The notes below the pieces were generated by a model, which worked only from the letters and a program-made list of their open reading frames with translations, made no database searches and was not told the DNA's origin. From the NCBI RefSeq assembly GCF_031834595.1, contig NZ_CP115541.1:558001-622000 (forward strand): a stretch of 64,000 bases of DNA, given 5' to 3'. This DNA is from Stenotrophomonas oahuensis (GTDB taxonomy: Bacteria; Pseudomonadota; Gammaproteobacteria; Xanthomonadales; Xanthomonadaceae). Below, piece by piece: positions 1 to 64,000 of the stretch. Made by a program: the position numbers and the translations under genes. Positions within the stretch are counted from its first letter, which is position 1; the number at the start of each line of letters is the position of its first letter.

Positions 1-122
1 TTCCCCAGCACGCGCGAATGGATCGCCGCCACATACTCCGCTTCCAGGTCCGTAGAGGCCAGGGAAGCCGGACTGATTCCGGCGATCAGGCCCGCCAGCA
101 TCCATTTGCCAATCGTCCTCAT
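1..122 (-). CDS. Secreted TolA C-terminal-domain-like protein (5' part only)
   Basis: Only the first 40 codons lie in the window; the gene runs off the left edge. It starts at ATG (complement of 120-122), 6 bp after the tolA stop, so it is probably the next cistron of the tol operon. Residues 1-22 form a Sec signal peptide (MRTIGK, hydrophobic core, then ASLA). The mature part begins STDLEAEYVAAIHSRVLG, which parallels SDDLSAKYAAAIQQKVLA at the start of the TolA C-terminal domain just upstream. I infer a second, free-standing TolA/TonB C-terminal-like domain. It is not TolB, which usually follows tolA and has a different N-terminus. The family call rests on a short alignment. Confidence 0.6.
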   Translation of the reverse strand, partial: MRTIGKWMLAGLIAGISPASLASTDLEAEYVAAIHSRVLG

Positions 123-128
123 CGGATA

Positions 129-1187
129 TCAACGATCCTGGGCGGTGAAGGTGAAATTGACCGTTCGAGTAAACACCGACTCGAACCCGCGGTACGGCAG
201 CGGCTGGGCATTGAGCACGGCGGCCTCGATTGAGCGCTTGCCGGCCTCATCGAACGGACAGCTGGAGCTGACCTTGGCCTGGATCACAGTACCGCCCGGA
301 ATCTGGGTGATCGCAATCTGGCACCTCTGCCCCAATGGTACCGAATCCGGTCGCTGCCACTGTGCCAGCACCTTCTGCTGGATCGCGGCGGCGTACTTGG
401 CCGACAGGTCGTCGCTGGTACCGCCACCGCCCGCGGAGGGCTGCGCAGCACCGGCGGAACCGCTGGTGGAGGCACCGGACGCCGCACGCGCCGCCGTGAC
501 CTGGCGCAGCTTCTGCTCGGCCAGCTTGGCTTCCTTCTCGGCCGCTTCGCGACGGCTGCGGATCTCGGCAATCTTCTTCTGCCGCTCCGCTTCCGCCTTG
601 GCATCGTTGGCTTTCTGCGCCTGCTCGGCCAGCTTCTTCTGCTGCTCGGCTTCCTGCTGCTTGGCCAGCCGTGCCTTCTGCTCGGCCTCTTTCTGGCGTT
701 CGCGCTCGGTCAAGTCAATCTGTTCCTGGCGACGCTTGGCTTCCTGCTCCTGCTTTTCCTTCTCTGCCGAGATCGCCATCGCGTTGACCGCAGCCTGGTC
801 GACCTTGTCGGGCTGGGCGATACGTTCCTGCGCCTGTTGCTGCTGCGGGCTCAGCGCATCCTGCGGACGCGGTTCGGGCAGCGGCTGCGGAGGCGGCACG
901 GTGTCTTCTTCCACCGGGGTCGGCTGCGCCACCGGCTCGGGCAGGTCGGGCAGTTTTTCCGATGCGCGCAGCGCCTGACGGGCTGCGGCGGCTTCCGACG
1001 CGGTCAGGGTCATGCTGGCTTCCAACGCGGGATCGCCCACTGCGGCCTCGGTGTTGCGGTCAGGCGACCACAACCAGCCGGCAATCAGCACCAGGGCCAC
1101 CAGCAGGTGCACGGCAACCGCCAGGACGACCGGCAACGCCCAGTCGTCTTCGGGGGAACGCGGCGGCGGCAGAACGTTAGTTTGCAT
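129..1187 (-). CDS. tolA: Tol-Pal system protein TolA
   Basis: 352 residues. TolA bridges the TolQR motor in the inner membrane to TolB/Pal at the outer membrane during cell constriction. Residues about 18-42 are one membrane anchor (WALPVVLAVAVHLLVALVL). A Pro-rich stretch follows, then a long Ala/Glu/Lys/Gln helical rod (about 120-235), a Gly/Ser linker, and a globular C-terminal domain (about 255-352) with two cysteines (GQRCQIA and SSSCPFDEAG) likely to form its disulfide. The start codon overlaps the tolR end by 11 bp, showing translational coupling. Domain order and length fit the family. Confidence 0.95.
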   Translation of the reverse strand: MQTNVLPPPRSPEDDWALPVVLAVAVHLLVALVLIAGWLWSPDRNTEAAVGDPALEASMTLTASEAAAARQALRASEKLPDLPEPVAQPTPVEEDTVPPPQPLPEPRPQDALSPQQQQAQERIAQPDKVDQAAVNAMAISAEKEKQEQEAKRRQEQIDLTERERQKEAEQKARLAKQQEAEQQKKLAEQAQKANDAKAEAERQKKIAEIRSRREAAEKEAKLAEQKLRQVTAARAASGASTSGSAGAAQPSAGGGGTSDDLSAKYAAAIQQKVLAQWQRPDSVPLGQRCQIAITQIPGGTVIQAKVSSSCPFDEAGKRSIEAAVLNAQPLPYRGFESVFTRTVNFTFTAQDR

Positions 1188-1605
1188 CGGTCGCCAGACC
1201 CACCTTCTCCACGTTGGCGCGTTTGATCACGTTCATCGCGTCCACGACTTTTTCATAGGCGACAGCCTTGTCGGCGGCCACGATCACGCGCAGATTCTTG
1301 TCCTGGCTGATGAGCGCGCCGAGCTGTGCCTGCAGCTGGGTGGCATCCACCGGCTCCGGCTGCTTGGCGTCAGGCAGCTTGAGGCTGAGCTGGCCGTCCA
1401 GGCGTACCGAGACAACCACCGGGTCTTGTTTGCTTTCCAGCGCCTTGGCCTGCGAACTGGGCAGGTCCACATCGAAGCTGAGGGTGAGCAGCGGCGCGGT
1501 GACCATGAAAATGATCAGCAGCACCAGCATGACGTCGATGTAGGGAACGACGTTGATTTCAGATTTGAGCTTGCGGCGCTTGCGGCGGCCGATGGCAGCG
1601 GTCAT
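1177..1605 (-). CDS. tolR: Tol-Pal system protein TolR
   Basis: 142 residues, ExbD/TolR family, part of the proton-driven TolQ-TolR motor. A basic N-terminus (GRRKRRKLKSEINVVPYID) leads into a single transmembrane helix that carries the conserved Asp24 needed for proton use. The remainder is the periplasmic TolR domain with the DLPSSQA and VIVAADKAVAYE segments. It lies 23 bp after tolQ and its end overlaps the tolA start. Confidence 0.96.
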   Translation of the reverse strand: MTAAIGRRKRRKLKSEINVVPYIDVMLVLLIIFMVTAPLLTLSFDVDLPSSQAKALESKQDPVVVSVRLDGQLSLKLPDAKQPEPVDATQLQAQLGALISQDKNLRVIVAADKAVAYEKVVDAMNVIKRANVEKVGLATDAN

Positions 1606-1628
1606 ATCGGAGCTCCTGTCTGCCGCGC

Positions 1629-2405
1629 TCAGGCGTCGTTCGAGGTCTGGCGCTGCAGGATCGAGCTGAACTCATCGGCGAAGGTTTCAAACCGCACCGA
1701 CAGGCGCTCGACCCGGGTGGTGAAGCGGTTGTAGGCCCACACCGCCGGAATCGCCACGAACAGGCCGATCGCGGTGGCGAACAGCGCTTCGGAGATGCCC
1801 GGTGCGACCGAGGCGATACCGGCCTGCTCGCCGCTGTTGATCATGTCGTGCATGGTCACCATGATGCCGAACACGGTACCCACCAGGCCGACGTACGGCG
1901 CGGTCGAACCGATGTTGGCCAGCAGTTCCAGGTTGCGCTCCAGCTGGTCCACTTCGCGGGTATAGGTGGTGCGCATGGCGCGCTGCGCCCCTTCCAGCTG
2001 TGCGCGGGCATCCAGCCGGCGGCCTTCGCGCAGACGGGTGAATTCACGGAAACCGGACTCGAAAATGGCTTCCAGACCGCCGACCTTGCGGTTGCGGTCG
2101 GTGGCGGCGGTGTACAGCTTGCCCAGATCGGCACCGGACCAGAAGCGGCCTTCGAACTCATCGGCCTGGCGGTTGGCCGCACTGAACACACGGGCTTTGC
2201 GGAAGATGATGATCCAGCTGATGAACGAGCCGGCCAGCAGCAGCAGCACGATGAAGATCACCGGGTAGCTGGCCTTGGTCATCAGCTCGAAATAGTTGAT
2301 GCCGCCGTGCGCGTTCTGCGCAACAGCCTGCGACGCAGCGCTGGTTACTTCCTGCGGCAGTGCCTCGACCACGGTGGCCTGCAGGGCCAGGAGCATTGCG
2401 ATCAT
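1629..2405 (-). CDS. tolQ: Tol-Pal system protein TolQ
   Basis: 258 residues, ExbB/TolQ/MotA family. It forms the inner-membrane channel around TolR that drives TolA. One transmembrane helix lies near 50-70 (YPVIFIVLLLLAGSFISWII). Two more lie in the C-terminal half, preceded by the family pattern IGSTAPYVGLVGTVFGIM and followed by ALFATAIGLFVAIPAVWAYN. It is 10 bp after ybgC and 23 bp before tolR, the classical ybgC-tolQRA order. Confidence 0.96.
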   Translation of the reverse strand: MIAMLLALQATVVEALPQEVTSAASQAVAQNAHGGINYFELMTKASYPVIFIVLLLLAGSFISWIIIFRKARVFSAANRQADEFEGRFWSGADLGKLYTAATDRNRKVGGLEAIFESGFREFTRLREGRRLDARAQLEGAQRAMRTTYTREVDQLERNLELLANIGSTAPYVGLVGTVFGIMVTMHDMINSGEQAGIASVAPGISEALFATAIGLFVAIPAVWAYNRFTTRVERLSVRFETFADEFSSILQRQTSNDA

Positions 2406-2415
2406 CCGGTGTTCC

Positions 2416-2847
2416 TCAGTATGCGGATTCTGGAAATTCGTAGGGTTTCAACGCGGCATGCAGAACATCGTCCATGCCACGTGGTTTGAATGTGGAGGCG
2501 TCCAATGCCGCGATCTTCACCTGGGCGGTCAGCAGCGTTTCATCGCCGCGACACACTGCCTGGCTGAACACCATGCTGGCGCGCTTGCACTGCACCAGCC
2601 GGGCACTTACCGCCAGCGCGTCGTCCAGCCGCGCCGGCTTCAGGAAATCCATGCTCATCGAACGCACGGCAAACACCAGCCCGTGCTCGATGCGGGTGCG
2701 CTCCTGGCCGAAGCCCAGCGCGCGCATCCATTCGGTCCGTGCCCGCTCCATGAAGGCCACGTAGCGGGCGTGGTAGACCACGCCACCTGCGTCCGTATCT
2801 TCCCAATAAATGCGTGTCGGCCAACTGAACCGGGGATCAACCACCAT
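2416..2847 (-). CDS. ybgC: Tol-Pal-associated acyl-CoA thioesterase YbgC
   Basis: 143 residues, hot-dog-fold 4HBT thioesterase. The N-terminal motif [15 protein letters not shown] contains the expected catalytic Asp and the Tyr/His of the active-site helix. Known YbgC proteins hydrolyse short-chain acyl-CoA or acyl-ACP and associate with phospholipid enzymes and the tol operon. The start overlaps the end of ruvB by 11 bp, so the tol genes appear to be cotranscribed with ruvB here. Confidence 0.93.
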
Positions 2848-3877
2848 CGGGCACCTCGGCGAACAGGTCGGCCGGCGGGTTCTTCGGCTTCAGCCCCATG
2901 TGCCGGTAGGCCTTGTGCGTGGCCATGCGGCCGCGCGCGGTGCGCACCAGGAAGCCCTGCTGGATCAGATAGGGTTCGACCACGTCTTCCAGCGTGCCCC
3001 GCTCTTCCGACAGCGCCGCGGCCATGGATTCCACGCCCACCGGGCCGCCGTCGAAGTAATCGATCAGGGTCTTGAGCATGCGCCGGTCGAGGTCGTCGAA
3101 GCCTTCCGGGTCGACCTTGAGCATCTGCATGGCGGCCTGCGCCACCTCTTGATCAATATGCCCGCCCGCCTTGACCTGCGCATAATCGCGCACCCGCCGC
3201 AGCAGCCGGTTGGCGATGCGCGGGGTGCCGCGCGAACGCCGCGCGATCTCGGCGGCCCCTTCCGCGGTGCAGTCGATGCCCAGGATGGTGGCCGAGCGGC
3301 GCACGATCCGGGTCAGTTCCTCCGGGGTGTAGAACTCCAGCCGGTGCACGATGCCGAAGCGGTCGCGCAGCGGCGCGGTCAGCAGGCCGGCGCGGGTGGT
3401 GGCCCCGATCAGGGTGAACGGCGGCAGGTCGATCTTGATCGAGCGGGCGGCGGGCCCCTCACCGATCATGATGTCAATCTGGAAGTCTTCCATCGCCGGA
3501 TACAGCACTTCCTCGACCACTGGCGACAGGCGGTGGATTTCGTCCACGAACAGCACGTCGTGCGGCTGCAGGTTTGTCAGCAGCGCGGCCAGGTCACCGG
3601 CCTTCTCGATCACCGGGCCGGAGGTCACCCGCAGGGCGACGCCCAGCTCGTTGGCGATCACGTGGCTCAGGGTGGTCTTGCCGAGCCCGGGCGGGCCGAA
3701 GATCAGTACGTGGTCGAGCGCTTCGCTGCGTGCCTTGGCCGCTTCGATGTAGATCGACAGCTGCTCGCGCACGGGGGCCTGGCCGAGGTAATCGGCCATG
3801 CGCTTGGGGCGGATGCTGGCGTCGGTGCTGTCGTCCTCGCGGGTCGCGCCGGCACCGATGATGCGGTCGTCAGTCAT
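2837..3877 (-). CDS. ruvB: Holliday junction branch migration ATPase RuvB
   Basis: 346 residues from [15 protein letters not shown]. RuvB is the hexameric AAA+ motor that drives Holliday junction migration with RuvA. Visible motifs are Walker [10 protein letters not shown], Walker B DEIHRL, sensor region [10 protein letters not shown], arginine finger region RDRFGI, and the C-terminal winged helix ([16 protein letters not shown]). I chose the ATG at 3877: an upstream in-frame ATG at 3937 would add 20 residues encoded by a REP palindrome and does not resemble RuvB. The gene is separated from ruvA by kup. Confidence 0.96.
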
Positions 3878-3899
3878 CCCGCGATTATGCGGCAAAACG

Positions 3900-3973
3900 G
3901 GTGACGACCAACGGTCGTCACCTACCAGAGATGGCAAAAATGTCCGGTAGCGGCCGACCGCTGGTCGGTCGCC
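3900..3973. repeat. GTAG-type REP pair
   Basis: Two palindromes in opposite orientation lie between ruvB and kup: GGTGACGACC-AACG-related at 3900-3926, ending CCTACC (GTAG head on the minus strand), and GGTAGCGGCCGACCGCTGG at 3946-3973. They have the GTAG head and GC-rich stem of Stenotrophomonas REP elements. Confidence 0.85.
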
Positions 3974-3976
3974 GCG

Positions 3977-5896
3977 TCAGATCTCGACCTGCGCGCCCAG
4001 CTCCACCAACCGGTTGCCCGGAATCCGGAAGAACCCGGTGGCCGGGGCGGCATTGCGGTGCATCAGCGCGAACAGCTTGTCGCGCCAGATCGGCATGCCG
4101 CGGTTGGCGGTGGCCACGATGGTCTCGCGGCTGGCGAAGAAGGTGGTGTCCATCGGGTCGAAGTAGATGCCGCCGTGGTCGCACGAGCGCATCAGCGCCA
4201 GCGGCACGTCCGGGGTTTCCATGAAGCCGAAACGCACGAACACCCGGTAGAACTCGTCGCCCACCGACTCGATCTTCAGCCGCTGCCCCTCCATCGCATA
4301 CGGAATCGGCAGCGTCTCCACGTGCAGGAACACGTTGCGTTCGTGCAGCACCTTGTTGTGCTTGAGGTTATGCATCAACGCATGCGGGGCCACGCTCGGG
4401 TCGGCGGTGAGGAACACCGCCGTGCCCGGCACCCGCACCGGCGGGGCCAGCATCAGCCCGGGCAGGAAGGTGTCCAGACGGATACCGTCCTTGCGGATCT
4501 CGTCGCGCAGCAGCTCACGGCCGCGCCGCCAGGTGCGCATCATGGTGAACAGCACGATGCCCAGCACCACCGGGAACCACGCGCCCTGCAGCAGCTTGGC
4601 CCCGTTGGCGATCACAAAGCCCAGGTCAATGATGAAGAACACCACGCACAGCGGAATGATCCAGTAGCGCGTGCGCGGCCACAGCGCGCGCGCCACCAGC
4701 GCCAGCAGCAGGGTGTCGATCAGCATGGTGGCCGACACCGAAATGCCGTAGGCCACGGCCAGGTTGGACGAACTGCGGAAGGCCAGCACCAGCCCGATCA
4801 CCATCACCGCAATGCCCCAGTTGATGCCGGGAATGTAGATCTGGCCGATGGTGTCGTGCGAGGTGTGGGTGATGCGCATGCGCGGGATGTAGCCCAGCTG
4901 CATGGCCTGGCGCGAGACCGAGAACGCGCCGGTGATCACCGACTGCGAGGCGATCACCGCGGCCATGGTGGCCAGGATGATCATCGGATACAGCGCCCAG
5001 TCCGGCACCGCCTCGAAGAACGGGTTCTTCACCGCCTCGGGGTGGTTCAGCACCAGCGCGCCCTGCCCCAGGTAGTTCAGCACCAGGCATGGCAGCACGA
5101 AGAAGTACCAGGCGTGGCGGATGGGCTTGGCCCCGAAGTGGCCCATATCGGCATACAGCGCCTCGCCACCGGTCACCGCCAGCACCACTGCGCCGAGGAT
5201 GAAGATGCCGTGCCAGCTGTGGTCCATGAAGAAGCGCACCGCCCAGTAGGGGTTGAAGGCCTTGAGCACTTCCGGTGCGTCGACGATGTTGTACAGGCCG
5301 ATCGCCGCCAATGAGATGAACCACACCGAGGTGATCGGTCCGAACGCCTTGCCGATCTTCTCGGTGCCGAAGCGCTGCGCGGCAAACACCATCAACAGCA
5401 CCACCACGGTGATCGGTACGATGAACGCATGCAGGCCCGGCGCGGCCACCTCCAGGCCTTCCACCGCGCCCAGCACCGAAATGGCAGGGGTGATGACCCC
5501 GTCGCCGAAGAACAGCGACGCCCCGAAGATGCCGAGGATCCCGACCACATACGCCGAACGCGAGCCGTTGCGCATGGTGCGCTGGGTCAGGGCCATCAAG
5601 GCCATGATTCCGCCTTCGCCGTCGTTGTCGGCGCGCATGATGATGGTCACGTACTTGAGCGTCACCACCAGCATCAGCGCCCAGAACGCCAGCGACAGCA
5701 CGCCGAGCACGGTGTCATGGTTGCCCACCAGCCCGTAGTGCTCGGAGAAGGCTTCCTTCAGGGTGTACAGCGGGCTGGTCCCGATGTCGCCGAACACCAC
5801 GCCGATGGCACCGATCATCAGCGCCATGCCGCTGCCTGGCGGGGCATGCCCGTGGCCCGCGTGCGCGCTGTCGTGCTGATGGGAAGTGCTGGACAT
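3977..5896 (-). CDS. kup: Low-affinity potassium transporter Kup
   Basis: 639 residues, KUP/HAK/KT family proton-coupled potassium uptake protein of the inner membrane. After a His-rich cytosolic N-terminus (residues 1-22, [12 protein letters not shown]), the signature [20 protein letters not shown] appears, then about twelve transmembrane segments to about residue 460 and a soluble C-terminal domain ending in [18 protein letters not shown], as in the family. It sits between ruvA (44 bp upstream) and ruvB. No potassium-responsive regulatory element was recognised. Confidence 0.95.
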
Positions 5897-5940
5897 GGGA
5901 CTCCGGTCTGGCGTCTTTTCTGGAAAGGGAGAGCCGCGCC

Positions 5941-6528
5941 TCAGCGCAGCGCGGCCTGCAGGGCCTTGCGGATCACAGTGGCGACATCGTCGCCGTCGGC
6001 GTTGGCGTCGCGCGCCATGCGCGCCGCTTCGGCCGGTTTGTAGCCCAGCTGCTGCAGGGCCACGGTGGCCTCGGACACCGGGTCGGGTCCGATCGCACCG
6101 GATATCGGCGCACCGCCACCGCTGAAGTTGGCCGCGCGGTCGCGCAACTCCAGCACCATGCGCTCGGCAGTCTTCTTGCCGATGCCAGGGATGCGGGTCA
6201 ATGCGGTGACGTCGCCCGCCTGCACCATGCGCGCGAACTCGTCCACGCTCACCGCCGACAGCACCGCCAGCGCGATCTTGGCCCCGATGCCGCTGACCTT
6301 CTGCACGTCGCGGAACAACCGGCGCTCGCCCTCGCGCAGGAAGCCGTACAGCGAAACGCTGTCTTCCTTCTGCGCGTAATGGGTGAACAGCACCACTTCC
6401 CGGCCCAGGTCGGGCAGGTCGTAGAAGGTGCTCATCGGCGCTTCCAGTTCATAGCCGACGCCATTGACGTCCAGCAGCAGCCACGGCGGTGCCTTGTAGG
6501 CCAGGATCCCGCGCAGACGACCAATCAT
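5941..6528 (-). CDS. ruvA: Holliday junction DNA-binding protein RuvA
   Basis: 195 residues from [15 protein letters not shown]. RuvA binds the four-way junction as a tetramer and loads RuvB. The OB-fold N-terminal domain ([14 protein letters not shown]), the helix-hairpin-helix region ([14 protein letters not shown] and [16 protein letters not shown]) and the small C-terminal RuvB-binding domain ([17 protein letters not shown]) are all visible. I use the ATG at 6528, which gives the family N-terminus. It lies 10 bp after the ruvC stop. Confidence 0.96.
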
Positions 6529-6538
6529 GCAGTTGTCC

Positions 6539-7060
6539 TCATTTCCGGCTCCAGGCCTGGCGGGCATTGACCCCCAGGCGCTGCGCCGTCGCCCTTACGT
6601 GGGCATGGGTGATGGCCACCGCCAACGCGTCGGCGGCGTCGGCCTGCAGCTTGGTTTTCAGGTTCAGCATAAGCCCGACCATGTGTTGGACCTGTTGCTT
6701 TTCCGCCCCGCCCCGCCCGACCACCGCCAGCTTGATCTCGCTGGCCGCGTACTCGTGCACCGGCAGGTCGCGCATGACCACCGCCGAAATCGCCGCGCCA
6801 CGGGCCTGGCCGAGCTTGAGGGCAGAATCGGGGTTGCGGGCCATGAACACCTTTTCGATGGCCACCTCGTGCGGGCGGTACTCGTCGACCAGTGCCGACA
6901 GCCCCTGCACCAGCAGCTTCATGCGCTGGGGGAAGTCATCGGCACCCAGCAGCACCAGCGGCAGGTGGTGCACATGCACCACCTTGCCGGTGGGGTCGAC
7001 ATCAATGATGCCCACCCCGGTCCGCTGCGAACCGGGGTCGATGCCGAGGATCCGGACCAT
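6539..7060 (-). CDS. ruvC: Crossover junction endodeoxyribonuclease RuvC
   Basis: 173 residues, RNase H-fold Holliday junction resolvase. The acidic catalytic residues are in place: Asp8 in [11 protein letters not shown], Glu69 in VAIEKVF, and Asp141 and Asp144 in [11 protein letters not shown]. It lies 14 bp after yebC and 10 bp before ruvA, the standard yebC-ruvC-ruvA order. Confidence 0.97.
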
Positions 7061-7074
7061 GGGGGACTACGCCG

Positions 7075-7806
7075 TCAGGCGTAGGCGTCCGCGCCGAGAT
7101 CGGCGTTGGAGTACACGTCCTGGACGTCGTCCAGGTCTTCCAGCATGTCCAGCATCTTCTTGACCTGCAGGGCGGTGTCGCCCTCGACCTTGATGTCGTT
7201 GTCGGCGCGGAAGGTGATCTCGGCATGGTCCGGCACGTGGCCGGCCGCCGTCATGGCGTCCTTGACCGCCTGGAAGGCGTCCGATGCCGTTACCACGTCG
7301 ATCGAGCCGTCATCGGGGTACACCACGATGTCATCCGCACCGGCCTCGATGGCCGCCTCGGTGATGGCTTCTTCGTTCGCGCCGGGGGCGAAGCTGAGCA
7401 CGCCCAGGCGCTTGAACATGAAGGCCACCGAGCCGTCGGTGCCCATGTTGCCGCCACACTTGCTGAAGGCATGGCGGACATCGGCGACGGTGCGCACGCG
7501 GTTGTCGGTCAGGCAGTCCACGATCACCGCCACGCCGCCGGGGGCATAGCCCTCGTAGCGCACTTCCTCGTACACCACGCCTTCCAGCTCACCGGTGGCC
7601 TTCTTGATGGCGCGCTCGATCACGTCCTTGGACATGTTCGCAGCCAGGCCCTTGTCCATCGCCACGCGCAGACGCGGGTTGTTGTTGGGGTCGCCTCCAC
7701 CGCCGCGCGCGGCCACGCCGATCTCGCGGATGATCTTGGTGAAAATCTTGCCGCGCTTTGCGTCAGACGCATTCTTGCGGGCTTCGATGGAGGGGCCTCT
7801 ACCCAT
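7075..7806 (-). CDS. yebC: YebC/PmpR-family regulatory protein
   Basis: 243 residues, TACO1/YebC family. It starts [20 protein letters not shown] and contains the conserved [19 protein letters not shown] and [18 protein letters not shown] segments. Members are described as DNA-binding regulators, and more recent work links the family to translation through proline-rich stretches, so the exact role here is open. It heads the ruvCA gene group. Confidence 0.93.
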
Positions 7807-7886
7807 GGGTGTTTCCGTGCATGAAGTCAGGAACAGGGCGCGGATTCTACCCGATCAGGCGCTGCGAACGTGTTAGCCGGCCTTGT

Positions 7887-8519
7887 TCAGGCCGCGTGGG
7901 CGGCCGGATCGTGGCGGAACCGGCCGTCGCGCAGGAAGGCGGCGGTCTGGCGCGCGGCCTCCGGCGAGAACACCAGCCCGCTGTGGCTGGCGGCCACCAC
8001 GCAGTGGTCGGCCAGGCCGGGCAGACGGGTTTCATCCAGCGCCACGGTGCCATCGGACGCCTCGCCGATGGCCCCGAGCAGACTGCCCAGGCCGTGCGGC
8101 ACCGAGCCGGCGATCAGCCCCACCTGTGCCTTGCCCTCCCAGGCCGGCAGGCCATCGAGCAGGAGTTCGCCACTCCGCCCCAGTGCCATCGCCCAGCCAT
8201 GGTCGGCCAGCGAGCGGGCGGTGCCTGATCCGCGCAGCGGCGAGCCCAGGCAGACCACGCGGGAGACCGGCAGGTCGGGCTGCTGGCGCAGGGCTTCCAG
8301 GGCGACCAGTCCGCCCAGGCTGTGCCCCACCAGCGATATCGGCTCACTGCCCTGCAGGCGCTTGAGCAATTGCGGCACCGCCACCTCCGGTCCGCCGAAC
8401 ACGCTGGAATAGCCAAACGTGTCCACGCGGAAGCCGCGCGCGCGCAGCCGCCAGGCCAACGGCCCAACCCAGGCGCGGGCATTCCAGATGCCGTGCAGCA
8501 GCAACACAGAGGGAGTCAT
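7887..8519 (-). CDS. Alpha/beta-hydrolase (lipase-like)
   Basis: 210 residues from MTPSVLLLHGIWNARA. The oxyanion-hole motif LLHGIW and the nucleophile elbow GHSLGG (Ser near residue 70) mark an alpha/beta hydrolase of the PGAP1/lipase-like type. A late His in AASHSGLVF could complete the triad. No signal peptide, so probably cytoplasmic. I chose the start at 8519 because longer versions run through the preceding acetyltransferase gene. It begins 4 bp after that gene, so the two are probably cotranscribed. Substrate unknown. Confidence 0.8.
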   Translation of the reverse strand: MTPSVLLLHGIWNARAWVGPLAWRLRARGFRVDTFGYSSVFGGPEVAVPQLLKRLQGSEPISLVGHSLGGLVALEALRQQPDLPVSRVVCLGSPLRGSGTARSLADHGWAMALGRSGELLLDGLPAWEGKAQVGLIAGSVPHGLGSLLGAIGEASDGTVALDETRLPGLADHCVVAASHSGLVFSPEAARQTAAFLRDGRFRHDPAAHAA

Positions 8520-8523
8520 GCGA

Positions 8524-9036
8524 TCAGGGTACGCGCCGCAGGATGAACTCCAGGTCGCGCACCTGCCCGACCGGGAATTCGTAGGTGCCGACCTTGCTGA
8601 ATCCGTAGCGGGCGTAGAAGCGCTGCGCGCCGAAGTTCTCCGACCACACCCCCAGCCACAGGGTGCGCGGACCGTCGCGTTCCAGCCAGGCCAGCGCGGT
8701 TTCCAGCAGGCGGCTGCCCCAGCCGCAGCTCTGCTCATCCTTGATCAGGTACAGCCGCTTGAGCTCGCCGTCGCCGGGCTTCACATCGTCATGCGGCAGG
8801 CCGCACGGGCCGGCGGCGGCGTGGCCGACGGCCACACCGTCCTTTTCCAGCAACCAGACCGCGTAGTCCGGGTGCGAGAGGATCACCCGCTGGCGGTCCT
8901 CCGCGTAGGCTTCGTCCAGAAAATTCTGCAGATCCTGCGGCGGATACAGGTGACCAAAGGTTTCCACGAAGGTGCGCGCGGCCAGCACCGACAGGGTCGG
9001 TGCATCGTCCGGGCCGGCGCGGCGGATGGTGTACAC
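8524..9036 (-). CDS. GNAT-family N-acetyltransferase
   Basis: 170 residues. The fold features are DAPTLSVLAARTFVETFGHL at the N-terminus, then the beta4/alpha3 acetyl-CoA segment GELKRLYLI...SCGWGSRLLETALAWL, with the usual Q/R-x-x-G-x-G/A pyrophosphate loop in the divergent form CGWGS, and the ENFGAQRFYARYGF segment typical of motif B. The acceptor substrate cannot be told from sequence. It is adjacent to the hydrolase (4 bp) and 20 bp after the acidic protein gene. Confidence 0.85.
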   Translation of the reverse strand: MYTIRRAGPDDAPTLSVLAARTFVETFGHLYPPQDLQNFLDEAYAEDRQRVILSHPDYAVWLLEKDGVAVGHAAAGPCGLPHDDVKPGDGELKRLYLIKDEQSCGWGSRLLETALAWLERDGPRTLWLGVWSENFGAQRFYARYGFSKVGTYEFPVGQVRDLEFILRRVP

Positions 9037-9056
9037 GGGGACGATCAGGCCAGGCC

Positions 9057-9374
9057 TCAGGCCTTGGCTCCGTCGGTGGCGGCGTCTTCTTCTTCGCCGT
9101 CTTCTTCCTCTTCGTCCTCGTACTCTTCCTCGTCTTCCTCTTCGTCTTCGTCGAGGTCGTCTTCTTCTTCGTCCTCGTAGTCTTCGACGCCGAAGTCTTC
9201 ACCGTCCCAGCGGCCTTCGCCGTCGACCACGAAGGTCAGCGCCATCGCGGCGGGGCTGGTGCCCACGCGGACCAGCCAGCCGCCGAAGACGCGGGCGCGC
9301 TCGGTAACCAGGTTGGCGTCGGAACCGACGTTGCCCAGCTTTTCCCATTCCAGATTGAAGGATGCTTCGGTCAT
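9057..9374 (-). CDS. Small protein with highly acidic C-terminal tail
   Basis: 105 residues from MTEASFNLEWEKLGNVGSDA. Residues about 1-57 look like a small folded domain (RARVFGGWLVRVGTSPAAMALTFV). Residues about 58-98 are almost entirely Asp/Glu with scattered Tyr/Gly, ending ATDGAKA. The tail is built from repeated GAA/GAG/GAC codons (9080-9200 on the complement). I do not recognise a function; acidic tails of this type occur in nucleic-acid mimics and histone-like chaperones. The start was chosen because the upstream extension is REP sequence. It lies between aspS and the acetyltransferase on the same strand. Confidence 0.8.
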   Translation of the reverse strand: MTEASFNLEWEKLGNVGSDANLVTERARVFGGWLVRVGTSPAAMALTFVVDGEGRWDGEDFGVEDYEDEEEDDLDEDEEEDEEEYEDEEEEDGEEEDAATDGAKA

Positions 9375-9407
9375 TGCTGGGTTTCCTTGTGTGGTTGTGA
9401 TGTCTGG

Positions 9408-9434
9408 GGTTGCCGGCCAGCGGCCGGCACTACC
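9408..9434 (-). repeat. GTAG-type REP element
   Basis: A single palindrome around GCCGGCCAGCGGCCGGC with the GTAG head on the minus strand, between aspS and the acidic protein gene. Confidence 0.8.
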
Positions 9435-9444
9435 GGGGAACGTG

Positions 9445-11196
9445 TCAGGCTTTACGCGGGCGGACCTGGATGTGCACTTCGGCCAGCTGCTCGTCCGGGA
9501 TCGGCGACGGGGCACCGGTCATCAGGCACTGCGCGCTGGTGGTCTTCGGGAACGGGATGACGTCGCGGATCGACTCGGTGCCGGCCATCAGTGCGGCAAT
9601 ACGGTCGATGCCGAAGGCGATGCCACCGTGCGGCGGTGCGCCGTAGCGCAGCGCGTCGAGCAGGAAGCCGAACTTGGCTTCGGCTTCTTCCGCGCCAATG
9701 CCCAGCAGTTCGAACACCGCGCTCTGCATGTCCGGACGGTGGATACGGATCGAACCGCCACCGATCTCGTTGCCGTTGAGCACCATGTCGTAGCCACGCG
9801 AGACCGCGGTCTTGGCGTTGGCACGCAGGTCGTCGATGTCATCCACGGCCGGCGCGGTGAAGGGGTGATGCAGGGCGACGTAGCGCTGGGCTTCGTCGTC
9901 GAACTCGAACATCGGGAAGTCGGTGACCCACAGCGGAGCCCAGCCGGCCGCAACCAGACCAAAGTCCTTGCCGGCCTTCAGGCGCAGCGCACCCATGAAG
10001 TCGGACACCTTGTTGTAACCACCCGCACCGAAGAACACGATGTCGCCATTGCCGGCACCGACGTGGGCCAACAGCGCAGCGAAGGCTTCTTCGCTGAAGA
10101 ACTTGGCGATCGGCGAGCTGACTTCGCCGTTCTCGGCGATCTTGATGTAGGCCAGGCCCTTGGCACCGTACTTGGCGGCGTGGGCGGCGTACTCATCAAT
10201 CTGCTTGCGCGACAGGCTGGCCCCGCCCGGGATGCGCAGCGCGGCCACGCGGCCGTCCGGATCAGCGGCAGCGGCGGTGAACACCGGGAACTCGCTGCCC
10301 TTGACCAGCTCCGCCACGTCCACCAGTTCCAGCGCGATGCGCAGGTCCGGCTTGTCCGAGCCGTAACGGCGCATGGCCTCGGCCCAGGTCATGCGCGGGA
10401 AGCTGGCGGCCAGCTCCACATCCACCACTTCCTTGAAGATGGCGCGGATCATGTTTTCCACGAAGTCCTGCACGTCGCGCTCGCGCACGAAGGCGAATTC
10501 CATGTCCAGCTGGGTGAATTCCAGCTGGCGGTCGGCACGCAGGGCCTCGTCGCGGAAGCAGCGCGCGATCTGGTAGTAGCGGTCGAAGCCGGCCACCATC
10601 AGGATCTGCTTGAACAGCTGCGGGCTCTGCGGCAGTGCATAGAACTCGCCCGGGTGCATGCGTGCCGGCACCAGGAAGTCGCGCGCGCCTTCCGGGGTGG
10701 CCTTGGTCAGGATCGGGGTTTCGATGTCCTGGAAGCCCTTCTCGTCCAGATGGCGGCGCAGCGCCTGCACCAGCTTGATGCGGGTGCGCTGCATGCGCTG
10801 CATTTCCGGGCGGCGCAGGTCCAGATAGCGGTACTTCAGGCGGGTTTCCTCGCCCGGGTTTTCATGCGCGTGGAACGGCAGCGGCTCGGCCTTGTTCAGC
10901 ACGGTGATGCGGGTGGCGACGATCTCCACCTGGCCGCTGCGGATCTTGTCGTTTACGGCATGGCGCATGCGCACCACGCCTTCCACCTGCAGCACGTCCT
11001 CGTAGCCCAGGCTGGCCGCGACCTTGAACACCTCTGCGTTTTCCGGCTCCACCGTCACCTGCACGATGCCTTCATGATCGCGCAGATCGATGAAGCACAC
11101 GCCGCCCAGATTACGGGCAACGTCGGTCCAGCCGGCGAGGGTGACAGTCTGGCCAATCAGGGTCTCGTCGACCAGGCCGCAGAAGTGGGTACGCAT
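9445..11196 (-). CDS. aspS: Aspartyl-tRNA synthetase
   Basis: 583 residues from [18 protein letters not shown]. Class II synthetase that charges tRNA-Asp in the cytoplasm. Domains in order: OB-fold anticodon-binding domain (about 1-110, [18 protein letters not shown]); class II catalytic core with motif 2 ([20 protein letters not shown]); the bacterial GAD insertion domain (about 290-420); and motif 3 ([13 protein letters not shown]). The start at 11196 gives the family N-terminus; the longer reading adds 14 unrelated residues. Confidence 0.96.
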
Positions 11197-11367
11197 GGGG
11201 GTAAAAGCTCCGCAGGAGATTGCCGGGCCTGTTGGCACCGGTCAGCCCGTTATTCTGCGGCCAGCGCCCCGGCCGGGGCAAATCCTGAACAGTGAACCGC
11301 CTTACACGCCCCCTTAATAGGGGCCGGACCATAGTCCGCGCACCACCGACCGCAAGGGGAAAGCGTC

Positions 11368-12093
11368 ATGAAACGTTGTCTCGTGGTCTGTCTCACCGTC
11401 CTGCTGGCCTGCGCCGCTCCGGCCCTGCAGGCCCAGGTCAATACCCGGGCCTATGCGCCCGAGAACCTGCGAACCCTGTCCGTCAACGACCAGCAGCGGG
11501 TCATTTCCCAGGAATACGCCGAACAATCCGGCGGTCGCCGCATTCCGGACGACCAGATGCGCTTCTATCTGGACCAGGTGAACCGCTCCAACTGGGGCTT
11601 TTCCCGCATCAAACAGGACATCGCCACCTCGCTGCGCGGCAACGGCGGCTGGAACGGCGGCGGGGGCGGCTGGACCGGCACCAACCCCGGCCACACCAGC
11701 GTGATCCGCTGTGAAAGCAACGACAACCGCCAGCGCAGCTGCCCCACCGGCTGGTCCAGCGCGCGGCTGTCACGCCAGCTGTCCAACACCCGCTGCGTGG
11801 AGGGCAGCAACTGGGGCTCGCGCAATGGTTCGGTGTGGGTCAGCGGCGGCTGCCGGGCCGAGTTCGTGCAGGGGCGCGGCGGCTGGGGCGGTGGTGGTGG
11901 CAGCAACTACAGCGTCACCTGCAGCAGCACCGGCAACCGCACCCAGACCTGCGCCTGGGACGGCCGCCAGGGCCGCCCGGTGCTGATCGAGCAGCTGTCC
12001 GGCAGCCCCTGCGTGCAGGGCCGCAGCTGGGGCTATCGCGGCAGCAGCATCTGGGTCAGCAACGGCTGCCGGGCGCGCTTCGGGGTGCGCTGA
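11368..12093 (+). CDS. Secreted DUF3011-repeat protein
   Basis: 241 residues with a Sec signal peptide (MKRCLVVCLTVLLACAAPALQA). Two copies of a Cys-rich DUF3011-like module follow, at about 108-166 (IRCESNDNRQRSC to VSGGCRAEF) and about 178-238 (VTCSSTGNRTQTC to VSNGCRARF). Each has the pattern C-x8-C, Arg/Leu-rich strand, C-x4-WG, then WVSxGCRA. A Gly-rich linker (GGWNGGGGGWTG and GRGGWGGGGG) precedes each module. Even cysteine numbers suggest disulfides and a periplasmic or extracellular site. Function of the family is unknown. RBS-like AGGGGAAAG lies upstream. Confidence 0.85.
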   Translation: MKRCLVVCLTVLLACAAPALQAQVNTRAYAPENLRTLSVNDQQRVISQEYAEQSGGRRIPDDQMRFYLDQVNRSNWGFSRIKQDIATSLRGNGGWNGGGGGWTGTNPGHTSVIRCESNDNRQRSCPTGWSSARLSRQLSNTRCVEGSNWGSRNGSVWVSGGCRAEFVQGRGGWGGGGGSNYSVTCSSTGNRTQTCAWDGRQGRPVLIEQLSGSPCVQGRSWGYRGSSIWVSNGCRARFGVR

Positions 12094-12101
12094 CGGTTCC
12101 C

Positions 12102-12175
12102 CGCCCGACCAACGGTCGGGCGCTACCGGATGGCGGGACATTGACCGGTAGGTGCCGACCGTTGGTCGGCACGCC
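12102..12175. repeat. GTAG-type REP pair
   Basis: Two inverted palindromes (12102-12127 around CCCGACCAACGGTCGGG, and 12148-12175 around GTGCCGACCGTTGGTCGGCA) fill the gap between the convergent DUF3011 and lipoprotein genes, ending 1 bp before the lipoprotein stop codon. Confidence 0.85.
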
Positions 12176-12796
12176 TCAACCGCCCCAGGGAGCCGGTGGC
12201 AGCGCCACCGGCTTGCTGAGGTCGAACACCACCTGGAAGCGGCGGCCATCCGGACGGGTCAGCTCATAGACGAACCGCTGGTCCGGCTCGATCTCCATTG
12301 CCCAGGTGTTGGTGGTGGAGACCGCCATGTTGTCCTTGCGGAACATCGCCACCGAATCGGAATCCACCGGAAAAGCCTGCCGCTGCGCCGTACCCGGCGG
12401 CTTGCTGTCGCCGCCGTACATCGTCACCGCATCCGGGCTGCCATCTTCATGCCGGTGATCGTGCTTCAGGCGCAGCCCGTTTTCGGTGCGGGTCAGCACC
12501 CACGTGCGCGAGTGATCGTCCCCGACATGGAACGGAATGCGCAGCTCGTGCGCCGAATCTTCACAACCGCGCACATGCATGACCAGGCGTTTGCCATCGA
12601 ACGGATCAGGCGCGTCCGTCTTCGGCTCATTCACCGCAATGCGGCCTTCAAAGGCCTCACCGCAATGCGCCGCCACGGCCGCCATGAACGCGTCAGCCGG
12701 GGCCTGCGACACATCGTGCGCAACGTTGTCACGCTGGCCATTGCACGCCGCCAGCAGCAGCGCGCCCGTCAACGGAAGAAGTTTGATGACATTCAT
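12176..12796 (-). CDS. Conserved hypothetical lipoprotein
   Basis: 206 residues with a lipoprotein signal (LPLTGALLLAAC; lipidated Cys18). The mature part holds two cysteines (AAHCGEAFEG and HVRGCEDSAH) and alternating beta-type segments (RTWVLTRTENGLRLKHDHRHEDG, WAMEIEPDQRFVYELTRPDG). It looks like a small periplasmic beta-rich lipoprotein. I do not recognise a family. It is divergent from the ycaD-like gene. Confidence 0.75.
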   Translation of the reverse strand: MNVIKLLPLTGALLLAACNGQRDNVAHDVSQAPADAFMAAVAAHCGEAFEGRIAVNEPKTDAPDPFDGKRLVMHVRGCEDSAHELRIPFHVGDDHSRTWVLTRTENGLRLKHDHRHEDGSPDAVTMYGGDSKPPGTAQRQAFPVDSDSVAMFRKDNMAVSTTNTWAMEIEPDQRFVYELTRPDGRRFQVVFDLSKPVALPPAPWGG

Positions 12797-12933
12797 GCCA
12801 ACACCCTAGCCCGCAGCGCTGTGCAGCGCAAATGCAACGTCGCCGATGTCAGCGCGCTGCAACCAGGGCTTCATCCCCGCTGTGTTATGGTCCTTGTCGT
12901 GACCGGTTCGCCTTCCCCACGAAGGTCGCACGC

Positions 12934-14199
12934 GTGTTGCGGCTGACCGCCCTGCTCACAGGCGTAGCGCTGCTCCTTACGGGCAGCGGGCTTCTGGGCA
13001 CCCTGCTGGCGGTGAGCGGAGCCCAGGCTGGCTTTGGTGCTGGCACGCTGGGTCTGGTGATGTCCGGCTATTTCGCCGGTTTCTTCCTGGGCACGTTCGT
13101 CGCGCCTTCGCTCATTGGCCGCATTGGCCATATCCGCGCGTTCGCCTTCTTCGCCGCCCTCGCCGCCATTGCGGTGCTGCTGCACCCGCTGTGGGTGAAC
13201 GCCTGGGCGTGGGGCCTGCTGCGTGTCATCACCGGCATCGCCCTGGTGGGCCTGTACACGGTGATCGAAAGCTGGCTCAACGCCGAGCCCGACCCGCAAC
13301 AACGGGGCCGTGCGTTCTCGCTGTACATGGTGGTGAACCTGTCGGCGCTGGCGCTGGGGCAGATCCTGCTGATGCTCGGCAATGCTGCGGCAACGTCGAT
13401 GTTCATGCTGATTGCGATGCTGGTCTGCGCGGCCATGCTGCCGGTCACGGCGACGCGGCTGCGGCAACCGGAGGTGCCGTCGGTGCCGCGCCTCAAACTC
13501 AGCCGCCTGTATGCCATGGCCCCGGTGGCCAGCGTTGCCGCCGCACTGTCGGGGCTGGCCATGGGCGCGTTCTGGGGCCTGCTGCCGGTGTATGCGGGCC
13601 AGGTCGGGCTGAACGAGGACGGCGTGGCCCGCTTCATGCTGACCGCGATTGCCGGCGGTGCGTTGCTGCAATGGCCGCTGGGCCGGATCAGCGACGGCCA
13701 TGACCGCCGCACCGGGCTGGTCGCACTGAGCCTGGTCGCTGCCGGCCTGGCGGTGCTGATGTCGCTGCCGATGATCCAGCTGCAGACCCACCTGCTGTTC
13801 GGCTTGATCTTCGTGTACGGCGGGCTGGCGTTTTCGCTGTATCCGTTCGCGGTGGCGCACATGCTGGACTACCTGCCGCGCGAGGACCTGCTGTCGGGCT
13901 GCTCCAGCCTGCTGCTGGTGCATGGCGTCGGTGCGGCATTGGGCCCGGCCATCGCCGGCGTGGCCATGCAGCGGTTCGGGCCGGCGGCATTGCCGCTGTA
14001 CTTCGCGGTGGCGCTGATGCTGCTGGCATTGTTCGCCACCGCGCGCCTGCTCAGTTTCTCGCGCCTGCGCACGCACCCGGTGCTGTTCCGCCCGATGCTG
14101 CGCACCACCCCGGCCGCGCTGGAACTGATGCCGGAAACCGACGCCGAACCTGCGCCTGACACCCCTTCTTCTTTCAACTCCAATAAGGAAGTGCATTGA
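12934..14199 (+). CDS. YcaD-like MFS transporter
   Basis: 421 residues from GTG at 12934, which has GAAGG 8 bp upstream. An ATG at 12832 would add 34 polar residues before the first helix and is less likely. About twelve transmembrane segments. The loop VLMSGYFAGFFLGTFVAP, the helix-4 motif YTVIESWLN and the central loop GRISDGHDRRTG mark the YcaD branch of the major facilitator superfamily. It ends in TTGA overlapping the start of ggpPS, so the two are translationally coupled. In S. rhizophila a ycaD gene accompanies ggpPS and is proposed to move glucosylglycerol. That role is an inference here. Confidence 0.85.
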   Translation: MLRLTALLTGVALLLTGSGLLGTLLAVSGAQAGFGAGTLGLVMSGYFAGFFLGTFVAPSLIGRIGHIRAFAFFAALAAIAVLLHPLWVNAWAWGLLRVITGIALVGLYTVIESWLNAEPDPQQRGRAFSLYMVVNLSALALGQILLMLGNAAATSMFMLIAMLVCAAMLPVTATRLRQPEVPSVPRLKLSRLYAMAPVASVAAALSGLAMGAFWGLLPVYAGQVGLNEDGVARFMLTAIAGGALLQWPLGRISDGHDRRTGLVALSLVAAGLAVLMSLPMIQLQTHLLFGLIFVYGGLAFSLYPFAVAHMLDYLPREDLLSGCSSLLLVHGVGAALGPAIAGVAMQRFGPAALPLYFAVALMLLALFATARLLSFSRLRTHPVLFRPMLRTTPAALELMPETDAEPAPDTPSSFNSNKEVH

Positions 14200-16505
14200 C
14201 TGTATCCACACCCGCCAATCCCTCATCAACCCGCAACACCCCGGCCGCATCGGCCCCGCAACTCATTCTGGCCACCGATCTGGATGGCACCTTTCTCGCC
14301 GGCGACGCCGCCGCACGTCACCGCCTGTACCGGCTGGTCGACCAGCACCCCGATATCGCGCTCATCTTCATCACCGGCCGCGGCCTGGAAGCAGTGATGC
14401 CGCTGCTCTCCGACCCCGCCATTCCCCGCCCCGACTACGTGGTCTGCGACGTTGGCGCAACCGTGGTCGATGGCCGCACCCTGCAGCCGCTGCAACCCCT
14501 GCAATCGATGATCGACGCACACTGGCCCGGCGAACAGGTCGTGGCCGCGGCGATGCGCCCGTTCACCGCCCTGCAGCGCCAGGACGTACCGCAGGAGCGG
14601 CGCTGTTCGTACTTCTGCGACCCGGCCACGCTGGCTCCGTTACGCAGCCAGATCCAGGCCGCCGCGCAGGCGCTGGGCTGCGACGTGCTGTACTCGGCTG
14701 ACCGCTACCTGGACATCCTGCCGCCGGATACCGACAAGGGGCGCACCCTGGCCGCGCTGGCGCGCCTGCTGGACCTGCCGCGCGAGCGCATTCTGGTGGC
14801 CGGCGACACCCTCAACGACCTGTCGATGTACACCTCTGGTTTCCGCGGCGTGTGCGTGGGCGAATCCGAGCCCGCATTGACCGACGCCACCGCTGCGCTG
14901 GACAACACCTACCACGCCACTGCGCCGGGCTGCGGCGGCATTCTGGAAGCGATCGAGCACTTTGGTCTTCTGGCCGCCGACGACGCATTCTGGAAGCCGC
15001 CAGCCACTGCGCGCGCCGAAGGCTCCGACCTGGTCATGGTCTACCACCGCATGCCGTTCGACGAGGTCATGGAGGGCGACACCCTGGTGCAGCGCCCACC
15101 GCGCTCGCCCAACGGCATCATCCCGTCGCTGCTGAGTTTCTTTGAGGGCGGCCAGAAGGGCTCCTGGGTGGCCTGGGGCATTGATGACCCGAAACGCGGT
15201 CCGTTCCAGACCCATGTCACCGTTGATGCAGAACGCTACCCCACGCTCACCGCCGCGCGGGTGCCGCTGACCCGTCAGGAAGTGGACATCTTCTACAAGC
15301 GCTTTTCCAAGGAAGCGTTCTGGCCGATGCTGCACGTGTTCTGGGAGCGCGCGCGCTTCCGCGAGGACGACTGGCAGGTGTTCCTGAAGGTGAACCGCCG
15401 CTTCGCCGAAGCCACCGCTGCGGAAGCCGCACACGGAGCGACGGTGTGGATCCACGACTACAACCTGTGGATGGTGCCGGCCACGTTGCGCGAGCTGCGC
15501 CCGGACCTGAAGATTGCCTTCTTCCATCACACCTACTTCCCCTCGGCCGACGTGTTCAACGTGGTGCCGTGGCGGCGCGAGATCATCGGCAGCCTGCTGA
15601 GCTGCGATTACATCGGCTTCCATATTCCGCGTCAGGTGGAGAACTTCGTCGACGTGGTGCGGGGCGCGATGCCCGCCGAACGCCTGGCCTGGGAAAGCTG
15701 CGCACCGCGCTTCCTCACCTATGGCTGTGCGGTGGGCCTGGACACCATGACCACCCGACTGCGCGTGGGCGACCGCGAGGTCGCGCTGGGCGCGCATCCG
15801 GTGGGTACCGACCTGCGCCGCATCCACAACGTGCTGGCCAAACCTTCGGTACGCAACGACATCTTCAAGCTGCGCCGGGAGATCGGCGCGCGCAAGCTGG
15901 TGTTGTCGGTGGAGCGCCTGGACTACACCAAGGGCACGCTGGCCAAGCTGGAAGCGTTCGAGCGCCTGCTGGAGCAGCATCCGGACCGCCAGGGCAAGGT
16001 GACCCTGCTGATGGTGTGCGTGCCTGCCGCGCGCGAGATGACCGTGTACCGCACCCTGCAGAACCAGATCGAGCAGGCGGTCGGGCGCATCAACGGGCGC
16101 TTCTCGCGCCTGGACTGGACCCCGGTGCGCTTCTTCGCGCAGGCGCTGCTGTTTGAAGAGGTGGTCGCGCATTACGCGGCGGCGCAGGTGATGTGGATCA
16201 CCCCGCTGCGCGATGGGCTGAATCTGGTTGCCAAGGAGTTCGTGGCCACGCACGGCATTGAGGGCAGCAACGGCGTGCTGGTGCTGAGTGAGTTCGCTGG
16301 GGCGGCCGCGGAGCTGAAGGGCGCGGTGCTGACCAATCCACATGACCCGGCTGATCTGACCGCCGGGTTGCTGCAGGCGTTGTCGATGCCGGAGGAAGAA
16401 GCCGGCGGACGCATGCGCCAGTTGTTCGGCAGCGTGGAGTATTACGACGTAGACCGTTGGGGGCGTGAGTTTCTGGACGCGGTGCGGGGAACGGACGCGA
16501 CCTGA
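14196..16505 (+). CDS. ggpPS: Bifunctional glucosylglycerol-phosphate phosphatase/synthase
   Basis: 769 residues from TTG at 14196 (AAGGAA 5 bp upstream). It makes the compatible solute glucosylglycerol from ADP-glucose and glycerol-3-phosphate and dephosphorylates the product. Residues about 22-265 are a HAD phosphatase (ATDLDGTF with Asp28/Asp30, ITGRG, and VAGDTLNDLSMY). Residues about 280-765 are a GT20 glycosyltransferase of the GgpS type (VWIHDYNLWMVP, HTYFPSADVFNVVPWR, VERLDYTKGT, TPLRDGLNLVAKEF). The fused phosphatase and the VFNVVPWR segment separate it from OtsA, which is present elsewhere in this window. Its 3' end is overlapped by blaL2 on the other strand. Confidence 0.9.
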   Translation: MTVSTPANPSSTRNTPAASAPQLILATDLDGTFLAGDAAARHRLYRLVDQHPDIALIFITGRGLEAVMPLLSDPAIPRPDYVVCDVGATVVDGRTLQPLQPLQSMIDAHWPGEQVVAAAMRPFTALQRQDVPQERRCSYFCDPATLAPLRSQIQAAAQALGCDVLYSADRYLDILPPDTDKGRTLAALARLLDLPRERILVAGDTLNDLSMYTSGFRGVCVGESEPALTDATAALDNTYHATAPGCGGILEAIEHFGLLAADDAFWKPPATARAEGSDLVMVYHRMPFDEVMEGDTLVQRPPRSPNGIIPSLLSFFEGGQKGSWVAWGIDDPKRGPFQTHVTVDAERYPTLTAARVPLTRQEVDIFYKRFSKEAFWPMLHVFWERARFREDDWQVFLKVNRRFAEATAAEAAHGATVWIHDYNLWMVPATLRELRPDLKIAFFHHTYFPSADVFNVVPWRREIIGSLLSCDYIGFHIPRQVENFVDVVRGAMPAERLAWESCAPRFLTYGCAVGLDTMTTRLRVGDREVALGAHPVGTDLRRIHNVLAKPSVRNDIFKLRREIGARKLVLSVERLDYTKGTLAKLEAFERLLEQHPDRQGKVTLLMVCVPAAREMTVYRTLQNQIEQAVGRINGRFSRLDWTPVRFFAQALLFEEVVAHYAAAQVMWITPLRDGLNLVAKEFVATHGIEGSNGVLVLSEFAGAAAELKGAVLTNPHDPADLTAGLLQALSMPEEEAGGRMRQLFGSVEYYDVDRWGREFLDAVRGTDAT

Positions 16506-17407
16506 TTGTTTGCCCCGCCGATCAAACGTTCGGCAATGACGGCCGCCTGCCGCAGCACATCGTTGCGGCCGGCGTCGTCCACCGTCGCGCCCTGCAGGTA
16601 GGTGGTCAGCACCCACGGCGTGCCGCCGGCCAGTGGCCACAGGATCGCGATGTCATTGGTGGTGTCTTCGCCGTTGCTGCCGGTCTTGTCACCCACCCGC
16701 CACGCCTTCGACAGACCGGCACGCAACCGTGCATCGCCGGTTTCGTTGTCGATCAGCCAGTCCGCCAGTTGCAGCCGCGAGGCGGGCTTCAAGACATCCC
16801 CGAGCACGAAGCGCTGCAGGCTGGCGGCCATGGCCGCCGGGCTGGTGGTATCGCGCGGGTCGCCGGGCGCAAACTCGTTCATCTCCGGCTCCAGCCGGTC
16901 GTTGCGGGTCACCGCATCGCCATTGGCACGCAGGAACGCGGTCACGCCGGCTGGACCGCCCACTACACCCAGCAGCAGGTTCGCCGCCGGATTGTCACTG
17001 GTCACCATGGTGGCGCGGCACAGGTCGCGTACGGTCAGGTCGTTGCCGACGTGGCGCTTGGTCACCGGGGCGTGCGACAGCATGTCCTGCGCGCGCACTG
17101 GCAGGCGGCGATCCAGCGACAGCGTGCCACGGTCTGCGTGGTGCAGCACGGTGGATGCCAGCACGAACTTGAAGGTGCTGCACATCGGGAAGCGTTCGTC
17201 CTGGCGGTGGCCTACCCGCTTGCCGGTGGCTGTATTGAGCAGGGTGACGCCGAGGCGACCGCCGCTGGCCTTTTCCAGGGCTGCGAAGTCGATGGCCTGG
17301 GGCTGGGGACCTGCGGCCATCGGCGGCGTTTTGGCCAGGGCCTGGCTGGCAACGGTGGCCGCCATGGCGGCGGCGGTGAACTGCAGGAACTGGCGGCGGG
17401 CGAGCAT
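16442..17407 (-). CDS. blaL2: Class A beta-lactamase, L2 type
   Basis: 321 residues. Serine beta-lactamase exported to the periplasm. The N-terminus MLARRQFLQF is a twin-arginine signal, as in S. maltophilia L2. Catalytic motifs are intact: S77-T-F-K80, S137-D-N139, E173 in RLEPEMN, and K241-T-G. The canonical L2 C-terminus is near RLIG (residue 297). Here 24 more residues (GANNQVASVPRT and on) follow, encoded antisense to the 3' end of ggpPS; the overlap is 64 bp. Divergent ampR suggests inducible expression through the cell-wall recycling signal. Confidence 0.95.
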   Translation of the reverse strand: MLARRQFLQFTAAAMAATVASQALAKTPPMAAGPQPQAIDFAALEKASGGRLGVTLLNTATGKRVGHRQDERFPMCSTFKFVLASTVLHHADRGTLSLDRRLPVRAQDMLSHAPVTKRHVGNDLTVRDLCRATMVTSDNPAANLLLGVVGGPAGVTAFLRANGDAVTRNDRLEPEMNEFAPGDPRDTTSPAAMAASLQRFVLGDVLKPASRLQLADWLIDNETGDARLRAGLSKAWRVGDKTGSNGEDTTNDIAILWPLAGGTPWVLTTYLQGATVDDAGRNDVLRQAAVIAERLIGGANNQVASVPRTASRNSRPQRSTS

Positions 17408-17430
17408 GCTGGGTCTCCTTGGCGGGGTTT

Positions 17431-17495
17431 GGTTGCCGGCCAGCGGCCGGTACTACCTGGCTGGGTCGAGTTGCCGGCCAGCGGCCGGCACTACC
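17431..17495 (-). repeat. Two direct GTAG-type REP copies in the blaL2-ampR interval
   Basis: 17431-17457 and 17470-17495 are near-identical copies around TGCCGGCCAGCGGCCGG, both with the GTAG head on the minus strand. They sit 24 bp upstream of the blaL2 start, inside what would be its 5' untranslated leader. Confidence 0.85.
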
Positions 17496-17559
17496 GGGCC
17501 GGCAACGCACTATCCCCAATCGCCCCCTTGGCAACCAGCGCGAAATTTGAAGAAGAGCC

Positions 17560-17574
17560 ATAAGATTTATTGAT
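17560..17574. promoter_or_regulatory. Candidate AmpR (LysR-type) operator
   Basis: The AT-rich sequence ATAAGATTTATTGAT has the LysR-type T-N11-A layout and lies 52 bp upstream of ampR and 153 bp upstream of blaL2, in the most AT-rich part of an otherwise GC-rich interval. Location fits a divergent AmpR-controlled promoter pair; the site itself is inferred. Confidence 0.4.
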
Positions 17575-17625
17575 ACATCAGCGGCACCAGCTACCATCTG
17601 CCATCAACCTCGCTCACGGCTCCGC

Positions 17626-18483
17626 ATGCTCCGCCCCCAGCTCCCGCTCAACGCCCTGCGCGCCTTCGAGGCCGCTGCCCGCCACCTGAACTTCACCCGG
17701 GCGGCGCTGGAGTTGTGCGTCAGCCAGGCGGCGCTGAGCCACCAGATCCGGGGGCTGGAAGATCGCCTGGGCGTGGTGCTGTTCCACCGCCTGCCGCGAG
17801 GGGTGGCGCTGACCGAGGAAGGGGCGCGGTTGTACCCGGTGCTCAACGAGGCGTTCGACCGCATCAGCAGCGGGCTCGGTGGCGTTGCCGGCGGGCGCTA
17901 CCGCGAAGTGCTGAGCGTGGGTGTGGTCGGCACGTTCGCCACCGGCTGGCTGCTGCCACGGCTGGCGGATTTCAATTCCCGGCATCCCGATATCGAACTG
18001 CGCCTGCAGACCCACAACAACCGGATTGATCTGGCGGGCGAAGGGTTGGATCTGGCGATCCGTTTCGGCGACGGCGACTGGCAGGGACAGGCGTGCACGC
18101 CCGTGCTGGATGCGCCATTTGCGCCGGTGTGCGCGCCGGCGTTGGCACGGGAACTGCGTGAAGCGCGCGATCTGGTTCAGGTGTCGTTGCTGCGTTCCTA
18201 CCGTGCCGACGAATGGGCGCGCTGGCTGCAGGCCGCCGGCGCGGCAGCCGTGGAGGCGCGTGGGCCGGTGTTTGATTCGTCGCTGACGTTGGCCGCGGCG
18301 GCAGCGGGCGGTGCCGGGGTCGCACTGCTGCCGTTGCGGATGTTCGAACAGGATCTGGCGGAAGGGCGGCTGGTGCAGCCGTTTACGCAGACCGTGGAGT
18401 TGGGGCGGTACTGGTTGACGCGGTTGCGGTCGCGGGCGGAGAGCGAGGCGGCGCGCAGATTCCGCGAATGGCTGGTGTCGTAG
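17626..18483 (+). CDS. ampR: LysR-type beta-lactamase regulator AmpR
   Basis: 285 residues. N-terminal winged helix-turn-helix (PLNALRAFEAAARHLNFTRA, then CVSQAALSHQIRGLEDRLGV), followed by the effector-binding domain (about 90-285, VGVVGTFATGWLLPRL). AmpR senses anhydromuropeptides and UDP-muramyl pentapeptide and controls chromosomal beta-lactamase. Divergent placement next to blaL2 and the N-terminus MLRPQLPLNALRAFEAAARH fit Stenotrophomonas AmpR. It ends at the first base of a REP cluster. Confidence 0.93.
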   Translation: MLRPQLPLNALRAFEAAARHLNFTRAALELCVSQAALSHQIRGLEDRLGVVLFHRLPRGVALTEEGARLYPVLNEAFDRISSGLGGVAGGRYREVLSVGVVGTFATGWLLPRLADFNSRHPDIELRLQTHNNRIDLAGEGLDLAIRFGDGDWQGQACTPVLDAPFAPVCAPALARELREARDLVQVSLLRSYRADEWARWLQAAGAAAVEARGPVFDSSLTLAAAAAGGAGVALLPLRMFEQDLAEGRLVQPFTQTVELGRYWLTRLRSRAESEAARRFREWLVS

Positions 18484-18671
18484 AGCCACGCCCTGCGTGG
18501 CTTCGACCCTGTTCGGCACCGCGCAGCCACGCAGGGCGTGGCTCTACGGACGAACCGGCAACCCGAGGACACGCATGGCGTGTCCCTACAGGTCGCCCGA
18601 CCAAGGATCGTAGTGACACGCCATGCGTGTCAAAGCCATGATCCTGCGCACGCAAACCGCCATGCGTGTCC
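18480..18671. repeat. Cluster of GTAG-type REP elements
   Basis: An inverted pair with stem CCACGCCCTGCGTGG at 18480-18547; single elements at 18568-18589 and 18610-18631 around GACACGCCATGCGTGTC; and a fragment at 18659-18671. The 57-bp stretch 18598-18654 recurs inverted and identical at 50644-50700. Confidence 0.88.
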
Positions 18672-18676
18672 ATGGA

Positions 18677-20530
18677 TCAGGCCATCAACTCCATCCACGC
18701 GGCCTCGGCCTTCTCCAGCTGCTGCGCGGTCGCTTCACGGTCACGCCCCAGCACGGCCATGCGGGTGGCGTCGGCGTAGATGGCCGGATCAGCCAGCTGA
18801 CGATCCAGCTCGGCCAGCTTGCCTTCCAGTTCGTTGACCTTGGCTTCGGCCGCGGCCAGCTTGACCGGGTTGCCGGCCTTGCGCGCCGGCATCGGCGGGG
18901 TCGGCGGCACCGGGTCCGGCGCGGCCGCAGCCATCTTCTGCTTGGTGCCCTGCGCGGCTGGGCGCGAGCGCAGCCACGCCGCGTATTCGTCCAGATCGCC
19001 ATCGAACGGTTCCACCACGCCATCCGCCACACGCCAGAACGTGTCGCAGACCAGGCCGATCAGATGGCGGTCATGCGAAACCATCACGATCGCGCCCTCG
19101 AACGTGGACAGCGCTTCGGCCAAGGCCTCGCGCATTTCCAGATCCAGATGGTTGGTCGGTTCGTCGAGCAGCAGCACATTGGGCTGCTGCCAGGCAATCA
19201 TCGCCAGCGCCAGGCGCGCGCGCTCGCCGCCGGAGAAGCCGTCCACTGATTCAAACGCGCGATCACCGGCGAAGTTCCACTTGCCGAGGAAATCGCGGAA
19301 CGACTGGTTGTTGCCGTCCGGCGAAATTTCGCGGAAGTGGTCCATCGGTGACTGCCCTTCGTGCAGCGATTCCACCGTGTGCTGGGCGAAGTAACCAATC
19401 CGCAGATCCGGGTGCGCAGCGCGTTCGCCGGCCACCGGGGCCAGTTCGCCGACCAGGGTCTTGACCAGGGTGGTCTTACCGGCACCGTTCGGGCCGAGCA
19501 GGCCGATGCGCTGACCGGCTTCCAAGCCAAAGCCGACGTTGTGCAGGATCACCGCGTCCTTGCCGTAACCCGCTTCCACGTCGTTCAGACGGATCAGCGA
19601 GAACGGCAGCTTGGTCGGCGGAGCGAATTCAATGCGGAATTCGCGCTCCATGCGCACCGCCTCGGTGCCGGTCAGCTTGGCCAGGCGCTTCATCCGGCTC
19701 TGTGCCTGGGTGGCCTTGCTGGCCAACGCCTTGAAGCGGTCAATGAAGCTCTGCAGATGGGCGCGCTCGGCCTGTTCCTTCTCATGCGCGATCTGCTGCT
19801 GGCGCAACTGCTCGGCACGCTGGCGCTCGAAGTCGGTGTAGCCGCCGGTGTACAGCTTGGCGCTGCCGCCGTGCAGGTGCAGGGTGTGGGTGGCCACGTT
19901 GTCGAGGAACTCGCGGTCATGCGAGATCAGCAGCAGGGTGCCCGGGTACTTCAGCAGCCACTGTTCCAGCCAGAACACCGCGTCCAGATCCAGGTGGTTG
20001 GTCGGTTCGTCGAGCAGCAGCAGGTCGCTGGGCATCATCAGTGCGCGCGCCAGGTTCAGGCGCGCCCGCCAGCCACCGGAGAACTCGCCGACCGCGCGGG
20101 TGTGGGTGTCGGAGGGGAAGCCCAGGCCGTGCAGCAGCTTGCCGGCACGCGCCTCGGCGTCGTAGGCACCCACTTCGGCCATCTTCTGGTGCGCGTTGGC
20201 CACCGCCTCCCAGTCTTCGCGCGCGGTCGCCTCGGCTTCCTCGCGCAGCACGGCGGCCACTTCGGTGTCGCCTTCCAGCACGAACGACAGCGCGGGGTCC
20301 GGGAGCGCCGGGGTTTCCTGGGCCACGCTGGCAATACGGATCTTGCCGGGCAAGTCGACGTCGCCCTTGTCGGCTTCCAGCTCGCCCTGCACGGCCGCGA
20401 ACAGGCTGGACTTGCCGGCCCCGTTGCGGCCCACCACGCCCACGCGGTAGCCCGCATGCAGGGTCAGGTCGACGTTGGACAACAGCAGCCGCTCGCCGCG
20501 GCGCAAGGCGAAGTTACGAAGGGAGATCAT
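18677..20530 (-). CDS. ABC-F family ATPase (YheS/Uup type)
   Basis: 617 residues from MISLRNFALRRGERLLL. Two ABC domains in one chain without membrane segments: Walker A GRNGAGKS and GPNGAGKT, signatures FSGGWRARL and FSGGERARL, and both with LLLDEPTNHLDLD/E. A charged interdomain linker (about 240-300, RQRAEQLRQQQIAHEKEQAE) and a C-terminal coiled coil (about 555-617) complete an ABC-F protein of the YheS kind. Such proteins act on the ribosome. The start was chosen at 20530 because it gives the usual MI.L.N N-terminus. It is divergent from the TonB-dependent receptor gene. Confidence 0.9.
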   Translation of the reverse strand: MISLRNFALRRGERLLLSNVDLTLHAGYRVGVVGRNGAGKSSLFAAVQGELEADKGDVDLPGKIRIASVAQETPALPDPALSFVLEGDTEVAAVLREEAEATAREDWEAVANAHQKMAEVGAYDAEARAGKLLHGLGFPSDTHTRAVGEFSGGWRARLNLARALMMPSDLLLLDEPTNHLDLDAVFWLEQWLLKYPGTLLLISHDREFLDNVATHTLHLHGGSAKLYTGGYTDFERQRAEQLRQQQIAHEKEQAERAHLQSFIDRFKALASKATQAQSRMKRLAKLTGTEAVRMEREFRIEFAPPTKLPFSLIRLNDVEAGYGKDAVILHNVGFGLEAGQRIGLLGPNGAGKTTLVKTLVGELAPVAGERAAHPDLRIGYFAQHTVESLHEGQSPMDHFREISPDGNNQSFRDFLGKWNFAGDRAFESVDGFSGGERARLALAMIAWQQPNVLLLDEPTNHLDLEMREALAEALSTFEGAIVMVSHDRHLIGLVCDTFWRVADGVVEPFDGDLDEYAAWLRSRPAAQGTKQKMAAAAPDPVPPTPPMPARKAGNPVKLAAAEAKVNELEGKLAELDRQLADPAIYADATRMAVLGRDREATAQQLEKAEAAWMELMA

Positions 20531-20708
20531 CAAGGGGGTCCATATAACGGAATGGAATGTGCTGGTAAGCACCTTTCCTGCGACGCAATTCTAGCGTTAA
20601 CGAATACTTGACGCGCCCCGGTCTGCGCGCGGCGGTGTCGTTCTCTCCCACGGAACCGTCCGCGCCCGCACCGGGAACCTGTTCAGCTACGTTAATGGCC
20701 CGTATTCA

Positions 20709-23096
20709 ATGAACCGCAAGACCACGCTCGCCGCCGCCGTTGCCGTCGTGCTCGGCGCTTCCGCCCTCTCCGCCAGCGCCCAGACCGCGCCGGCCGCCTC
20801 CCCCAGCACCCTGGACACGGTGATCGTCACCGGTACCCGCGTCGCCGACCGTACGGTGGCCGAGTCGCAGTCGCCGATCGACATCATCACCCCCGAGGCC
20901 CTTCAGTCCACGGGTACCACCGAACTGGCCACCGCCCTCGCCCGTGCCCTGCCCTCGCTGAATTTCCCGCGCCCGGCCCTGACCGACGGCACCAGCGGCA
21001 TCCGCCCGGCGCAGCTGCGCGGGCTGTCCCCGGACCAGGTGCTGGTGCTGGTCAACGGCAAGCGCCGCCACACCTCGGCGCAGATCAACGTCAACGGCAG
21101 CATCGGCCGCGGCTCGTCGGCGGTGGACATCAATGCGATTCCGATTGCCGCCATCGAGCGGGTCGAAGTGCTGCGTGACGGCGCGTCCGCCCAGTACGGC
21201 TCGGATGCGATCGCCGGGGTGATCAACATCGTGCTGAAGGGTGCGGACAGCGGCGGCAGCCTGGCGCTGGACGCCGGCCAGTACTCGGCCGGCGACGGCA
21301 ACCGCTACCAGCTGTCCGGCGACGCTGGGGTCGGCTTTGCCGATGGCCGCGGCAAGCTGCATGTGGCCGGACAGATCCTGCAGCAGGACGAAAGCAACCG
21401 CGCCGGGCCTTACCAGGGCACCACGCCGAACACGGGCAACTTCCCGGACATCGGCCAGACCACCTTCGTGGTCGGCGACCCGCAGGTGGACGCCACGGCA
21501 GCGTCGGCCAATGCCAGCTTCCAGTTCAGCGACCGCCTGTCGGCCTACGCGACGGTGCTGGCCAGCAACCGCGACATCACCTCGTTCGCGTTCTACCGTT
21601 CGCGCAACAACAGCGGGCAAGGCGCGCTGCTGGCGCAGACCTATCCTGACGGCTTCGTGCCGCAGATCAACCAGTACTCCAAGGACCGTTCGGTGGTGGC
21701 CGGGCTGAAGGGCAGCACCGAAAGCGGCTGGACCTGGGATGTGAGCTACAACCATGGTGAGAACACCATCGATTTCCACACCCGCAACACGATCAACTAT
21801 GCGCTGGGCGTGAACAGCCCGCGTTCGTTCTATGCGGGCGAGCTGAAGTACGCGCAGGACATCGGCAATGTGGACATCACCAAGACCCTGGACTGGGGTC
21901 TGGCCTACCCGGTGACGTTGTCGTTCGGCGGCGAGTACCGCCGCGAGACCTGGGAACAGGGCGCGGGCGAACCGAACTCGTACACCGGCACGGGTGCGCA
22001 GGGCTTCGGCGGTTTCACGCCGCTCAACGCGGTGGATGCGGATCGCCACAACTACGCGGTGTATGCGGGGCTGGAAGCGGACTTCACCGACAAGTTCTCG
22101 GCCGGTGCAACGGGTCGTTACGAGGATTACTCGGACTTCGGCGACAAGTTCTCGGGCAAGCTGTCGGCGCGCTATGCATTCACCGACAAGGTGGCGCTGC
22201 GCGCGACGGCCTCGAGCGGCTTCCGTGCGCCGTCGCTGGCGCAGCAGAGCTACCAGGCGGTGACCAGCACGATCGTCAACGGGGCGTTCGTGGAACGCGG
22301 CACCTTCCCGACCACCAGCGCGGCGGCGCAGGCACTGGGGGCGAGCCCGCTGAAGGCGGAAAGTTCGACGTCGTACAGCCTGGGCCTGGTGCTGCAGCCG
22401 GTGGACCGGCTGTACCTGACGGTGGATGCGTACCAGATCGACATCGACGACCGCATCATTCTGTCGACGAACATCACCACCAACGCGGCGACCAACAGTC
22501 TGCTGGCGGGTCTGGGGCTGCCGGGGGTGACGGCGTTCTCGTACTTCACCAACGGGGTGGACACGCGCACGCGCGGCGTGGATGCGGTGGCAAGCTACAC
22601 GGTGCCATTCAGCGCGAGCTCGCTGGAGCTGACGGCGGCATACAGCTACAACGAGACCGAGGTGAAGAAGTACATCGCTTCGCCGGCGGTGTTCGGCACG
22701 CTGGGGCTGACCCAGTCGCTGATCGGACGTGACGAGGTGGGCCGCATTGAAGACAGCTACCCGCGCGACAAGACGATTCTGAGCGGCACGTGGCGCTCGG
22801 ACCACTGGGACCTGAGTCTGGCGGCGACGCGCTATGGTGAGTTCACGGTACGCAACTCGGCCACGCCGACGCGCGACCAGACCTACGGCGACTCGTGGGT
22901 GCTGGATGCATCGGTGAGCTACAAGCCGAGCGCGAACTGGGCGTTGACCCTGGGTGCGGACAACATCCTGGACGAATACCCGGACCGCACGGTGGACCTG
23001 CAGAACTCCACCTGGGGCATGCTGCCGTACAGCAACTACTCGCCGTACGGTTTCAACGGTGCCTACGTATACGGGCGCATCACCTACAAGTGGTGA
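20709..23096 (+). CDS. TonB-dependent outer membrane receptor
   Basis: 795 residues. Signal peptide (MNRKTTLAAAVAVVLGASAL to SAQ), a TonB-box-like LDTVIVTGTR, a plug domain (about 50-160; QLRGLSPDQVLVLVNGKRRH and VEVLRDGASAQYGSDAIAGV), then a 22-strand type beta-barrel ending in FNGAYVYGRITYKW with a terminal aromatic. Substrate not deducible; a siderophore or plant-derived compound is possible. It is a paralogue of the receptor at 42485. No Fur box was recognised in the 178 bp upstream. Confidence 0.92.
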   Translation: MNRKTTLAAAVAVVLGASALSASAQTAPAASPSTLDTVIVTGTRVADRTVAESQSPIDIITPEALQSTGTTELATALARALPSLNFPRPALTDGTSGIRPAQLRGLSPDQVLVLVNGKRRHTSAQINVNGSIGRGSSAVDINAIPIAAIERVEVLRDGASAQYGSDAIAGVINIVLKGADSGGSLALDAGQYSAGDGNRYQLSGDAGVGFADGRGKLHVAGQILQQDESNRAGPYQGTTPNTGNFPDIGQTTFVVGDPQVDATAASANASFQFSDRLSAYATVLASNRDITSFAFYRSRNNSGQGALLAQTYPDGFVPQINQYSKDRSVVAGLKGSTESGWTWDVSYNHGENTIDFHTRNTINYALGVNSPRSFYAGELKYAQDIGNVDITKTLDWGLAYPVTLSFGGEYRRETWEQGAGEPNSYTGTGAQGFGGFTPLNAVDADRHNYAVYAGLEADFTDKFSAGATGRYEDYSDFGDKFSGKLSARYAFTDKVALRATASSGFRAPSLAQQSYQAVTSTIVNGAFVERGTFPTTSAAAQALGASPLKAESSTSYSLGLVLQPVDRLYLTVDAYQIDIDDRIILSTNITTNAATNSLLAGLGLPGVTAFSYFTNGVDTRTRGVDAVASYTVPFSASSLELTAAYSYNETEVKKYIASPAVFGTLGLTQSLIGRDEVGRIEDSYPRDKTILSGTWRSDHWDLSLAATRYGEFTVRNSATPTRDQTYGDSWVLDASVSYKPSANWALTLGADNILDEYPDRTVDLQNSTWGMLPYSNYSPYGFNGAYVYGRITYKW

Positions 23097-23160
23097 TGCC
23101 CCCGCTGCCGGTCGGTATCGCTTGATTGCACGCGACCGACCGGCCTCTGCATGCGATCGG

Positions 23161-23243
23161 TATGCCTGATTGCATGCGACCGGTATGCCTGATTGCATGC
23201 GACCGGTATGCCTGATTGCATGCGACCGGTATGCCTGATTGCA
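23161..23243. repeat. 23-bp tandem repeats, 3.6 copies
   Basis: Three identical 23-bp units (23161-23183, 23184-23206, 23207-23229) and a 14-bp partial unit. Each contains TGATTGCATGCGACCGG with the palindrome GCATGC. Diverged units extend upstream to about 23115. The array starts 64 bp after the receptor stop codon. Confidence 0.95.
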
Positions 23244-23251
23244 CAGGATCC

Positions 23252-23283
23252 GTAGAGCTGGGCTTGCCCGGCTGCTGTTGGCT
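23252..23283 (+). repeat. GTAG-type REP, second subfamily
   Basis: GTAGAG head with stem GGGCTTGCCCGG and the tail CTGCTGTTGGCT. An inverted copy with one mismatch over 32 bp is at 25871-25902, and a related pair is at 34511-34566. Confidence 0.8.
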
Positions 23284-23471
23284 TTTGGCGAACAGCCGGT
23301 GCCCACGGGCTCTCTGGCTCGGCGGCTCGGGATGGGCGTTCCGGGGGACGCCGCAAGTACGTCCTTGTAGGCTCAGTCGCCGCATCCATGCGGCTCATGC
23401 CCCCTCCAGCCCACCCCGACCCGCCACGACAAATTGTCGGTGGCCATGGGAAATCAAAACCAATCCATCAT

Positions 23472-23573
23472 CTGTCGGTGCACCGGCCCTCTCAGTGCAC
23501 TGGCCCTGTCGGTTCACTGGCCCTGTCGGTTCACTGCCCCTGTCGGTTCACTGCTCCTGTCGGTGCTCTGACC
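23472..23573. repeat. 17-bp tandem repeats, 6 copies
   Basis: Six consecutive 17-bp units, consensus CTGTCGGTTCACTGGCC, at 23472, 23489, 23506, 23523, 23540 and 23557. The outer units carry substitutions (GCAC for TTCAC and similar); the central ones differ by one or two bases. Confidence 0.93.
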
Positions 23574-23913
23574 TGCTCTGGTGGGATCGGTCGAAAGACG
23601 ATCGCCGTGAAACCACCAACACGCTTTAACGCATGAACCCCGGATCGAAACGCGCGCCAATGACGCACACGACCCGCCCTTAGACACACCCCTCGGCGCA
23701 AACCTCAACGCACGTCACACTTCGCAACATCAACCTCCGGCCGATTCCGACATCGCGCCCCGACACCCGCCTCCCGCGCACCAAACCTCTCGCCTGCCAC
23801 ATGCGCCAGTCACGTCACACGATTTGCTGACGCGCCAAGAAATCGCCACGATTCTTTCGCAATTGCCTGTTTTTTCCATCACGGCATTCCAGCAGAGTGG
23901 CCCCGGGAGCGTA

Positions 23914-24088
23914 GAAACTCCGGTCTTGAAAGCAGTATTTTGTCCTGCGCTGGAACTGCTCATGTCCTGCGTCGGGAGGGTGGCTAATACAACACCCCCG
24001 TTTGGGGGAAATACGCCCGCCGTCATTGTTTGTTGCTTTCAAGCCGCGGTTTCTAACCTCCCGACCCCTCGCCGTCCTGGCAGGGGTC
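23914..24088 (+). ncRNA. Candidate c4-like antisense leader RNA
   Basis: Two segments near the 5' side are complementary to two later segments in the same order. Segment a (23914-23934, GAAACTCCGG then TCTTGAAAGCA) pairs with a' (24034-24053, TGCTTTCAAG then CCGCGGTTTC). Segment b (23971-23981, GTCGGGAGGGT) pairs with b' (24055-24065, AACCTCCCGAC). A hairpin CCCCC-GTTT-GGGGG lies between (23995-24008) and a second hairpin GACCCCT/AGGGGTC at 24063-24088 precedes the next gene's RBS. The a-b-a'-b' order is the layout of the phage P1/P7 c4 RNA, where the upstream RNA silences the downstream message. The assignment is inference from topology. Confidence 0.45.
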
Positions 24089-24108
24089 AACGCGTTCTGG
24101 AGGTTTAC

Positions 24109-24342
24109 ATGCAGAAGCCGAAATGGGTCCGGGCGAAAGTGGAAGATGACCTGCGCCGCCACTTCAAGTCGGTGGTGACACAAGGGCAGTACTCGCCCTC
24201 CGAAGCCATCCGCATGTTCATGCGGCGCGTCGTCAGGATTCCCCACGCAACCGAACCGCTGGCAGTGAGCAAAGCCATCAAAAAGGCGGCCGACGACGTA
24301 GCCAAAGAACTACGTAGCGACGCGCCATGCGCGTCCCCATGA
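24109..24342 (+). CDS. Small ribbon-helix-helix-like (RelB/DinJ-type) protein
   Basis: 77 residues from ATG at 24109 with GGAGG 5 bp upstream. The sequence VRAKVEDDLRRHFKSVV, then YSPSEAIRMFMRRVV, has the strand-helix-helix pattern of RelB/DinJ-type antitoxins. No toxin gene follows, so it may be a lone regulator, a phage-type repressor or an orphan antitoxin. The last nine codons (RSDAPCASP) are encoded by a REP element, so the natural C-terminus may have been lost. The same frame is open upstream to 23824, giving a possible 172-residue longer product. The leader suggests RNA-level control. Confidence 0.6.
   Translation: MQKPKWVRAKVEDDLRRHFKSVVTQGQYSPSEAIRMFMRRVVRIPHATEPLAVSKAIKKAADDVAKELRSDAPCASP
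24314..24336 (+). repeat. GTAG-type REP overlapping a gene end
   Basis: GTAG head with the palindrome GACGCGCCATGCGCGTC; it encodes the last residues of the ribbon-helix-helix-like protein. Confidence 0.8.
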
Positions 24343-24485
24343 TCCCCACCCCGCGCAATCGCCACGGGAGGCCGCCATTACCGGCGGCCCATCGCTGACG
24401 AACAGCAAACGTCATCCCATGTCGCGCCTGACCTCGCCTGAGTGGCATCCCGCCATGATCCGCGCATGCATCACGGAGTTGCCCC

Positions 24486-24884
24486 ATGACGTTCCATGTC
24501 AACGCACGTCACGCCACTGCCTGCGCACTCGCCACAGCGATGGCGCTCGCCTTGGCCGGCTGCACAGGAGATCAGGTGAAACCCAGCTATTCCAGATCCA
24601 GTCTTGAGCCGGTCATCGCGACCCAAGTGTCGGAGTACACGCTGCAGATACAGTTCGAGGAGCCCGCCGAAAGCATGTTCTATGCGGGAGGCATCAGCTA
24701 CATCGTGCAAGGCGACACGATGAAGGTCGTCATTGATCGATGCCGGATCAATACGATGTGCGACACCATGCTTCGCCGCCATATCGAGCCTGGTCCTCCC
24801 CGGCCCGCGCTGCAGAACATCCCGCTACTCGCCCCTCGCGTCGTGATGATCTTCGCTGACGGGGAAGATCAGATCTTTCCATAA
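24486..24884 (+). CDS. Putative immunity lipoprotein (X-Tfi-like)
   Basis: 132 residues with a lipoprotein signal (ALATAMALALAGC; lipidated Cys26). The mature part is about 107 residues with a Cys pair in DRCRINTMCDTM and a beta-rich look. No family recognised. It sits 9 bp upstream of, and in the same direction as, an XVIPCD effector gene. In Xanthomonadales, type IV secretion effectors are typically paired with such small periplasmic lipoproteins that neutralise the toxin in the producer. Immunity is inferred from this context. Confidence 0.65.
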   Translation: MTFHVNARHATACALATAMALALAGCTGDQVKPSYSRSSLEPVIATQVSEYTLQIQFEEPAESMFYAGGISYIVQGDTMKVVIDRCRINTMCDTMLRRHIEPGPPRPALQNIPLLAPRVVMIFADGEDQIFP

Positions 24885-24893
24885 GGGATTCCG

Positions 24894-25774
24894 ATGACCG
24901 ACAAAGCAGTGCTCGGAATCCACAGCCAGATAGATCCACGCACCCAAGGATCATTCAATCAGTTCATTGATGGTCACGCCTGGTTGACCGTCTCCCGCAA
25001 TGGCCAAACCCAGTTCTATGGCCTTTGGCCCGACAACCACCCACTCACACCGGATAACGGGGCTGGCTCGGACATTCGTGTGGGCATGGAGGCCCGCTTC
25101 CGGCCTGACGCTTCCCGCTACTTTGCGCTGAACGAGGAGCAGGTTCACCATCTCGAAGCTGCATTGAGTGAGAACGTCGAGTGGGGTTACACCAACACCT
25201 GCGCATCGTGGGCCACAGATACGCTGCACAAGGTCACAGGCCAGAAACTGGAGGCCAGCGAGTTCGTACTCACCGACACCCCCAGGGAACTGATCGATGT
25301 CATCCGCAACGCGGAGCGGCTTCAGCCCTCCAGCCCGACGCGCCCGAATACTCCGCTGGAGGCCCCGCAGGAACCCTCCAGCGCACGATCACTGAGTGAT
25401 ATCTCCGAGCGGCTGCACCAGCAGGCCATTGACGGCGTCCATCGCTTGGATGCCAGCCTGGGCCGGGAGCCAGATGCGGCGAGCGAGCGGATGGCGGCCA
25501 GTCTGGCGCATCTGGCGCGATCCACCGGCTTCAGCCAGATCGATCACGTTCTGCTGGTCGACCCACCGATGCGACACCGGAATCGCAGAACGTGTTCATC
25601 GTGCAGGGAATGCTGGGTGAGGCGTCGCACCGGCGTGCGTACATGAGCGTACCGGGTGCCTTGCGTGAGCCGGCTGAGGACTCGCTGCAGAAGCTGCAGG
25701 ACCTGGATGCGACGCTGGCGGCGGAGCACGAGGCACGTGAGATGGGAATTGAGGTGGTTCGGCGGCGGGTGTGA
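24894..25774 (+). pseudogene. X-T4SS antibacterial effector with XVIPCD, frameshifted
   Basis: The first frame runs from ATG 24894 to 25646. The conserved C-terminal domain switches frame near 25560-25568, where one base is missing, and continues to 25774. Restoring one base gives about 293 residues. N-terminal domain (about 1-145): His28 in DGHAWL and Cys103 in TNTCASWA, the His-before-Cys order of permuted papain-fold amidases or peptidases. C-terminal part (about 175-293): the Xanthomonadales VirD4-interacting domain, ARSTGFSQIDHVLL, then across the shift NVFIVQGMLGEASHRRAYM and EDSLQKLQDLDATLAAEH. As sequenced, the product would lack most of the secretion signal. Either a real mutation or a sequencing error. 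Confidence 0.8.
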
Positions 25775-25870
25775 GTGATGGGTGTGGAGCCAGGACCGCA
25801 GTTGATCTTCCGTACCCCCCACCCGTCGGCCCCAAGCACGTAGACCGGCAATCGAGGGTTGGTCGCATGG

Positions 25871-25902
25871 AGCCAACAGCAGCCGGGCAAGCCCGGCTCT
25901 AC
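25871..25902 (-). repeat. GTAG-type REP, second subfamily
   Basis: Inverted copy of 23252-23283 (31 of 32 bases), located in the 207-bp gap between the effector remnant and ybaL. The two copies bracket the interval 23252-25902. Confidence 0.8.
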
Positions 25903-25981
25903 GTCAATGCACGCGTTCCGAATTTGCCGGATGGGGCTGCATCGGTGAAAATCGGGGTATCCCCCATTTCTGCGAGTCCCG

Positions 25982-27679
25982 ATGCACCATGACGCCGACC
26001 TGATCAACATCGTTGCCGTTGGCCTGGGGCTCGCCTTCATCTTTGGCGCGCTGGCCAACAAGCTGCGTTTGTCTCCGCTGGTCGGTTATCTGGTTGCGGG
26101 CATCTGTGTAGGGCCATTCACCCCCGGCTTTGTCGCCGACCAGGCCCTGGCCAACCAGCTCGCCGAGCTCGGCGTGATGCTGCTGATGTTCGGGGTTGGC
26201 CTGCATTTCTCGCTGAAAGACCTGATGGCCGTGAAAGCCATCGCCATTCCTGGGGCCATCGGCCAGATTCTGGTCGCCACCCTGCTCGGCTGGGGCCTCG
26301 CGTGGTTGATGGGCTGGGAAACCCTGCATGGGGTCGTGTTCGGCTTCTCGCTCGCCACCGCCAGTACCGTCGTGCTGCTGCGCGCCATGGAAGAACGCCG
26401 CCTGCTGGAAACCCAGCGCGGCAAGATCGCCGTCGGCTGGCTGATCGTCGAAGACCTGGCCTGTGTGCTCGCCCTGGTGATGATGCCCGTGCTGGCCGGC
26501 GTGTTCGGCCCCGATGCCGCCAACCAGACCCACACCCTCGGCAGCGTGCTCGCCAGCATCGGCTGGACCTTCGTGCAGCTGGGCCTGTTCGTCGCCGTGA
26601 TGCTGGTGGTCGGCCGCCGGGTGATTCCCTGGATACTCGAGCGTATTGCCGGCACCGGCTCGCGTGAGCTGTTCACCCTCTCCGTGCTGGCCATTGCACT
26701 GGGCGTGGCATTCGGCTCGGCCATGCTGTTCGGTGTCTCGTTCGCGCTGGGCGCGTTCTTCGCCGGCATGCTGCTCAATGAATCCGAACTCAGCCACAAG
26801 GCCGCCAACGATTCGCTGCCGCTGCGCGACGCCTTCGCGGTGCTGTTCTTCGTCTCGGTCGGCATGCTGTTCAACCCCGCCATCCTGATCGAGCACCCGT
26901 GGCAGGTGCTGGCCACCGCCGCCATCATCATGTTCGGCAAGTCCGCCGCTGCGTTCTTCATCGTGCGCGCGTTCGGCCACCCCAATGGCACCGCGCTGAC
27001 CATCTCCGCCAGCCTGGCGCAGATCGGCGAGTTCGCCTTCATCATCGCCGGCCTCGGCGTCAGCCTGCAGATTCTGCCGCCCACCGGGCAGGCCCTGGTG
27101 CTGGCCGGTGCGCTGATCTCGATCATGCTCAACCCGGTGGTGTTCGGCCTGCTCGATCGTTGGCTGGCCAAGCACCAGGAAACGATGCCGCAGGCGGTGG
27201 AAACCGAACTGCCGCCCGGCCCGTCGCTGGACCTGCACGACCATGCCATCGTGATCGGCTATGGCCGGGTGGGCAGCGCGCTGGCCCAGGTGCTGCGCGA
27301 ACGCGGCGTGCCGGTGCTGGTCATTGACGACAACAAGGAGCACGTCGCCGAGGCGCACGCTGCCGGCCTGCCCGGCATCCGTGGCAGTGCCGCTTCCGAC
27401 AAAGTACTGGCCGAAGCCCACCCGGAACGCGCCAAGATCGCCGTGCTGGCGATTCCGCAGCCGCTGGAAGCGGGTGAAACCCTGGCCAAGCTGCGTGCGC
27501 TCAACCCGGGCCTGACCCTGCTGGCACGCGCCCACAGCGACGCGGAAGTGAAGCACCTGCTGGAGCACGGTGCCGATGGCACGGTGATGGCCGAACGCGA
27601 ACTGGCGTATTCCCTGGCGGAAATGGTCATGGCCACCCCGCCCTACCGCACGCTGGGCAAACACCTGCCGGTAGTGTGA
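25982..27679 (+). CDS. ybaL: YbaL-type cation:proton antiporter (Kef family)
   Basis: 565 residues, CPA2 family inner-membrane protein. About 12-13 transmembrane segments (residues 5-395) with LRLSPLVGYLVAGICVGPFT, LMFGVGLHFSLKDLMAVKAI and QIGEFAFIIAGLG. Then a cytosolic NAD-binding TrkA-N/RCK domain (about 420-540) opening with HAIVIGYGRVGSALAQ. The N-terminus (MHHDADLINI) and the run KAIAIPGAIGQI match E. coli YbaL rather than KefB/KefC. Likely potassium/proton exchange. It appears to be a single-gene unit. Confidence 0.9.
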   Translation: MHHDADLINIVAVGLGLAFIFGALANKLRLSPLVGYLVAGICVGPFTPGFVADQALANQLAELGVMLLMFGVGLHFSLKDLMAVKAIAIPGAIGQILVATLLGWGLAWLMGWETLHGVVFGFSLATASTVVLLRAMEERRLLETQRGKIAVGWLIVEDLACVLALVMMPVLAGVFGPDAANQTHTLGSVLASIGWTFVQLGLFVAVMLVVGRRVIPWILERIAGTGSRELFTLSVLAIALGVAFGSAMLFGVSFALGAFFAGMLLNESELSHKAANDSLPLRDAFAVLFFVSVGMLFNPAILIEHPWQVLATAAIIMFGKSAAAFFIVRAFGHPNGTALTISASLAQIGEFAFIIAGLGVSLQILPPTGQALVLAGALISIMLNPVVFGLLDRWLAKHQETMPQAVETELPPGPSLDLHDHAIVIGYGRVGSALAQVLRERGVPVLVIDDNKEHVAEAHAAGLPGIRGSAASDKVLAEAHPERAKIAVLAIPQPLEAGETLAKLRALNPGLTLLARAHSDAEVKHLLEHGADGTVMAERELAYSLAEMVMATPPYRTLGKHLPVV

Positions 27680-27691
27680 CCGGGTAAGCGC

Positions 27692-27706
27692 TGCGAAATT
27701 TTCGCA
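27692..27706. promoter_or_regulatory. 15-bp perfect palindrome between ybaL and the peptidase cluster
   Basis: TGCGAAATTTTCGCA: 7-bp perfect arms around one base, AT-rich centre, 12 bp after the ybaL stop and 70 bp before the first peptidase gene. It could be an operator for the peptidase cluster or a weak terminator stem (no T-run follows). Role inferred only. Confidence 0.35.
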
Positions 27707-27776
27707 ATCACTCCGATAGGCAACGCCTTCACCGGCACACAGGCTGCACCTTCTCTTTCCAGAAGGATGCCGCTTC

Positions 27777-29279
27777 ATGCCCCAGGACATCGCCAACGCC
27801 GCCCGTGTTCAAGGCCGCTTCCACACCCGGATGGCGCAGCGTCAACCGGCGACTGCATCTTCGCAACGCCTGTCCCACGGACTGAACGGGCGCGGTCCGC
27901 TGCACATCCGCAACCGGTATGACTGCGTTGTGGCCGGTCTGCTGCTCAGCGCGGCATTGTCCCAGCTGCGCATGCCCGGCGGCACCACGACTGAATCCGG
28001 TGCGGTGCCGCGGGCAACCGGTCATTTGCGGCCCTCACTACACAACGTAGGCAACCGGGGAGTCCAGCAGGTTCCGCCCGCTGCGCACTGGCCCCCCGGT
28101 GCCCACGCACTGGCCATTCCGATGGGCATGGACTGGATGGGCGGGCTGGCGGAACTGCTGGGCACGCAGATCAGCGCCGAGCGGGCCGCGCTGGAGCTGG
28201 ACATCGCCGCCATTGCCGACGCCACCCGCACTGCCCAGGCCCAGCCGGGCAGCATTGTCGCCAAGCGCGAAGCGACCAACCGTGCGCGGCAGGACAGCAT
28301 CGCCCAGCAGTTTGAAAGCGAGGGGTTTGCGGTGGAGAGACTACCCTTCAACCTCACCACGCACACGCTGTTCAGCCATCCCTACCGCACCAGCGGGCAG
28401 AACCTGCGGGTCACGCTGTGCGGTCGCGAGCCGGTGCAGCGCACCTTGATGGTGCTGGCCCATGGCGACGTCGCCGGTGCCGAGATCGGCTCCACCGGCA
28501 GTCTCGACAATGGCGTCGGGGTCGGCCTGCTGCTGGCCCTGGCACGTCACCTGGAACACACCGGACTGCCGGACGGCACGCGCGTGCAACTGCTGGTCAC
28601 CGACAAGGAGGAAGCGGGATTGAAGGGGGCGAAAGCCTACGTCCGCGATTGTCTGGCCGCCGCGGGTTGCCCGGATGTTGCACTTAACTTGAACATTCTT
28701 GGCTACGGCGATGGGATCAGCGTCTCCGGCTCGACAGACCATGCGTGGTTCGGGGATGGTGATTCGCTTCTCGCCAACGGCACGGCCTCCGTAACGCCTG
28801 CCGAGGCACAGCTGGAGCAACTGCTGCGCGCGGCGGCCGCTGACGTCGGCATGCAGGTGCACGCCACACCCGGCTGGACGCTGCAGTCCGACCATGTGGC
28901 CTTCCAGCGCGCCGGGCTGGCCGCGCTGGGTCTGAGCGGAATGGACGCAGCCGATGTCGCGCCCGAGCGAGCACTGCAGGTCGCACGCGCCCGCTATCTG
29001 CAAGCCGAATCACGACTCAGCCCCAGCCGGTATGACGCCTACCTTGCAGGCACCTTGAACCAGACCGAATCGGTTGCCATGGAGTGCGACATCCAGGCGT
29101 CCGACACCGCCGCACTGGAATACCAGGCACTACCGCAATCGCACCGCCAGCGGCGCATCCACACCGCGGCTGATCAACCCGAGCACGTGGATATCCGCCA
29201 AGCGCTGGCCACGCTTGATGTGGTGCGTCGCACAGTCGACGCGTGGCTGGCGCTGCCTGCGGCGCGCGGCGGTGCTTAG
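27777..29279 (+). CDS. M28-family zinc aminopeptidase-like protein with unusual N-terminal module
   Basis: 500 residues; AGAAGG lies 7 bp before the ATG. Residues 1-70 form a polar segment with RVQGRF (10-15) and PLHIRN (41-46), then a hydrophobic stretch (50-65). The catalytic part (about 205-430) has the M28 zinc-site residues: His229 and Asp231 (LAHGDV), Asp244 (SLDNG), Glu278-Glu279 (DKEEAG), Asp312 (GYGD) and His373 (QSDHVAF). It is therefore probably an active exopeptidase. No classical signal peptide at the N-terminus. First gene of a three-peptidase cluster; 183 bp separate it from the next gene. Confidence 0.8.
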   Translation: MPQDIANAARVQGRFHTRMAQRQPATASSQRLSHGLNGRGPLHIRNRYDCVVAGLLLSAALSQLRMPGGTTTESGAVPRATGHLRPSLHNVGNRGVQQVPPAAHWPPGAHALAIPMGMDWMGGLAELLGTQISAERAALELDIAAIADATRTAQAQPGSIVAKREATNRARQDSIAQQFESEGFAVERLPFNLTTHTLFSHPYRTSGQNLRVTLCGREPVQRTLMVLAHGDVAGAEIGSTGSLDNGVGVGLLLALARHLEHTGLPDGTRVQLLVTDKEEAGLKGAKAYVRDCLAAAGCPDVALNLNILGYGDGISVSGSTDHAWFGDGDSLLANGTASVTPAEAQLEQLLRAAAADVGMQVHATPGWTLQSDHVAFQRAGLAALGLSGMDAADVAPERALQVARARYLQAESRLSPSRYDAYLAGTLNQTESVAMECDIQASDTAALEYQALPQSHRQRRIHTAADQPEHVDIRQALATLDVVRRTVDAWLALPAARGGA

Positions 29280-29462
29280 CGATTCCACCGCTCGCGGCCG
29301 GCTGCAAAAAGGCCGGCTACGACAGAGTTGTCCGCTGTCATACGCCGCCCAGACACCCTTCCTTCAAGGCGCGCACTTTTTTTACGCAGATTCCGATGTC
29401 CCTGCGCCAGCCCGGTCGGCAGCGTATGCGCGTCGCACTTCTTCCAACCTGATGAGGTCACC

Positions 29463-31382
29463 ATGCGTATCTCCCATGTAGATGCAGTACGTCGCAGCCA
29501 AGGCACGTTCGAGCGCAAAACCGGTGGTGTACAGCCCGGTCAACATCACAACGCACTGGGTCGCTTCGGCCCGCGCCCGACACCGCTACAGGTGCGCAAC
29601 GCGCTGCAGCTGTTCGCCTGCCTGCAGATGATTGGGCCCGCTCTGCGGCTGGCGCGACCTGCGCTCCCCGCAGCAGTGCAAGGCGTGCCGGGTGGCGTGC
29701 AGGCGCTGCCCGGGGCCCCCGACTATCGGATGTTGATGGAGCAGGACGCACCCGCCCCCTCGGCCCTGTCCGGTTCGCTGCACACGCTGGGGAACGGCGC
29801 GCTGGGGGTGTGCGTGGTGCAGCCTCGGCAGTGCGGTCGGGCGGTGCTGACCACCGGCGTGGGCATGGGCATCAGCATGCTGGGCAGCGCGATGACCGGT
29901 TTCGGGCTGGGCCGACTCACCGCGATGGACTCCGCTCCCGCTCCGGCCGAGGAAGCGCAGAGGTCACCGCAAGCGCTGCACGCCGACGAGGTACTGGCCC
30001 TGCTGCCACCGCAGGCGCAGACCGACGTGCTGGAGATCGTGCGCGAATGCCAGGGTGGCGAGGCGTGCGCCACACCGCGCATCCACGACGTGCTGGCACG
30101 CCTGCCCGCCGTCCAGCAGCGCGCCCTGCAGTGCCTGATGTCGGAATCACAGCTGCCCGCACTGCCAGAGCCCGATGCAGCCAGCTGGCCGCCCGGTGCG
30201 CAGGCACAGATTCCTGCCCTGGACTGGATGGTGCAGGCGGCCGAGCTGCTGGGTGGACTGGACCACGCCGAGCAACTGCAGATGCAACTGGACGTGGAGC
30301 AGATCAGCCAGGCCACGCTGGACGCCAAGCAGCACGCGGCATTGAATCGTCTCGGCCGCCGTTTCGACCCGGCCTATGAGCGCCACATCAACCAGGCGCG
30401 CAGGGCTGCCATCTGTGATCGGTTCGAACAGGACGGCTGGCAGCTGCAGGAACAGGCCTTCCTGATCAACGCCACCACCGACATGGGCGAGCCCGGCCTG
30501 CACAACGGCCGCAATCTGTGGCTGGAACTGGCTGGCCCCGGTCCCGCCGAACGCACTTTGATCCTGATGGCGCACGGCGACGTCGCGGGCATTGCGTCGC
30601 GCTCCAGCGGTGCGTGGGAAAACGCCTCGGGCGTGGCAGCGGTGCTCGCCCTGCTACGTCGTTTCCGCGACGAGGGCCTGCCAGCCGGCGCAAGGGTTCA
30701 GGTGCTGATCACCGACCTGCAGCAGCGCGGCATGATCGGAGCCAAGGCCTTCGTGCAGCAGTGTCTGGTCGACGGCACCTGTCCGGATCTGGCGGTGAAC
30801 CTGGATCGTCTGGGCTGGGGCAACGCACTGGCGCTCAGCGGTACCGATCGCCATGCACTGGTCAGCGAGGCACTTGACTTCCCCGAGCAGCGCAGCGCAC
30901 GCGCCGTGACCGCGCTGGAATCCAGTTTCGCCGAGCAGATGCGTGCGGCTGCGCCTCGCTTCGGATTGCGCTTGCCCGACACAGCGGCCTGGCGGCTGCC
31001 GTCGGACCAGGTCGCCCTGCAGCGCGAAGGCGTCGCCGCACTGGGCGTCACCCAGACCACCGCCGGCGAGATGGAACACGACATACGCTTCTTCGAGGCC
31101 CGCGAGCACATGCTGGCCGCCGAAGCTGCGGTCGACTGGGCCCACTACCCGGAGTACAACGCGCGACAGCTTGAACCGCAGGAACAGCGGGCCTTCCGCC
31201 GCCAGCTGGATGCCTGGCGCAACGCGCGCAATGACTTTGGCGCGGTAGGCCTGCCACGCGCGATGCGCGTACCCAACAGCGCGGAAGACCAGCCGGACCA
31301 GGTCGATGCCCGCACCGCGCTGCGCGTGGTGGATACCGTGCATGCTGCCGCACAGGTCTGGCTGCGCCAGCCGGCCGCCTGA
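29463..31382 (+). CDS. M28-like pseudoenzyme paralogue
   Basis: 639 residues from ATG 29463 (GAGG upstream; a longer reading from 29328 lacks similarity to its neighbours). Residues 1-70 repeat the module of the preceding gene (RSQGTF at 11-16, PLQVRN at 41-46). A second module has CVVQPRQC (117-124) followed by a Gly-rich hydrophobic segment (about 128-150). The M28-like part (about 345-600) aligns with the preceding protein, but the zinc-site residues are changed: His371 stays, while the other positions read Glu386, Gln420-Gln421, Asn454 and Gln516. I infer no zinc binding or catalysis. It may bind peptide, regulate its partner or act as a scaffold. Confidence 0.75.
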   Translation: MRISHVDAVRRSQGTFERKTGGVQPGQHHNALGRFGPRPTPLQVRNALQLFACLQMIGPALRLARPALPAAVQGVPGGVQALPGAPDYRMLMEQDAPAPSALSGSLHTLGNGALGVCVVQPRQCGRAVLTTGVGMGISMLGSAMTGFGLGRLTAMDSAPAPAEEAQRSPQALHADEVLALLPPQAQTDVLEIVRECQGGEACATPRIHDVLARLPAVQQRALQCLMSESQLPALPEPDAASWPPGAQAQIPALDWMVQAAELLGGLDHAEQLQMQLDVEQISQATLDAKQHAALNRLGRRFDPAYERHINQARRAAICDRFEQDGWQLQEQAFLINATTDMGEPGLHNGRNLWLELAGPGPAERTLILMAHGDVAGIASRSSGAWENASGVAAVLALLRRFRDEGLPAGARVQVLITDLQQRGMIGAKAFVQQCLVDGTCPDLAVNLDRLGWGNALALSGTDRHALVSEALDFPEQRSARAVTALESSFAEQMRAAAPRFGLRLPDTAAWRLPSDQVALQREGVAALGVTQTTAGEMEHDIRFFEAREHMLAAEAAVDWAHYPEYNARQLEPQEQRAFRRQLDAWRNARNDFGAVGLPRAMRVPNSAEDQPDQVDARTALRVVDTVHAAAQVWLRQPAA

Positions 31383-31394
31383 CCGGCCTGCACC

Positions 31395-33821
31395 ATGCGC
31401 ACCGAAATCGTAAGCCAGCAACGCAGGGTTCAAGGACAGTTCGAACGCGCGCTACGCGGCCGCCAGCCGCCGCAGGCGCATGGGCAGGCGCAGCACCCTG
31501 GAGGGCATCTGCCGGTACTGCACGTTCGCAATGTTGCCCAGGCCGTCACCGTCGGCCTGCTGCTGGGCACGATGCTGCCGGGCGCGCAAGCCAGCACGCC
31601 GGGCAGCGGCTACACCGCGGTCAATCTCGACGTGCCGCTGCAGGCCGCCAGCACTGCAGCGGCAGGGTGTCTGGCGCGCCCGGCAAGCTGCCCACAGATG
31701 CTGATGGGTGCCAGTCTGGTCGCCGTGGGCAGCCTGACGGCGGGCGCGTGGATCGGCTGGCAGGCGCGGAGTCAGCATGCCGGGGATCCCTGCATTGCGG
31801 CGCTCTCGGCAGCGGCACGAGGTTCCGAAGCGGCGCATCAGCTGCGCAATCAGAGCGCATCGCTGGACGCCCCCATCACGCTGGGTTTCCGTGCCACCCA
31901 ACTGGATTCCGCACGTGATCCCTGCGTGTCGCTGTACGACCACGTCAACGGTCGCTGGGCGAACACTACCGCGCTGGCCGACAACCAGAGCCGCTGGCAT
32001 ATCTCCAACGCGCTGGAGCATCGCGGGCGCACCCAACAGCGGGCACTGGCCGAGCAGCTGGCGACGCTGCCCGCGCCCACGCCCGCGCAACGGGTGGTCG
32101 CCGACCTGTGGACCAGTGGCATGGACGAAAGCCACATCAACAGCGACCGCCTGCGCCCACTGCGTGGCGAGCTGGCCGCCATTGACGCACTGACCTCGCC
32201 GCAGGACATCGAAAAGCACCTGTACCTGCTCACCCTGAAAGGCCGCAATCCGGTGTTTGGTGTGGTGGTCGAACCGGACATGGGCAATCGCAGCACGCAG
32301 ATCGCCTATGCCTATCAAGGCGGGCTGGGCTTACCGTCGGCCGCGCACTACCTGTCCGCACGACAGGCCGCGCTGCACCGTGACTACCGCGCGTACATTG
32401 CCGCACTACTGGAACTGTCGGGCACACCTGCGGACCAGGCGCACAACGACGCGGTCGCCGTGTTCGCACTCGAGCAGCGTCTGGCCACCGCATCCACTTC
32501 GCGGGCGGAACTGCGCGACAATCTCGCCGAAACCTACAATCCCATGCGCGCCGCAGAGGCCGACGTGCTCACCCCGAACTTCCGTTGGAGCGGATTGTTC
32601 GAGTCACTGGGCGCGGATCCTTCCATCAGGTTTTCTTTGGCCACGCCCGGCTTCCACCGTGAAGTGAGCGCGGCACTGTCCGACACCGACGTGGCCACCT
32701 GGCGCACCTACCTGCGCTTCCACTGCCTGGATACGGCCAGCCCCCATCTGGATGACCGCTTCGTGCAGACCATGCATGACTTCCAACAGCGCCTGCTCGG
32801 TGTGAACCAGACCCTGGCACCGCGCTGGCAGCGGGTGCTGGGCAGCATCGATGCGTACGCGGGGGACGCGTTGGGCGAGGCTTACGTCGGCGCACACTTC
32901 CCTGCGGAGGTTCGTGGCCGGATCAGCCAGATGGTCGAGCAGATGCGCACGGTGTTGAAGCGGCGGCTGGCGACCGCGCTGTGGCTGGACCCGGACACCC
33001 GGGTCACCGCGCAGGCCAAGGCCGACCTGCTCAACCCGCGCATTGGTCATCCCGACCAATGGCCGGACTGGTCGGAACTGCGCACCGAGCGCTGCGGCTA
33101 TCTGCGCAACCTGCGGCTGCTGCGGACGTTCCAGCAGCGGTTGGATCTGGCACGGATCGGGCAGCCGCTGGACGCCCAGCGCTGGCGGATCAGCGCTCAT
33201 TCGGTGAACGCGTACTTTGACGTGATGAACAACGACATGGGCTTCCCGGCCGGGCTCCTGCAGCCGCCCATCTTCGATCCCGAAGCCGATCACGCGCTCA
33301 ATTACGGGGCCATCGGGGTGATCATCGGCCATGAAATGAGCCATGCGTTCTCGGCCGAAACCAGCCAGTTCGCGCTCAACGGCCAACTGCAGCACTGGTG
33401 GACGGAGGACGACCGTGCGCGCTACCAGGACCTGTCGCGCCGCCTGGCGCTGCAGTACGACCAGCAGCGCATCGAAGGCCTGGCGGTCAACGGCACGCTG
33501 ACCGCGAACGAGAACATGGCTGATCTGGGCGGTCTGATGCTGGCGCTGGAGGCACTGCGGGAGCAGAGCGGCGCGGCGTCAGACCCGATGATCGACGGGC
33601 TCAGCCGCGAGCAGCGCTTCTTCATCAGTTGGGCGCATACCAACCGCCAACTGCAGACACCACAGCGGCTGCGCCTGGAACTGGCCGCCAATCCGCACAG
33701 CTTTGGGGCACCGCGCACGGATGTCGCCGCCTCCAACCTGCCGGCCTATGCCGCGGCGTTTGACTGCCCGCCCGGGAGCGCGATGGCACGTTCTGGCGAA
33801 CAGCAAGTAGCCTACCTGTAG
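31395..33821 (+). CDS. M13-family metallopeptidase with shared N-terminal module
   Basis: 808 residues, 12 bp after the preceding gene. Residues 1-70 again carry the cluster module (RRVQGQF at 10-16, VLHVRN at 41-46, then hydrophobic VTVGLLLGTML). Next comes CLARPASC (92-99) and a hydrophobic Gly-rich segment (102-122). The peptidase domain (about 170-800) is neprilysin/PepO-like: NAYFDVMNNDMGFPAGLLQP, zinc motif His646-Glu647-x-x-His650 (HEMSH) and third ligand Glu706 in ENMAD, so the active site looks intact. Two hydrophobic segments suggest membrane insertion or an unusual export route. Confidence 0.85.
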   Translation: MRTEIVSQQRRVQGQFERALRGRQPPQAHGQAQHPGGHLPVLHVRNVAQAVTVGLLLGTMLPGAQASTPGSGYTAVNLDVPLQAASTAAAGCLARPASCPQMLMGASLVAVGSLTAGAWIGWQARSQHAGDPCIAALSAAARGSEAAHQLRNQSASLDAPITLGFRATQLDSARDPCVSLYDHVNGRWANTTALADNQSRWHISNALEHRGRTQQRALAEQLATLPAPTPAQRVVADLWTSGMDESHINSDRLRPLRGELAAIDALTSPQDIEKHLYLLTLKGRNPVFGVVVEPDMGNRSTQIAYAYQGGLGLPSAAHYLSARQAALHRDYRAYIAALLELSGTPADQAHNDAVAVFALEQRLATASTSRAELRDNLAETYNPMRAAEADVLTPNFRWSGLFESLGADPSIRFSLATPGFHREVSAALSDTDVATWRTYLRFHCLDTASPHLDDRFVQTMHDFQQRLLGVNQTLAPRWQRVLGSIDAYAGDALGEAYVGAHFPAEVRGRISQMVEQMRTVLKRRLATALWLDPDTRVTAQAKADLLNPRIGHPDQWPDWSELRTERCGYLRNLRLLRTFQQRLDLARIGQPLDAQRWRISAHSVNAYFDVMNNDMGFPAGLLQPPIFDPEADHALNYGAIGVIIGHEMSHAFSAETSQFALNGQLQHWWTEDDRARYQDLSRRLALQYDQQRIEGLAVNGTLTANENMADLGGLMLALEALREQSGAASDPMIDGLSREQRFFISWAHTNRQLQTPQRLRLELAANPHSFGAPRTDVAASNLPAYAAAFDCPPGSAMARSGEQQVAYL

Positions 33822-33885
33822 GCCGCGCAGGCATACTCGGCACGGAGCAGGAACAGGGGGTTCCTGCCCACATCAAGGATCGACC

Positions 33886-34503
33886 ATGCACTCTGCCGTA
33901 CGCACCACCCTTGCAGGCCTGCTGCTGTTCGGCAGTTTCATGGCCAAGGCCGATGTTTCCACCGGGAGCGGCACCCTGAATCTTCAGGTTGAACGACTCG
34001 CGTCGGAAGTCACGTTGAGTACCGATCAGCAGGAGGATGTCCGCTATGGCGGCATCACCTGGGGCCTGCATGGCAAGGAAATCGTTCTGGTGCAGGTCGA
34101 GCCACGCTTTGTGGACCTGGATTATGGCTTCACCACACGCTATGGATTCAGCCACTCCTTGCAGCTGCCCGCCGGGACCTACGCGGTGACCGTGGTGGGC
34201 TTGGAGCCGCGCCAAAGCTACAGCATCGAACGCCTGATGCACCGTGCAGCTTTCGTCAACAGCAAGATCCGCACCGTGACTATCGAAGCCGGCAAGACCA
34301 CGGGTATCCGCGTTGCCCCGGTGATTCCGGACGAGGACGCGACCAAGCCGTTCATTCCCACATTCCTGGCCAGCATCACCGCACCGGATGTCTCATTTGA
34401 GGACACCGACAAGAAGCAGGTGCCCAGCGCCATCAGCCTGCGCGGCCGGAGCTCGATTGCCTGGCCGGACTATCGCGGTGCGGTGAAGTTCGTGCCGCGT
34501 TGA
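33886..34503 (+). CDS. Secreted hypothetical protein
   Basis: 205 residues with a Sec signal peptide (MHSAVRTTLAGLLLFGSFMAKA). The mature part looks beta-sheet rich (EVTLSTDQQEDVRYGGITWG, LQLPAGTYAVTVVGLEP, VRTVTIEAGKTTGIRVAP) and may be an immunoglobulin-like or carbohydrate-binding fold. No cysteines in the mature region. It follows the M13 gene by 64 bp on the same strand and may belong to that unit. I do not recognise a family. Confidence 0.7.
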   Translation: MHSAVRTTLAGLLLFGSFMAKADVSTGSGTLNLQVERLASEVTLSTDQQEDVRYGGITWGLHGKEIVLVQVEPRFVDLDYGFTTRYGFSHSLQLPAGTYAVTVVGLEPRQSYSIERLMHRAAFVNSKIRTVTIEAGKTTGIRVAPVIPDEDATKPFIPTFLASITAPDVSFEDTDKKQVPSAISLRGRSSIAWPDYRGAVKFVPR

Positions 34504-34510
34504 GACTGAT

Positions 34511-34566
34511 GTAGAGCGGGGCTCTGCCCCGCTGCGCAGAGCACAGCCGGGCAAGCCCGGCTCTAC
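34511..34566. repeat. GTAG-type REP pair, second subfamily
   Basis: 34511-34534 (stem CGGGGCTCTGCCCCG) and the inverted 34544-34566 (stem CCGGGCAAGCCCGG) separate the convergent secreted-protein and clpB genes. Confidence 0.85.
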
Positions 34567-34572
34567 ATGGCA

Positions 34573-37158
34573 TCAGCCTTTGGCGAAGATCAGCTTGCCG
34601 TCGGCGGCGTCCACCTTGATCACATCCCCGGTAGCGAAATCGCCCGACAGAATGCGCTGCGCCAGCGGGTTCTCAAGCTGCGCCTGTATCGCACGCTTGA
34701 GCGGACGTGCGCCATAGATCGGATCGAAGCCCACATTGCCCAGCAAGCCGAACGCGTCATCGCTGACCTCGATGCGCAGGCCCCGTTCGGCCAGCCGCTT
34801 TTCCAGGCCGTGCATCTGGATGCGCGCGATCTGCTTGATCTGCGCCTTGTCCAGCGGGTGGAACACCACGATGTCATCCAGCCGGTTGATGAACTCCGGA
34901 CGGAAGTGCGCCTGTACCACGCCCATCACGGCGGCCTTCATCTGCGTGTAGGCCTCCGGGCTGTCGTCGCTGCTCATGTCCTGGATCTGATGCGAGCCCA
35001 GGTTGGAGGTCATCACGATGACGGTGTTGCGGAAGTCCACTGTGCGGCCCTGGCCATCGGTCAGGCGACCGTCGTCCAGCACCTGCAGCAGGATGTTGAA
35101 CACATCGGTGTGTGCCTTCTCCACCTCATCCAGCAGAATCAGCGAATACGGGCGACGGCGCACCGCCTCGGTGAGGTAGCCACCTTCCTCGTAGCCCACG
35201 TAGCCCGGGGGCGCACCGATCAGGCGCGCCACGCTGTGCTTCTCCATGAACTCGCTCATGTCGATGCGGATCATGGCGTCGCTGCTGTCGAACAGGAATT
35301 CGGCCAGCGACTTGCACAGCTCGGTCTTGCCTACACCGGTGGGGCCGAGGAACAGGAACGAGCCGCTCGGACGGTTCGGGTCGGACAGACCCGCGCGCGA
35401 GCGGCGCACTGCGTCGGAGACGACCTTGATCGCCTCTTCCTGGCCGACTACGCGTTCGTGCAGCACATCTTCCATGCGCAGCAGCTTCTCGCGCTCACCT
35501 TCCAGCATGCGGTTGACCGGAATGCCGGTCCAGCGTGAGACCACCTCGGCGATTTCCTCGGCGGTCACCCGGTCCTGCACCAGCTTGAACTCGGTGGCCT
35601 CCGCTTCCTGCGCGGCGGCCAGCTGCTTCTCTAGTTGCGGCAACTGCCCATACTGCAGCTCGCTCATGCGGCCGAAGTCCTGGCGGCGCTGGGCCGATTC
35701 CAGTTCCAGCTTCACCTGCTCGATCTGTTCCTTGATCTTGGTGGTGCCCTGCAGGGCGGCCTTCTCCGACTTCCAGATTTCATCCAGGTCGGAGAACTCC
35801 CGCTCCAGGGCGTCGATGTCGGTTTCCAGATCCGCCAGACGCTGGCGCGAGGCGTCGTCCTTTTCCTTCTTCAGCATCTCGCGCTGGATCTTCAGCTGGA
35901 TCAGGCGACGCTCCAAGCGGTCCAGTTCTTCCGGCTTGGAGTCGATCTCCATGCGGATGCGCGACGCGGCCTCGTCCATCAGGTCGATGGCCTTGTCCGG
36001 CAGCTGGCGGTCGGCAATGTAGCGGTGCGACAGCGTCGCGGCCGCCACAATCGCCGGGTCGGTGATCTCCACGCCGTGGTGCACCGCGTACTTTTCTTTC
36101 AACCCACGCAGGATGGCGATGGTGTCTTCGACGCTGGGCTCGCCCACGAACACCTTCTGGAAACGGCGTTCCAGCGCGGCGTCCTTTTCGATGTACTTGC
36201 GGTACTCGTCCAGCGTGGTCGCACCCACGCAATGCAGTTCGCCACGGGCCAGCGCCGGCTTGAGCATGTTGCCGGCGTCCATCGCGCCGTCCGCCTTGCC
36301 CGCACCGACCATGGTGTGCAGCTCATCGATGAACAGAATGATCTGGCCTTCGCTCTTGGCCAGGTCGTTGAGCACGCCCTTCAGTCGTTCTTCGAACTCA
36401 CCACGGAACTTGGCCCCCGCGATCAGCGCGCCCATGTCCAGCGACAGCACACGCTTGCCGCGCAGGCCTTCGGGCACTTCGTCGTTGATGATGCGCTGGG
36501 CCAGACCTTCCACAATCGCGGTCTTGCCCACGCCGGGTTCGCCGATCAGCACCGGGTTGTTCTTGGTCCGGCGCTGCAGCACCTGGATGGTGCGGCGGAT
36601 CTCCTCGTCACGGCCGATCACCGGATCGAGCTTGCCGCTCTCGGCACGCGCGGTCAGGTCGATGGTGTACTTCTCCAGCGCCTGGCGCTGGTCTTCGGCG
36701 TTTTCCGACTGCACGCTTTCACCGCCGCGGATCTTGTCGATGGCCGCGGTTACGCGGGCCTTGTCGGCCCCGGCGGCGCGCAGGGCCATGCCCAGGGTGC
36801 CGCTGTCTTCCAGCGCGGCCAGCACGAACCACTCGCTGGCAATGAAGGCATCGCCATGCTGCTGGGCCAGCTTGTCGGTGGCGTTGAGCAGGCGGTTCAG
36901 GTCGTTGCCCATCGACAGGTTGCCGGCCTGGCCGGTCACCTTGGGCAGCGCGTCCAGCGCCTCGGTCAGGCGCTCGCGCAGCACCGGCACGTTGACGCCG
37001 GCCTGCGACAGCAGCGGGCGCGTGCTGCCGCCCTGCTGGTCGAGCAGCGCGGTGAACACGTGCACGGGTTCAAGGATGGAGTGGTCGCGGCCCACGGCCA
37101 GCGACTGCGCGTCGGCCAGCGCCTGCTGGAAACGCGAGGTGAGCTTGTCCATTCGCAT
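34573..37158 (-). CDS. clpB: ATP-dependent protein disaggregase ClpB
   Basis: 861 residues, full length. Hexameric HSP100 that resolubilises aggregated proteins with DnaK. N-terminal repeat domain ([20 protein letters not shown]), first AAA+ module (Walker A GEPGVGKT, Walker [16 protein letters not shown]), the long ClpB middle coiled coil (about 405-530), second AAA+ module (Walker A GPTGVGKT, then [11 protein letters not shown]) and the C-terminal D2-small domain. GAGG lies 7 bp before the start codon. A sigma-32 promoter is visible upstream, so heat induction is expected. Confidence 0.97.
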
Positions 37159-37213
37159 GGGGGATCCTCTTCAAGGTCGTGGCCAGCGTCGCCGGCCGTA
37201 TCAGATGTACCGG

Positions 37214-37241
37214 ATATGCGGTTGCCGCAAAGTGATTCAAG
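37214..37241 (-). promoter_or_regulatory. Sigma-32 heat-shock promoter of clpB
   Basis: On the minus strand: -35 CTTGAAT (37235-37241), a 13-bp spacer, and -10 CCGCATAT (37214-37221). The consensus is CTTGAAA-N13-15-CCCCATNT. The -10 ends 55 bp upstream of the clpB start codon. Confidence 0.8.
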
Positions 37242-37382
37242 TCAGCGACAAGCGGACGCCCTCATCGTTTGTGACCCTATTCACACTCGGCTGAGGGACG
37301 TATTGCCACGGTGGGGACACCACGCTCACAGCGGCTTTCGGACGGCGACGGGAAGCTGGAAACCCCCTGAAGGAGCCCCCGC

Positions 37383-38093
37383 ATGCACTACCAGCTTTAC
37401 TACTGGACCGGGATCCAGGGCCGCGGCGAGTTCATCCGCCTTGCGCTGGAAGACGCCGGCGCGTCCTATACCGACATGGCACGTGAGCACGGCGACGAGG
37501 TGATGACCCCCTTCCTGGAGGGAAGCAAGGAGGGGTTGCAGCCGTTTGCCCCGCCCTTCCTGGTCAGCGGGCGGCAGGTGATCGCGCAGGTCGCGGCGAT
37601 CCTCGATCACCTCGGCCCGGAGCTGCAGCTGGTGCCCGAGGCCGCGTCGCGGCGCGTGCAGGCCCTGCAACTGCAGTTGACCATCGCCGACCTGGTCGCC
37701 GAGGTGCACGACACGCACCACCCGATTGCCGGCTCGAAGTATTACGAAGACCAGAAGGACGCTGCCAAGGCACGCGCGGCCTCGATGCGCGCCGAGCGGA
37801 TGCCGAAGTTTCTGGGCTGGTTCGAACAGGTGCTGGAAGCGAACGGCGGCCTGCATCCCCTCCGCGAGCATTCGTATGTGGATCTGTCGCTGTTCCAGCT
37901 GGTCAGCGGACTGACCTACATGTTTCCGCGCCGCATGCAGGCGCTGCGCGGCGAGCTGCCGTTGCTGCATGCGCTGCATGACCGGGTGCTGCGGCGGCCG
38001 AACGTGGCGGCGTATCTGGCCTCGGAGCGGCGGCTGGCGTTCAACACCAACGGAATTTTCCGGTATTACCCGGAGTTGGATGGGGATGCGTGA
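37383..38093 (+). CDS. Glutathione S-transferase family protein
   Basis: 236 residues. N-terminal thioredoxin-like domain (YQLYYWTGIQGRGEFIRLAL with the Tyr/Arg arrangement of alpha/pi/sigma-like GSTs, then PFAPPFLV with the cis-Pro, and QVAAILDHLG). All-helical C-terminal domain (about 85-225). Likely cytosolic glutathione conjugation; substrate unknown. GAAGGAG upstream. Divergent from clpB. Confidence 0.85.
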   Translation: MHYQLYYWTGIQGRGEFIRLALEDAGASYTDMAREHGDEVMTPFLEGSKEGLQPFAPPFLVSGRQVIAQVAAILDHLGPELQLVPEAASRRVQALQLQLTIADLVAEVHDTHHPIAGSKYYEDQKDAAKARAASMRAERMPKFLGWFEQVLEANGGLHPLREHSYVDLSLFQLVSGLTYMFPRRMQALRGELPLLHALHDRVLRRPNVAAYLASERRLAFNTNGIFRYYPELDGDA

Positions 38094-38097
38094 TTGC

Positions 38098-38210
38098 GGT
38101 CACGACCAACGGTCGTGACCTACCCTTCGCCGCATCCGTCATCGCACGGTACATGACGACCGTGCGCCGCATCGATCAGCGCCCGGTAGATCACGACCGT
38201 TGGTCGTGAT
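38098..38210. repeat. GTAG-type REP pair overlapping a permease 3' end
   Basis: 38098-38124 and 38185-38210 are inverted palindromes around CACGACCAACGGTCGTG. The second one supplies the last codons and the stop codon of the permease gene. Confidence 0.85.
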
Positions 38211-39789
38211 CGCTCTTCTGCAAGGACAGCAACGCCAGCAACGCCGCCAAGCCCACATACGCCCCGGTGAACTGCCAGCTGATCAGCTTCGGCAACCCTT
38301 CCAGCGCCCACGGCAGGTAAATACCGCCGCGCGGGTCCACCGAGTGGATCAGCCCGAACAGCGTCAGCGCGGCGGCCACCAGCAGAATGCCGGACGCGCG
38401 CAGCAGCTTGCCGTCGATCATCGCCACCACGGCGGCGATCCACAGCATCGAGGTGATGATGAAACCGTTGCCCAAGGTGAAGATCACCGCCAGTTCCGGC
38501 AGGCCGTGACCATCCAGGGTGGTGGTCATGGCCACCAGTTGCTCCGGCGCGATCCAGCCCGGGGCCTTGATCGCCAGCAGGTACGCCACTGAAGGCAGGA
38601 AGCCGAGCACCATCGCGCCGGCATGCTCGCGCGGCGTGGCCTGGAAAGCCTGGGTGGTGATGTCGATGGCGACGTACACAATGATCGGGGCCAGCACCGC
38701 CAGCGGCAGCCACTGCACCAGCCCGGAGATCACTCCCAGCATGCCGCCGATGCCGACGAACAGGCCGGTGAGCAGCGTGTAGCCACTGCGCGCGCCCATG
38801 TGCTTGTAGGCCGGCTGGCCGATGTAAGGGGTGGTCTGCGCCACACCACCGCACAGACCCGCCACCAGCGTGGCCACGGCTTCCACCAGCAGGATGTCGC
38901 GGGTGCGGTAGTCATCGCCTGCCGCGCGCGCGCTTTCTGATACGTTGATGCCGCCCACCACCATCAGCAGCCCGAACGGCAGCAGCAGCGGCAGATAGGT
39001 CATGGCGGTGGGCAGGCCCTCGATGAAGCCCAGCGTCGGCCACGGCAGCACCACCTGCGGCGGCGTCCATTCCGGCACCTTGAAGCCCGGCGCGCCCAGA
39101 CCCGCCAGGCCCAGCCCGTAATACAGCACGGTGCCGAAGATGAAGGCCACCAGCACGCCCGGGGCGCGGATCGGCAGCTTGCGCTTGGCCACCAGCACGT
39201 ACAGCAGCAGGCCCAGGGTGACAAAGCCCACCACCGGCGAACGCAGGGTTTCCAGCAGCGGCAGGAACCCCATCAGCACGATGGCGATGCCGGCAATCGA
39301 GCCCAGCAGCGAGGCACGCGGCAGCGCGCGGGTCACCGCCTCACCGAAGAACGACAGGATGATCTTCAGCACGCCCATGATCACCAGCGAGGCCATGCCC
39401 AGCTGCCAGGTGGCGATGGCCGCGTCATGCGGGGCCAGCCCCTGCGCCTTGAACGCCAGGAACGCCGGGCCCAGCACCAGCAGCGCCATGCCGATGCTGG
39501 TCGGTGCATCCAGCCCCAGCGGCATGGCGGTCACATCATCGCGCCCCGTGCGTGCGGCCAGACGCCGTGCCATCCAGGTGTACAGCACGTTGCCTACCAG
39601 CACGCCGAAAGCGGTGCCCGGGAACATGCGCCCGAACACCACGTCGGCCGGGAACTGGAAGATGCCCACCAGCGCCATGGCGATGAAGCCCAGGATCGAC
39701 AGGTTGTCGACCACCAGACCGAAGAAGCCGTTGAAATCGCCGGCAACGAACCAGCGCGGACGTCCGGAGACGGAGGGGGATGCGGACAT
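38191..39789 (-). CDS. NCS2/SulP-like membrane permease
   Basis: 532 residues from MSASPSVSGRPRWF (ATG 39789); a longer start adds 19 doubtful residues. About 12-14 transmembrane segments. GDFNGFFGLVVDNLSILGFI near the N-terminus, GGINVSESARAAGDDYRTRD and VAQTTPYIGQPAYKHMGARS in the middle place it in the xanthine/uracil (NCS2) or SulP-like transporter superfamily. The substrate is uncertain. Its last residues (DHDQRS) and stop codon lie in a REP. Confidence 0.75.
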   Translation of the reverse strand: MSASPSVSGRPRWFVAGDFNGFFGLVVDNLSILGFIAMALVGIFQFPADVVFGRMFPGTAFGVLVGNVLYTWMARRLAARTGRDDVTAMPLGLDAPTSIGMALLVLGPAFLAFKAQGLAPHDAAIATWQLGMASLVIMGVLKIILSFFGEAVTRALPRASLLGSIAGIAIVLMGFLPLLETLRSPVVGFVTLGLLLYVLVAKRKLPIRAPGVLVAFIFGTVLYYGLGLAGLGAPGFKVPEWTPPQVVLPWPTLGFIEGLPTAMTYLPLLLPFGLLMVVGGINVSESARAAGDDYRTRDILLVEAVATLVAGLCGGVAQTTPYIGQPAYKHMGARSGYTLLTGLFVGIGGMLGVISGLVQWLPLAVLAPIIVYVAIDITTQAFQATPREHAGAMVLGFLPSVAYLLAIKAPGWIAPEQLVAMTTTLDGHGLPELAVIFTLGNGFIITSMLWIAAVVAMIDGKLLRASGILLVAAALTLFGLIHSVDPRGGIYLPWALEGLPKLISWQFTGAYVGLAALLALLSLQKSDHDQRS

Positions 39790-39868
39790 GCGGGAGGAGG
39801 ACGCGATGGGGGGTAACCGATGGTAGGGCTTCGTTGCCGTCAACAACAGGTACGCCCGTGGAACACCG

Positions 39869-39959
39869 GGTAGCGCCGGCCGTTGGCCGGCGTACCGACC
39901 AACGGTCGGTACCTACCGTCGTGGGTCTCCCCGGTAGGTCACGACCGTTGGTCGTGACC
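39869..39959. repeat. Three GTAG-type REP elements
   Basis: 39869-39892 (stem GCCGGCCGTTGGCCGGC), 39893-39917 (stem ACCGACCAACGGTCGGT, inverted) and 39933-39959 (stem TCACGACCGTTGGTCGTGA), packed between the permease start and the poxB stop. Confidence 0.85.
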
Positions 39960-39960
39960 T

Positions 39961-41682
39961 TCAGGGTTTATTGAGGAAATTGTTCGCCAGCAGATCCCGC
40001 ACATCCCTTACCCGCCCGCTCAGCACCGCCTTGACCGCATACAGCGCGGTGCCGGCCACCTGCCTGGCCTCCACCTGCGGCGGCATCACCAGCTCGGTGG
40101 GGCTGGTGTGGACGTCCAGCAGCGCCGGTCCCGGGTGGGCCAGCACGTCCTGCACCGCCTGCTCCAGGTCCTCGCTGCGGGTCACGGTACGGCCGTAGAA
40201 GCCGATCACCTCGGCCAGGCGGCCGAAATCGGGGTTCTTCAGATCGGTGTAGTTGTCCAGCAGCCCTTCCACCTTCTGCTCCAGCTCTACGAAGTTCAGC
40301 GAGCTGTTGTTGTAGACCACCACTTTGATCGGCAGGTTCTCCTGCACCGCAGTGAGCAGGTCCCCCAGCAGCATGGCAATGCCGCCGTCGCCGGAAAGCG
40401 AGATCACCTGGCGGCCCGGGAATGCCTTCTGCAGTCCCAAGGCCTGCGGCATGGCGTTGGCCATCGTGCCGTGCAGCAGGCTTGTCAGGGTGCGGCGGCG
40501 ACCGTTGGCGCGGATGTGGCGCAGAATCCACACCATCGGCGAACCACCGTCGGCAGTGAACAGCGCATCGTCGTTGGCATGCCGGTCAATCAGCGCGGTC
40601 AGGTGCTGCGGGTGGATCAGCGTGCCCTCGCCCGGCTGTTCTTCTTCAGCGCGCGTGGCCAAAGCCTTGTCACGGCGCTCGATGCATTCGTCCAGGAAAC
40701 TGCGGTCCTCACGTGGCGGCAGCAACGGCAGCAGCGCCTCCAGGGTCGGGCCGATGTCGCCGACCACGCCCAGCTGCACCGGATGGCGGCGACCCAGGTG
40801 GCTGCCATCACGGTCCACCTGGATCAGCGTGGCCTTGTCCGGGTAGTACTGGCCCCAGGCGAAATCGGCTCCCAGCAGCAACAGAGTGTCGCAGGCCATC
40901 AGGGTGTGGAAGCCGGATTCGATGCCGAAGATGCCGGTCATGCCCATGTTGTACGGGTTGTCGTACTCCACGAAGTCCTTGGCCCGCGACGTGTGCGCGA
41001 TGGGAGCCTGCAGCCGCTCACCCAACGCCACCAGCGCGTCATGCGCGTGCTCGCAGCCTGCGCCGGCGTAGATGCCGATCCGCTTTCCTTCGGCAATCAG
41101 ACCTGCGATCCGCTGCAGCTCCTCGTCGCTGGGGCGCAGCACGGGCTGGGTGAAATGCACGCCGAACGGCACGTCGTGCTTCACCTCGGCCTCGCTGATG
41201 TCGGCGGGCAGGATCACCACCGCCACGCCGCGGCGGCTGATCGCCGCCTGGCAGGCCAACGCCACCACGCGGCGCGCCTGTTCCGGGCTGTGCACCTGCT
41301 CGCAGAACACGCTGCAGCTGGCATACACCGCCTTGAAGTCCACTTCCTGCGGGAACTCCATGCCCAGTTCGGCGGTGACGATCTGGCTGGCAATCAGCAC
41401 CAGCGGCGCGCGGTTGCGGTTGCTTTCGAAAATGCCGTTGATGAAATGCAGGCTGCCCGGACCGCAGGAGCCTGCGCAGGCGGTCAGCTGCCCGCTGATC
41501 AGCGAATCGGCCCCGGCGGCAAACGCAGCCACCTCTTCATGGCGCACGTGCACCCAGTCGATGTCGCTGCGATGGATGGCATCGGTGACGTGATTGAGGG
41601 TGTCGCCGACGATCCCGTAACAGTGGCGCACACCGGCCGCCTGCAGGGTTTCAACGACAATTTCGGCAACGCGCTTGCTCAT
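39961..41682 (-). CDS. poxB: Pyruvate dehydrogenase (quinone) / pyruvate oxidase PoxB-like
   Basis: 573 residues, thiamine-diphosphate enzyme. The expected reaction is pyruvate plus ubiquinone to acetate plus CO2 at the inner membrane. N-terminal pyrimidine-binding domain (GVRHCYGIVGDTLNHVTDAI with HVRHEEVAAFAAGADS containing the catalytic Glu), central FAD-type domain (about 190-330) and C-terminal diphosphate-binding domain with LSGDGGIAMLLGDLLTAV and YNNSSLNFVELEQ. The C-terminus (VLSGRVRDVRDLLANNF) resembles the membrane-binding tail of PoxB. Confidence 0.88.
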   Translation of the reverse strand: MSKRVAEIVVETLQAAGVRHCYGIVGDTLNHVTDAIHRSDIDWVHVRHEEVAAFAAGADSLISGQLTACAGSCGPGSLHFINGIFESNRNRAPLVLIASQIVTAELGMEFPQEVDFKAVYASCSVFCEQVHSPEQARRVVALACQAAISRRGVAVVILPADISEAEVKHDVPFGVHFTQPVLRPSDEELQRIAGLIAEGKRIGIYAGAGCEHAHDALVALGERLQAPIAHTSRAKDFVEYDNPYNMGMTGIFGIESGFHTLMACDTLLLLGADFAWGQYYPDKATLIQVDRDGSHLGRRHPVQLGVVGDIGPTLEALLPLLPPREDRSFLDECIERRDKALATRAEEEQPGEGTLIHPQHLTALIDRHANDDALFTADGGSPMVWILRHIRANGRRRTLTSLLHGTMANAMPQALGLQKAFPGRQVISLSGDGGIAMLLGDLLTAVQENLPIKVVVYNNSSLNFVELEQKVEGLLDNYTDLKNPDFGRLAEVIGFYGRTVTRSEDLEQAVQDVLAHPGPALLDVHTSPTELVMPPQVEARQVAGTALYAVKAVLSGRVRDVRDLLANNFLNKP

Positions 41683-41781
41683 GACAGGGCTTCCACAGTT
41701 CCGGGGGAAGCTGCAGCCTAGTCCTGTGCAGGTGACACCGGCGTGCGAGAAAACGCCGGTTCATACCAATGTATGTCTCTG

Positions 41782-42267
41782 TTAAAACGAAACTTCCACC
41801 GCCTGCTGCGCCCACAGCACACTCTGGTGTCCCGTGGCCTGCTTCCACGCCAGCCGGATCGCCTCGATGTCGGCGCGACGCTGCGGGGTGTTCTCATGCA
41901 GCACCACCAGCACCTTGGTGCGCAGGCGGTTGGGTTCTTTCGCGCCACGGAACAGCCACTGGCCGTAGGCATCGAACACGGTCAGGCCATCAGGGAAGCG
42001 CGGCGTGACCTGCTTGTCGAGGAACTCGCGCCACTGCGTTTCGGTGATCGCATCGGTCTGCTTGCGCTCGGATGCCCCGCTCTCTTCGCCCACGCCGAAG
42101 TACAGCTCGCTGCGCACCCAGCCTGCGGCGGCGTCGGGACGTGCGGCGTCGCCCTGCAGGGTAGCGGTGACGGCCGCGGGTTCCGCCGGCCGGGTCGTCG
42201 GGCCCGATGTGGTTGCGCAGCCGGCGGCGGTGAGGATGAGGGCGAGCAGCAGAACATGGGCTTTCAT
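41782..42267 (-). CDS. DUF3574-like lipoprotein
   Basis: 161 residues from MKAHVLLLALILTAAGC (lipidated Cys17); GGAA lies 5 bp before this ATG. An ATG at 42273 would add two residues, and a still longer reading enters a REP. The mature domain (GWVRSELYFGVGEE, WREFLDKQVTPRFPDGLTVF, VLVVLHENTPQRRADIEAIR) fits the DUF3574 family of periplasmic lipoproteins, whose function is unknown. Convergent or downstream partners are not evident. Confidence 0.8.
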   Translation of the reverse strand: MKAHVLLLALILTAAGCATTSGPTTRPAEPAAVTATLQGDAARPDAAAGWVRSELYFGVGEESGASERKQTDAITETQWREFLDKQVTPRFPDGLTVFDAYGQWLFRGAKEPNRLRTKVLVVLHENTPQRRADIEAIRLAWKQATGHQSVLWAQQAVEVSF

Positions 42268-42304
42268 GGGCATTCCGGAACAGGGGGCTTTGGGAGGGTA
42301 CGGC

Positions 42305-42327
42305 GGACACGCATGGCGTGTCCCTAC
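42305..42327 (-). repeat. GTAG-type REP element
   Basis: Single palindrome around GACACGCATGGCGTGTC between the DUF3574 gene and the divergent receptor. Confidence 0.8.
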
Positions 42328-42419
42328 GCCGTGGAATTCAGTCATAACGCATGGTCATAACGAGCATGGCCCCCCGCGACCTTGCGGTGCAGCATCACGC
42401 GGGGATAATATATCGCTTC

Positions 42420-42451
42420 ATCCGGATGGATGTAAATGTAACTATCCGGAT
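42420..42451. promoter_or_regulatory. Two ATCCGGAT palindromes upstream of a TonB-dependent receptor
   Basis: Perfect 8-bp palindrome ATCCGGAT at 42420-42427 and again at 42444-42451, 24 bp apart start to start, flanking GGATGTAAATGTAACT. An AT-rich GATAATATAT lies just upstream (42404-42413). Placement 34-65 bp before the start codon suggests an operator for a dimeric regulator. No known consensus assigned. Confidence 0.4.
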
Positions 42452-42484
42452 CCTCCCTGCCCCCGTCGTTCTGCTGGAGTTCGC

Positions 42485-44932
42485 ATGTCCCGCCCGTCCG
42501 CGTCACGCCTTGGCCTTGCCATTGCCCTGGTCCTTCCCGCTCCCCTGCTGGCCCAGGACCTTCACGCGCAGGACGCGCCGGCTTCGGCCACCACGCTGGA
42601 CACGGTGATCGTCACCGGTACCCGCGCCATTGACCGCACCGTGCTGGAATCCACCTCACCGGTGGACGTGCTCACCGCTGAGGACATCCGCAAGGCCGGC
42701 GTGGTCAACGGCGAACTCGGCAGCGCCCTGCAGACCCTGCTGCCGTCGTTCAACTTCCCGCGCCAGTCCAACTCCGGTGGTGCCGACCATGTGCGCGCCG
42801 CGCAGCTGCGCGGTCTTTCGCCCGACCAGGTACTGGTGCTGGTGAACGGCAAGCGCCGCCACACCAGCGCGCTGGTCAATACCGACAGCAAGATCGGCAA
42901 GGGCACCACGCCGGTGGACTTCAACTCGATTCCGGTCAGCGCGATCTCGCGCATCGAAGTGCTGCGCGACGGTGCCGGCGCGCTGTATGGTTCCGATGCG
43001 GTGGCCGGGGTCATCAATGTGATCCTCGACAACGCGCCCGAAGGCGGTGCGATTGAAGCCAGCTTCGGCGCGCACCACACCGACCTGAAGCCGATTGACC
43101 GCACCATTACCGACGGCCAGACCAGCTTCTTCAGCGCCAAGGTCGGCACCGGGCTCGGTGACAACGGCGGCTTCCTGCGTGTGGGTCTGGAACTTAAGAA
43201 CCGCGAAGGCACCAACCGCGCCGGCTTCGACCAGATTCCGCCGTGGGACCAGAGCGACACCAACCTTGCCCTGCAGGGCCAGCGCAACTACGTGCTGGGC
43301 GATGGCAAGACCAAGGATCTGAACGCCTGGATCAACAGCGAACTGCCGTTCGGTGAGACCTCGAAGTTCTACTTCTTCAGCACCTTCAACCAGCGCGACA
43401 GTGAAGGCGCGAACTACTTCCGCTACCCCGACAGCGATGCCAACTGGACAGAGGTCTATCCGAACGGCTACCGCCCGATTTCGGAAGGCGAGAACCGTGA
43501 CGTGCAGGCCGTGGCCGGCGCGAAGGGCCAATGGGGCGAATGGAACTACGACGCCAGCCTGGACTACGGCTTCAACACCTTCACCTACCGCCTGCGCAAT
43601 TCGCTCAACGCCTCGCTGGGCCCGACCAGCCCGACCACGTTCAAGACCGGCGACTACCGCAATGAACTGACCGTGGGCAACTTCGACCTGGGCCGGGTGT
43701 TCACCCAGGGCAACAACAGCCACAGCCTGGGCCTGGGCCTGGAAGCGCGCCGCGACCACTACCAGACCCGTCCGGGCGATGCAGCCAGCTACGCCGCGGG
43801 CCCGTACACCGACCGCCCGACCGGTTCGCAGGCCGGCGGAGGCTTGACCCCGCAGGATGCCACCTCGCTCTCGCGCGATGTCGCCAGCGCGTACGCCAGC
43901 CTGTCCAGCACCTTCGGTGACCACTTCTCCAGCGACCTGGCCGCACGCTATGAGCACAGCGACGACTACGGCGGCGAGCTGACCGGCAAGTTGGGCCTGC
44001 GTTATGAGTTCACCCCGGCGTTCGCGCTGCGCGGTGCCATCTCCAACAACTTCCGCGCGCCGTCACTGGCACAGATCGGCTATGAATCCACCTCCACCGG
44101 GTACAACGCTGCCGGCCAGCTGGTGCAGGGCCGCACCCTGTCGGTGAACAACCCGATTGCCCGTGGCCTGGGTGCCACCGACCTGAAGCCGGAAAAGTCG
44201 ATCAACACCAGCCTGGGCTTCACCAGCCGCATCGGTGACCACTTCGATGTGTCGCTGGACTTCTACCAGATCGATATCGATGACCGCATTGCGCTGTCGG
44301 AAAGCATCACCGGTGATGCACTGACCGACTACGTGCAGCAGCAGTTCGGCGTGGCGGGTCTGCAGAGCGCCAGCTTCTTCGTCAATGCCGCCGACACCCG
44401 CACCCGCGGCGCGGAACTGGTGAGCAACTGGCGGCAGTCGCTGGGCGGCGGTGAGCTGGTGCTGACCGGCACCTACGCCTACAACAAGACCACGCTGAAG
44501 AACGTGCTGGCCACGCCGGCCAACCTGCTTGCACTCGACCCGGACTACGTGCTGTTTGGCCTGGAGGAAACCAACACGCTGACCGATGCCACCCCGCGTA
44601 CGCGCGGTTCGCTGGCGGCGGCATGGAACAATGACCGCTGGGCGCTCAACAGCCGCTTGACCCGCTACGGCAGCGCCACGCGGGTGTTCAACTTCGGTGA
44701 CGGTTACATTCCGCGCCAGACCTATGGCGCGGAATGGCAGCTGGACGCGGAAGTGGAGTTCAAGATCACCCCGCAGTGGAGCGTGGCGCTGGGTGGTCAG
44801 AACCTGACCGACAATTACTCGGACCTGTCCAACGAGGACATCTATTACTTCGGCAACCTGCCGTATGACGTGTTGTCGCCGATTGGCAGCAATGGTGCCT
44901 ATTATTACGGGCGCGTGCGGTATACGTTCTGA
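42485..44932 (+). CDS. TonB-dependent outer membrane receptor
   Basis: 815 residues from ATG 42485 with GGAG 6 bp upstream; the frame is open for 480 bp more upstream, but that part is REP and antisense to the lipoprotein gene. Signal peptide (MSRPSASRLGLAIALVLPAP to LAQ), TonB-box-like LDTVIVTGTR, plug (QLRGLSPDQVLVLVNGKRRH, VLRDGAGALYGSDAVAGVIN), barrel ending YYYGRVRYTF. It is a clear paralogue of the 20709 receptor, but the extracellular loops differ, so a different ligand is likely. Confidence 0.92.
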   Translation: MSRPSASRLGLAIALVLPAPLLAQDLHAQDAPASATTLDTVIVTGTRAIDRTVLESTSPVDVLTAEDIRKAGVVNGELGSALQTLLPSFNFPRQSNSGGADHVRAAQLRGLSPDQVLVLVNGKRRHTSALVNTDSKIGKGTTPVDFNSIPVSAISRIEVLRDGAGALYGSDAVAGVINVILDNAPEGGAIEASFGAHHTDLKPIDRTITDGQTSFFSAKVGTGLGDNGGFLRVGLELKNREGTNRAGFDQIPPWDQSDTNLALQGQRNYVLGDGKTKDLNAWINSELPFGETSKFYFFSTFNQRDSEGANYFRYPDSDANWTEVYPNGYRPISEGENRDVQAVAGAKGQWGEWNYDASLDYGFNTFTYRLRNSLNASLGPTSPTTFKTGDYRNELTVGNFDLGRVFTQGNNSHSLGLGLEARRDHYQTRPGDAASYAAGPYTDRPTGSQAGGGLTPQDATSLSRDVASAYASLSSTFGDHFSSDLAARYEHSDDYGGELTGKLGLRYEFTPAFALRGAISNNFRAPSLAQIGYESTSTGYNAAGQLVQGRTLSVNNPIARGLGATDLKPEKSINTSLGFTSRIGDHFDVSLDFYQIDIDDRIALSESITGDALTDYVQQQFGVAGLQSASFFVNAADTRTRGAELVSNWRQSLGGGELVLTGTYAYNKTTLKNVLATPANLLALDPDYVLFGLEETNTLTDATPRTRGSLAAAWNNDRWALNSRLTRYGSATRVFNFGDGYIPRQTYGAEWQLDAEVEFKITPQWSVALGGQNLTDNYSDLSNEDIYYFGNLPYDVLSPIGSNGAYYYGRVRYTF

Positions 44933-44937
44933 TCCCC

Positions 44938-44998
44938 GGTGACGACCAACGGTCGTCACCTACCGATGATCCGGTAGCGCCCGACCGTTGGTCGGGCG
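44938..44998. repeat. GTAG-type REP pair
   Basis: Inverted palindromes at 44938-44964 (around GACGACCAACGGTCGTC) and 44973-44998 (around CCCGACCGTTGGTCGGG) following the receptor gene; they may act as an mRNA 3'-end stabiliser. Confidence 0.85.
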
Positions 44999-45094
44999 GC
45001 GGCGCAACGCGCCGTGAACCCGCGGCAACCGGACGCCATCGGGATGTGGTTGTCATTACCCGACAATCACATCCGCGCTGGCATGTTGGCTTCC

Positions 45095-45862
45095 ATGGCC
45101 AACGACTTCCCCCAACGTCCGCCGCCGCCACTGCTGGACGATGCCTGCGCGCTGTTCCTGGACGTGGACGGCACCCTGATCGAATTTGCCGACGACCCCG
45201 AGGCAGTGCGCCTGCTGCCCGAGGTACGCGAGGCGATCGGACGCATCAGTGACCGGCTCGAAGGCGCGGTCGCGCTGATCAGCGGCCGACCGCTGGAGCA
45301 GCTGGATACGCTGTTCGCTCCGCTGCGACTGCCCGCCGCCGGCCTGCATGGCCACGAACTGCGCACCCATCCCACGCTCGATCCGCCCGCGCATGATGCG
45401 GCCGACGACAGCAACACCAGCACCTGGCTGCACGCCGTACACCAGCAGGCGATGCGCTTCGCGCACGGCCATCCTGGCGTGCTGGTGGAAGACAAGGGCC
45501 GCAGCCTGGCCCTGCACTGGCGCGGCGCGCCGCACGCCGGCACCGAGGTGCAGCAATTTGCTGAACGCCACATCCGTGGACACAGCGGCTATCGCCTGCA
45601 ACCGGGCGACCATGTGGTCGAGTTCGTGCCCGTGGGCAGCGACAAGGGCCGCGCCATCCGCCAGCTGATGCAGCACACCCCGTTCCGCGGGCGCGTGCCG
45701 GTATTCCTGGGCGACGACCTCACCGACGAATATGGCTTCGATGCCGCCAACACCCTGCACGGCTGGAGCGTGCTGGTGGGTGCGCGCGAACCCAGCGCAG
45801 CGGTGTTCGCCCTGCCGCAGATCCGCAACGTGCATGGCTGGCTGCGCGAGAACGCTTACTGA
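45095..45862 (+). CDS. otsB: Trehalose-6-phosphate phosphatase OtsB
   Basis: 255 residues from MANDFPQRPPPPLLDDA; an in-frame ATG at 45083 is equally possible because neither has a strong RBS. HAD superfamily: ALFLDVDGTLIEFADDPEAV with the nucleophile Asp pair, ALISGRPLEQLD, and FLGDDLTDEYGFDAAN. It removes phosphate from trehalose-6-phosphate made by OtsA two genes downstream. First gene of the otsB-GH15-otsA unit, 17 bp before the next gene. Confidence 0.93.
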   Translation: MANDFPQRPPPPLLDDACALFLDVDGTLIEFADDPEAVRLLPEVREAIGRISDRLEGAVALISGRPLEQLDTLFAPLRLPAAGLHGHELRTHPTLDPPAHDAADDSNTSTWLHAVHQQAMRFAHGHPGVLVEDKGRSLALHWRGAPHAGTEVQQFAERHIRGHSGYRLQPGDHVVEFVPVGSDKGRAIRQLMQHTPFRGRVPVFLGDDLTDEYGFDAANTLHGWSVLVGAREPSAAVFALPQIRNVHGWLRENAY

Positions 45863-45879
45863 AACTGGAAATCCCCCGC

Positions 45880-47661
45880 ATGAGTGAACCCAATCTTGAC
45901 CTGGGCGTGGTCGGCAACGGCAGTTTCGGTGCGCTGATTGACCGCCACGGCCGCGTCGTCTGGAGCTGCCTGCCGACCTTCGACGGCGACCCTACGTTCT
46001 GCGCGCTGCTGCAGCCCAACGCCCAGGAAGGTGGCGATTTCGCCATCGAGCTGGAAGACATGACCGGCAGCGAGCAGCAGTACCTGACCAACACCGCCAT
46101 TCTGCGCACCGTGCTGTATGACAAACACGGTGGCGCGCTGGAGATCATCGACTTCGCGCCACGCTGGCGAAACAACGACCGTTTCTACCGACCGGTCAGC
46201 CTGATCCGCCAGGTACGCCCGCTCAAGGGCAGCCCGCGCATCATCGTGCGCGCCCGTCCGCTGGCCAACTGGGGTGCGGACGTGCCCGACGCCACCTGGG
46301 GCAGCAACCACATCCGCTGGGTGCTGCCTGACCACGTGCTGCGCCTGACCACCGACGTGCCGCTGCGCTTCGTCCGCGACCAGCTGCCGTTCGTGCTCAA
46401 CCACCCCGTGCACCTGGTGCTGGGCGTGGATGAAACCCTGACCCGCTCGATCAGCGGCTATGTGCAGGAAGCCTTCCAGCGCACCCGCGACTACTGGCGA
46501 GAATGGGTGCGTTACCTGTCCATTCCACTGGAATGGCAGGACGCGGTGATCCGCAGCGCCATCACCCTGAAACTGTGCCAGTACGAAGACAGCGGCGCGA
46601 TCATCGCCGCCATGACCACCTCCATTCCGGAAGCGCCGGGCAGCATCCGCAACTGGGACTACCGCTACTGCTGGCTGCGCGATGCGGCGTTCGTGGTGCG
46701 TGCGCTCAACCGCCTGGGTGCGACCCGCACCATGGAGCAGTTCCTGGGCTACATCTTCAACCTGGCTACCGCCGACGGCAGCCTGCAGCCGCTGTACGGC
46801 ATTGGCTTCGAGGCCAAGCTGGATGAACACGAAGTGGCCACGCTGGACGGCTACCGCGGCATGGGCCCGGTGCGTCGGGGCAACCTGGCCTGGGTGCAGC
46901 GCCAGCACGATGTCTACGGCAGCGTGGTGCTGGCCTCGACCCAGCTGTTCTTCGACCAGCGCCTGCAGGACCCGGGTGACACCCACACCTTCGCGCGGCT
47001 GGAACCGCTGGGCGAACAGGCGTTCGCGCTGCACGACGTGCCCGATGCCGGGCTGTGGGAGTTCCGGGGCCGCACGGAGGTGCACACCTACACCAGCGCG
47101 ATGTGCTGGGCCGCGTGCGATCGCCTGTGCAAGATCGCGGTGCGCCTGAAGCTGGACGAACGCGCAACGTACTGGCGCGACCGCGCCAACGTCATGCATG
47201 CACGCATCCTGCGCGAGGCCTGGAGCGAGGACCTCGGCCATTTCACCGACACCTTCGGCGGGCATCGGCTGGATGCGTCGTTGCTGCTGCTGGCGGACAT
47301 CGGCTTCATCGAGGCCGACGATGCCCGCTTCGTCGCTACCGTGGATGCCATCGGCCGCGACCTCAAGCACGGCAACGCACTGTACCGCTACGTGGCCCCG
47401 GATGACTTCGGCGAGCCGGAAACCAGCTTCACCATCTGCACGTTCTGGTACATCGATGCGCTGGCCGCAATCGGTCGCCTCGACGAGGCCCGCGAGATGT
47501 TCGAGATGCTGCTGGAGCGCCGCAATCATCTGGGCCTGCTGTCCGAAGACCTGGCCTTCGACAATGGCGAGGCCTGGGGCAACTTCCCCCAGACCTATTC
47601 GCACGTGGGCCTGATCACCGCCGCGATGCGACTGTCGCGCAGCTGGCAGGAAGCCTCATGA
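45880..47661 (+). CDS. Glycoside hydrolase family 15 protein (glucoamylase/trehalase-like)
   Basis: 593 residues, no signal peptide, so cytosolic. N-terminal beta-sandwich (DLGVVGNGSFGALIDRHGRV VWSCLPTFD) and an (alpha/alpha)6 barrel with the family hallmark IRNWDYRYCWLRDAAF; acidic residues in ALYRYVAPDDFGEPETSF and HLGLLSEDLAFD are candidate catalytic positions. Bacterial GH15 members hydrolyse alpha-glucosides, and some are trehalases. Location inside the trehalose operon, with its stop overlapping the otsA start (ATGA), suggests trehalose turnover or release of glucose from a related glucan. Confidence 0.88.
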   Translation: MSEPNLDLGVVGNGSFGALIDRHGRVVWSCLPTFDGDPTFCALLQPNAQEGGDFAIELEDMTGSEQQYLTNTAILRTVLYDKHGGALEIIDFAPRWRNNDRFYRPVSLIRQVRPLKGSPRIIVRARPLANWGADVPDATWGSNHIRWVLPDHVLRLTTDVPLRFVRDQLPFVLNHPVHLVLGVDETLTRSISGYVQEAFQRTRDYWREWVRYLSIPLEWQDAVIRSAITLKLCQYEDSGAIIAAMTTSIPEAPGSIRNWDYRYCWLRDAAFVVRALNRLGATRTMEQFLGYIFNLATADGSLQPLYGIGFEAKLDEHEVATLDGYRGMGPVRRGNLAWVQRQHDVYGSVVLASTQLFFDQRLQDPGDTHTFARLEPLGEQAFALHDVPDAGLWEFRGRTEVHTYTSAMCWAACDRLCKIAVRLKLDERATYWRDRANVMHARILREAWSEDLGHFTDTFGGHRLDASLLLLADIGFIEADDARFVATVDAIGRDLKHGNALYRYVAPDDFGEPETSFTICTFWYIDALAAIGRLDEAREMFEMLLERRNHLGLLSEDLAFDNGEAWGNFPQTYSHVGLITAAMRLSRSWQEAS

Positions 47662-49025
47662 GCCGGCTGGTGGTGGTCTCCAACCGGGTGGCGGTGCCCG
47701 GGCAATCGATCTCCGGTGGGCTGGCGGTGGGCCTGCAGGCCGCGCTGCAGGAGCGCGGTGGGCTGTGGTTCGGCTGGAGCGGCAAGTCGGTCAAGGAAGC
47801 CAGCGGTGCCGTGCATGAACAGACCGAAGGCGACATCCGCTACGTGACGCTGGACCTCAACAAGCGTGACGTGGACGGCTACTACAACGGCTTCGCCAAC
47901 CGCACACTGTGGCCCCTGCTGCATTTCCGCCTGGATCTGGTGGACTACGACCGCGCCACCCGCGAGACCTATCGCCGGGTCAACGCGTTGTTTGCCGAGA
48001 AGCTGGCCCCGCTGCTGCGCGAAGACGACGTGGTGTGGATCCACGACTACCACCTGATTCCGTTAGGCGCGCTGCTGCGCGAGCGCGGCATTGGCTGCCG
48101 CATCGGCTTCTTCCTGCACGTGCCCATGCCCTCGGCCGACCTGCTGCAGGCCATGCCCGACCACCTGCGGTTGTTCTCCAGCCTCTACGCCTACGATCTG
48201 GTTGGCTTCCAGACCCAGCGCGACGCCGACCGCTTCCAGTCCTATGTGCGCCTGTTCGGCGGCGGCCAGGTGGTGGATGGCGGGCTGCTGCAGGCACCGG
48301 GCGGACGCCAGTTCCGCGCGGCGGCGTTCCCGATCGGCATCGATACCGCCCAGATCGAGCGGCTGGCCAGGGCCGGGGCCAGCAAACCGGCCGTGCGTGA
48401 TCTGCGCAACAGCCTGCGCGACCGACAGTTGGCGATTGGCGTGGACCGGCTGGACTATTCTAAGGGCCTGCCCGAGCGTTTCCTGGGCTTTGAACGCTAT
48501 CTGCAGCGACACCCCGACCAGCGCGGCAGCCTGACCTATCTGCAGATCGCTCCGGTCTCGCGGGGCGATGTGACCGAGTACCGGCAGCTGCGCAGCCAGC
48601 TGGAACAGACCGCCGGCCACATCAACGGGGGCTATGCCGAACCGGACTGGACGCCGTTGCGCTATGTGAACCAGAACTTCGCGCATGCCACGCTGACCGG
48701 CTTCTACCGCGCCGCCGCGGTCGGGCTGGTGACGCCGCTGCGCGATGGCATGAACCTGGTCGCCAAGGAGTACGTGGCCTCGCAGGACCCGGACGACCCC
48801 GGCGTGCTGGTGCTGTCACTGCTGGCCGGTGCCGCCGACGAGCTCAAGCAGGCGCTGCTGGTGAACCCGCACGACCTGGACGGCGTCGCCGATGCCATCG
48901 CCACGGCCGCGACCATGCCGCTGCACAAGCGCAAGGAGCGCTGGAACGCGATGATGGACCACCTGCGCGCCAACGACATCAACCAGTGGCGTCAACGCTA
49001 TCTGGAACAGCTCGAATTTGGATGA
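47658..49025 (+). CDS. otsA: Trehalose-6-phosphate synthase OtsA
   Basis: 455 residues, GT20. It transfers glucose from a nucleotide sugar to glucose-6-phosphate. Begins [13 protein letters not shown]; the glycine-rich loop [69 protein letters not shown] and [18 protein letters not shown] are all as in OtsA. ATGA overlap with the GH15 gene shows coupling. The HVPMP and [11 protein letters not shown] segments separate it from the GgpPS in this window. Confidence 0.95.
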
Positions 49026-49324
49026 TTGCGACAGAATCGGGCGCGCAGCGGGTGTCGCTTTCAACCCGAAAACGACGCTTGAACTGCACCATTCGCTATT
49101 TGTAGGGCCGCCCACTCCTATGTCGCTTTTGACCCACCCGGGATGTCGCAACCCACGCGGTTGCGACGTCCAACCGCGATAGTCGGCCTAAATGACCGGC
49201 ATCTGCTGCCAATTCGCAATCTTTTTCACGACAAACTTTCATTTCGCGTTGACGAGCGGTTCCCACATTGACGTCGCAGAGCCCCTGCATGCCGCACGGG
49301 GCGATGCAACCGGGAACCTGATTG
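49026..49324. other. Gene-free interval between otsA and the OmpA-domain gene
   Basis: 299 bp with no convincing gene. It contains the 9-bp-arm inverted repeat at 49145-49167 and GTCGC-rich stretches (GTGTCGCTTTC, ATGTCGCTTTTG). It probably holds the promoter of the OmpA-domain gene; no clear -35/-10 pair was identified. Confidence 0.5.
49145..49167. promoter_or_regulatory. Perfect inverted repeat
   Basis: GTCGCAACC, 5-base loop CACGC, GGTTGCGAC. No T-run follows, so it is more likely an operator or RNA hairpin than a standard terminator. It lies 120 bp after otsA and 157 bp before the next gene. Confidence 0.45.
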
Positions 49325-50611
49325 ATGTCATTGCTCGACCCTTTCATTGAAGACACCGCCCTGCACATGGGACTGGGCCATCGTGCACGCCGCCTGGTGG
49401 AAGTGCTGGTCGACTACATCCGCAGCCTGCCGGGGGGCGTGGAGGGACTGCGCCAGCGCTTCGAGCAGGCCGGACTGGGCCACGAGTTCCCGGCCGGTGC
49501 GCCACCGCACCGCCTGCTGGCCAGCCAGTTCGAACGCATCGTCGGGCGCGCCCAACTGGTGGAGATGGCACGGCTTGCCGCGTTTCCGACCGGCATGTTC
49601 GCGGTGGTGGCGGCCGACCTGCTGCCGGGCCTGATCGACGTGCTGGAGCGTGAGGCGGCGGAGGCGGCCGTTGCGCCTGTCCCCGCCCGGGTGCCGCAGG
49701 TGGTGACGGCACCGCCGCGTTCGCTGCGTGGCGGTGCCTTACGCGGAGCCCTGTGGGTAGTGGTGGCCGGCGCGCTGCTGTGCCTGACGGGATGGATCCA
49801 CCAGAAAACCCGCGCGCCGGCCGGCACGATGGCCCAGGTCGCGGCCGTGGCCGCCGCAGAACGTCACCAGATGCCGCGCCTGACCCTGGTGGTCAAAGAC
49901 ACCGGCGTGGACGTGCGCGGTCGCCTGCCCAGCGAAGCGGACCGCCGCCGGGTATGGACCGCGCTGCTGGCCCAGTACGGCCAGGCCCGGGTCGGCGGGG
50001 ACATCCAGCGTGATCCGCAGACCCAGTCACCGCGCTGGCTGGATCGGCTGATCGCGGTGCTGCCTTCGCTGGACCACCCGGGGCTGGCGCTGTCGTTCAG
50101 CGGCGATGCGGTGAATGCCGATCTGGGCCGCCTGCCGGAAGCGGAGCGGGTGGCGGTCTCCGATGTGCTGCGGCGGGCATTCGGGCACCTGCCGGTCACC
50201 GGCCTGTGGGACCGCGGCCGGGTGGCGCTGGCGCAGCTGCCGGAAGCGCATGACCCGCCGCAGCTGGCCAAGGCGCTGAACAAGGGGATCGTGCGGTTTG
50301 AGCATAAGTCGCCGGTGCTGCGCGCCGACAGCATGGACACACTGCGCGCCAGTGCGCTGGCGATCCGCGCCGCCGGATCGCAGCTGCGGCTGGAGGTCGG
50401 CAGCCACACCGACAGCCTGGGCGGGTCGGACGCCAACCTGCGGCTGAGCCAGCAGCGCGCCGAAGCGGTGGTCGCCGAGCTGCGCGCCCTGGGCGTGCCG
50501 TCCAGCGTGCTGGTGCCGCGAGGTTACGGAGAAGACCATCCGGTGGCCGACAACCGCATGGAAGCCGGTCGCGAGCGCAACCGGCGGATTGTGTACACCG
50601 TGTTGCAGTGA
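49325..50611 (+). CDS. OmpA-domain envelope protein with DUF937-like N-terminus
   Basis: 428 residues from ATG 49325. Residues about 1-95 resemble the YidB/DUF937 helical domain (VEVLVDYIRSLPGGVEGLRQ, FEQAGLGHEF). A single transmembrane segment lies at about 136-156. The middle (about 180-300) may contain BON-like strands (LTLVVKDTGVDVRGRLPSEA). The C-terminal OmpA-like peptidoglycan-binding domain (about 315-428) has EVGSHTDSLGGSDANLRLSQ, RAEAVVAEL and ERNRRIVYTV. It is probably an inner-membrane-anchored protein that binds peptidoglycan. Confidence 0.8.
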   Translation: MSLLDPFIEDTALHMGLGHRARRLVEVLVDYIRSLPGGVEGLRQRFEQAGLGHEFPAGAPPHRLLASQFERIVGRAQLVEMARLAAFPTGMFAVVAADLLPGLIDVLEREAAEAAVAPVPARVPQVVTAPPRSLRGGALRGALWVVVAGALLCLTGWIHQKTRAPAGTMAQVAAVAAAERHQMPRLTLVVKDTGVDVRGRLPSEADRRRVWTALLAQYGQARVGGDIQRDPQTQSPRWLDRLIAVLPSLDHPGLALSFSGDAVNADLGRLPEAERVAVSDVLRRAFGHLPVTGLWDRGRVALAQLPEAHDPPQLAKALNKGIVRFEHKSPVLRADSMDTLRASALAIRAAGSQLRLEVGSHTDSLGGSDANLRLSQQRAEAVVAELRALGVPSSVLVPRGYGEDHPVADNRMEAGRERNRRIVYTVLQ

Positions 50612-50626
50612 CGGGCGGGCTGGGGG

Positions 50627-50782
50627 GACACGCATGGCGCATGTGCGTGCGCAGGATCATGGCTTTGACACGCATGGCGTGTCACTACGATCCTTGGTCG
50701 CCCGGGTTGGGGGTCGACCGGGTTGGGTGGGTCGGGCTACCTGTAGGGACACGCCATGCGTGTCCTCGCGGTGCCCAACCTG
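50627..50782. repeat. Cluster of GTAG-type REP elements
   Basis: Elements around GACACGCATGGCGTGTC at 50627-50703 and GACACGCCATGCGTGTC at 50740-50782. The stretch 50644-50700 is the exact inverted counterpart of 18598-18654 (57 bp). Confidence 0.85.
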
Positions 50783-50792
50783 TCCTCCGGGG

Positions 50793-51572
50793 TTACGGGG
50801 CCATCCACACCAACGTGGCCATCCGCCCGGTGCGCCGGTCACGCCGGTGCGAATAGAACCGCTGCGGTTCGGCAATGCTGCAGTACTGACCGCCACTGAT
50901 CGCGTCGGCCTCCAGCCCCGCCGCCTGCAGCCGCCGGCGCGCCAGCGCGTACAGATCGACCTTCCAGTGCCCAGGACGGGTGGCGTCAAACGCACTCACC
51001 GCCCCTTCGTCGATATCCACGAACGCGCGATACACATCCTCACCCACCTCGTAATGCGCGGGCCCGGCAGCCGGCCCCAGCCACGCCTGCAGTCCCGACG
51101 CCGGCGTGCGCATCGCCGCCACGGTGGCCTCCAGCATGCCGTCGGCCAGCCCGCGCCAACCGGCATGGGCCGCGCCGACCTCGCTGCCATCGCGTGCGGC
51201 AAACGCCACCGGCAGGCAGTCGGCGGTCAGGATCGCCAGCACCACGCCCGGCACCGAGGTCACCGCGGCATCGGCGGTGGGCTCCACGTCCACGCCCTGC
51301 GCAGTGGGCGGGGCATCGAAACGCAGCACCCCCGTGCCGTGCACCTGGCGTAGCCAGTGCGGGGCGGACGGCAACGCCAGGCCGGGCACCAGCAGGTCGC
51401 GGTTGCGCTGCACCTGCGCCGGGTCATCCCCATCGGCGGCGTAGCGGTTGCCCATGTTGAACTGGTCGAACGGTGGCAGCGAACCGCCTGCGCCGTAGCG
51501 CAGCGTGGTGACCGCCCGCACCCCGGGGGGCGCGGGCCAGTCGGCCGGCAGTACCGGAACCGTGGGCTGCAT
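50793..51572 (-). CDS. pgeF: Peptidoglycan editing factor PgeF (YfiH family)
   Basis: 259 residues, multicopper-laccase-like DUF152 family. Metal-site motifs: LRQVHGTGVLRFD, LTADCLPVAFAARDG and GAAHAGWRGLADGML. Known members edit UDP-MurNAc-L-Ser errors in peptidoglycan precursors, and related proteins act on purine nucleosides. Its start overlaps the rluD stop by one base (TGATG), the typical rluD-pgeF coupling. Confidence 0.92.
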   Translation of the reverse strand: MQPTVPVLPADWPAPPGVRAVTTLRYGAGGSLPPFDQFNMGNRYAADGDDPAQVQRNRDLLVPGLALPSAPHWLRQVHGTGVLRFDAPPTAQGVDVEPTADAAVTSVPGVVLAILTADCLPVAFAARDGSEVGAAHAGWRGLADGMLEATVAAMRTPASGLQAWLGPAAGPAHYEVGEDVYRAFVDIDEGAVSAFDATRPGHWKVDLYALARRRLQAAGLEADAISGGQYCSIAEPQRFYSHRRDRRTGRMATLVWMAP

Positions 51573-52570
51573 CAGCGCCGCCCGCGTTCCAGTTCGGCGT
51601 GGTGGCGGGTGTCGTCGCGCAGCGCGTCCAGCAGCGCCACCATGTCGGCCGGCAGCGGCGCGCTGTTGCGCACCGGCTCACCGGTGATCGGGTGGGCGAA
51701 CTCCAGGGTTTCCGCATGCAGCGCCTGGCGCTTGAAGCCGCGCAGCTGGGCCACCAGCTCGTCGCTGGCTCCCTTCGGCAGCTTCAGCGCACCGCCGTAC
51801 AGCGGGTCGCCGACGATGGCGTGCTTCAGGTGTGCCATGTGCACGCGGATCTGGTGCGTGCGCCCGGTTTCCAGGCGGCATTCCAGCGCGGTGTGCGCGC
51901 GGAAACGCTCACGCAGACGATAGTGGGTGACCGCCTCCTTGCCGTCCTCACGCACCGCCATGCGGATGCGGTCGCGCGGGTGGCGCTCGATCGGCGCATC
52001 GGCGGTACCGCCCGACACCAGCGCGCCGACCACCACCGCCACGTACTGGCGGTGCACGTCGCGGGCCGCCAGCTGCTCGATCAGCGCGGTCTGCGCCTGC
52101 AGGGTGCGCGCCACCACCATGACCCCGCTGGTGTCCTTGTCCAGGCGGTGCACGATGCCCGCGCGCGGCAGCACGGCCAGGCCCGGGTCGCGGAACAGCA
52201 GCGCATTGACCAGGGTGCCGGACGGATTGCCCGCACCCGGGTGCACCACCAGACCCACCGGCTTGTTGATCACGAAGACGTGCTCGTCCTCGTACAGGAT
52301 GTCCAGCGGGATGTCTTCCGGCTCGGCGTGGGTCTGGGTGTCCAGCACCACGGTCAGGCTGGCCACCTCGCCGCCGCGCACCGGGTCGCGCCCGCGCGCC
52401 GGCTCGCCGTTCAGCAGGACATCACCGGATTTGATCCACTCGCTCAGCTTGGAGCGCGAGAACTCGGGGAACAATTCGGCCAGTACGGCGTCAAAGCGAC
52501 GACCGGCTGCGCTGTCGGGGACGATCGCCTGACGGGGCGATTCGGATTCAGTTTCGAGGTTTTCAGACAT
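51572..52570 (-). CDS. rluD: 23S rRNA pseudouridine synthase RluD
   Basis: 332 residues from [15 protein letters not shown]; a longer open frame to 52921 is antisense to bamD and was rejected. N-terminal S4 RNA-binding domain ([20 protein letters not shown]) and RluA-type catalytic domain with [17 protein letters not shown] holding the catalytic Asp, and [13 protein letters not shown]. Modifies helix 69 of 23S rRNA in large-subunit assembly. Divergent from bamD, as in many proteobacteria. Confidence 0.95.
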
Positions 52571-52685
52571 GGCTACACGCTTCAAAAGGACAAATTTGAG
52601 GTCCGGACGACCTGTTTCAGTCGCTGGACAGGCCACTAGGCTATCATCGACCCTTCGTATTCCAGCCGCGTCCCGCCCTGACCTC

Positions 52686-53570
52686 ATGATCCGACGCTCG
52701 TCCCTGCTGTCCGCGCCCGTCCGTACCGCCGCCCTGCTGGTGGTCCTGGCCCTCGTTTCCACCGGCTGCCACCGTGGTGCCAAGGGCGACAACCCGGATG
52801 AAGGCACGCCCGTCGAAACCCTGTACGACAAGAGCCACGGCCTGATGCAGAAGGGCAACTGGAGCGGGGCTGAAACCTCCTTCCGCCGCCTGGTGGCCCA
52901 GTACCCGTACGGCCCGTACACCGAGCAGGCGATGATCGAAACCGCCTATGCCCAGTACAAGGCCGGCAAGCACGAAGACGCGGTGTCCAGCATCGACCGC
53001 TTCATCCGTACCTACCCGACCCACCGCAACATCGCGTACATGTACTACCTGCGCGGCCTGTCCAACAGCAACCGCAATACGGTCTTCCTGCGCCGCGTAT
53101 GGTCGCTGGACCCGAGCCGCCGCGATCTTTCGACCCCGCGCCAGGCCTACGCCGACTTCAATATCGTGGTCGAGCGCTACCCGAACAGCCGTTACGCCGC
53201 CGACGCCCGCAGCCGCATGCTGGTGCTGCGCGACGTGTTCGCCCAGCACGAGCTGGACAACGCCCTGTACTACCTGCGCCGCGAGGCCTACGTGTCCGCC
53301 GCCGGCCGCGCCAACTACCTGCTGGAAACCTACCCGCAGAGCGCCTTCCAGTACGACGCCGTGGCCGCACTGGGCGAGGCCTACACCCACCTGGGCAACA
53401 AGACCCTGGCCGACGACGCCCGTCGCGTGCTTGAGCTGAACCAGCCCAACCACCCCTGGCTGCAGGGCGACTGGCCGAAGTACCCGTGGATGATCCGCAA
53501 GCTGAACCCGTTCGCCGGCGAGAAGTCCGCCAGCACCGGCCAGCGCAACGCGCAGATGGAACGGAAGTAA
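52686..53570 (+). CDS. bamD: Outer membrane assembly lipoprotein BamD
   Basis: 294 residues from [15 protein letters not shown]; lipoprotein signal with Cys28 in LVSTGC. TPR-like repeats follow ([77 protein letters not shown]). BamD is the essential lipoprotein of the BAM complex that inserts outer-membrane proteins. A strong terminator follows immediately after the stop codon. Confidence 0.95.
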
Positions 53571-53600
53571 ACAAACGGCCCCGCAAGGGGCCTTTTGTTT
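53571..53600. terminator. Rho-independent terminator after bamD
   Basis: Stem GGCCCC-GCAA-GGGGCC (53577-53592) followed by TTTTGTTT. The complementary ACAAAC on the other side means it could also work on the minus strand. Confidence 0.9.
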
Positions 53601-53631
53601 ATGCGGAATCACATCACCCGTGGGATGGCAT

Positions 53632-53654
53632 TGACGCGCATGGCGCGTCGCTAC
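53632..53654 (-). repeat. GTAG-type REP element
   Basis: Palindrome around GACGCGCATGGCGCGTC, GTAG head on the minus strand, between the two terminators. Confidence 0.75.
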
Positions 53655-53741
53655 GGAACGGCGGGCAGGGTAGAGTCGGTCGACAGACGACTGCCGTGAA
53701 CCGGTCCACGCCCGGTAACGCATTGAAGTCATCGAAATGAG

Positions 53742-53770
53742 AAGGGGCCCGCAAGGGCCCCTTGTTGTTT
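53742..53770 (+). terminator. Second rho-independent terminator
   Basis: Stem AAGGGGCCC-GCAA-GGGCCCCTT (53742-53763) then GTTGTTT. It has the same core as the bamD terminator but no protein gene lies between the two. It may instead serve the minus-strand gene that ends at 53784. Confidence 0.8.
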
Positions 53771-53783
53771 CAGGCGCGAACGC

Positions 53784-54551
53784 TCAATGATCGCGCGGTG
53801 TCAATCGCTCCACACCTCCGTGCCGTCTGATCAGCTTCGCAAGCATCTCAATGGGGGGGAGCTCTCCATCCTCGCCTTTCCTGGCCGCTCGCCTGATGGT
53901 CTTTTCCACCATCACCTCCGCATCGGACTTCAGGTGCGCGACATTCATCGCTGCATCCCAGAGCCGCGCGCATTCCCCCTCGCTGTAGCCGATCCCCAGA
54001 CCATCCTCCATGAACTGAATGAGCTGGGCCGCCGCTGATTTGGCCTCGTAACTCTTCCGCACTTCATCTGGATGGTCATGGAAGAGCTTCACCTGGCCGG
54101 GACCAAAAGTGACACGGTGATAGTCCGGCTTCGGTTCGCGTGGCATCACTTGAGAGGGTTTACCTGCGCCGCCTGAGAAATTCTGACCGTGCGCCGCCTG
54201 CATCTCGCGTTGGTTCGTGCGCGGCTGCAGCTGGGGCAGTCGATCCAGAACATCGCGCAGGTGCGTATCCAGGCACGTTCCTTCACGGAACTGCAATCTT
54301 TGGTCAGTGAGAAGGTTACGCAGCCTTTCGATCTGCAATTGGCAAGAGTGGGACCTCAGCACCGGTGCACTACCCAGGGGACCGGTGAAGACGCCACCAA
54401 GACCAAAGCCAAAACGCTCATTGGCGATGTAAGCGAGTTTTTCGAAGGACTCGTTTGAAATTGTTCTGTTGCCCGATTTGCGACCCAAGGCGGTTGCGAG
54501 ATCGTCTCGGTACTTGTCTATGGTGGTGGAGCGAAATGGCAGGATCTTCAT
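53784..54551 (-). CDS. Hypothetical protein in a lower-GC patch
   Basis: 255 residues from MKILPFRSTTIDKYRDD (ATG 54551); an upstream ATG at 54632 adds 27 unlikely residues. No signal peptide or membrane segment. The N-terminal part (about 1-60) looks folded (ISNESFEKLAYIANERFGFG), followed by a polar Gln/Arg-rich middle and a helical C-terminal part (AAAQLIQFMEDGLGIGYSEG, LPPIEMLAKLIRRHGGVERL). Base composition appears lower in GC than the neighbours, and an IS256-family element sits 121 bp upstream, so it is probably acquired. No recognised family. Confidence 0.65.
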   Translation of the reverse strand: MKILPFRSTTIDKYRDDLATALGRKSGNRTISNESFEKLAYIANERFGFGLGGVFTGPLGSAPVLRSHSCQLQIERLRNLLTDQRLQFREGTCLDTHLRDVLDRLPQLQPRTNQREMQAAHGQNFSGGAGKPSQVMPREPKPDYHRVTFGPGQVKLFHDHPDEVRKSYEAKSAAAQLIQFMEDGLGIGYSEGECARLWDAAMNVAHLKSDAEVMVEKTIRRAARKGEDGELPPIEMLAKLIRRHGGVERLTPRDH

Positions 54552-54664
54552 GGGGAGTGACCACGACGGAGGGGACCGTCGATTGGACTGCTCACTCTGC
54601 GTTGTGGCTTTCAAAAAATGAGCGGTCGGCAAGAGTGAGCAGCCTCTTCGTTGAAGGTCACTCG

Positions 54665-54672
54665 TTATCGGG
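54665..54672. repeat. Target site duplication, left copy
   Basis: TTATCGGG directly abutting the left inverted repeat of the IS256-family element; the identical octamer abuts the right end at 56044-56051. Confidence 0.9.
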
Positions 54673-56043
54673 GAGAGTGTCCGTATTTTTGTGTTCGGGC
54701 GACGTGGGCTGCCCTGTGACAGCCCGGCTTCTTAGTACGGGCTCCGGATAAATCGGTCCCCGTAAAGTACGGCAAATTGGTTCATCGCGTTCTTCCAGCC
54801 GTGGCTGGTGCCTCCCCAGTTGGCCGTGATGTTGCGCAGCCCCAGCCAGATCAGCTTGATCGCCGCCTCGTCAGTTGGAAAATGCCCTCGGGTTTTGATG
54901 ACCTTCCGCAGCTGCGCATTAACGCTCTCGATGGCGTTGGTGGTGTAGATGACACGACGGATCTCAGGTGGAAACGCGAAGAAGGGTATGACGCGGTCCC
55001 ATGACCGTCGCCATGCCTGGGGCGCCGAGGGGTAGCGTTTGCCCAGCGGCGAGGCCTCCAGCGCTTCCAGGGCCTGTTCGGCGGACTCTGCATTGATGGC
55101 CTGGTAGATGGGCTTCAGCTCGGCTGCGAGAGCCCTTCGATCCTTCCAGCCGGCGTAGTCCAAGCTGTTGCGGATGAGATGCACGATGCAGGTCTGGAGA
55201 GTGGTCGCTGGGTAGACCGCCGCCAGCGCCTCGGGCATGCCTTTAAGGCCATCGGTCACCGCTATCAGTACGTCCTCCACGCCGCGCGTCTTGAGGTCGT
55301 TGAAGACCTTCATCCAGAACTTGGCCCCTTCTGTGTTCTCGATCCAGATGCCCAGGATGTCGCGACTTCCATCAGGTAGAACGCCTAATGCCAGATAGAT
55401 CGCTTTGTTGCGCACTACGCCCTCGTCACGCACCTTGACGCGCAGGGCATCAAAGAACACCACCGGATACATCAGCTCCAGCGGACGCGTCTGCCACGCC
55501 GAAATCTCTTCCAGAACCTCGTCGGTCACCGAGCTGATGAAGTCCGCCGACACGTCTGTTCCATACTGTTCAGACAGAAACGCGCGGATGTCGCGGACGC
55601 TCATTCCGCGCGCGTACATCGCGACGATCTTGTCGTCAAAACCAGTGAAACGCCGCTCGTGCTTGGGAATCAGGATGGGCTGGAAGCTGCCATCCCGGTC
55701 CCGGGGAACGTCCAGTCGCAGGGGGCCATCCTCAGTCAGAACGGTTTTGCTGGACGTTCCATTTCGCTGATTGCCGGTCGATTCCGGTCGCTCGCTTCCG
55801 GGTGGGTACCCCAGGTGATGGCCCAGCTCGCCCTTCAGTGCCCGCTCAATCAAGGCCTTTTTCAGGGCTGTGGTGATGTCCAGGATCTCGCCCGCGGTCG
55901 TCGCTCCGTTGGCAAGCTGCTCAACGAGCTCGGCAGGCAGGGTAGGCAGCTGACGGGCAGCGGCCTTGGCGGTCATTTTCTTGGGTGGCATACATGATCC
56001 TTTTCAACATGTTATGCCCGAACACAAAATTCCTGACAGTCCC
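54673..56043 (-). mobile_element. IS256-family insertion sequence, complete
   Basis: 1371 bp bounded by imperfect 27-bp inverted repeats: left 54673-54699 and right 56017-56043, 22 of 27 matching, both containing TTTTGTGTTCGGG at the inner side. Flanked by 8-bp direct repeats TTATCGGG, the size usual for this family. Carries one transposase gene. Intact ends, an intact gene and perfect target duplications suggest a recent insertion. It landed upstream of the 53784-54551 gene and interrupts no visible coding sequence. Confidence 0.93.
54732..55991 (-). CDS. IS256-family transposase
   Basis: 419 residues, full-length Mutator-like transposase. DDE residues are expected in VVFFDALRVKVRDEG, AVTDGLKGMPEALAAVYP and TTNAIESVNAQLRKVIKTRG. 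The segment CIVHLIRNSLDYAGWKDR (C-x2-H) is typical. N-terminal MPPKKMTAKAAARQLP and GNQRNGTSSKTVLTEDG are also typical of the family. No frameshift or internal stop. Confidence 0.96.
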   Translation of the reverse strand: MPPKKMTAKAAARQLPTLPAELVEQLANGATTAGEILDITTALKKALIERALKGELGHHLGYPPGSERPESTGNQRNGTSSKTVLTEDGPLRLDVPRDRDGSFQPILIPKHERRFTGFDDKIVAMYARGMSVRDIRAFLSEQYGTDVSADFISSVTDEVLEEISAWQTRPLELMYPVVFFDALRVKVRDEGVVRNKAIYLALGVLPDGSRDILGIWIENTEGAKFWMKVFNDLKTRGVEDVLIAVTDGLKGMPEALAAVYPATTLQTCIVHLIRNSLDYAGWKDRRALAAELKPIYQAINAESAEQALEALEASPLGKRYPSAPQAWRRSWDRVIPFFAFPPEIRRVIYTTNAIESVNAQLRKVIKTRGHFPTDEAAIKLIWLGLRNITANWGGTSHGWKNAMNQFAVLYGDRFIRSPY

Positions 56044-56051
56044 TTATCGGG
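56044..56051. repeat. Target site duplication, right copy
   Basis: TTATCGGG immediately after the right inverted repeat, matching 54665-54672. Confidence 0.9.
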
Positions 56052-56108
56052 TGTTGAAAGGCTAACGGCGGTCGTCTATCGACCGACCCTACCCCACCCG
56101 AAATTGTC

Positions 56109-56136
56109 GTAGTGACGCGCCATGCGCGTCACCTAC
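56109..56136. repeat. GTAG-type REP element
   Basis: Palindrome GTGACGCGCCATGCGCGTCAC with GTAG heads at both ends, just after the nadE stop codon. Confidence 0.8.
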
Positions 56137-56148
56137 ATCCCAATCGGC

Positions 56149-57783
56149 TCAGCCCTTGTACCCGTTGCTGATCGGATAGCGCCGCTCGCGCCCGAACGCA
56201 CGCCGCGACACCTTCGGGCCCGGTGCGGCCTGATGGCGCTTCCACTCACTGGTGCGCACCAGGCGCAGCACGCGGTCCACCACCTCCGGCGAGTACCCGG
56301 CCGCGACGATCTCCTCGCGTGACTGCTCCTGGTCCACATAGCGGTACAGAATGCCGTCCAGCACGTCATACGCGGGCAGCGAATCCTGGTCGGTCTGGTT
56401 GGCGCGCAGCTCCGCCGAGGGCGGACGGCTGATCACCGCCGGCGGAATCACCGGGGCACCGCCCACGGTGTTGCGCCACTTCGACAAACCGAACACTTCC
56501 GTCTTGTACAGATCCTTCAGCGGTGCATAGCCACCGCACATGTCGCCGTAGATGGTGGCGTAACCCACCGCATATTCGCTTTTGTTGCCGGTGGTGAGCA
56601 GCAGCCCGCCGAACTTGTTCGACAGCGCCATCAGAATCACCCCGCGCGCGCGCGACTGCAGATTTTCCTCGGTGACATCCACCGGCTGGCCTTCGAACAT
56701 TGGGGCCAGCGCGTTCATCAGCCCCTCGAACACCGGCTCGATCGACACCGCTTCCAGCTTCACCCCCAGCGCGCGGCACTGCTCGGCGGCCAGGTCGTTG
56801 GACATGCCCGCGGTGTAGCGCGACGGCAGGCGCACCGCAGTGACGTTGTCCGCGCCCAGCGCGTCCACCGCCATGGCCAGTACCAAGGCCGAGTCGATGC
56901 CGCCGCTCAGCCCCAGCCAGACCTTCTTGAAACCGTTCTTGCGGCAGTAGTCCTGGATGCCGCGGGTAACCGCGCGCCAGGCCAGCGCGTCCATGCTTTC
57001 GTCGCCGTCATCCATCCACTCACGCGGCAGGAAGCTGCGGGTCTCGGCGTCGTAATCCACCACCAGCCACTGGTCGGTGAACGCGGCCGCCGCCGGGTGC
57101 ACGGTACCGTCGCCATTGGCGACCACGGACGCGCCGTCGAACACCAGCGCATCCTGGCCGCCGACCATGTTGACGTACGCCAGCGCCGCGCCGCTTTCAC
57201 GGGTGCGCTCAGCCAGCAGAGCATCGCGCTGCGCGTGCTTGCCGCGCTCGTACGGCGAGGCATTGGGCACCACCACCAGCTGTGCGCCTTCGCGCACGGT
57301 ATCGGCCAGCGGCTCGGGGAACCACAGGTCCTCGCAGACCAGCACGCCCACCGGCACGCCCTTGAGTTCAAACACGCAGCTGCCGCCGTCCGGGTCGACG
57401 TCGAAGTAACGGCGCTCGTCGAACACGGCGTAATTGGGCAGTTCGCGCTTGCGGTAGGTGTGCAGCAACTTGCCGTTCTGCAGCACGCTGGCGGCGTTGT
57501 AGACCACGGTGCCGGCGCTTTGCGGCCAGCCGACCACGGCGGTGATGCCCTGCACGCTGGCGGCGATGCGCTTGAGTGCCTGTTCGCAGTCGTACAGGAA
57601 GCCCGGGCGCAGCAGCAGGTCTTCCGGCGGGTAGCCGCTGATCGCCAGTTCCGGGAACACCACCAGTTCGGCCCCGAACTCGTCGCGCGCCTCGGCGATC
57701 ATCGCGACAATATTGTCGGTGTTCTGGGCGACGGCCCCGACCGGGAAATCAAACTGCGCCATCGCGATGCGGATCGAGGTCAT
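56149..57783 (-). CDS. nadE: NAD+ synthase (glutamine-hydrolysing)
   Basis: 544 residues. Converts deamido-NAD to NAD using glutamine, last step of NAD synthesis. N-terminal nitrilase-type glutaminase domain (1-250) with Glu45 (VVFPELAISG), Lys112 (YRKRELPNY) and Cys150 (GVLVCEDLW) as catalytic triad. C-terminal synthetase domain with P-loop SGGIDS (293-298) and LLTTGNKSEYAVGYATIYGD. It is a single gene between REP-rich gaps. Confidence 0.95.
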   Translation of the reverse strand: MTSIRIAMAQFDFPVGAVAQNTDNIVAMIAEARDEFGAELVVFPELAISGYPPEDLLLRPGFLYDCEQALKRIAASVQGITAVVGWPQSAGTVVYNAASVLQNGKLLHTYRKRELPNYAVFDERRYFDVDPDGGSCVFELKGVPVGVLVCEDLWFPEPLADTVREGAQLVVVPNASPYERGKHAQRDALLAERTRESGAALAYVNMVGGQDALVFDGASVVANGDGTVHPAAAAFTDQWLVVDYDAETRSFLPREWMDDGDESMDALAWRAVTRGIQDYCRKNGFKKVWLGLSGGIDSALVLAMAVDALGADNVTAVRLPSRYTAGMSNDLAAEQCRALGVKLEAVSIEPVFEGLMNALAPMFEGQPVDVTEENLQSRARGVILMALSNKFGGLLLTTGNKSEYAVGYATIYGDMCGGYAPLKDLYKTEVFGLSKWRNTVGGAPVIPPAVISRPPSAELRANQTDQDSLPAYDVLDGILYRYVDQEQSREEIVAAGYSPEVVDRVLRLVRTSEWKRHQAAPGPKVSRRAFGRERRYPISNGYKG

Positions 57784-57855
57784 GAGGCCGTGCCATTTGG
57801 GTGCAATGGCCTATTGTAGCGCTGGGGATTGCCCGGCAAACGGGATCATGAACCC

Positions 57856-57882
57856 GGTAGCGCACGACCGTTGGTCGTGCGG
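57856..57882 (+). repeat. GTAG-type REP element
   Basis: Palindrome around GCACGACCGTTGGTCGTGC between nadE and the sucD terminator. Confidence 0.8.
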
Positions 57883-57901
57883 CGGCGCGCAGCGCCGAAG
57901 G

Positions 57902-57935
57902 CCGCAAACAAAAACGCCGCCCGAAGGCGGCGTTT
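57902..57935 (-). terminator. Rho-independent terminator of sucCD
   Basis: Stem AAACGCCGCC-CGAA-GGCGGCGTTT (57912-57935). Read on the minus strand it is followed by TTTTTGTTTG, so it ends transcription coming from sucD 85 bp upstream. Confidence 0.85.
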
Positions 57936-57976
57936 GCAGGCGGCCAAGTGCCGACCGGCACCAACCACCGTTAAGT

Positions 57977-58002
57977 GCCGACCAACGGTCGGCACCTACC
58001 AC
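57977..58002 (-). repeat. GTAG-type REP element
   Basis: Palindrome around GTGCCGACCAACGGTCGGCA between the sucD stop and its terminator. Confidence 0.8.
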
Positions 58003-58020
58003 CGTAAGACGCGTTGCGTC

Positions 58021-58896
58021 TTACTTGACCAGCTTGGCGATGGCAGCGCCCAGGTCGCCCGGCGAACGCACGGTGACGACGCCAGCAGCTTCCATGGCGG
58101 CAAACTTGCCTTCCGCGGTGCCCTTGCCGCCCGAGGCGATCGCACCGGCATGGCCCATGCGCTTGCCGGCCGGAGCCGAGGCACCGGCGATGAAGCCCAC
58201 AACCGGCTTCTTCACGTGGTTCTTGATGTATTCCGCACCGGCTTCTTCAGCGTCGCCGCCGATTTCGCCGACCATGATGATGCCTTCGGTCTGCGGGTCT
58301 TCGTTGAACAGCTTCAGGCAGTCGACGAAGTTCAGGCCGTTGATCGGGTCACCACCGATGCCGATGCAGGTGGACTGGCCCAGACCCACTTCCGTGGTCT
58401 GCTTGACCGCTTCATAGGTCAGGGTGCCCGAACGCGACACGATGCCGATCTTGCCCGGCTTGTGGATGTGGCCCGGCATGATGCCGATCTTGCACTCGCC
58501 CGGGGTGATCACGCCGGGGCAGTTCGGCCCGATCAGCACGGTGTCCGGATGCGAACGGGTCAGCACGTTCTTCACGCGCAGCATGTCCAGCACCGGAATG
58601 CCTTCGGTGATGCACACGATGACCTTGATGCCGGCAGCCGCAGCTTCCAGGATGGCATCGGCTGCGTACGGCGGCGGCACGTAGATGACCGATGCATTGG
58701 CACCGGTACTCTGCACGGCATCGGCCACGGTGTTGAACACCGGCAGGTCGATATGGGTGGTGCCGCCCTTGCCCGGGGTCACGCCGCCCACAACCTGGGT
58801 GCCGTACTCGATCATCTGGGTGGCGTGGAAGGTGCCCTGCTGGCCGGTGAAGCCCTGCACGATCACCTTGGTGTTCTTGTTAATCAAAACAGACAT
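58021..58896 (-). CDS. sucD: Succinyl-CoA synthetase alpha subunit
   Basis: 291 residues. TCA-cycle enzyme interconverting succinyl-CoA and succinate with nucleotide triphosphate formation. CoA-binding Rossmann domain ([20 protein letters not shown]) and ligase domain with [13 protein letters not shown] and the phosphohistidine loop KRMGHAGAI near residue 247. Lies 21 bp after sucC in one operon. Confidence 0.97.
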
Positions 58897-58917
58897 GATG
58901 TTTCCTTCGGTGTCGGA

Positions 58918-60087
<1,170 letters not shown>

Positions 60088-60360
60088 GCGTCACCGTGGG
60101 AATAGGAACGACCGCACGCGCTTCCGGGCTCCCTCGACAGGGCGCCGGCTGGGGACCGCGGCGGGCCCACTATTGTGGACGAGCGAAGGCGACGGCGCAA
60201 AGACAGGAGACCAGATTGGCCGCTTCCGGGACGATTCCGGCGATTTTTCAGACAGTTGCGATTGCGCCGGGGCCGGCGGGGTTCCCCGGGCGGTGACGTT
60301 CCGCGCGCGATTGCCCCCTCACCCTCTACACTGGACCCCAGCCAGAAGGGGAGTTCCGGC

Positions 60361-61974
60361 GTGTCACCCAGCGCTTCACTGATCGACCGCATCGAATCCT
60401 TGCCGAAGCGGGAGCTGTACTTCTTTGCCCTGTACCGCGTGCTGATTACCGCGGTCATCGCCGCGCTCGTATTCAGCCCGCTGGCCAAACTGGTCGGTGA
60501 GTCCAGCCACCCCGAGCTGGCCGCAGTGGTCAGCATCGCCTACCTGTGCGTCGCGGTGCTGATTCTGCTGGCCGGCCGCAACGAGCGCTGGCTGCGCCCC
60601 ATCGTGGTGGGCAGCGTGGCCGTGGACATCCTCGCCACCGCTTTGCTGGCGCATGCCCTGCCCGGTGCCAGCGCCGGCCTGTCCATGGCCCTGCTGTTCA
60701 ACATCGCTGCGGCCGCCACCCTGCTGCCGCTGTCGCTGGGCTTCAGCCTGGCCCTGGCCGCCGCCGTGGCCACCGCCGGCGAGTACGTCTGGAACCTGCT
60801 GGAGAGCGGCGACCCCAACCGCACCCTGGCCGAGCTGGCCATGTTCATCACCAGCTACCTCGCCGTGGCCTTCGTCAGCTACCAGGTCGGCAGCCGTGCC
60901 CGCCGCAACCAGCAGCTGGCCAACCAGCGCGGCGAGGAGGTGGCCAACCTGTTCGAGATCAACGAACTGATCATCCGCCGCATGCGCACCGGCGTGCTGG
61001 TGGTGGACGGCAGCAACCGCATCACCCTGGCCAACGAAGCCGCCAGCACCCTGATCGGCGACAACGACGGCAACAGCGGCAGCGGCAAGCTGGAACTGGC
61101 CAGCGCCGCCCCCGACCTGCTGCGCCGCCTGCAGCGCTGGCGCAACGGCTGGAACAACGAGGAAACCCCGTTGCAGCTGTCCCCCGACCAGCCCGAGGTG
61201 CAGCCGCGCTTCGCCCGCCTGCTGGCCGGCAGCGACCTCACCCTGGTGTTCCTGGACGACTCCAGCGTGGTTTCGCGGCGCGCCGAGTCGTTGACGCTCT
61301 CGGCCATGGGCCGGTTCTCGGCCAGCCTGGCGCACGAGATCCGCAATCCACTGGCGGCGATCAACTACGCCGCCCAGCTGCTGGAAGAGTCCACCGTCAT
61401 CACCGACACCGACCGACGCCTGCTGCAGATCATCCACCAGCAGTGCCAGCGCACCAACGGCATTGTGGAAAGCGTGCTCGGCCTGGCGCGGCGCGAGCGC
61501 GCCAACCCGGAAAACCTGGACCTGGCCGCCTTCGTGCGCCGCTTCGTGCTGGACTACAAGCAGAGCCTCACGCTGGAAACGGACAGCGTGGAGCCGATCA
61601 TCACCGAGTCGTCGGTGCATGGCCTGATCGACCCGCGCCACCTGCACCAGATTCTGACCGCCCTGGTGCACAACGCCCTGAAGTACGGCCGCACCGGCCA
61701 GGAACCGGCGCGGGTGCGGCTGCGCGTGGCGCGCATGGAGCGTTCGGCGGTGATCGACGTGATGGACCGCGGCCCCGGCATTCCTGAAAAGGTGGCCAGC
61801 CAGCTGTTCCGCCCGTTCTTCACCACCTCCGAGCATGGCACCGGGCTGGGCCTGTACATCGCCCGCGAGCTGTGCCGGGCCAACCAGGCGCGCCTGGAGT
61901 ACGTGTCCGTGCCGGCCGGCGGAGCCTGCTTCCGGCTGATCCTGCCCGGCCCGCACACCATGTTGCCGGAATGA
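60361..61974 (+). CDS. pilS: Two-component sensor kinase PilS
   Basis: 537 residues from GTG 60361 with GGGGAG 7 bp upstream; the frame is open further up, but that part is Arg-rich and unlike the family. About six transmembrane helices (residues 20-200), a PAS-like segment (EINELIIRRMRTGVLVVDGS), the phosphoacceptor His325 in SLAHEIRNPLAAINYA, and the ATPase domain with HNALKYG, DRGPGIPE and GTGLGLYIARELC. PilS senses pilin levels in the inner membrane and phosphorylates PilR to control type IV pilin transcription. Confidence 0.95.
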   Translation: MSPSASLIDRIESLPKRELYFFALYRVLITAVIAALVFSPLAKLVGESSHPELAAVVSIAYLCVAVLILLAGRNERWLRPIVVGSVAVDILATALLAHALPGASAGLSMALLFNIAAAATLLPLSLGFSLALAAAVATAGEYVWNLLESGDPNRTLAELAMFITSYLAVAFVSYQVGSRARRNQQLANQRGEEVANLFEINELIIRRMRTGVLVVDGSNRITLANEAASTLIGDNDGNSGSGKLELASAAPDLLRRLQRWRNGWNNEETPLQLSPDQPEVQPRFARLLAGSDLTLVFLDDSSVVSRRAESLTLSAMGRFSASLAHEIRNPLAAINYAAQLLEESTVITDTDRRLLQIIHQQCQRTNGIVESVLGLARRERANPENLDLAAFVRRFVLDYKQSLTLETDSVEPIITESSVHGLIDPRHLHQILTALVHNALKYGRTGQEPARVRLRVARMERSAVIDVMDRGPGIPEKVASQLFRPFFTTSEHGTGLGLYIARELCRANQARLEYVSVPAGGACFRLILPGPHTMLPE

Positions 61975-62060
61975 CACCGTCGGCTGTTCCAATCGTTAAA
62001 AGTGGTCAGCAACTGTCAAACATTTGTCGTTAGTGACACTCCTCGGCTATCTTCACTCCT

Positions 62061-63452
<1,392 letters not shown>

Positions 63453-63463
63453 CCCCAGGCTCG

Positions 63464-63538
63464 ACACGTACCAACGATCGAACGCTCCACACGTACCAAC
63501 AATCGAACGCTCCACACGTACCAACGATCGAACGCTTC
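63464..63538. repeat. 25-bp tandem repeats, 3 copies
   Basis: Units at 63464-63488, 63489-63513 and 63514-63538, each ACACGTACCAAC followed by A/G-ATCGAACGCTCC, differing at one or two positions. A related half-unit (GATCAAACGCTCC) recurs near 63610. Confidence 0.9.
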
Positions 63539-63539
63539 C

Positions 63540-63740
63540 GTAGAGCCACGCCCTGCGTGGCTTCGACCATGCCGAACCACCGCATTGACGCGCATGGCGG
63601 GTCTCTACACGATCAAACGCTCCCGTAGCGACACGCCATGCGTGTCGGCTCTCCGCGCACACCCCGACAACGCGCGCCCCCAACCAAACACCCCGCCAAA
63701 ACCGACACCCGGTAGCGCCGGCCGTTGGCCGGCCCATGCG
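63540..63740. repeat. Cluster of GTAG-type REP elements
   Basis: Elements around CCACGCCCTGCGTGG (63540-63562), GACGCGCATGGCGGGTC (63587-63608), GACACGCCATGCGTGTC (63625-63648) and GCCGGCCGTTGGCCGGC (63711-63735), in alternating orientation. Confidence 0.8.
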
Positions 63741-63849
63741 GCACCGAACCCCAAGCACACCAACGGTTCCAGCAGACTCCATCGAGTCGCCTTCAACGAT
63801 TCGCACGCACATCTATAGACAACCGAAACGCCGGACATACGATCCGGCC

Positions 63850-64000
63850 ATGACTACCCCAAAGACCCCAGTCAAGAACGCCGCCCACAAAACGGCCGTA
63901 GATCGCCCCAACCCGTTCAAGACATTTGAGACCACCGAAGAGCGCCTCAAGTACCTGTACGGAAACATGACCCCGCAGGAATCGCTCGAGATCCTCCACG
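63850..64000 (+). CDS. Unrecognised protein, 5' part only
   Basis: ATG at 63850; 50 codons to the edge of the window: MTTPKTPVKNAAHKTAV, then NPFKTFETTEERLKYL and GNMTPQESLEILH. Basic, unstructured-looking first 18 residues, then helical. No signal peptide. No family recognised from this fragment. Confidence 0.55.
   Translation, partial: MTTPKTPVKNAAHKTAVDRPNPFKTFETTEERLKYLYGNMTPQESLEILH

Follow-up and report, generated by a model that had tools for sequence, protein, structure and literature searches.

How two unrelated families of peptidase, encoded side by side, come to share an N-terminus is the question raised by a locus of Stenotrophomonas oahuensis within the 64,000-nucleotide stretch of DNA that we analysed (the window). 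The locus is anchored by two conserved flanking genes, that of a YbaL-family antiporter (ybaL, 25982..27679, + strand) and clpB (34573..37158, - strand). Between them the + strand encodes two M28 proteins, M28-A (27777..29279, 500 residues, M28 domain at 209-485) and M28-B (29463..31382, 639 residues), then an M13 zinc endopeptidase (31395..33821, 808 residues) and a 205-residue protein (33886..34503). The original prediction, that the three adjacent peptidase genes have a common N-terminus and non-homologous catalytic parts, was correct on both counts: profiles of the M28 and M13 N-termini, built with their orthologues, align with an HHalign probability of 99.8% (E 2e-29), whereas the catalytic parts reach 0.08%. 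M28-A, M28-B and M13 carry a homologous N-terminal domain (the module) on unrelated enzyme parts. When the first 60 residues were compared by local alignment, none of 5000 shuffles equalled the score of M28-A against M13, nor any of 5000 that of M28-B against M13; M28-A against M28-B (423/5000) is on its own non-significant.

In most copies the module is about 130-170 residues long, about twice the extent first assigned to it (residues 1-70); its Cys pair and later hydrophobic segment had been missed. It runs from a polar, Arg-rich start (RRxQGxF...L-x-V-R-N) through a signal-peptide-like hydrophobic stretch and an LPGAxA-like linker to a Cx6C pair and, beyond it, another hydrophobic stretch, which is mostly Gly/Ala-rich. 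Both halves are found in M28-B (29463..29933, + strand, profile match E 1.8e-39) and M13 (31395..31778, + strand, with the paired Cys at positions 92 and 99). M28-A is the exception at the locus: profile and alignment locate the first half only (27777..28001, + strand, approximately residues 1-75), with neither the Cys pair nor the hydrophobic segment after it. The motif positions, thought to be fixed, are so for L-[HQ]-[IV]-R-N (residues 42-46 in all three window proteins), but RxQGxF, at residues 11-16 in M28-B and M13, is at 10-15 in M28-A, and the Q-P pair falls at 23-24 or 24-25. Among 22 aligned modules the Met, the linker Pro and the two Cys with their intervening Pro are invariant, and an Arg (21/22), the Gly of QG (20/22) and the Leu of LxVRN (20/22) nearly so, with M28 and M13 modules just 20-40% identical. 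The N-termini do not look mis-called, as the same Met aligns in the orthologues (22 modules, MP in 17), where the start was chosen at the aligning Met in each protein and the comparison runs from that Met onward. For M28-B the start is most likely the ATG at 29463; the longest open reading frame opens at a TTG at 29328.

The module matched no known family in searches of Pfam, NCBIfam and the PDB, and it constitutes a domain family without a Pfam or NCBIfam match. The sole PDB candidate, a designed protein (E 0.027), was taken as a chance hit. Nothing on this locus appeared in the titles and abstract openings of the literature matches listed. The profile did find further members: strong matches occur in 13 of the 91 Stenotrophomonas genomes, confined to M28 and M13 proteins encoded at a single locus next to ybaL; the other genera in the family sample gave no strong match. 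The C-terminal part is available for 24 of the 25 strongly matching proteins, and every one is M28 or M13 at this locus. Of the 13 carriers, 11 have both an M28 and an M13 protein; the remaining two (G015 and G446) are interrupted by contig ends, and at that of G015 the opening 24 residues of a module of M13 type are visible. Among the 28 genomes with a hit, 15 have weak matches alone (best E 1.8e-5 to 0.009); one more accompanies the strong matches of G252, and G565, from another genus, has a single one (E 5e-4). Two were inspected and neither was accepted as a module: the L136 hit is rich in Ala and Gln and by eye has an ordinary-looking signal peptide and an EF-hand-like end, and the L135 hit looks like a spurious frame. 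A general sorting system was rejected because no different C-terminal domain was found behind a strong match. The suggestion of a common sorting, anchoring or assembly signal thus survives as the best reading of a homologous domain with export-like features, but not as a wider sorting system, given one locus in one genus.

The catalytic state differs between the two families. Both M13 domains of the window protein score far above the cut-off (PF05649 E 6e-83, PF01431 E 5e-53), and the active site (HExxH and distal Glu) is intact here and in all 11 locus M13 proteins. The M28 domains score 78.7 bits (M28-A) and 54.9 bits (M28-B) against a curated cut-off of 21.3. Using residue roles that we take from a Streptomyces aminopeptidase, the full set of six catalytic positions is present in 6 of the 13 locus M28 proteins and residues are lost in 7. 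M28-A has one of the six replaced (a metal-binding Asp by Asn) and M28-B four; by these residues the latter is a pseudoenzyme. In solved structures the M13 protein has relatives in PepO (9fma) and Zmp1 (3zuk), with which, as with neprilysin, it shares HExxH and the distal Glu; the matches, however, start from profile position 161 or later, and the module has no counterpart there. By profile the M28 proteins resemble M28 aminopeptidases (autotransporter-domain protein 9oqa, YwaD 6hc6, aminopeptidase 1cp7, bacterial leucyl aminopeptidase 3b3t), but they are distant from these (best PDB E 2.5e-6), carry the module and an extra helical region, and have lost the catalytic residues noted above. Both catalytic parts contain invariant Cys, which, with the Cys pair of the module, would fit an oxidising compartment.

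We suggest, at roughly even odds (probability about 0.5), that the module exports the M13 endopeptidase and its often degenerate M28 partner and tethers them in the envelope; export, location, tethering and partnership are all things that we infer from the sequences. A positively charged cytoplasmic lead of about 45 residues (RRxQGxF...L-x-V-R-N) would come before a Sec-type hydrophobic core, followed by the LPGAxA-like linker, the Cys-Cys loop and the second hydrophobic segment, a possible anchor or pairing element. The M13 oligo-endopeptidase and the M28 protein would then lie jointly on the periplasmic side of the envelope, with M13 as the catalytic constant of the pair and M28 as an aminopeptidase-like partner, its catalytic residues gone in several lineages, possibly serving as a non-catalytic subunit. 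M13 and M28 enzymes generally act on peptides, and peptides would be the likely substrate. A difficulty for this reading is that, with the two hydrophobic segments both crossing the membrane, the catalytic domain would be left cytoplasmic; at most one would span, or the first would be cleaved. Two ordinary M13 paralogues of the genus open with lipoprotein-type exported N-termini (read from sequence with what we take to be the lipobox pattern), and export therefore appears usual for the family here. The absence of the second half of the module from M28-A counts against the export and tethering reading.

The claim that a classical signal peptide is lacking holds in that the core lies far in, at about residues 40-66 (103-117 in the M13 protein of G029), but not in that a hydrophobic window follows a net positive stretch in 25 modules. 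The top 15-residue window after the charged lead has a mean hydropathy of 1.13-2.35; such a scan always yields some best window, so these values are informative and the count of 25/25 is not. An AxA-like signal-peptidase site follows the core in 24 of the 25, a simple pattern and weak evidence in Ala-rich sequence. They may represent the charged n-region, hydrophobic core and cleavage site of a generic Sec signal peptide. The Tat consensus is S/T-RR-x-FLK shortly before the hydrophobic core, and a Tat signal was rejected, as RRxQGxF lies some 30 residues ahead of the core without the FLK pattern. No YSIRK signal was matched in the module by Pfam, which presumably includes a model of it. YSIRK/GxxS is described as a signal-peptide motif common to a set of Gram-positive surface proteins that steers the site of secretion (PMC5962339). 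Our module resembles it as a putative signal motif common to a set of proteins, but differs in its Gram-negative host, its two protein families at one locus, its Cys loop, its second hydrophobic segment and its fast evolution. Neither the extended signal peptide region (ESPR) of type V secretion, the long signal sequence of autotransporters, nor a translocator domain was matched in the three complete proteins or their module by the Pfam and NCBIfam libraries, which presumably include models of both. In Gram-negative autotransporters and two-partner secretion an exceptionally long N-terminal signal sequence precedes Sec export, as described in PMC2805444. The module shares the length and the Gram-negative setting, but no translocator domain was found and the C-terminal parts are peptidases. 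The C-terminal XVIPCD of X-Tfe type IV effectors is absent from the three window proteins; a neighbouring gene (24894-25646) has a partial one.

The locus diverges far more than its surroundings. When the window genome is compared with three relatives (G031, G002, G014), the flanking genes are 95-99% identical with dS of 0.31-0.45, yet the locus M13 proteins are 50-52% identical with dS of about 1. In M28 and M13 dS is raised about 2- to 4-fold over the flanks, a ratio that weaker codon bias may inflate (third-position GC of 0.78-0.81 in the window M28 and M13 genes versus 0.86-0.87 in ybaL and clpB). The paralogue controls, two sets of ordinary M13 proteins (B and C) from the same four genomes, are flank-like (92-98% identical). 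Near-identical flanks around proteins of about 50% identity, a private domain on unrelated peptidases, and clear cases of independent recombination of module and enzyme make this an unusual locus, and a test case for what drives the diversity of exported proteases and for whether non-homologous enzymes can be assembled through a common leader.

In 12 of 13 M13 comparisons the module has evolved more quickly than the enzyme part, unlike a strict address tag, an observation that also counts against the export and tethering reading. Leaders and linkers usually change fast, and it is possible, if doubtful, that the module is a plain export leader and linker, a relic of the 5' part of one gene copied long ago before its neighbour and now under relaxed constraint. 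Its restriction to neighbouring genes at one locus, the few conserved positions left and the loss of half of it from M28-A would all suit such a history. The positions that are kept in 20 or more of the 22 modules, despite the low identity between M28 and M13 copies, argue against it. So do the fourfold sites of the M13 pair G002/G252, which also break at residue 210 (49/88 differ on one side and 50/345 on the other; 0/2000 shuffles); recombination therefore contributed beside relaxed constraint.

We consider it unlikely that this is a locus of conflict or recognition, at which exported peptidases, sometimes with the 205-residue protein, act on peptides, phages, rivals or grazers, with allele exchange driven by antagonistic co-evolution. 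The raised dS beside flank-like M13 paralogues and the mosaic alleles point that way, as does the accessory 205-residue gene, found in 3 of the 91 genomes (all three module carriers), which differs between carriers (40-52% identity) and is duplicated in tandem in two genomes; its product has a signal-peptide-like start by eye and no Pfam or NCBIfam match. Against it, dN/dS (about 0.1-0.7) is always below 1, the closely related G014 and G440 have no excess divergence, and so rare an accessory gene is no obligatory immunity-like partner. In a term search of the main text, with passages, of a paper that catalogues 13 putative S. rhizophila type VI effectors (PMC13340143), neither M13 nor M28 appears. 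Also unlikely is a polymorphic two-peptidase envelope system, in which a shared recognition or anchoring domain would be swapped between alleles separately from the enzyme parts, M13 would do the work, M28 would be an evolving pseudo-enzyme partner, and antagonism with peptide toxins, phages, rivals or grazers would diversify the locus; no such system was found described among the literature matches listed. A defence, plasmid or phage origin was rejected, with no match in PADLOC (five window proteins), a plasmid search (M28-B module) or a phage search (M28-B).

Under the export and tethering reading M28 and M13 would be partners, and we looked for co-evolution of their modules. Modules of the same genome are not closer than between-genome pairs (in ten genomes, the observed value was reached by 598/720 permutations in one clade and 8/24 in the second). 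This gives no sign of co-evolution as partners and counts against the export and tethering reading; module co-evolution was dropped as an idea. No tandem repeats were found, and a promoter and terminator scan was uninformative (no sigma-70-like promoter, and one terminator-like site against 2.9 expected). Recombination was judged by how many of 2000 shuffles reached the observed value. In two clear cases module and enzyme part have recombined independently of each other. Besides the break at residue 210 in M13 G002/G252, M28 G252/G015 breaks at residue 354, away from the module end (38/2000), and M13 G014/G312 at residue 43 (83/2000). No significant break was seen in M28 G002/G252 (782/2000), M28 G014/G312 (269/2000), M13 G014/G002 (694/2000), M28 G014/G002 (622/2000) or M13 G000/G031 (600/2000). 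Of the nine tests on flanking genes, eight lie between 186 and 1788 of 2000; the ninth, clpB in G000/G031, also has a break (11/2000), and recombination is therefore not limited to the peptidase locus.

The N-terminal motifs that the original prediction saw in common to the two M28 peptidase paralogues, M28-A (27777-29279, first of three genes in a row) and M28-B (29463-31382, the middle gene), and the M13 peptidase (31395-33821, the third) are real. Their positions are only partly fixed: the L-[HQ]-[IV]-R-N-type residues lie at 42-46 in all three proteins, but the RxQGxF motif and the Q-P pair near 23-25 are off by one in M28-A. No shuffle of 5000 reached the observed pairwise score for M13 against either M28 protein; the match between M28-A and M28-B is not strong (423/5000). 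Homology of the module is clear once orthologues are included, with an HHalign probability of 99.8% (E 2e-29) between M28 and M13 module profiles; restricted to the first 75 residues, and without the M13 protein of genome G029, the comparison gives 98.6% (E 7.6e-15). The catalytic folds are indeed unrelated (HHalign probability 0.08% for the catalytic parts).

A polar segment, rich in Arg, and a hydrophobic stretch do open the module, in 25 proteins from 13 genomes, but its true length exceeds that first described. In all except M28-A (24/25) a second half follows, consisting of a linker, usually LPGAxA-like, then a Cx6C pair, then another hydrophobic stretch that is for the most part rich in Gly and Ala. 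M28-A also lacks the helical region downstream. We suggest, at roughly even odds, that the module is an export-and-tether domain that would locate the M13 endopeptidase beside its M28 partner. Export by Sec, with a lead of exceptional length, is suggested by the charged segment, the hydrophobic core and the AxA-like sites, and an oxidising compartment by the conserved Cys. One hydrophobic segment is probably cleaved or non-spanning, because two spanning segments would put the enzyme back in the cytoplasm. It is less probable that the shared module is a mere leader relic; across 22 aligned modules (M28-A and those of G015 and G446 left out) the initial M, the linker P, the two Cys and the Pro that they enclose never vary, R (21), the G of RxQGxF (20) and the L of the LxVRN-type motif (20) seldom do, and 17 have an Arg between the two Cys. 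The module would act like YSIRK leaders (PMC5962339) and long autotransporter leaders (PMC2805444), in which different proteins likewise have an extended lead in common. By membership tests the module belongs to neither class. Searches of Pfam and NCBIfam gave no family, only single chance-level matches (E 0.027 or worse), and solved structures nothing better than E 0.027. No publication on this locus was among the literature matches listed, judged by title and opening of the abstract. The M13 protein of G029 (L083:11723-14374) has an insertion of about 55 residues ahead of the hydrophobic core, which none of the 13 remaining modules in alignment A3 has.

With the M28 and M13 catalytic residues in their accepted roles, HExxH and the distal Glu of M13 are intact in 11/11 proteins, all those available from the locus (that of G015 is not among them). 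All six M28 catalytic positions are intact in 6 of 13, every one from the first clade; the final His is replaced by Asn throughout the second clade (four proteins) and by Gln in G015. In M28-A one catalytic Asp has become Asn, and M28-B has lost four of the six positions. Losses occur in several lineages (M28-B of the window, G003, G029, G202, G373 and G015). Set against the intact M13 proteins, they show that the M28 partner tends to lose catalytic residues and M13 does not. The available main text of a review of metallopeptidase pseudo-enzymes (PMC11266112) does not contain the term M28.

The profile search did find further members, on M28 and M13 proteins at one locus. Within Stenotrophomonas, the genus of the window (G000:C1:558001-622000), 13 of 91 genomes have strong matches (best E 2.2e-17 or better). 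A family sample gave 6/395 genomes and 1/54 genera; an order sample gave 7/398, including one weak match in another genus (G565, E 5e-4). Of the 25 strong matches, 24 are M28 or M13 proteins of the locus; the last, in G446, lies beside ybaL, and its contig ends before any catalytic part. Among the carriers of the M28 family that have a name are S. rhizophila DE0483, sp. VV52, sp. PS02289, S. chelatiphaga, S. tumulicola and S. pennii, together with assembly UBA4619, labelled S. maltophilia. The window row is bordered by a YbaL-family antiporter gene on one side and clpB on the other; ybaL was found at all 12 of the other carrier loci and clpB at 10 of them, while L084 and L134, where clpB was not found, are short contigs. 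A ybaL tree built from 36 genomes, out of 89 that have the gene (30 with retrieved loci and six chosen), places the 13 carriers in two groups free of non-carriers, one of 9 (support 83/81) and one of 4 (96/92), the latter with thin sampling of nearby non-carriers.

Carrier-type M28 or M13 genes were found by tblastn in none of eight non-carrier ybaL-clpB intervals inspected. At least five (L167, L168, L169, L173, L174) hold an O-acetylhomoserine sulfhydrylase-like gene, recognised by eye, the family being assigned on the G252 copy (L129:10362-11660). At E 1e-100 the gene was found in both non-carriers searched and in one of ten carriers, G252, where it lies between M28 and M13; in G015, outside that search, it lies beside M28. 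The carrier peptidases thus mostly occupy the position of another gene in relatives.

Compared with G031, G000 (the genome of the window) has 98-99% identity in ybaL and clpB (dS 0.31-0.36), 52% in M13 (dS 1.08) and 38-42% in the M28 proteins (dS 1.3-1.5); fourfold sites differ at 124/244 in M13, 92/362 in ybaL and 91/452 in clpB. Against G002 and G014 the values are 95-97% (dS 0.39-0.45) for the flanks, 50-52% (0.97-1.02) for M13 and 36-45% (1.05-1.46) for M28. For two ordinary M13 paralogues, identity between four of these genomes is 92-98% (dS 0.18-0.29). On an M13 tree the 11 locus proteins all group together (100/100), their tips reaching 0.61 vs 0.01-0.09 for the paralogues. G014 and G440 show no excess divergence over the flanks. 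A conflict locus is the least probable reading; dN/dS in the locus proteins, though elevated (about 0.1-0.7), does not exceed 1.

The M13 proteins of G002 and G252 are 88-100% identical in 50-residue windows beyond residue 200 and 42-66% earlier, with a fourfold-site break at residue 210 (49/88 vs 50/345 different; 0/2000 shuffles) and none in ybaL (186/2000) or clpB (857/2000); dS of the enzyme part (0.20) is below that of the flanks (0.30). The G252 M28 protein is closer to G002 over residues 51-165 (86 sites vs 31), closer to G015 over 211-640 (216 vs 61) and undecided in 1-50 (19 vs 25) and 166-210 (18 vs 17). In both proteins, then, module and enzyme part have separate histories, with a switch close to where the domains meet. 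Signals from two more pairs are weaker and have their breaks elsewhere (residues 354 and 43), five further pairs of locus proteins give none, and clpB of G000/G031 likewise shows a break, so the mosaic claim rests on few clear cases.

Adjoining ybaL, a 250-aa ORF (24894-25646, forward strand) matches part of the XVIPCD profile (positions 9-58 of 101) and resembles a type IV effector that has been truncated or has degenerated; in G446 (L134) a stretch 89% identical to it also lies beside ybaL. A 205-aa protein with a signal-peptide-like start is encoded at 33886-34503 (forward strand). Its gene is present in 3/91 genomes, all carriers (G000, G015 and G252), as tandem pairs in two of the three, at 40-52% identity to the window copy.
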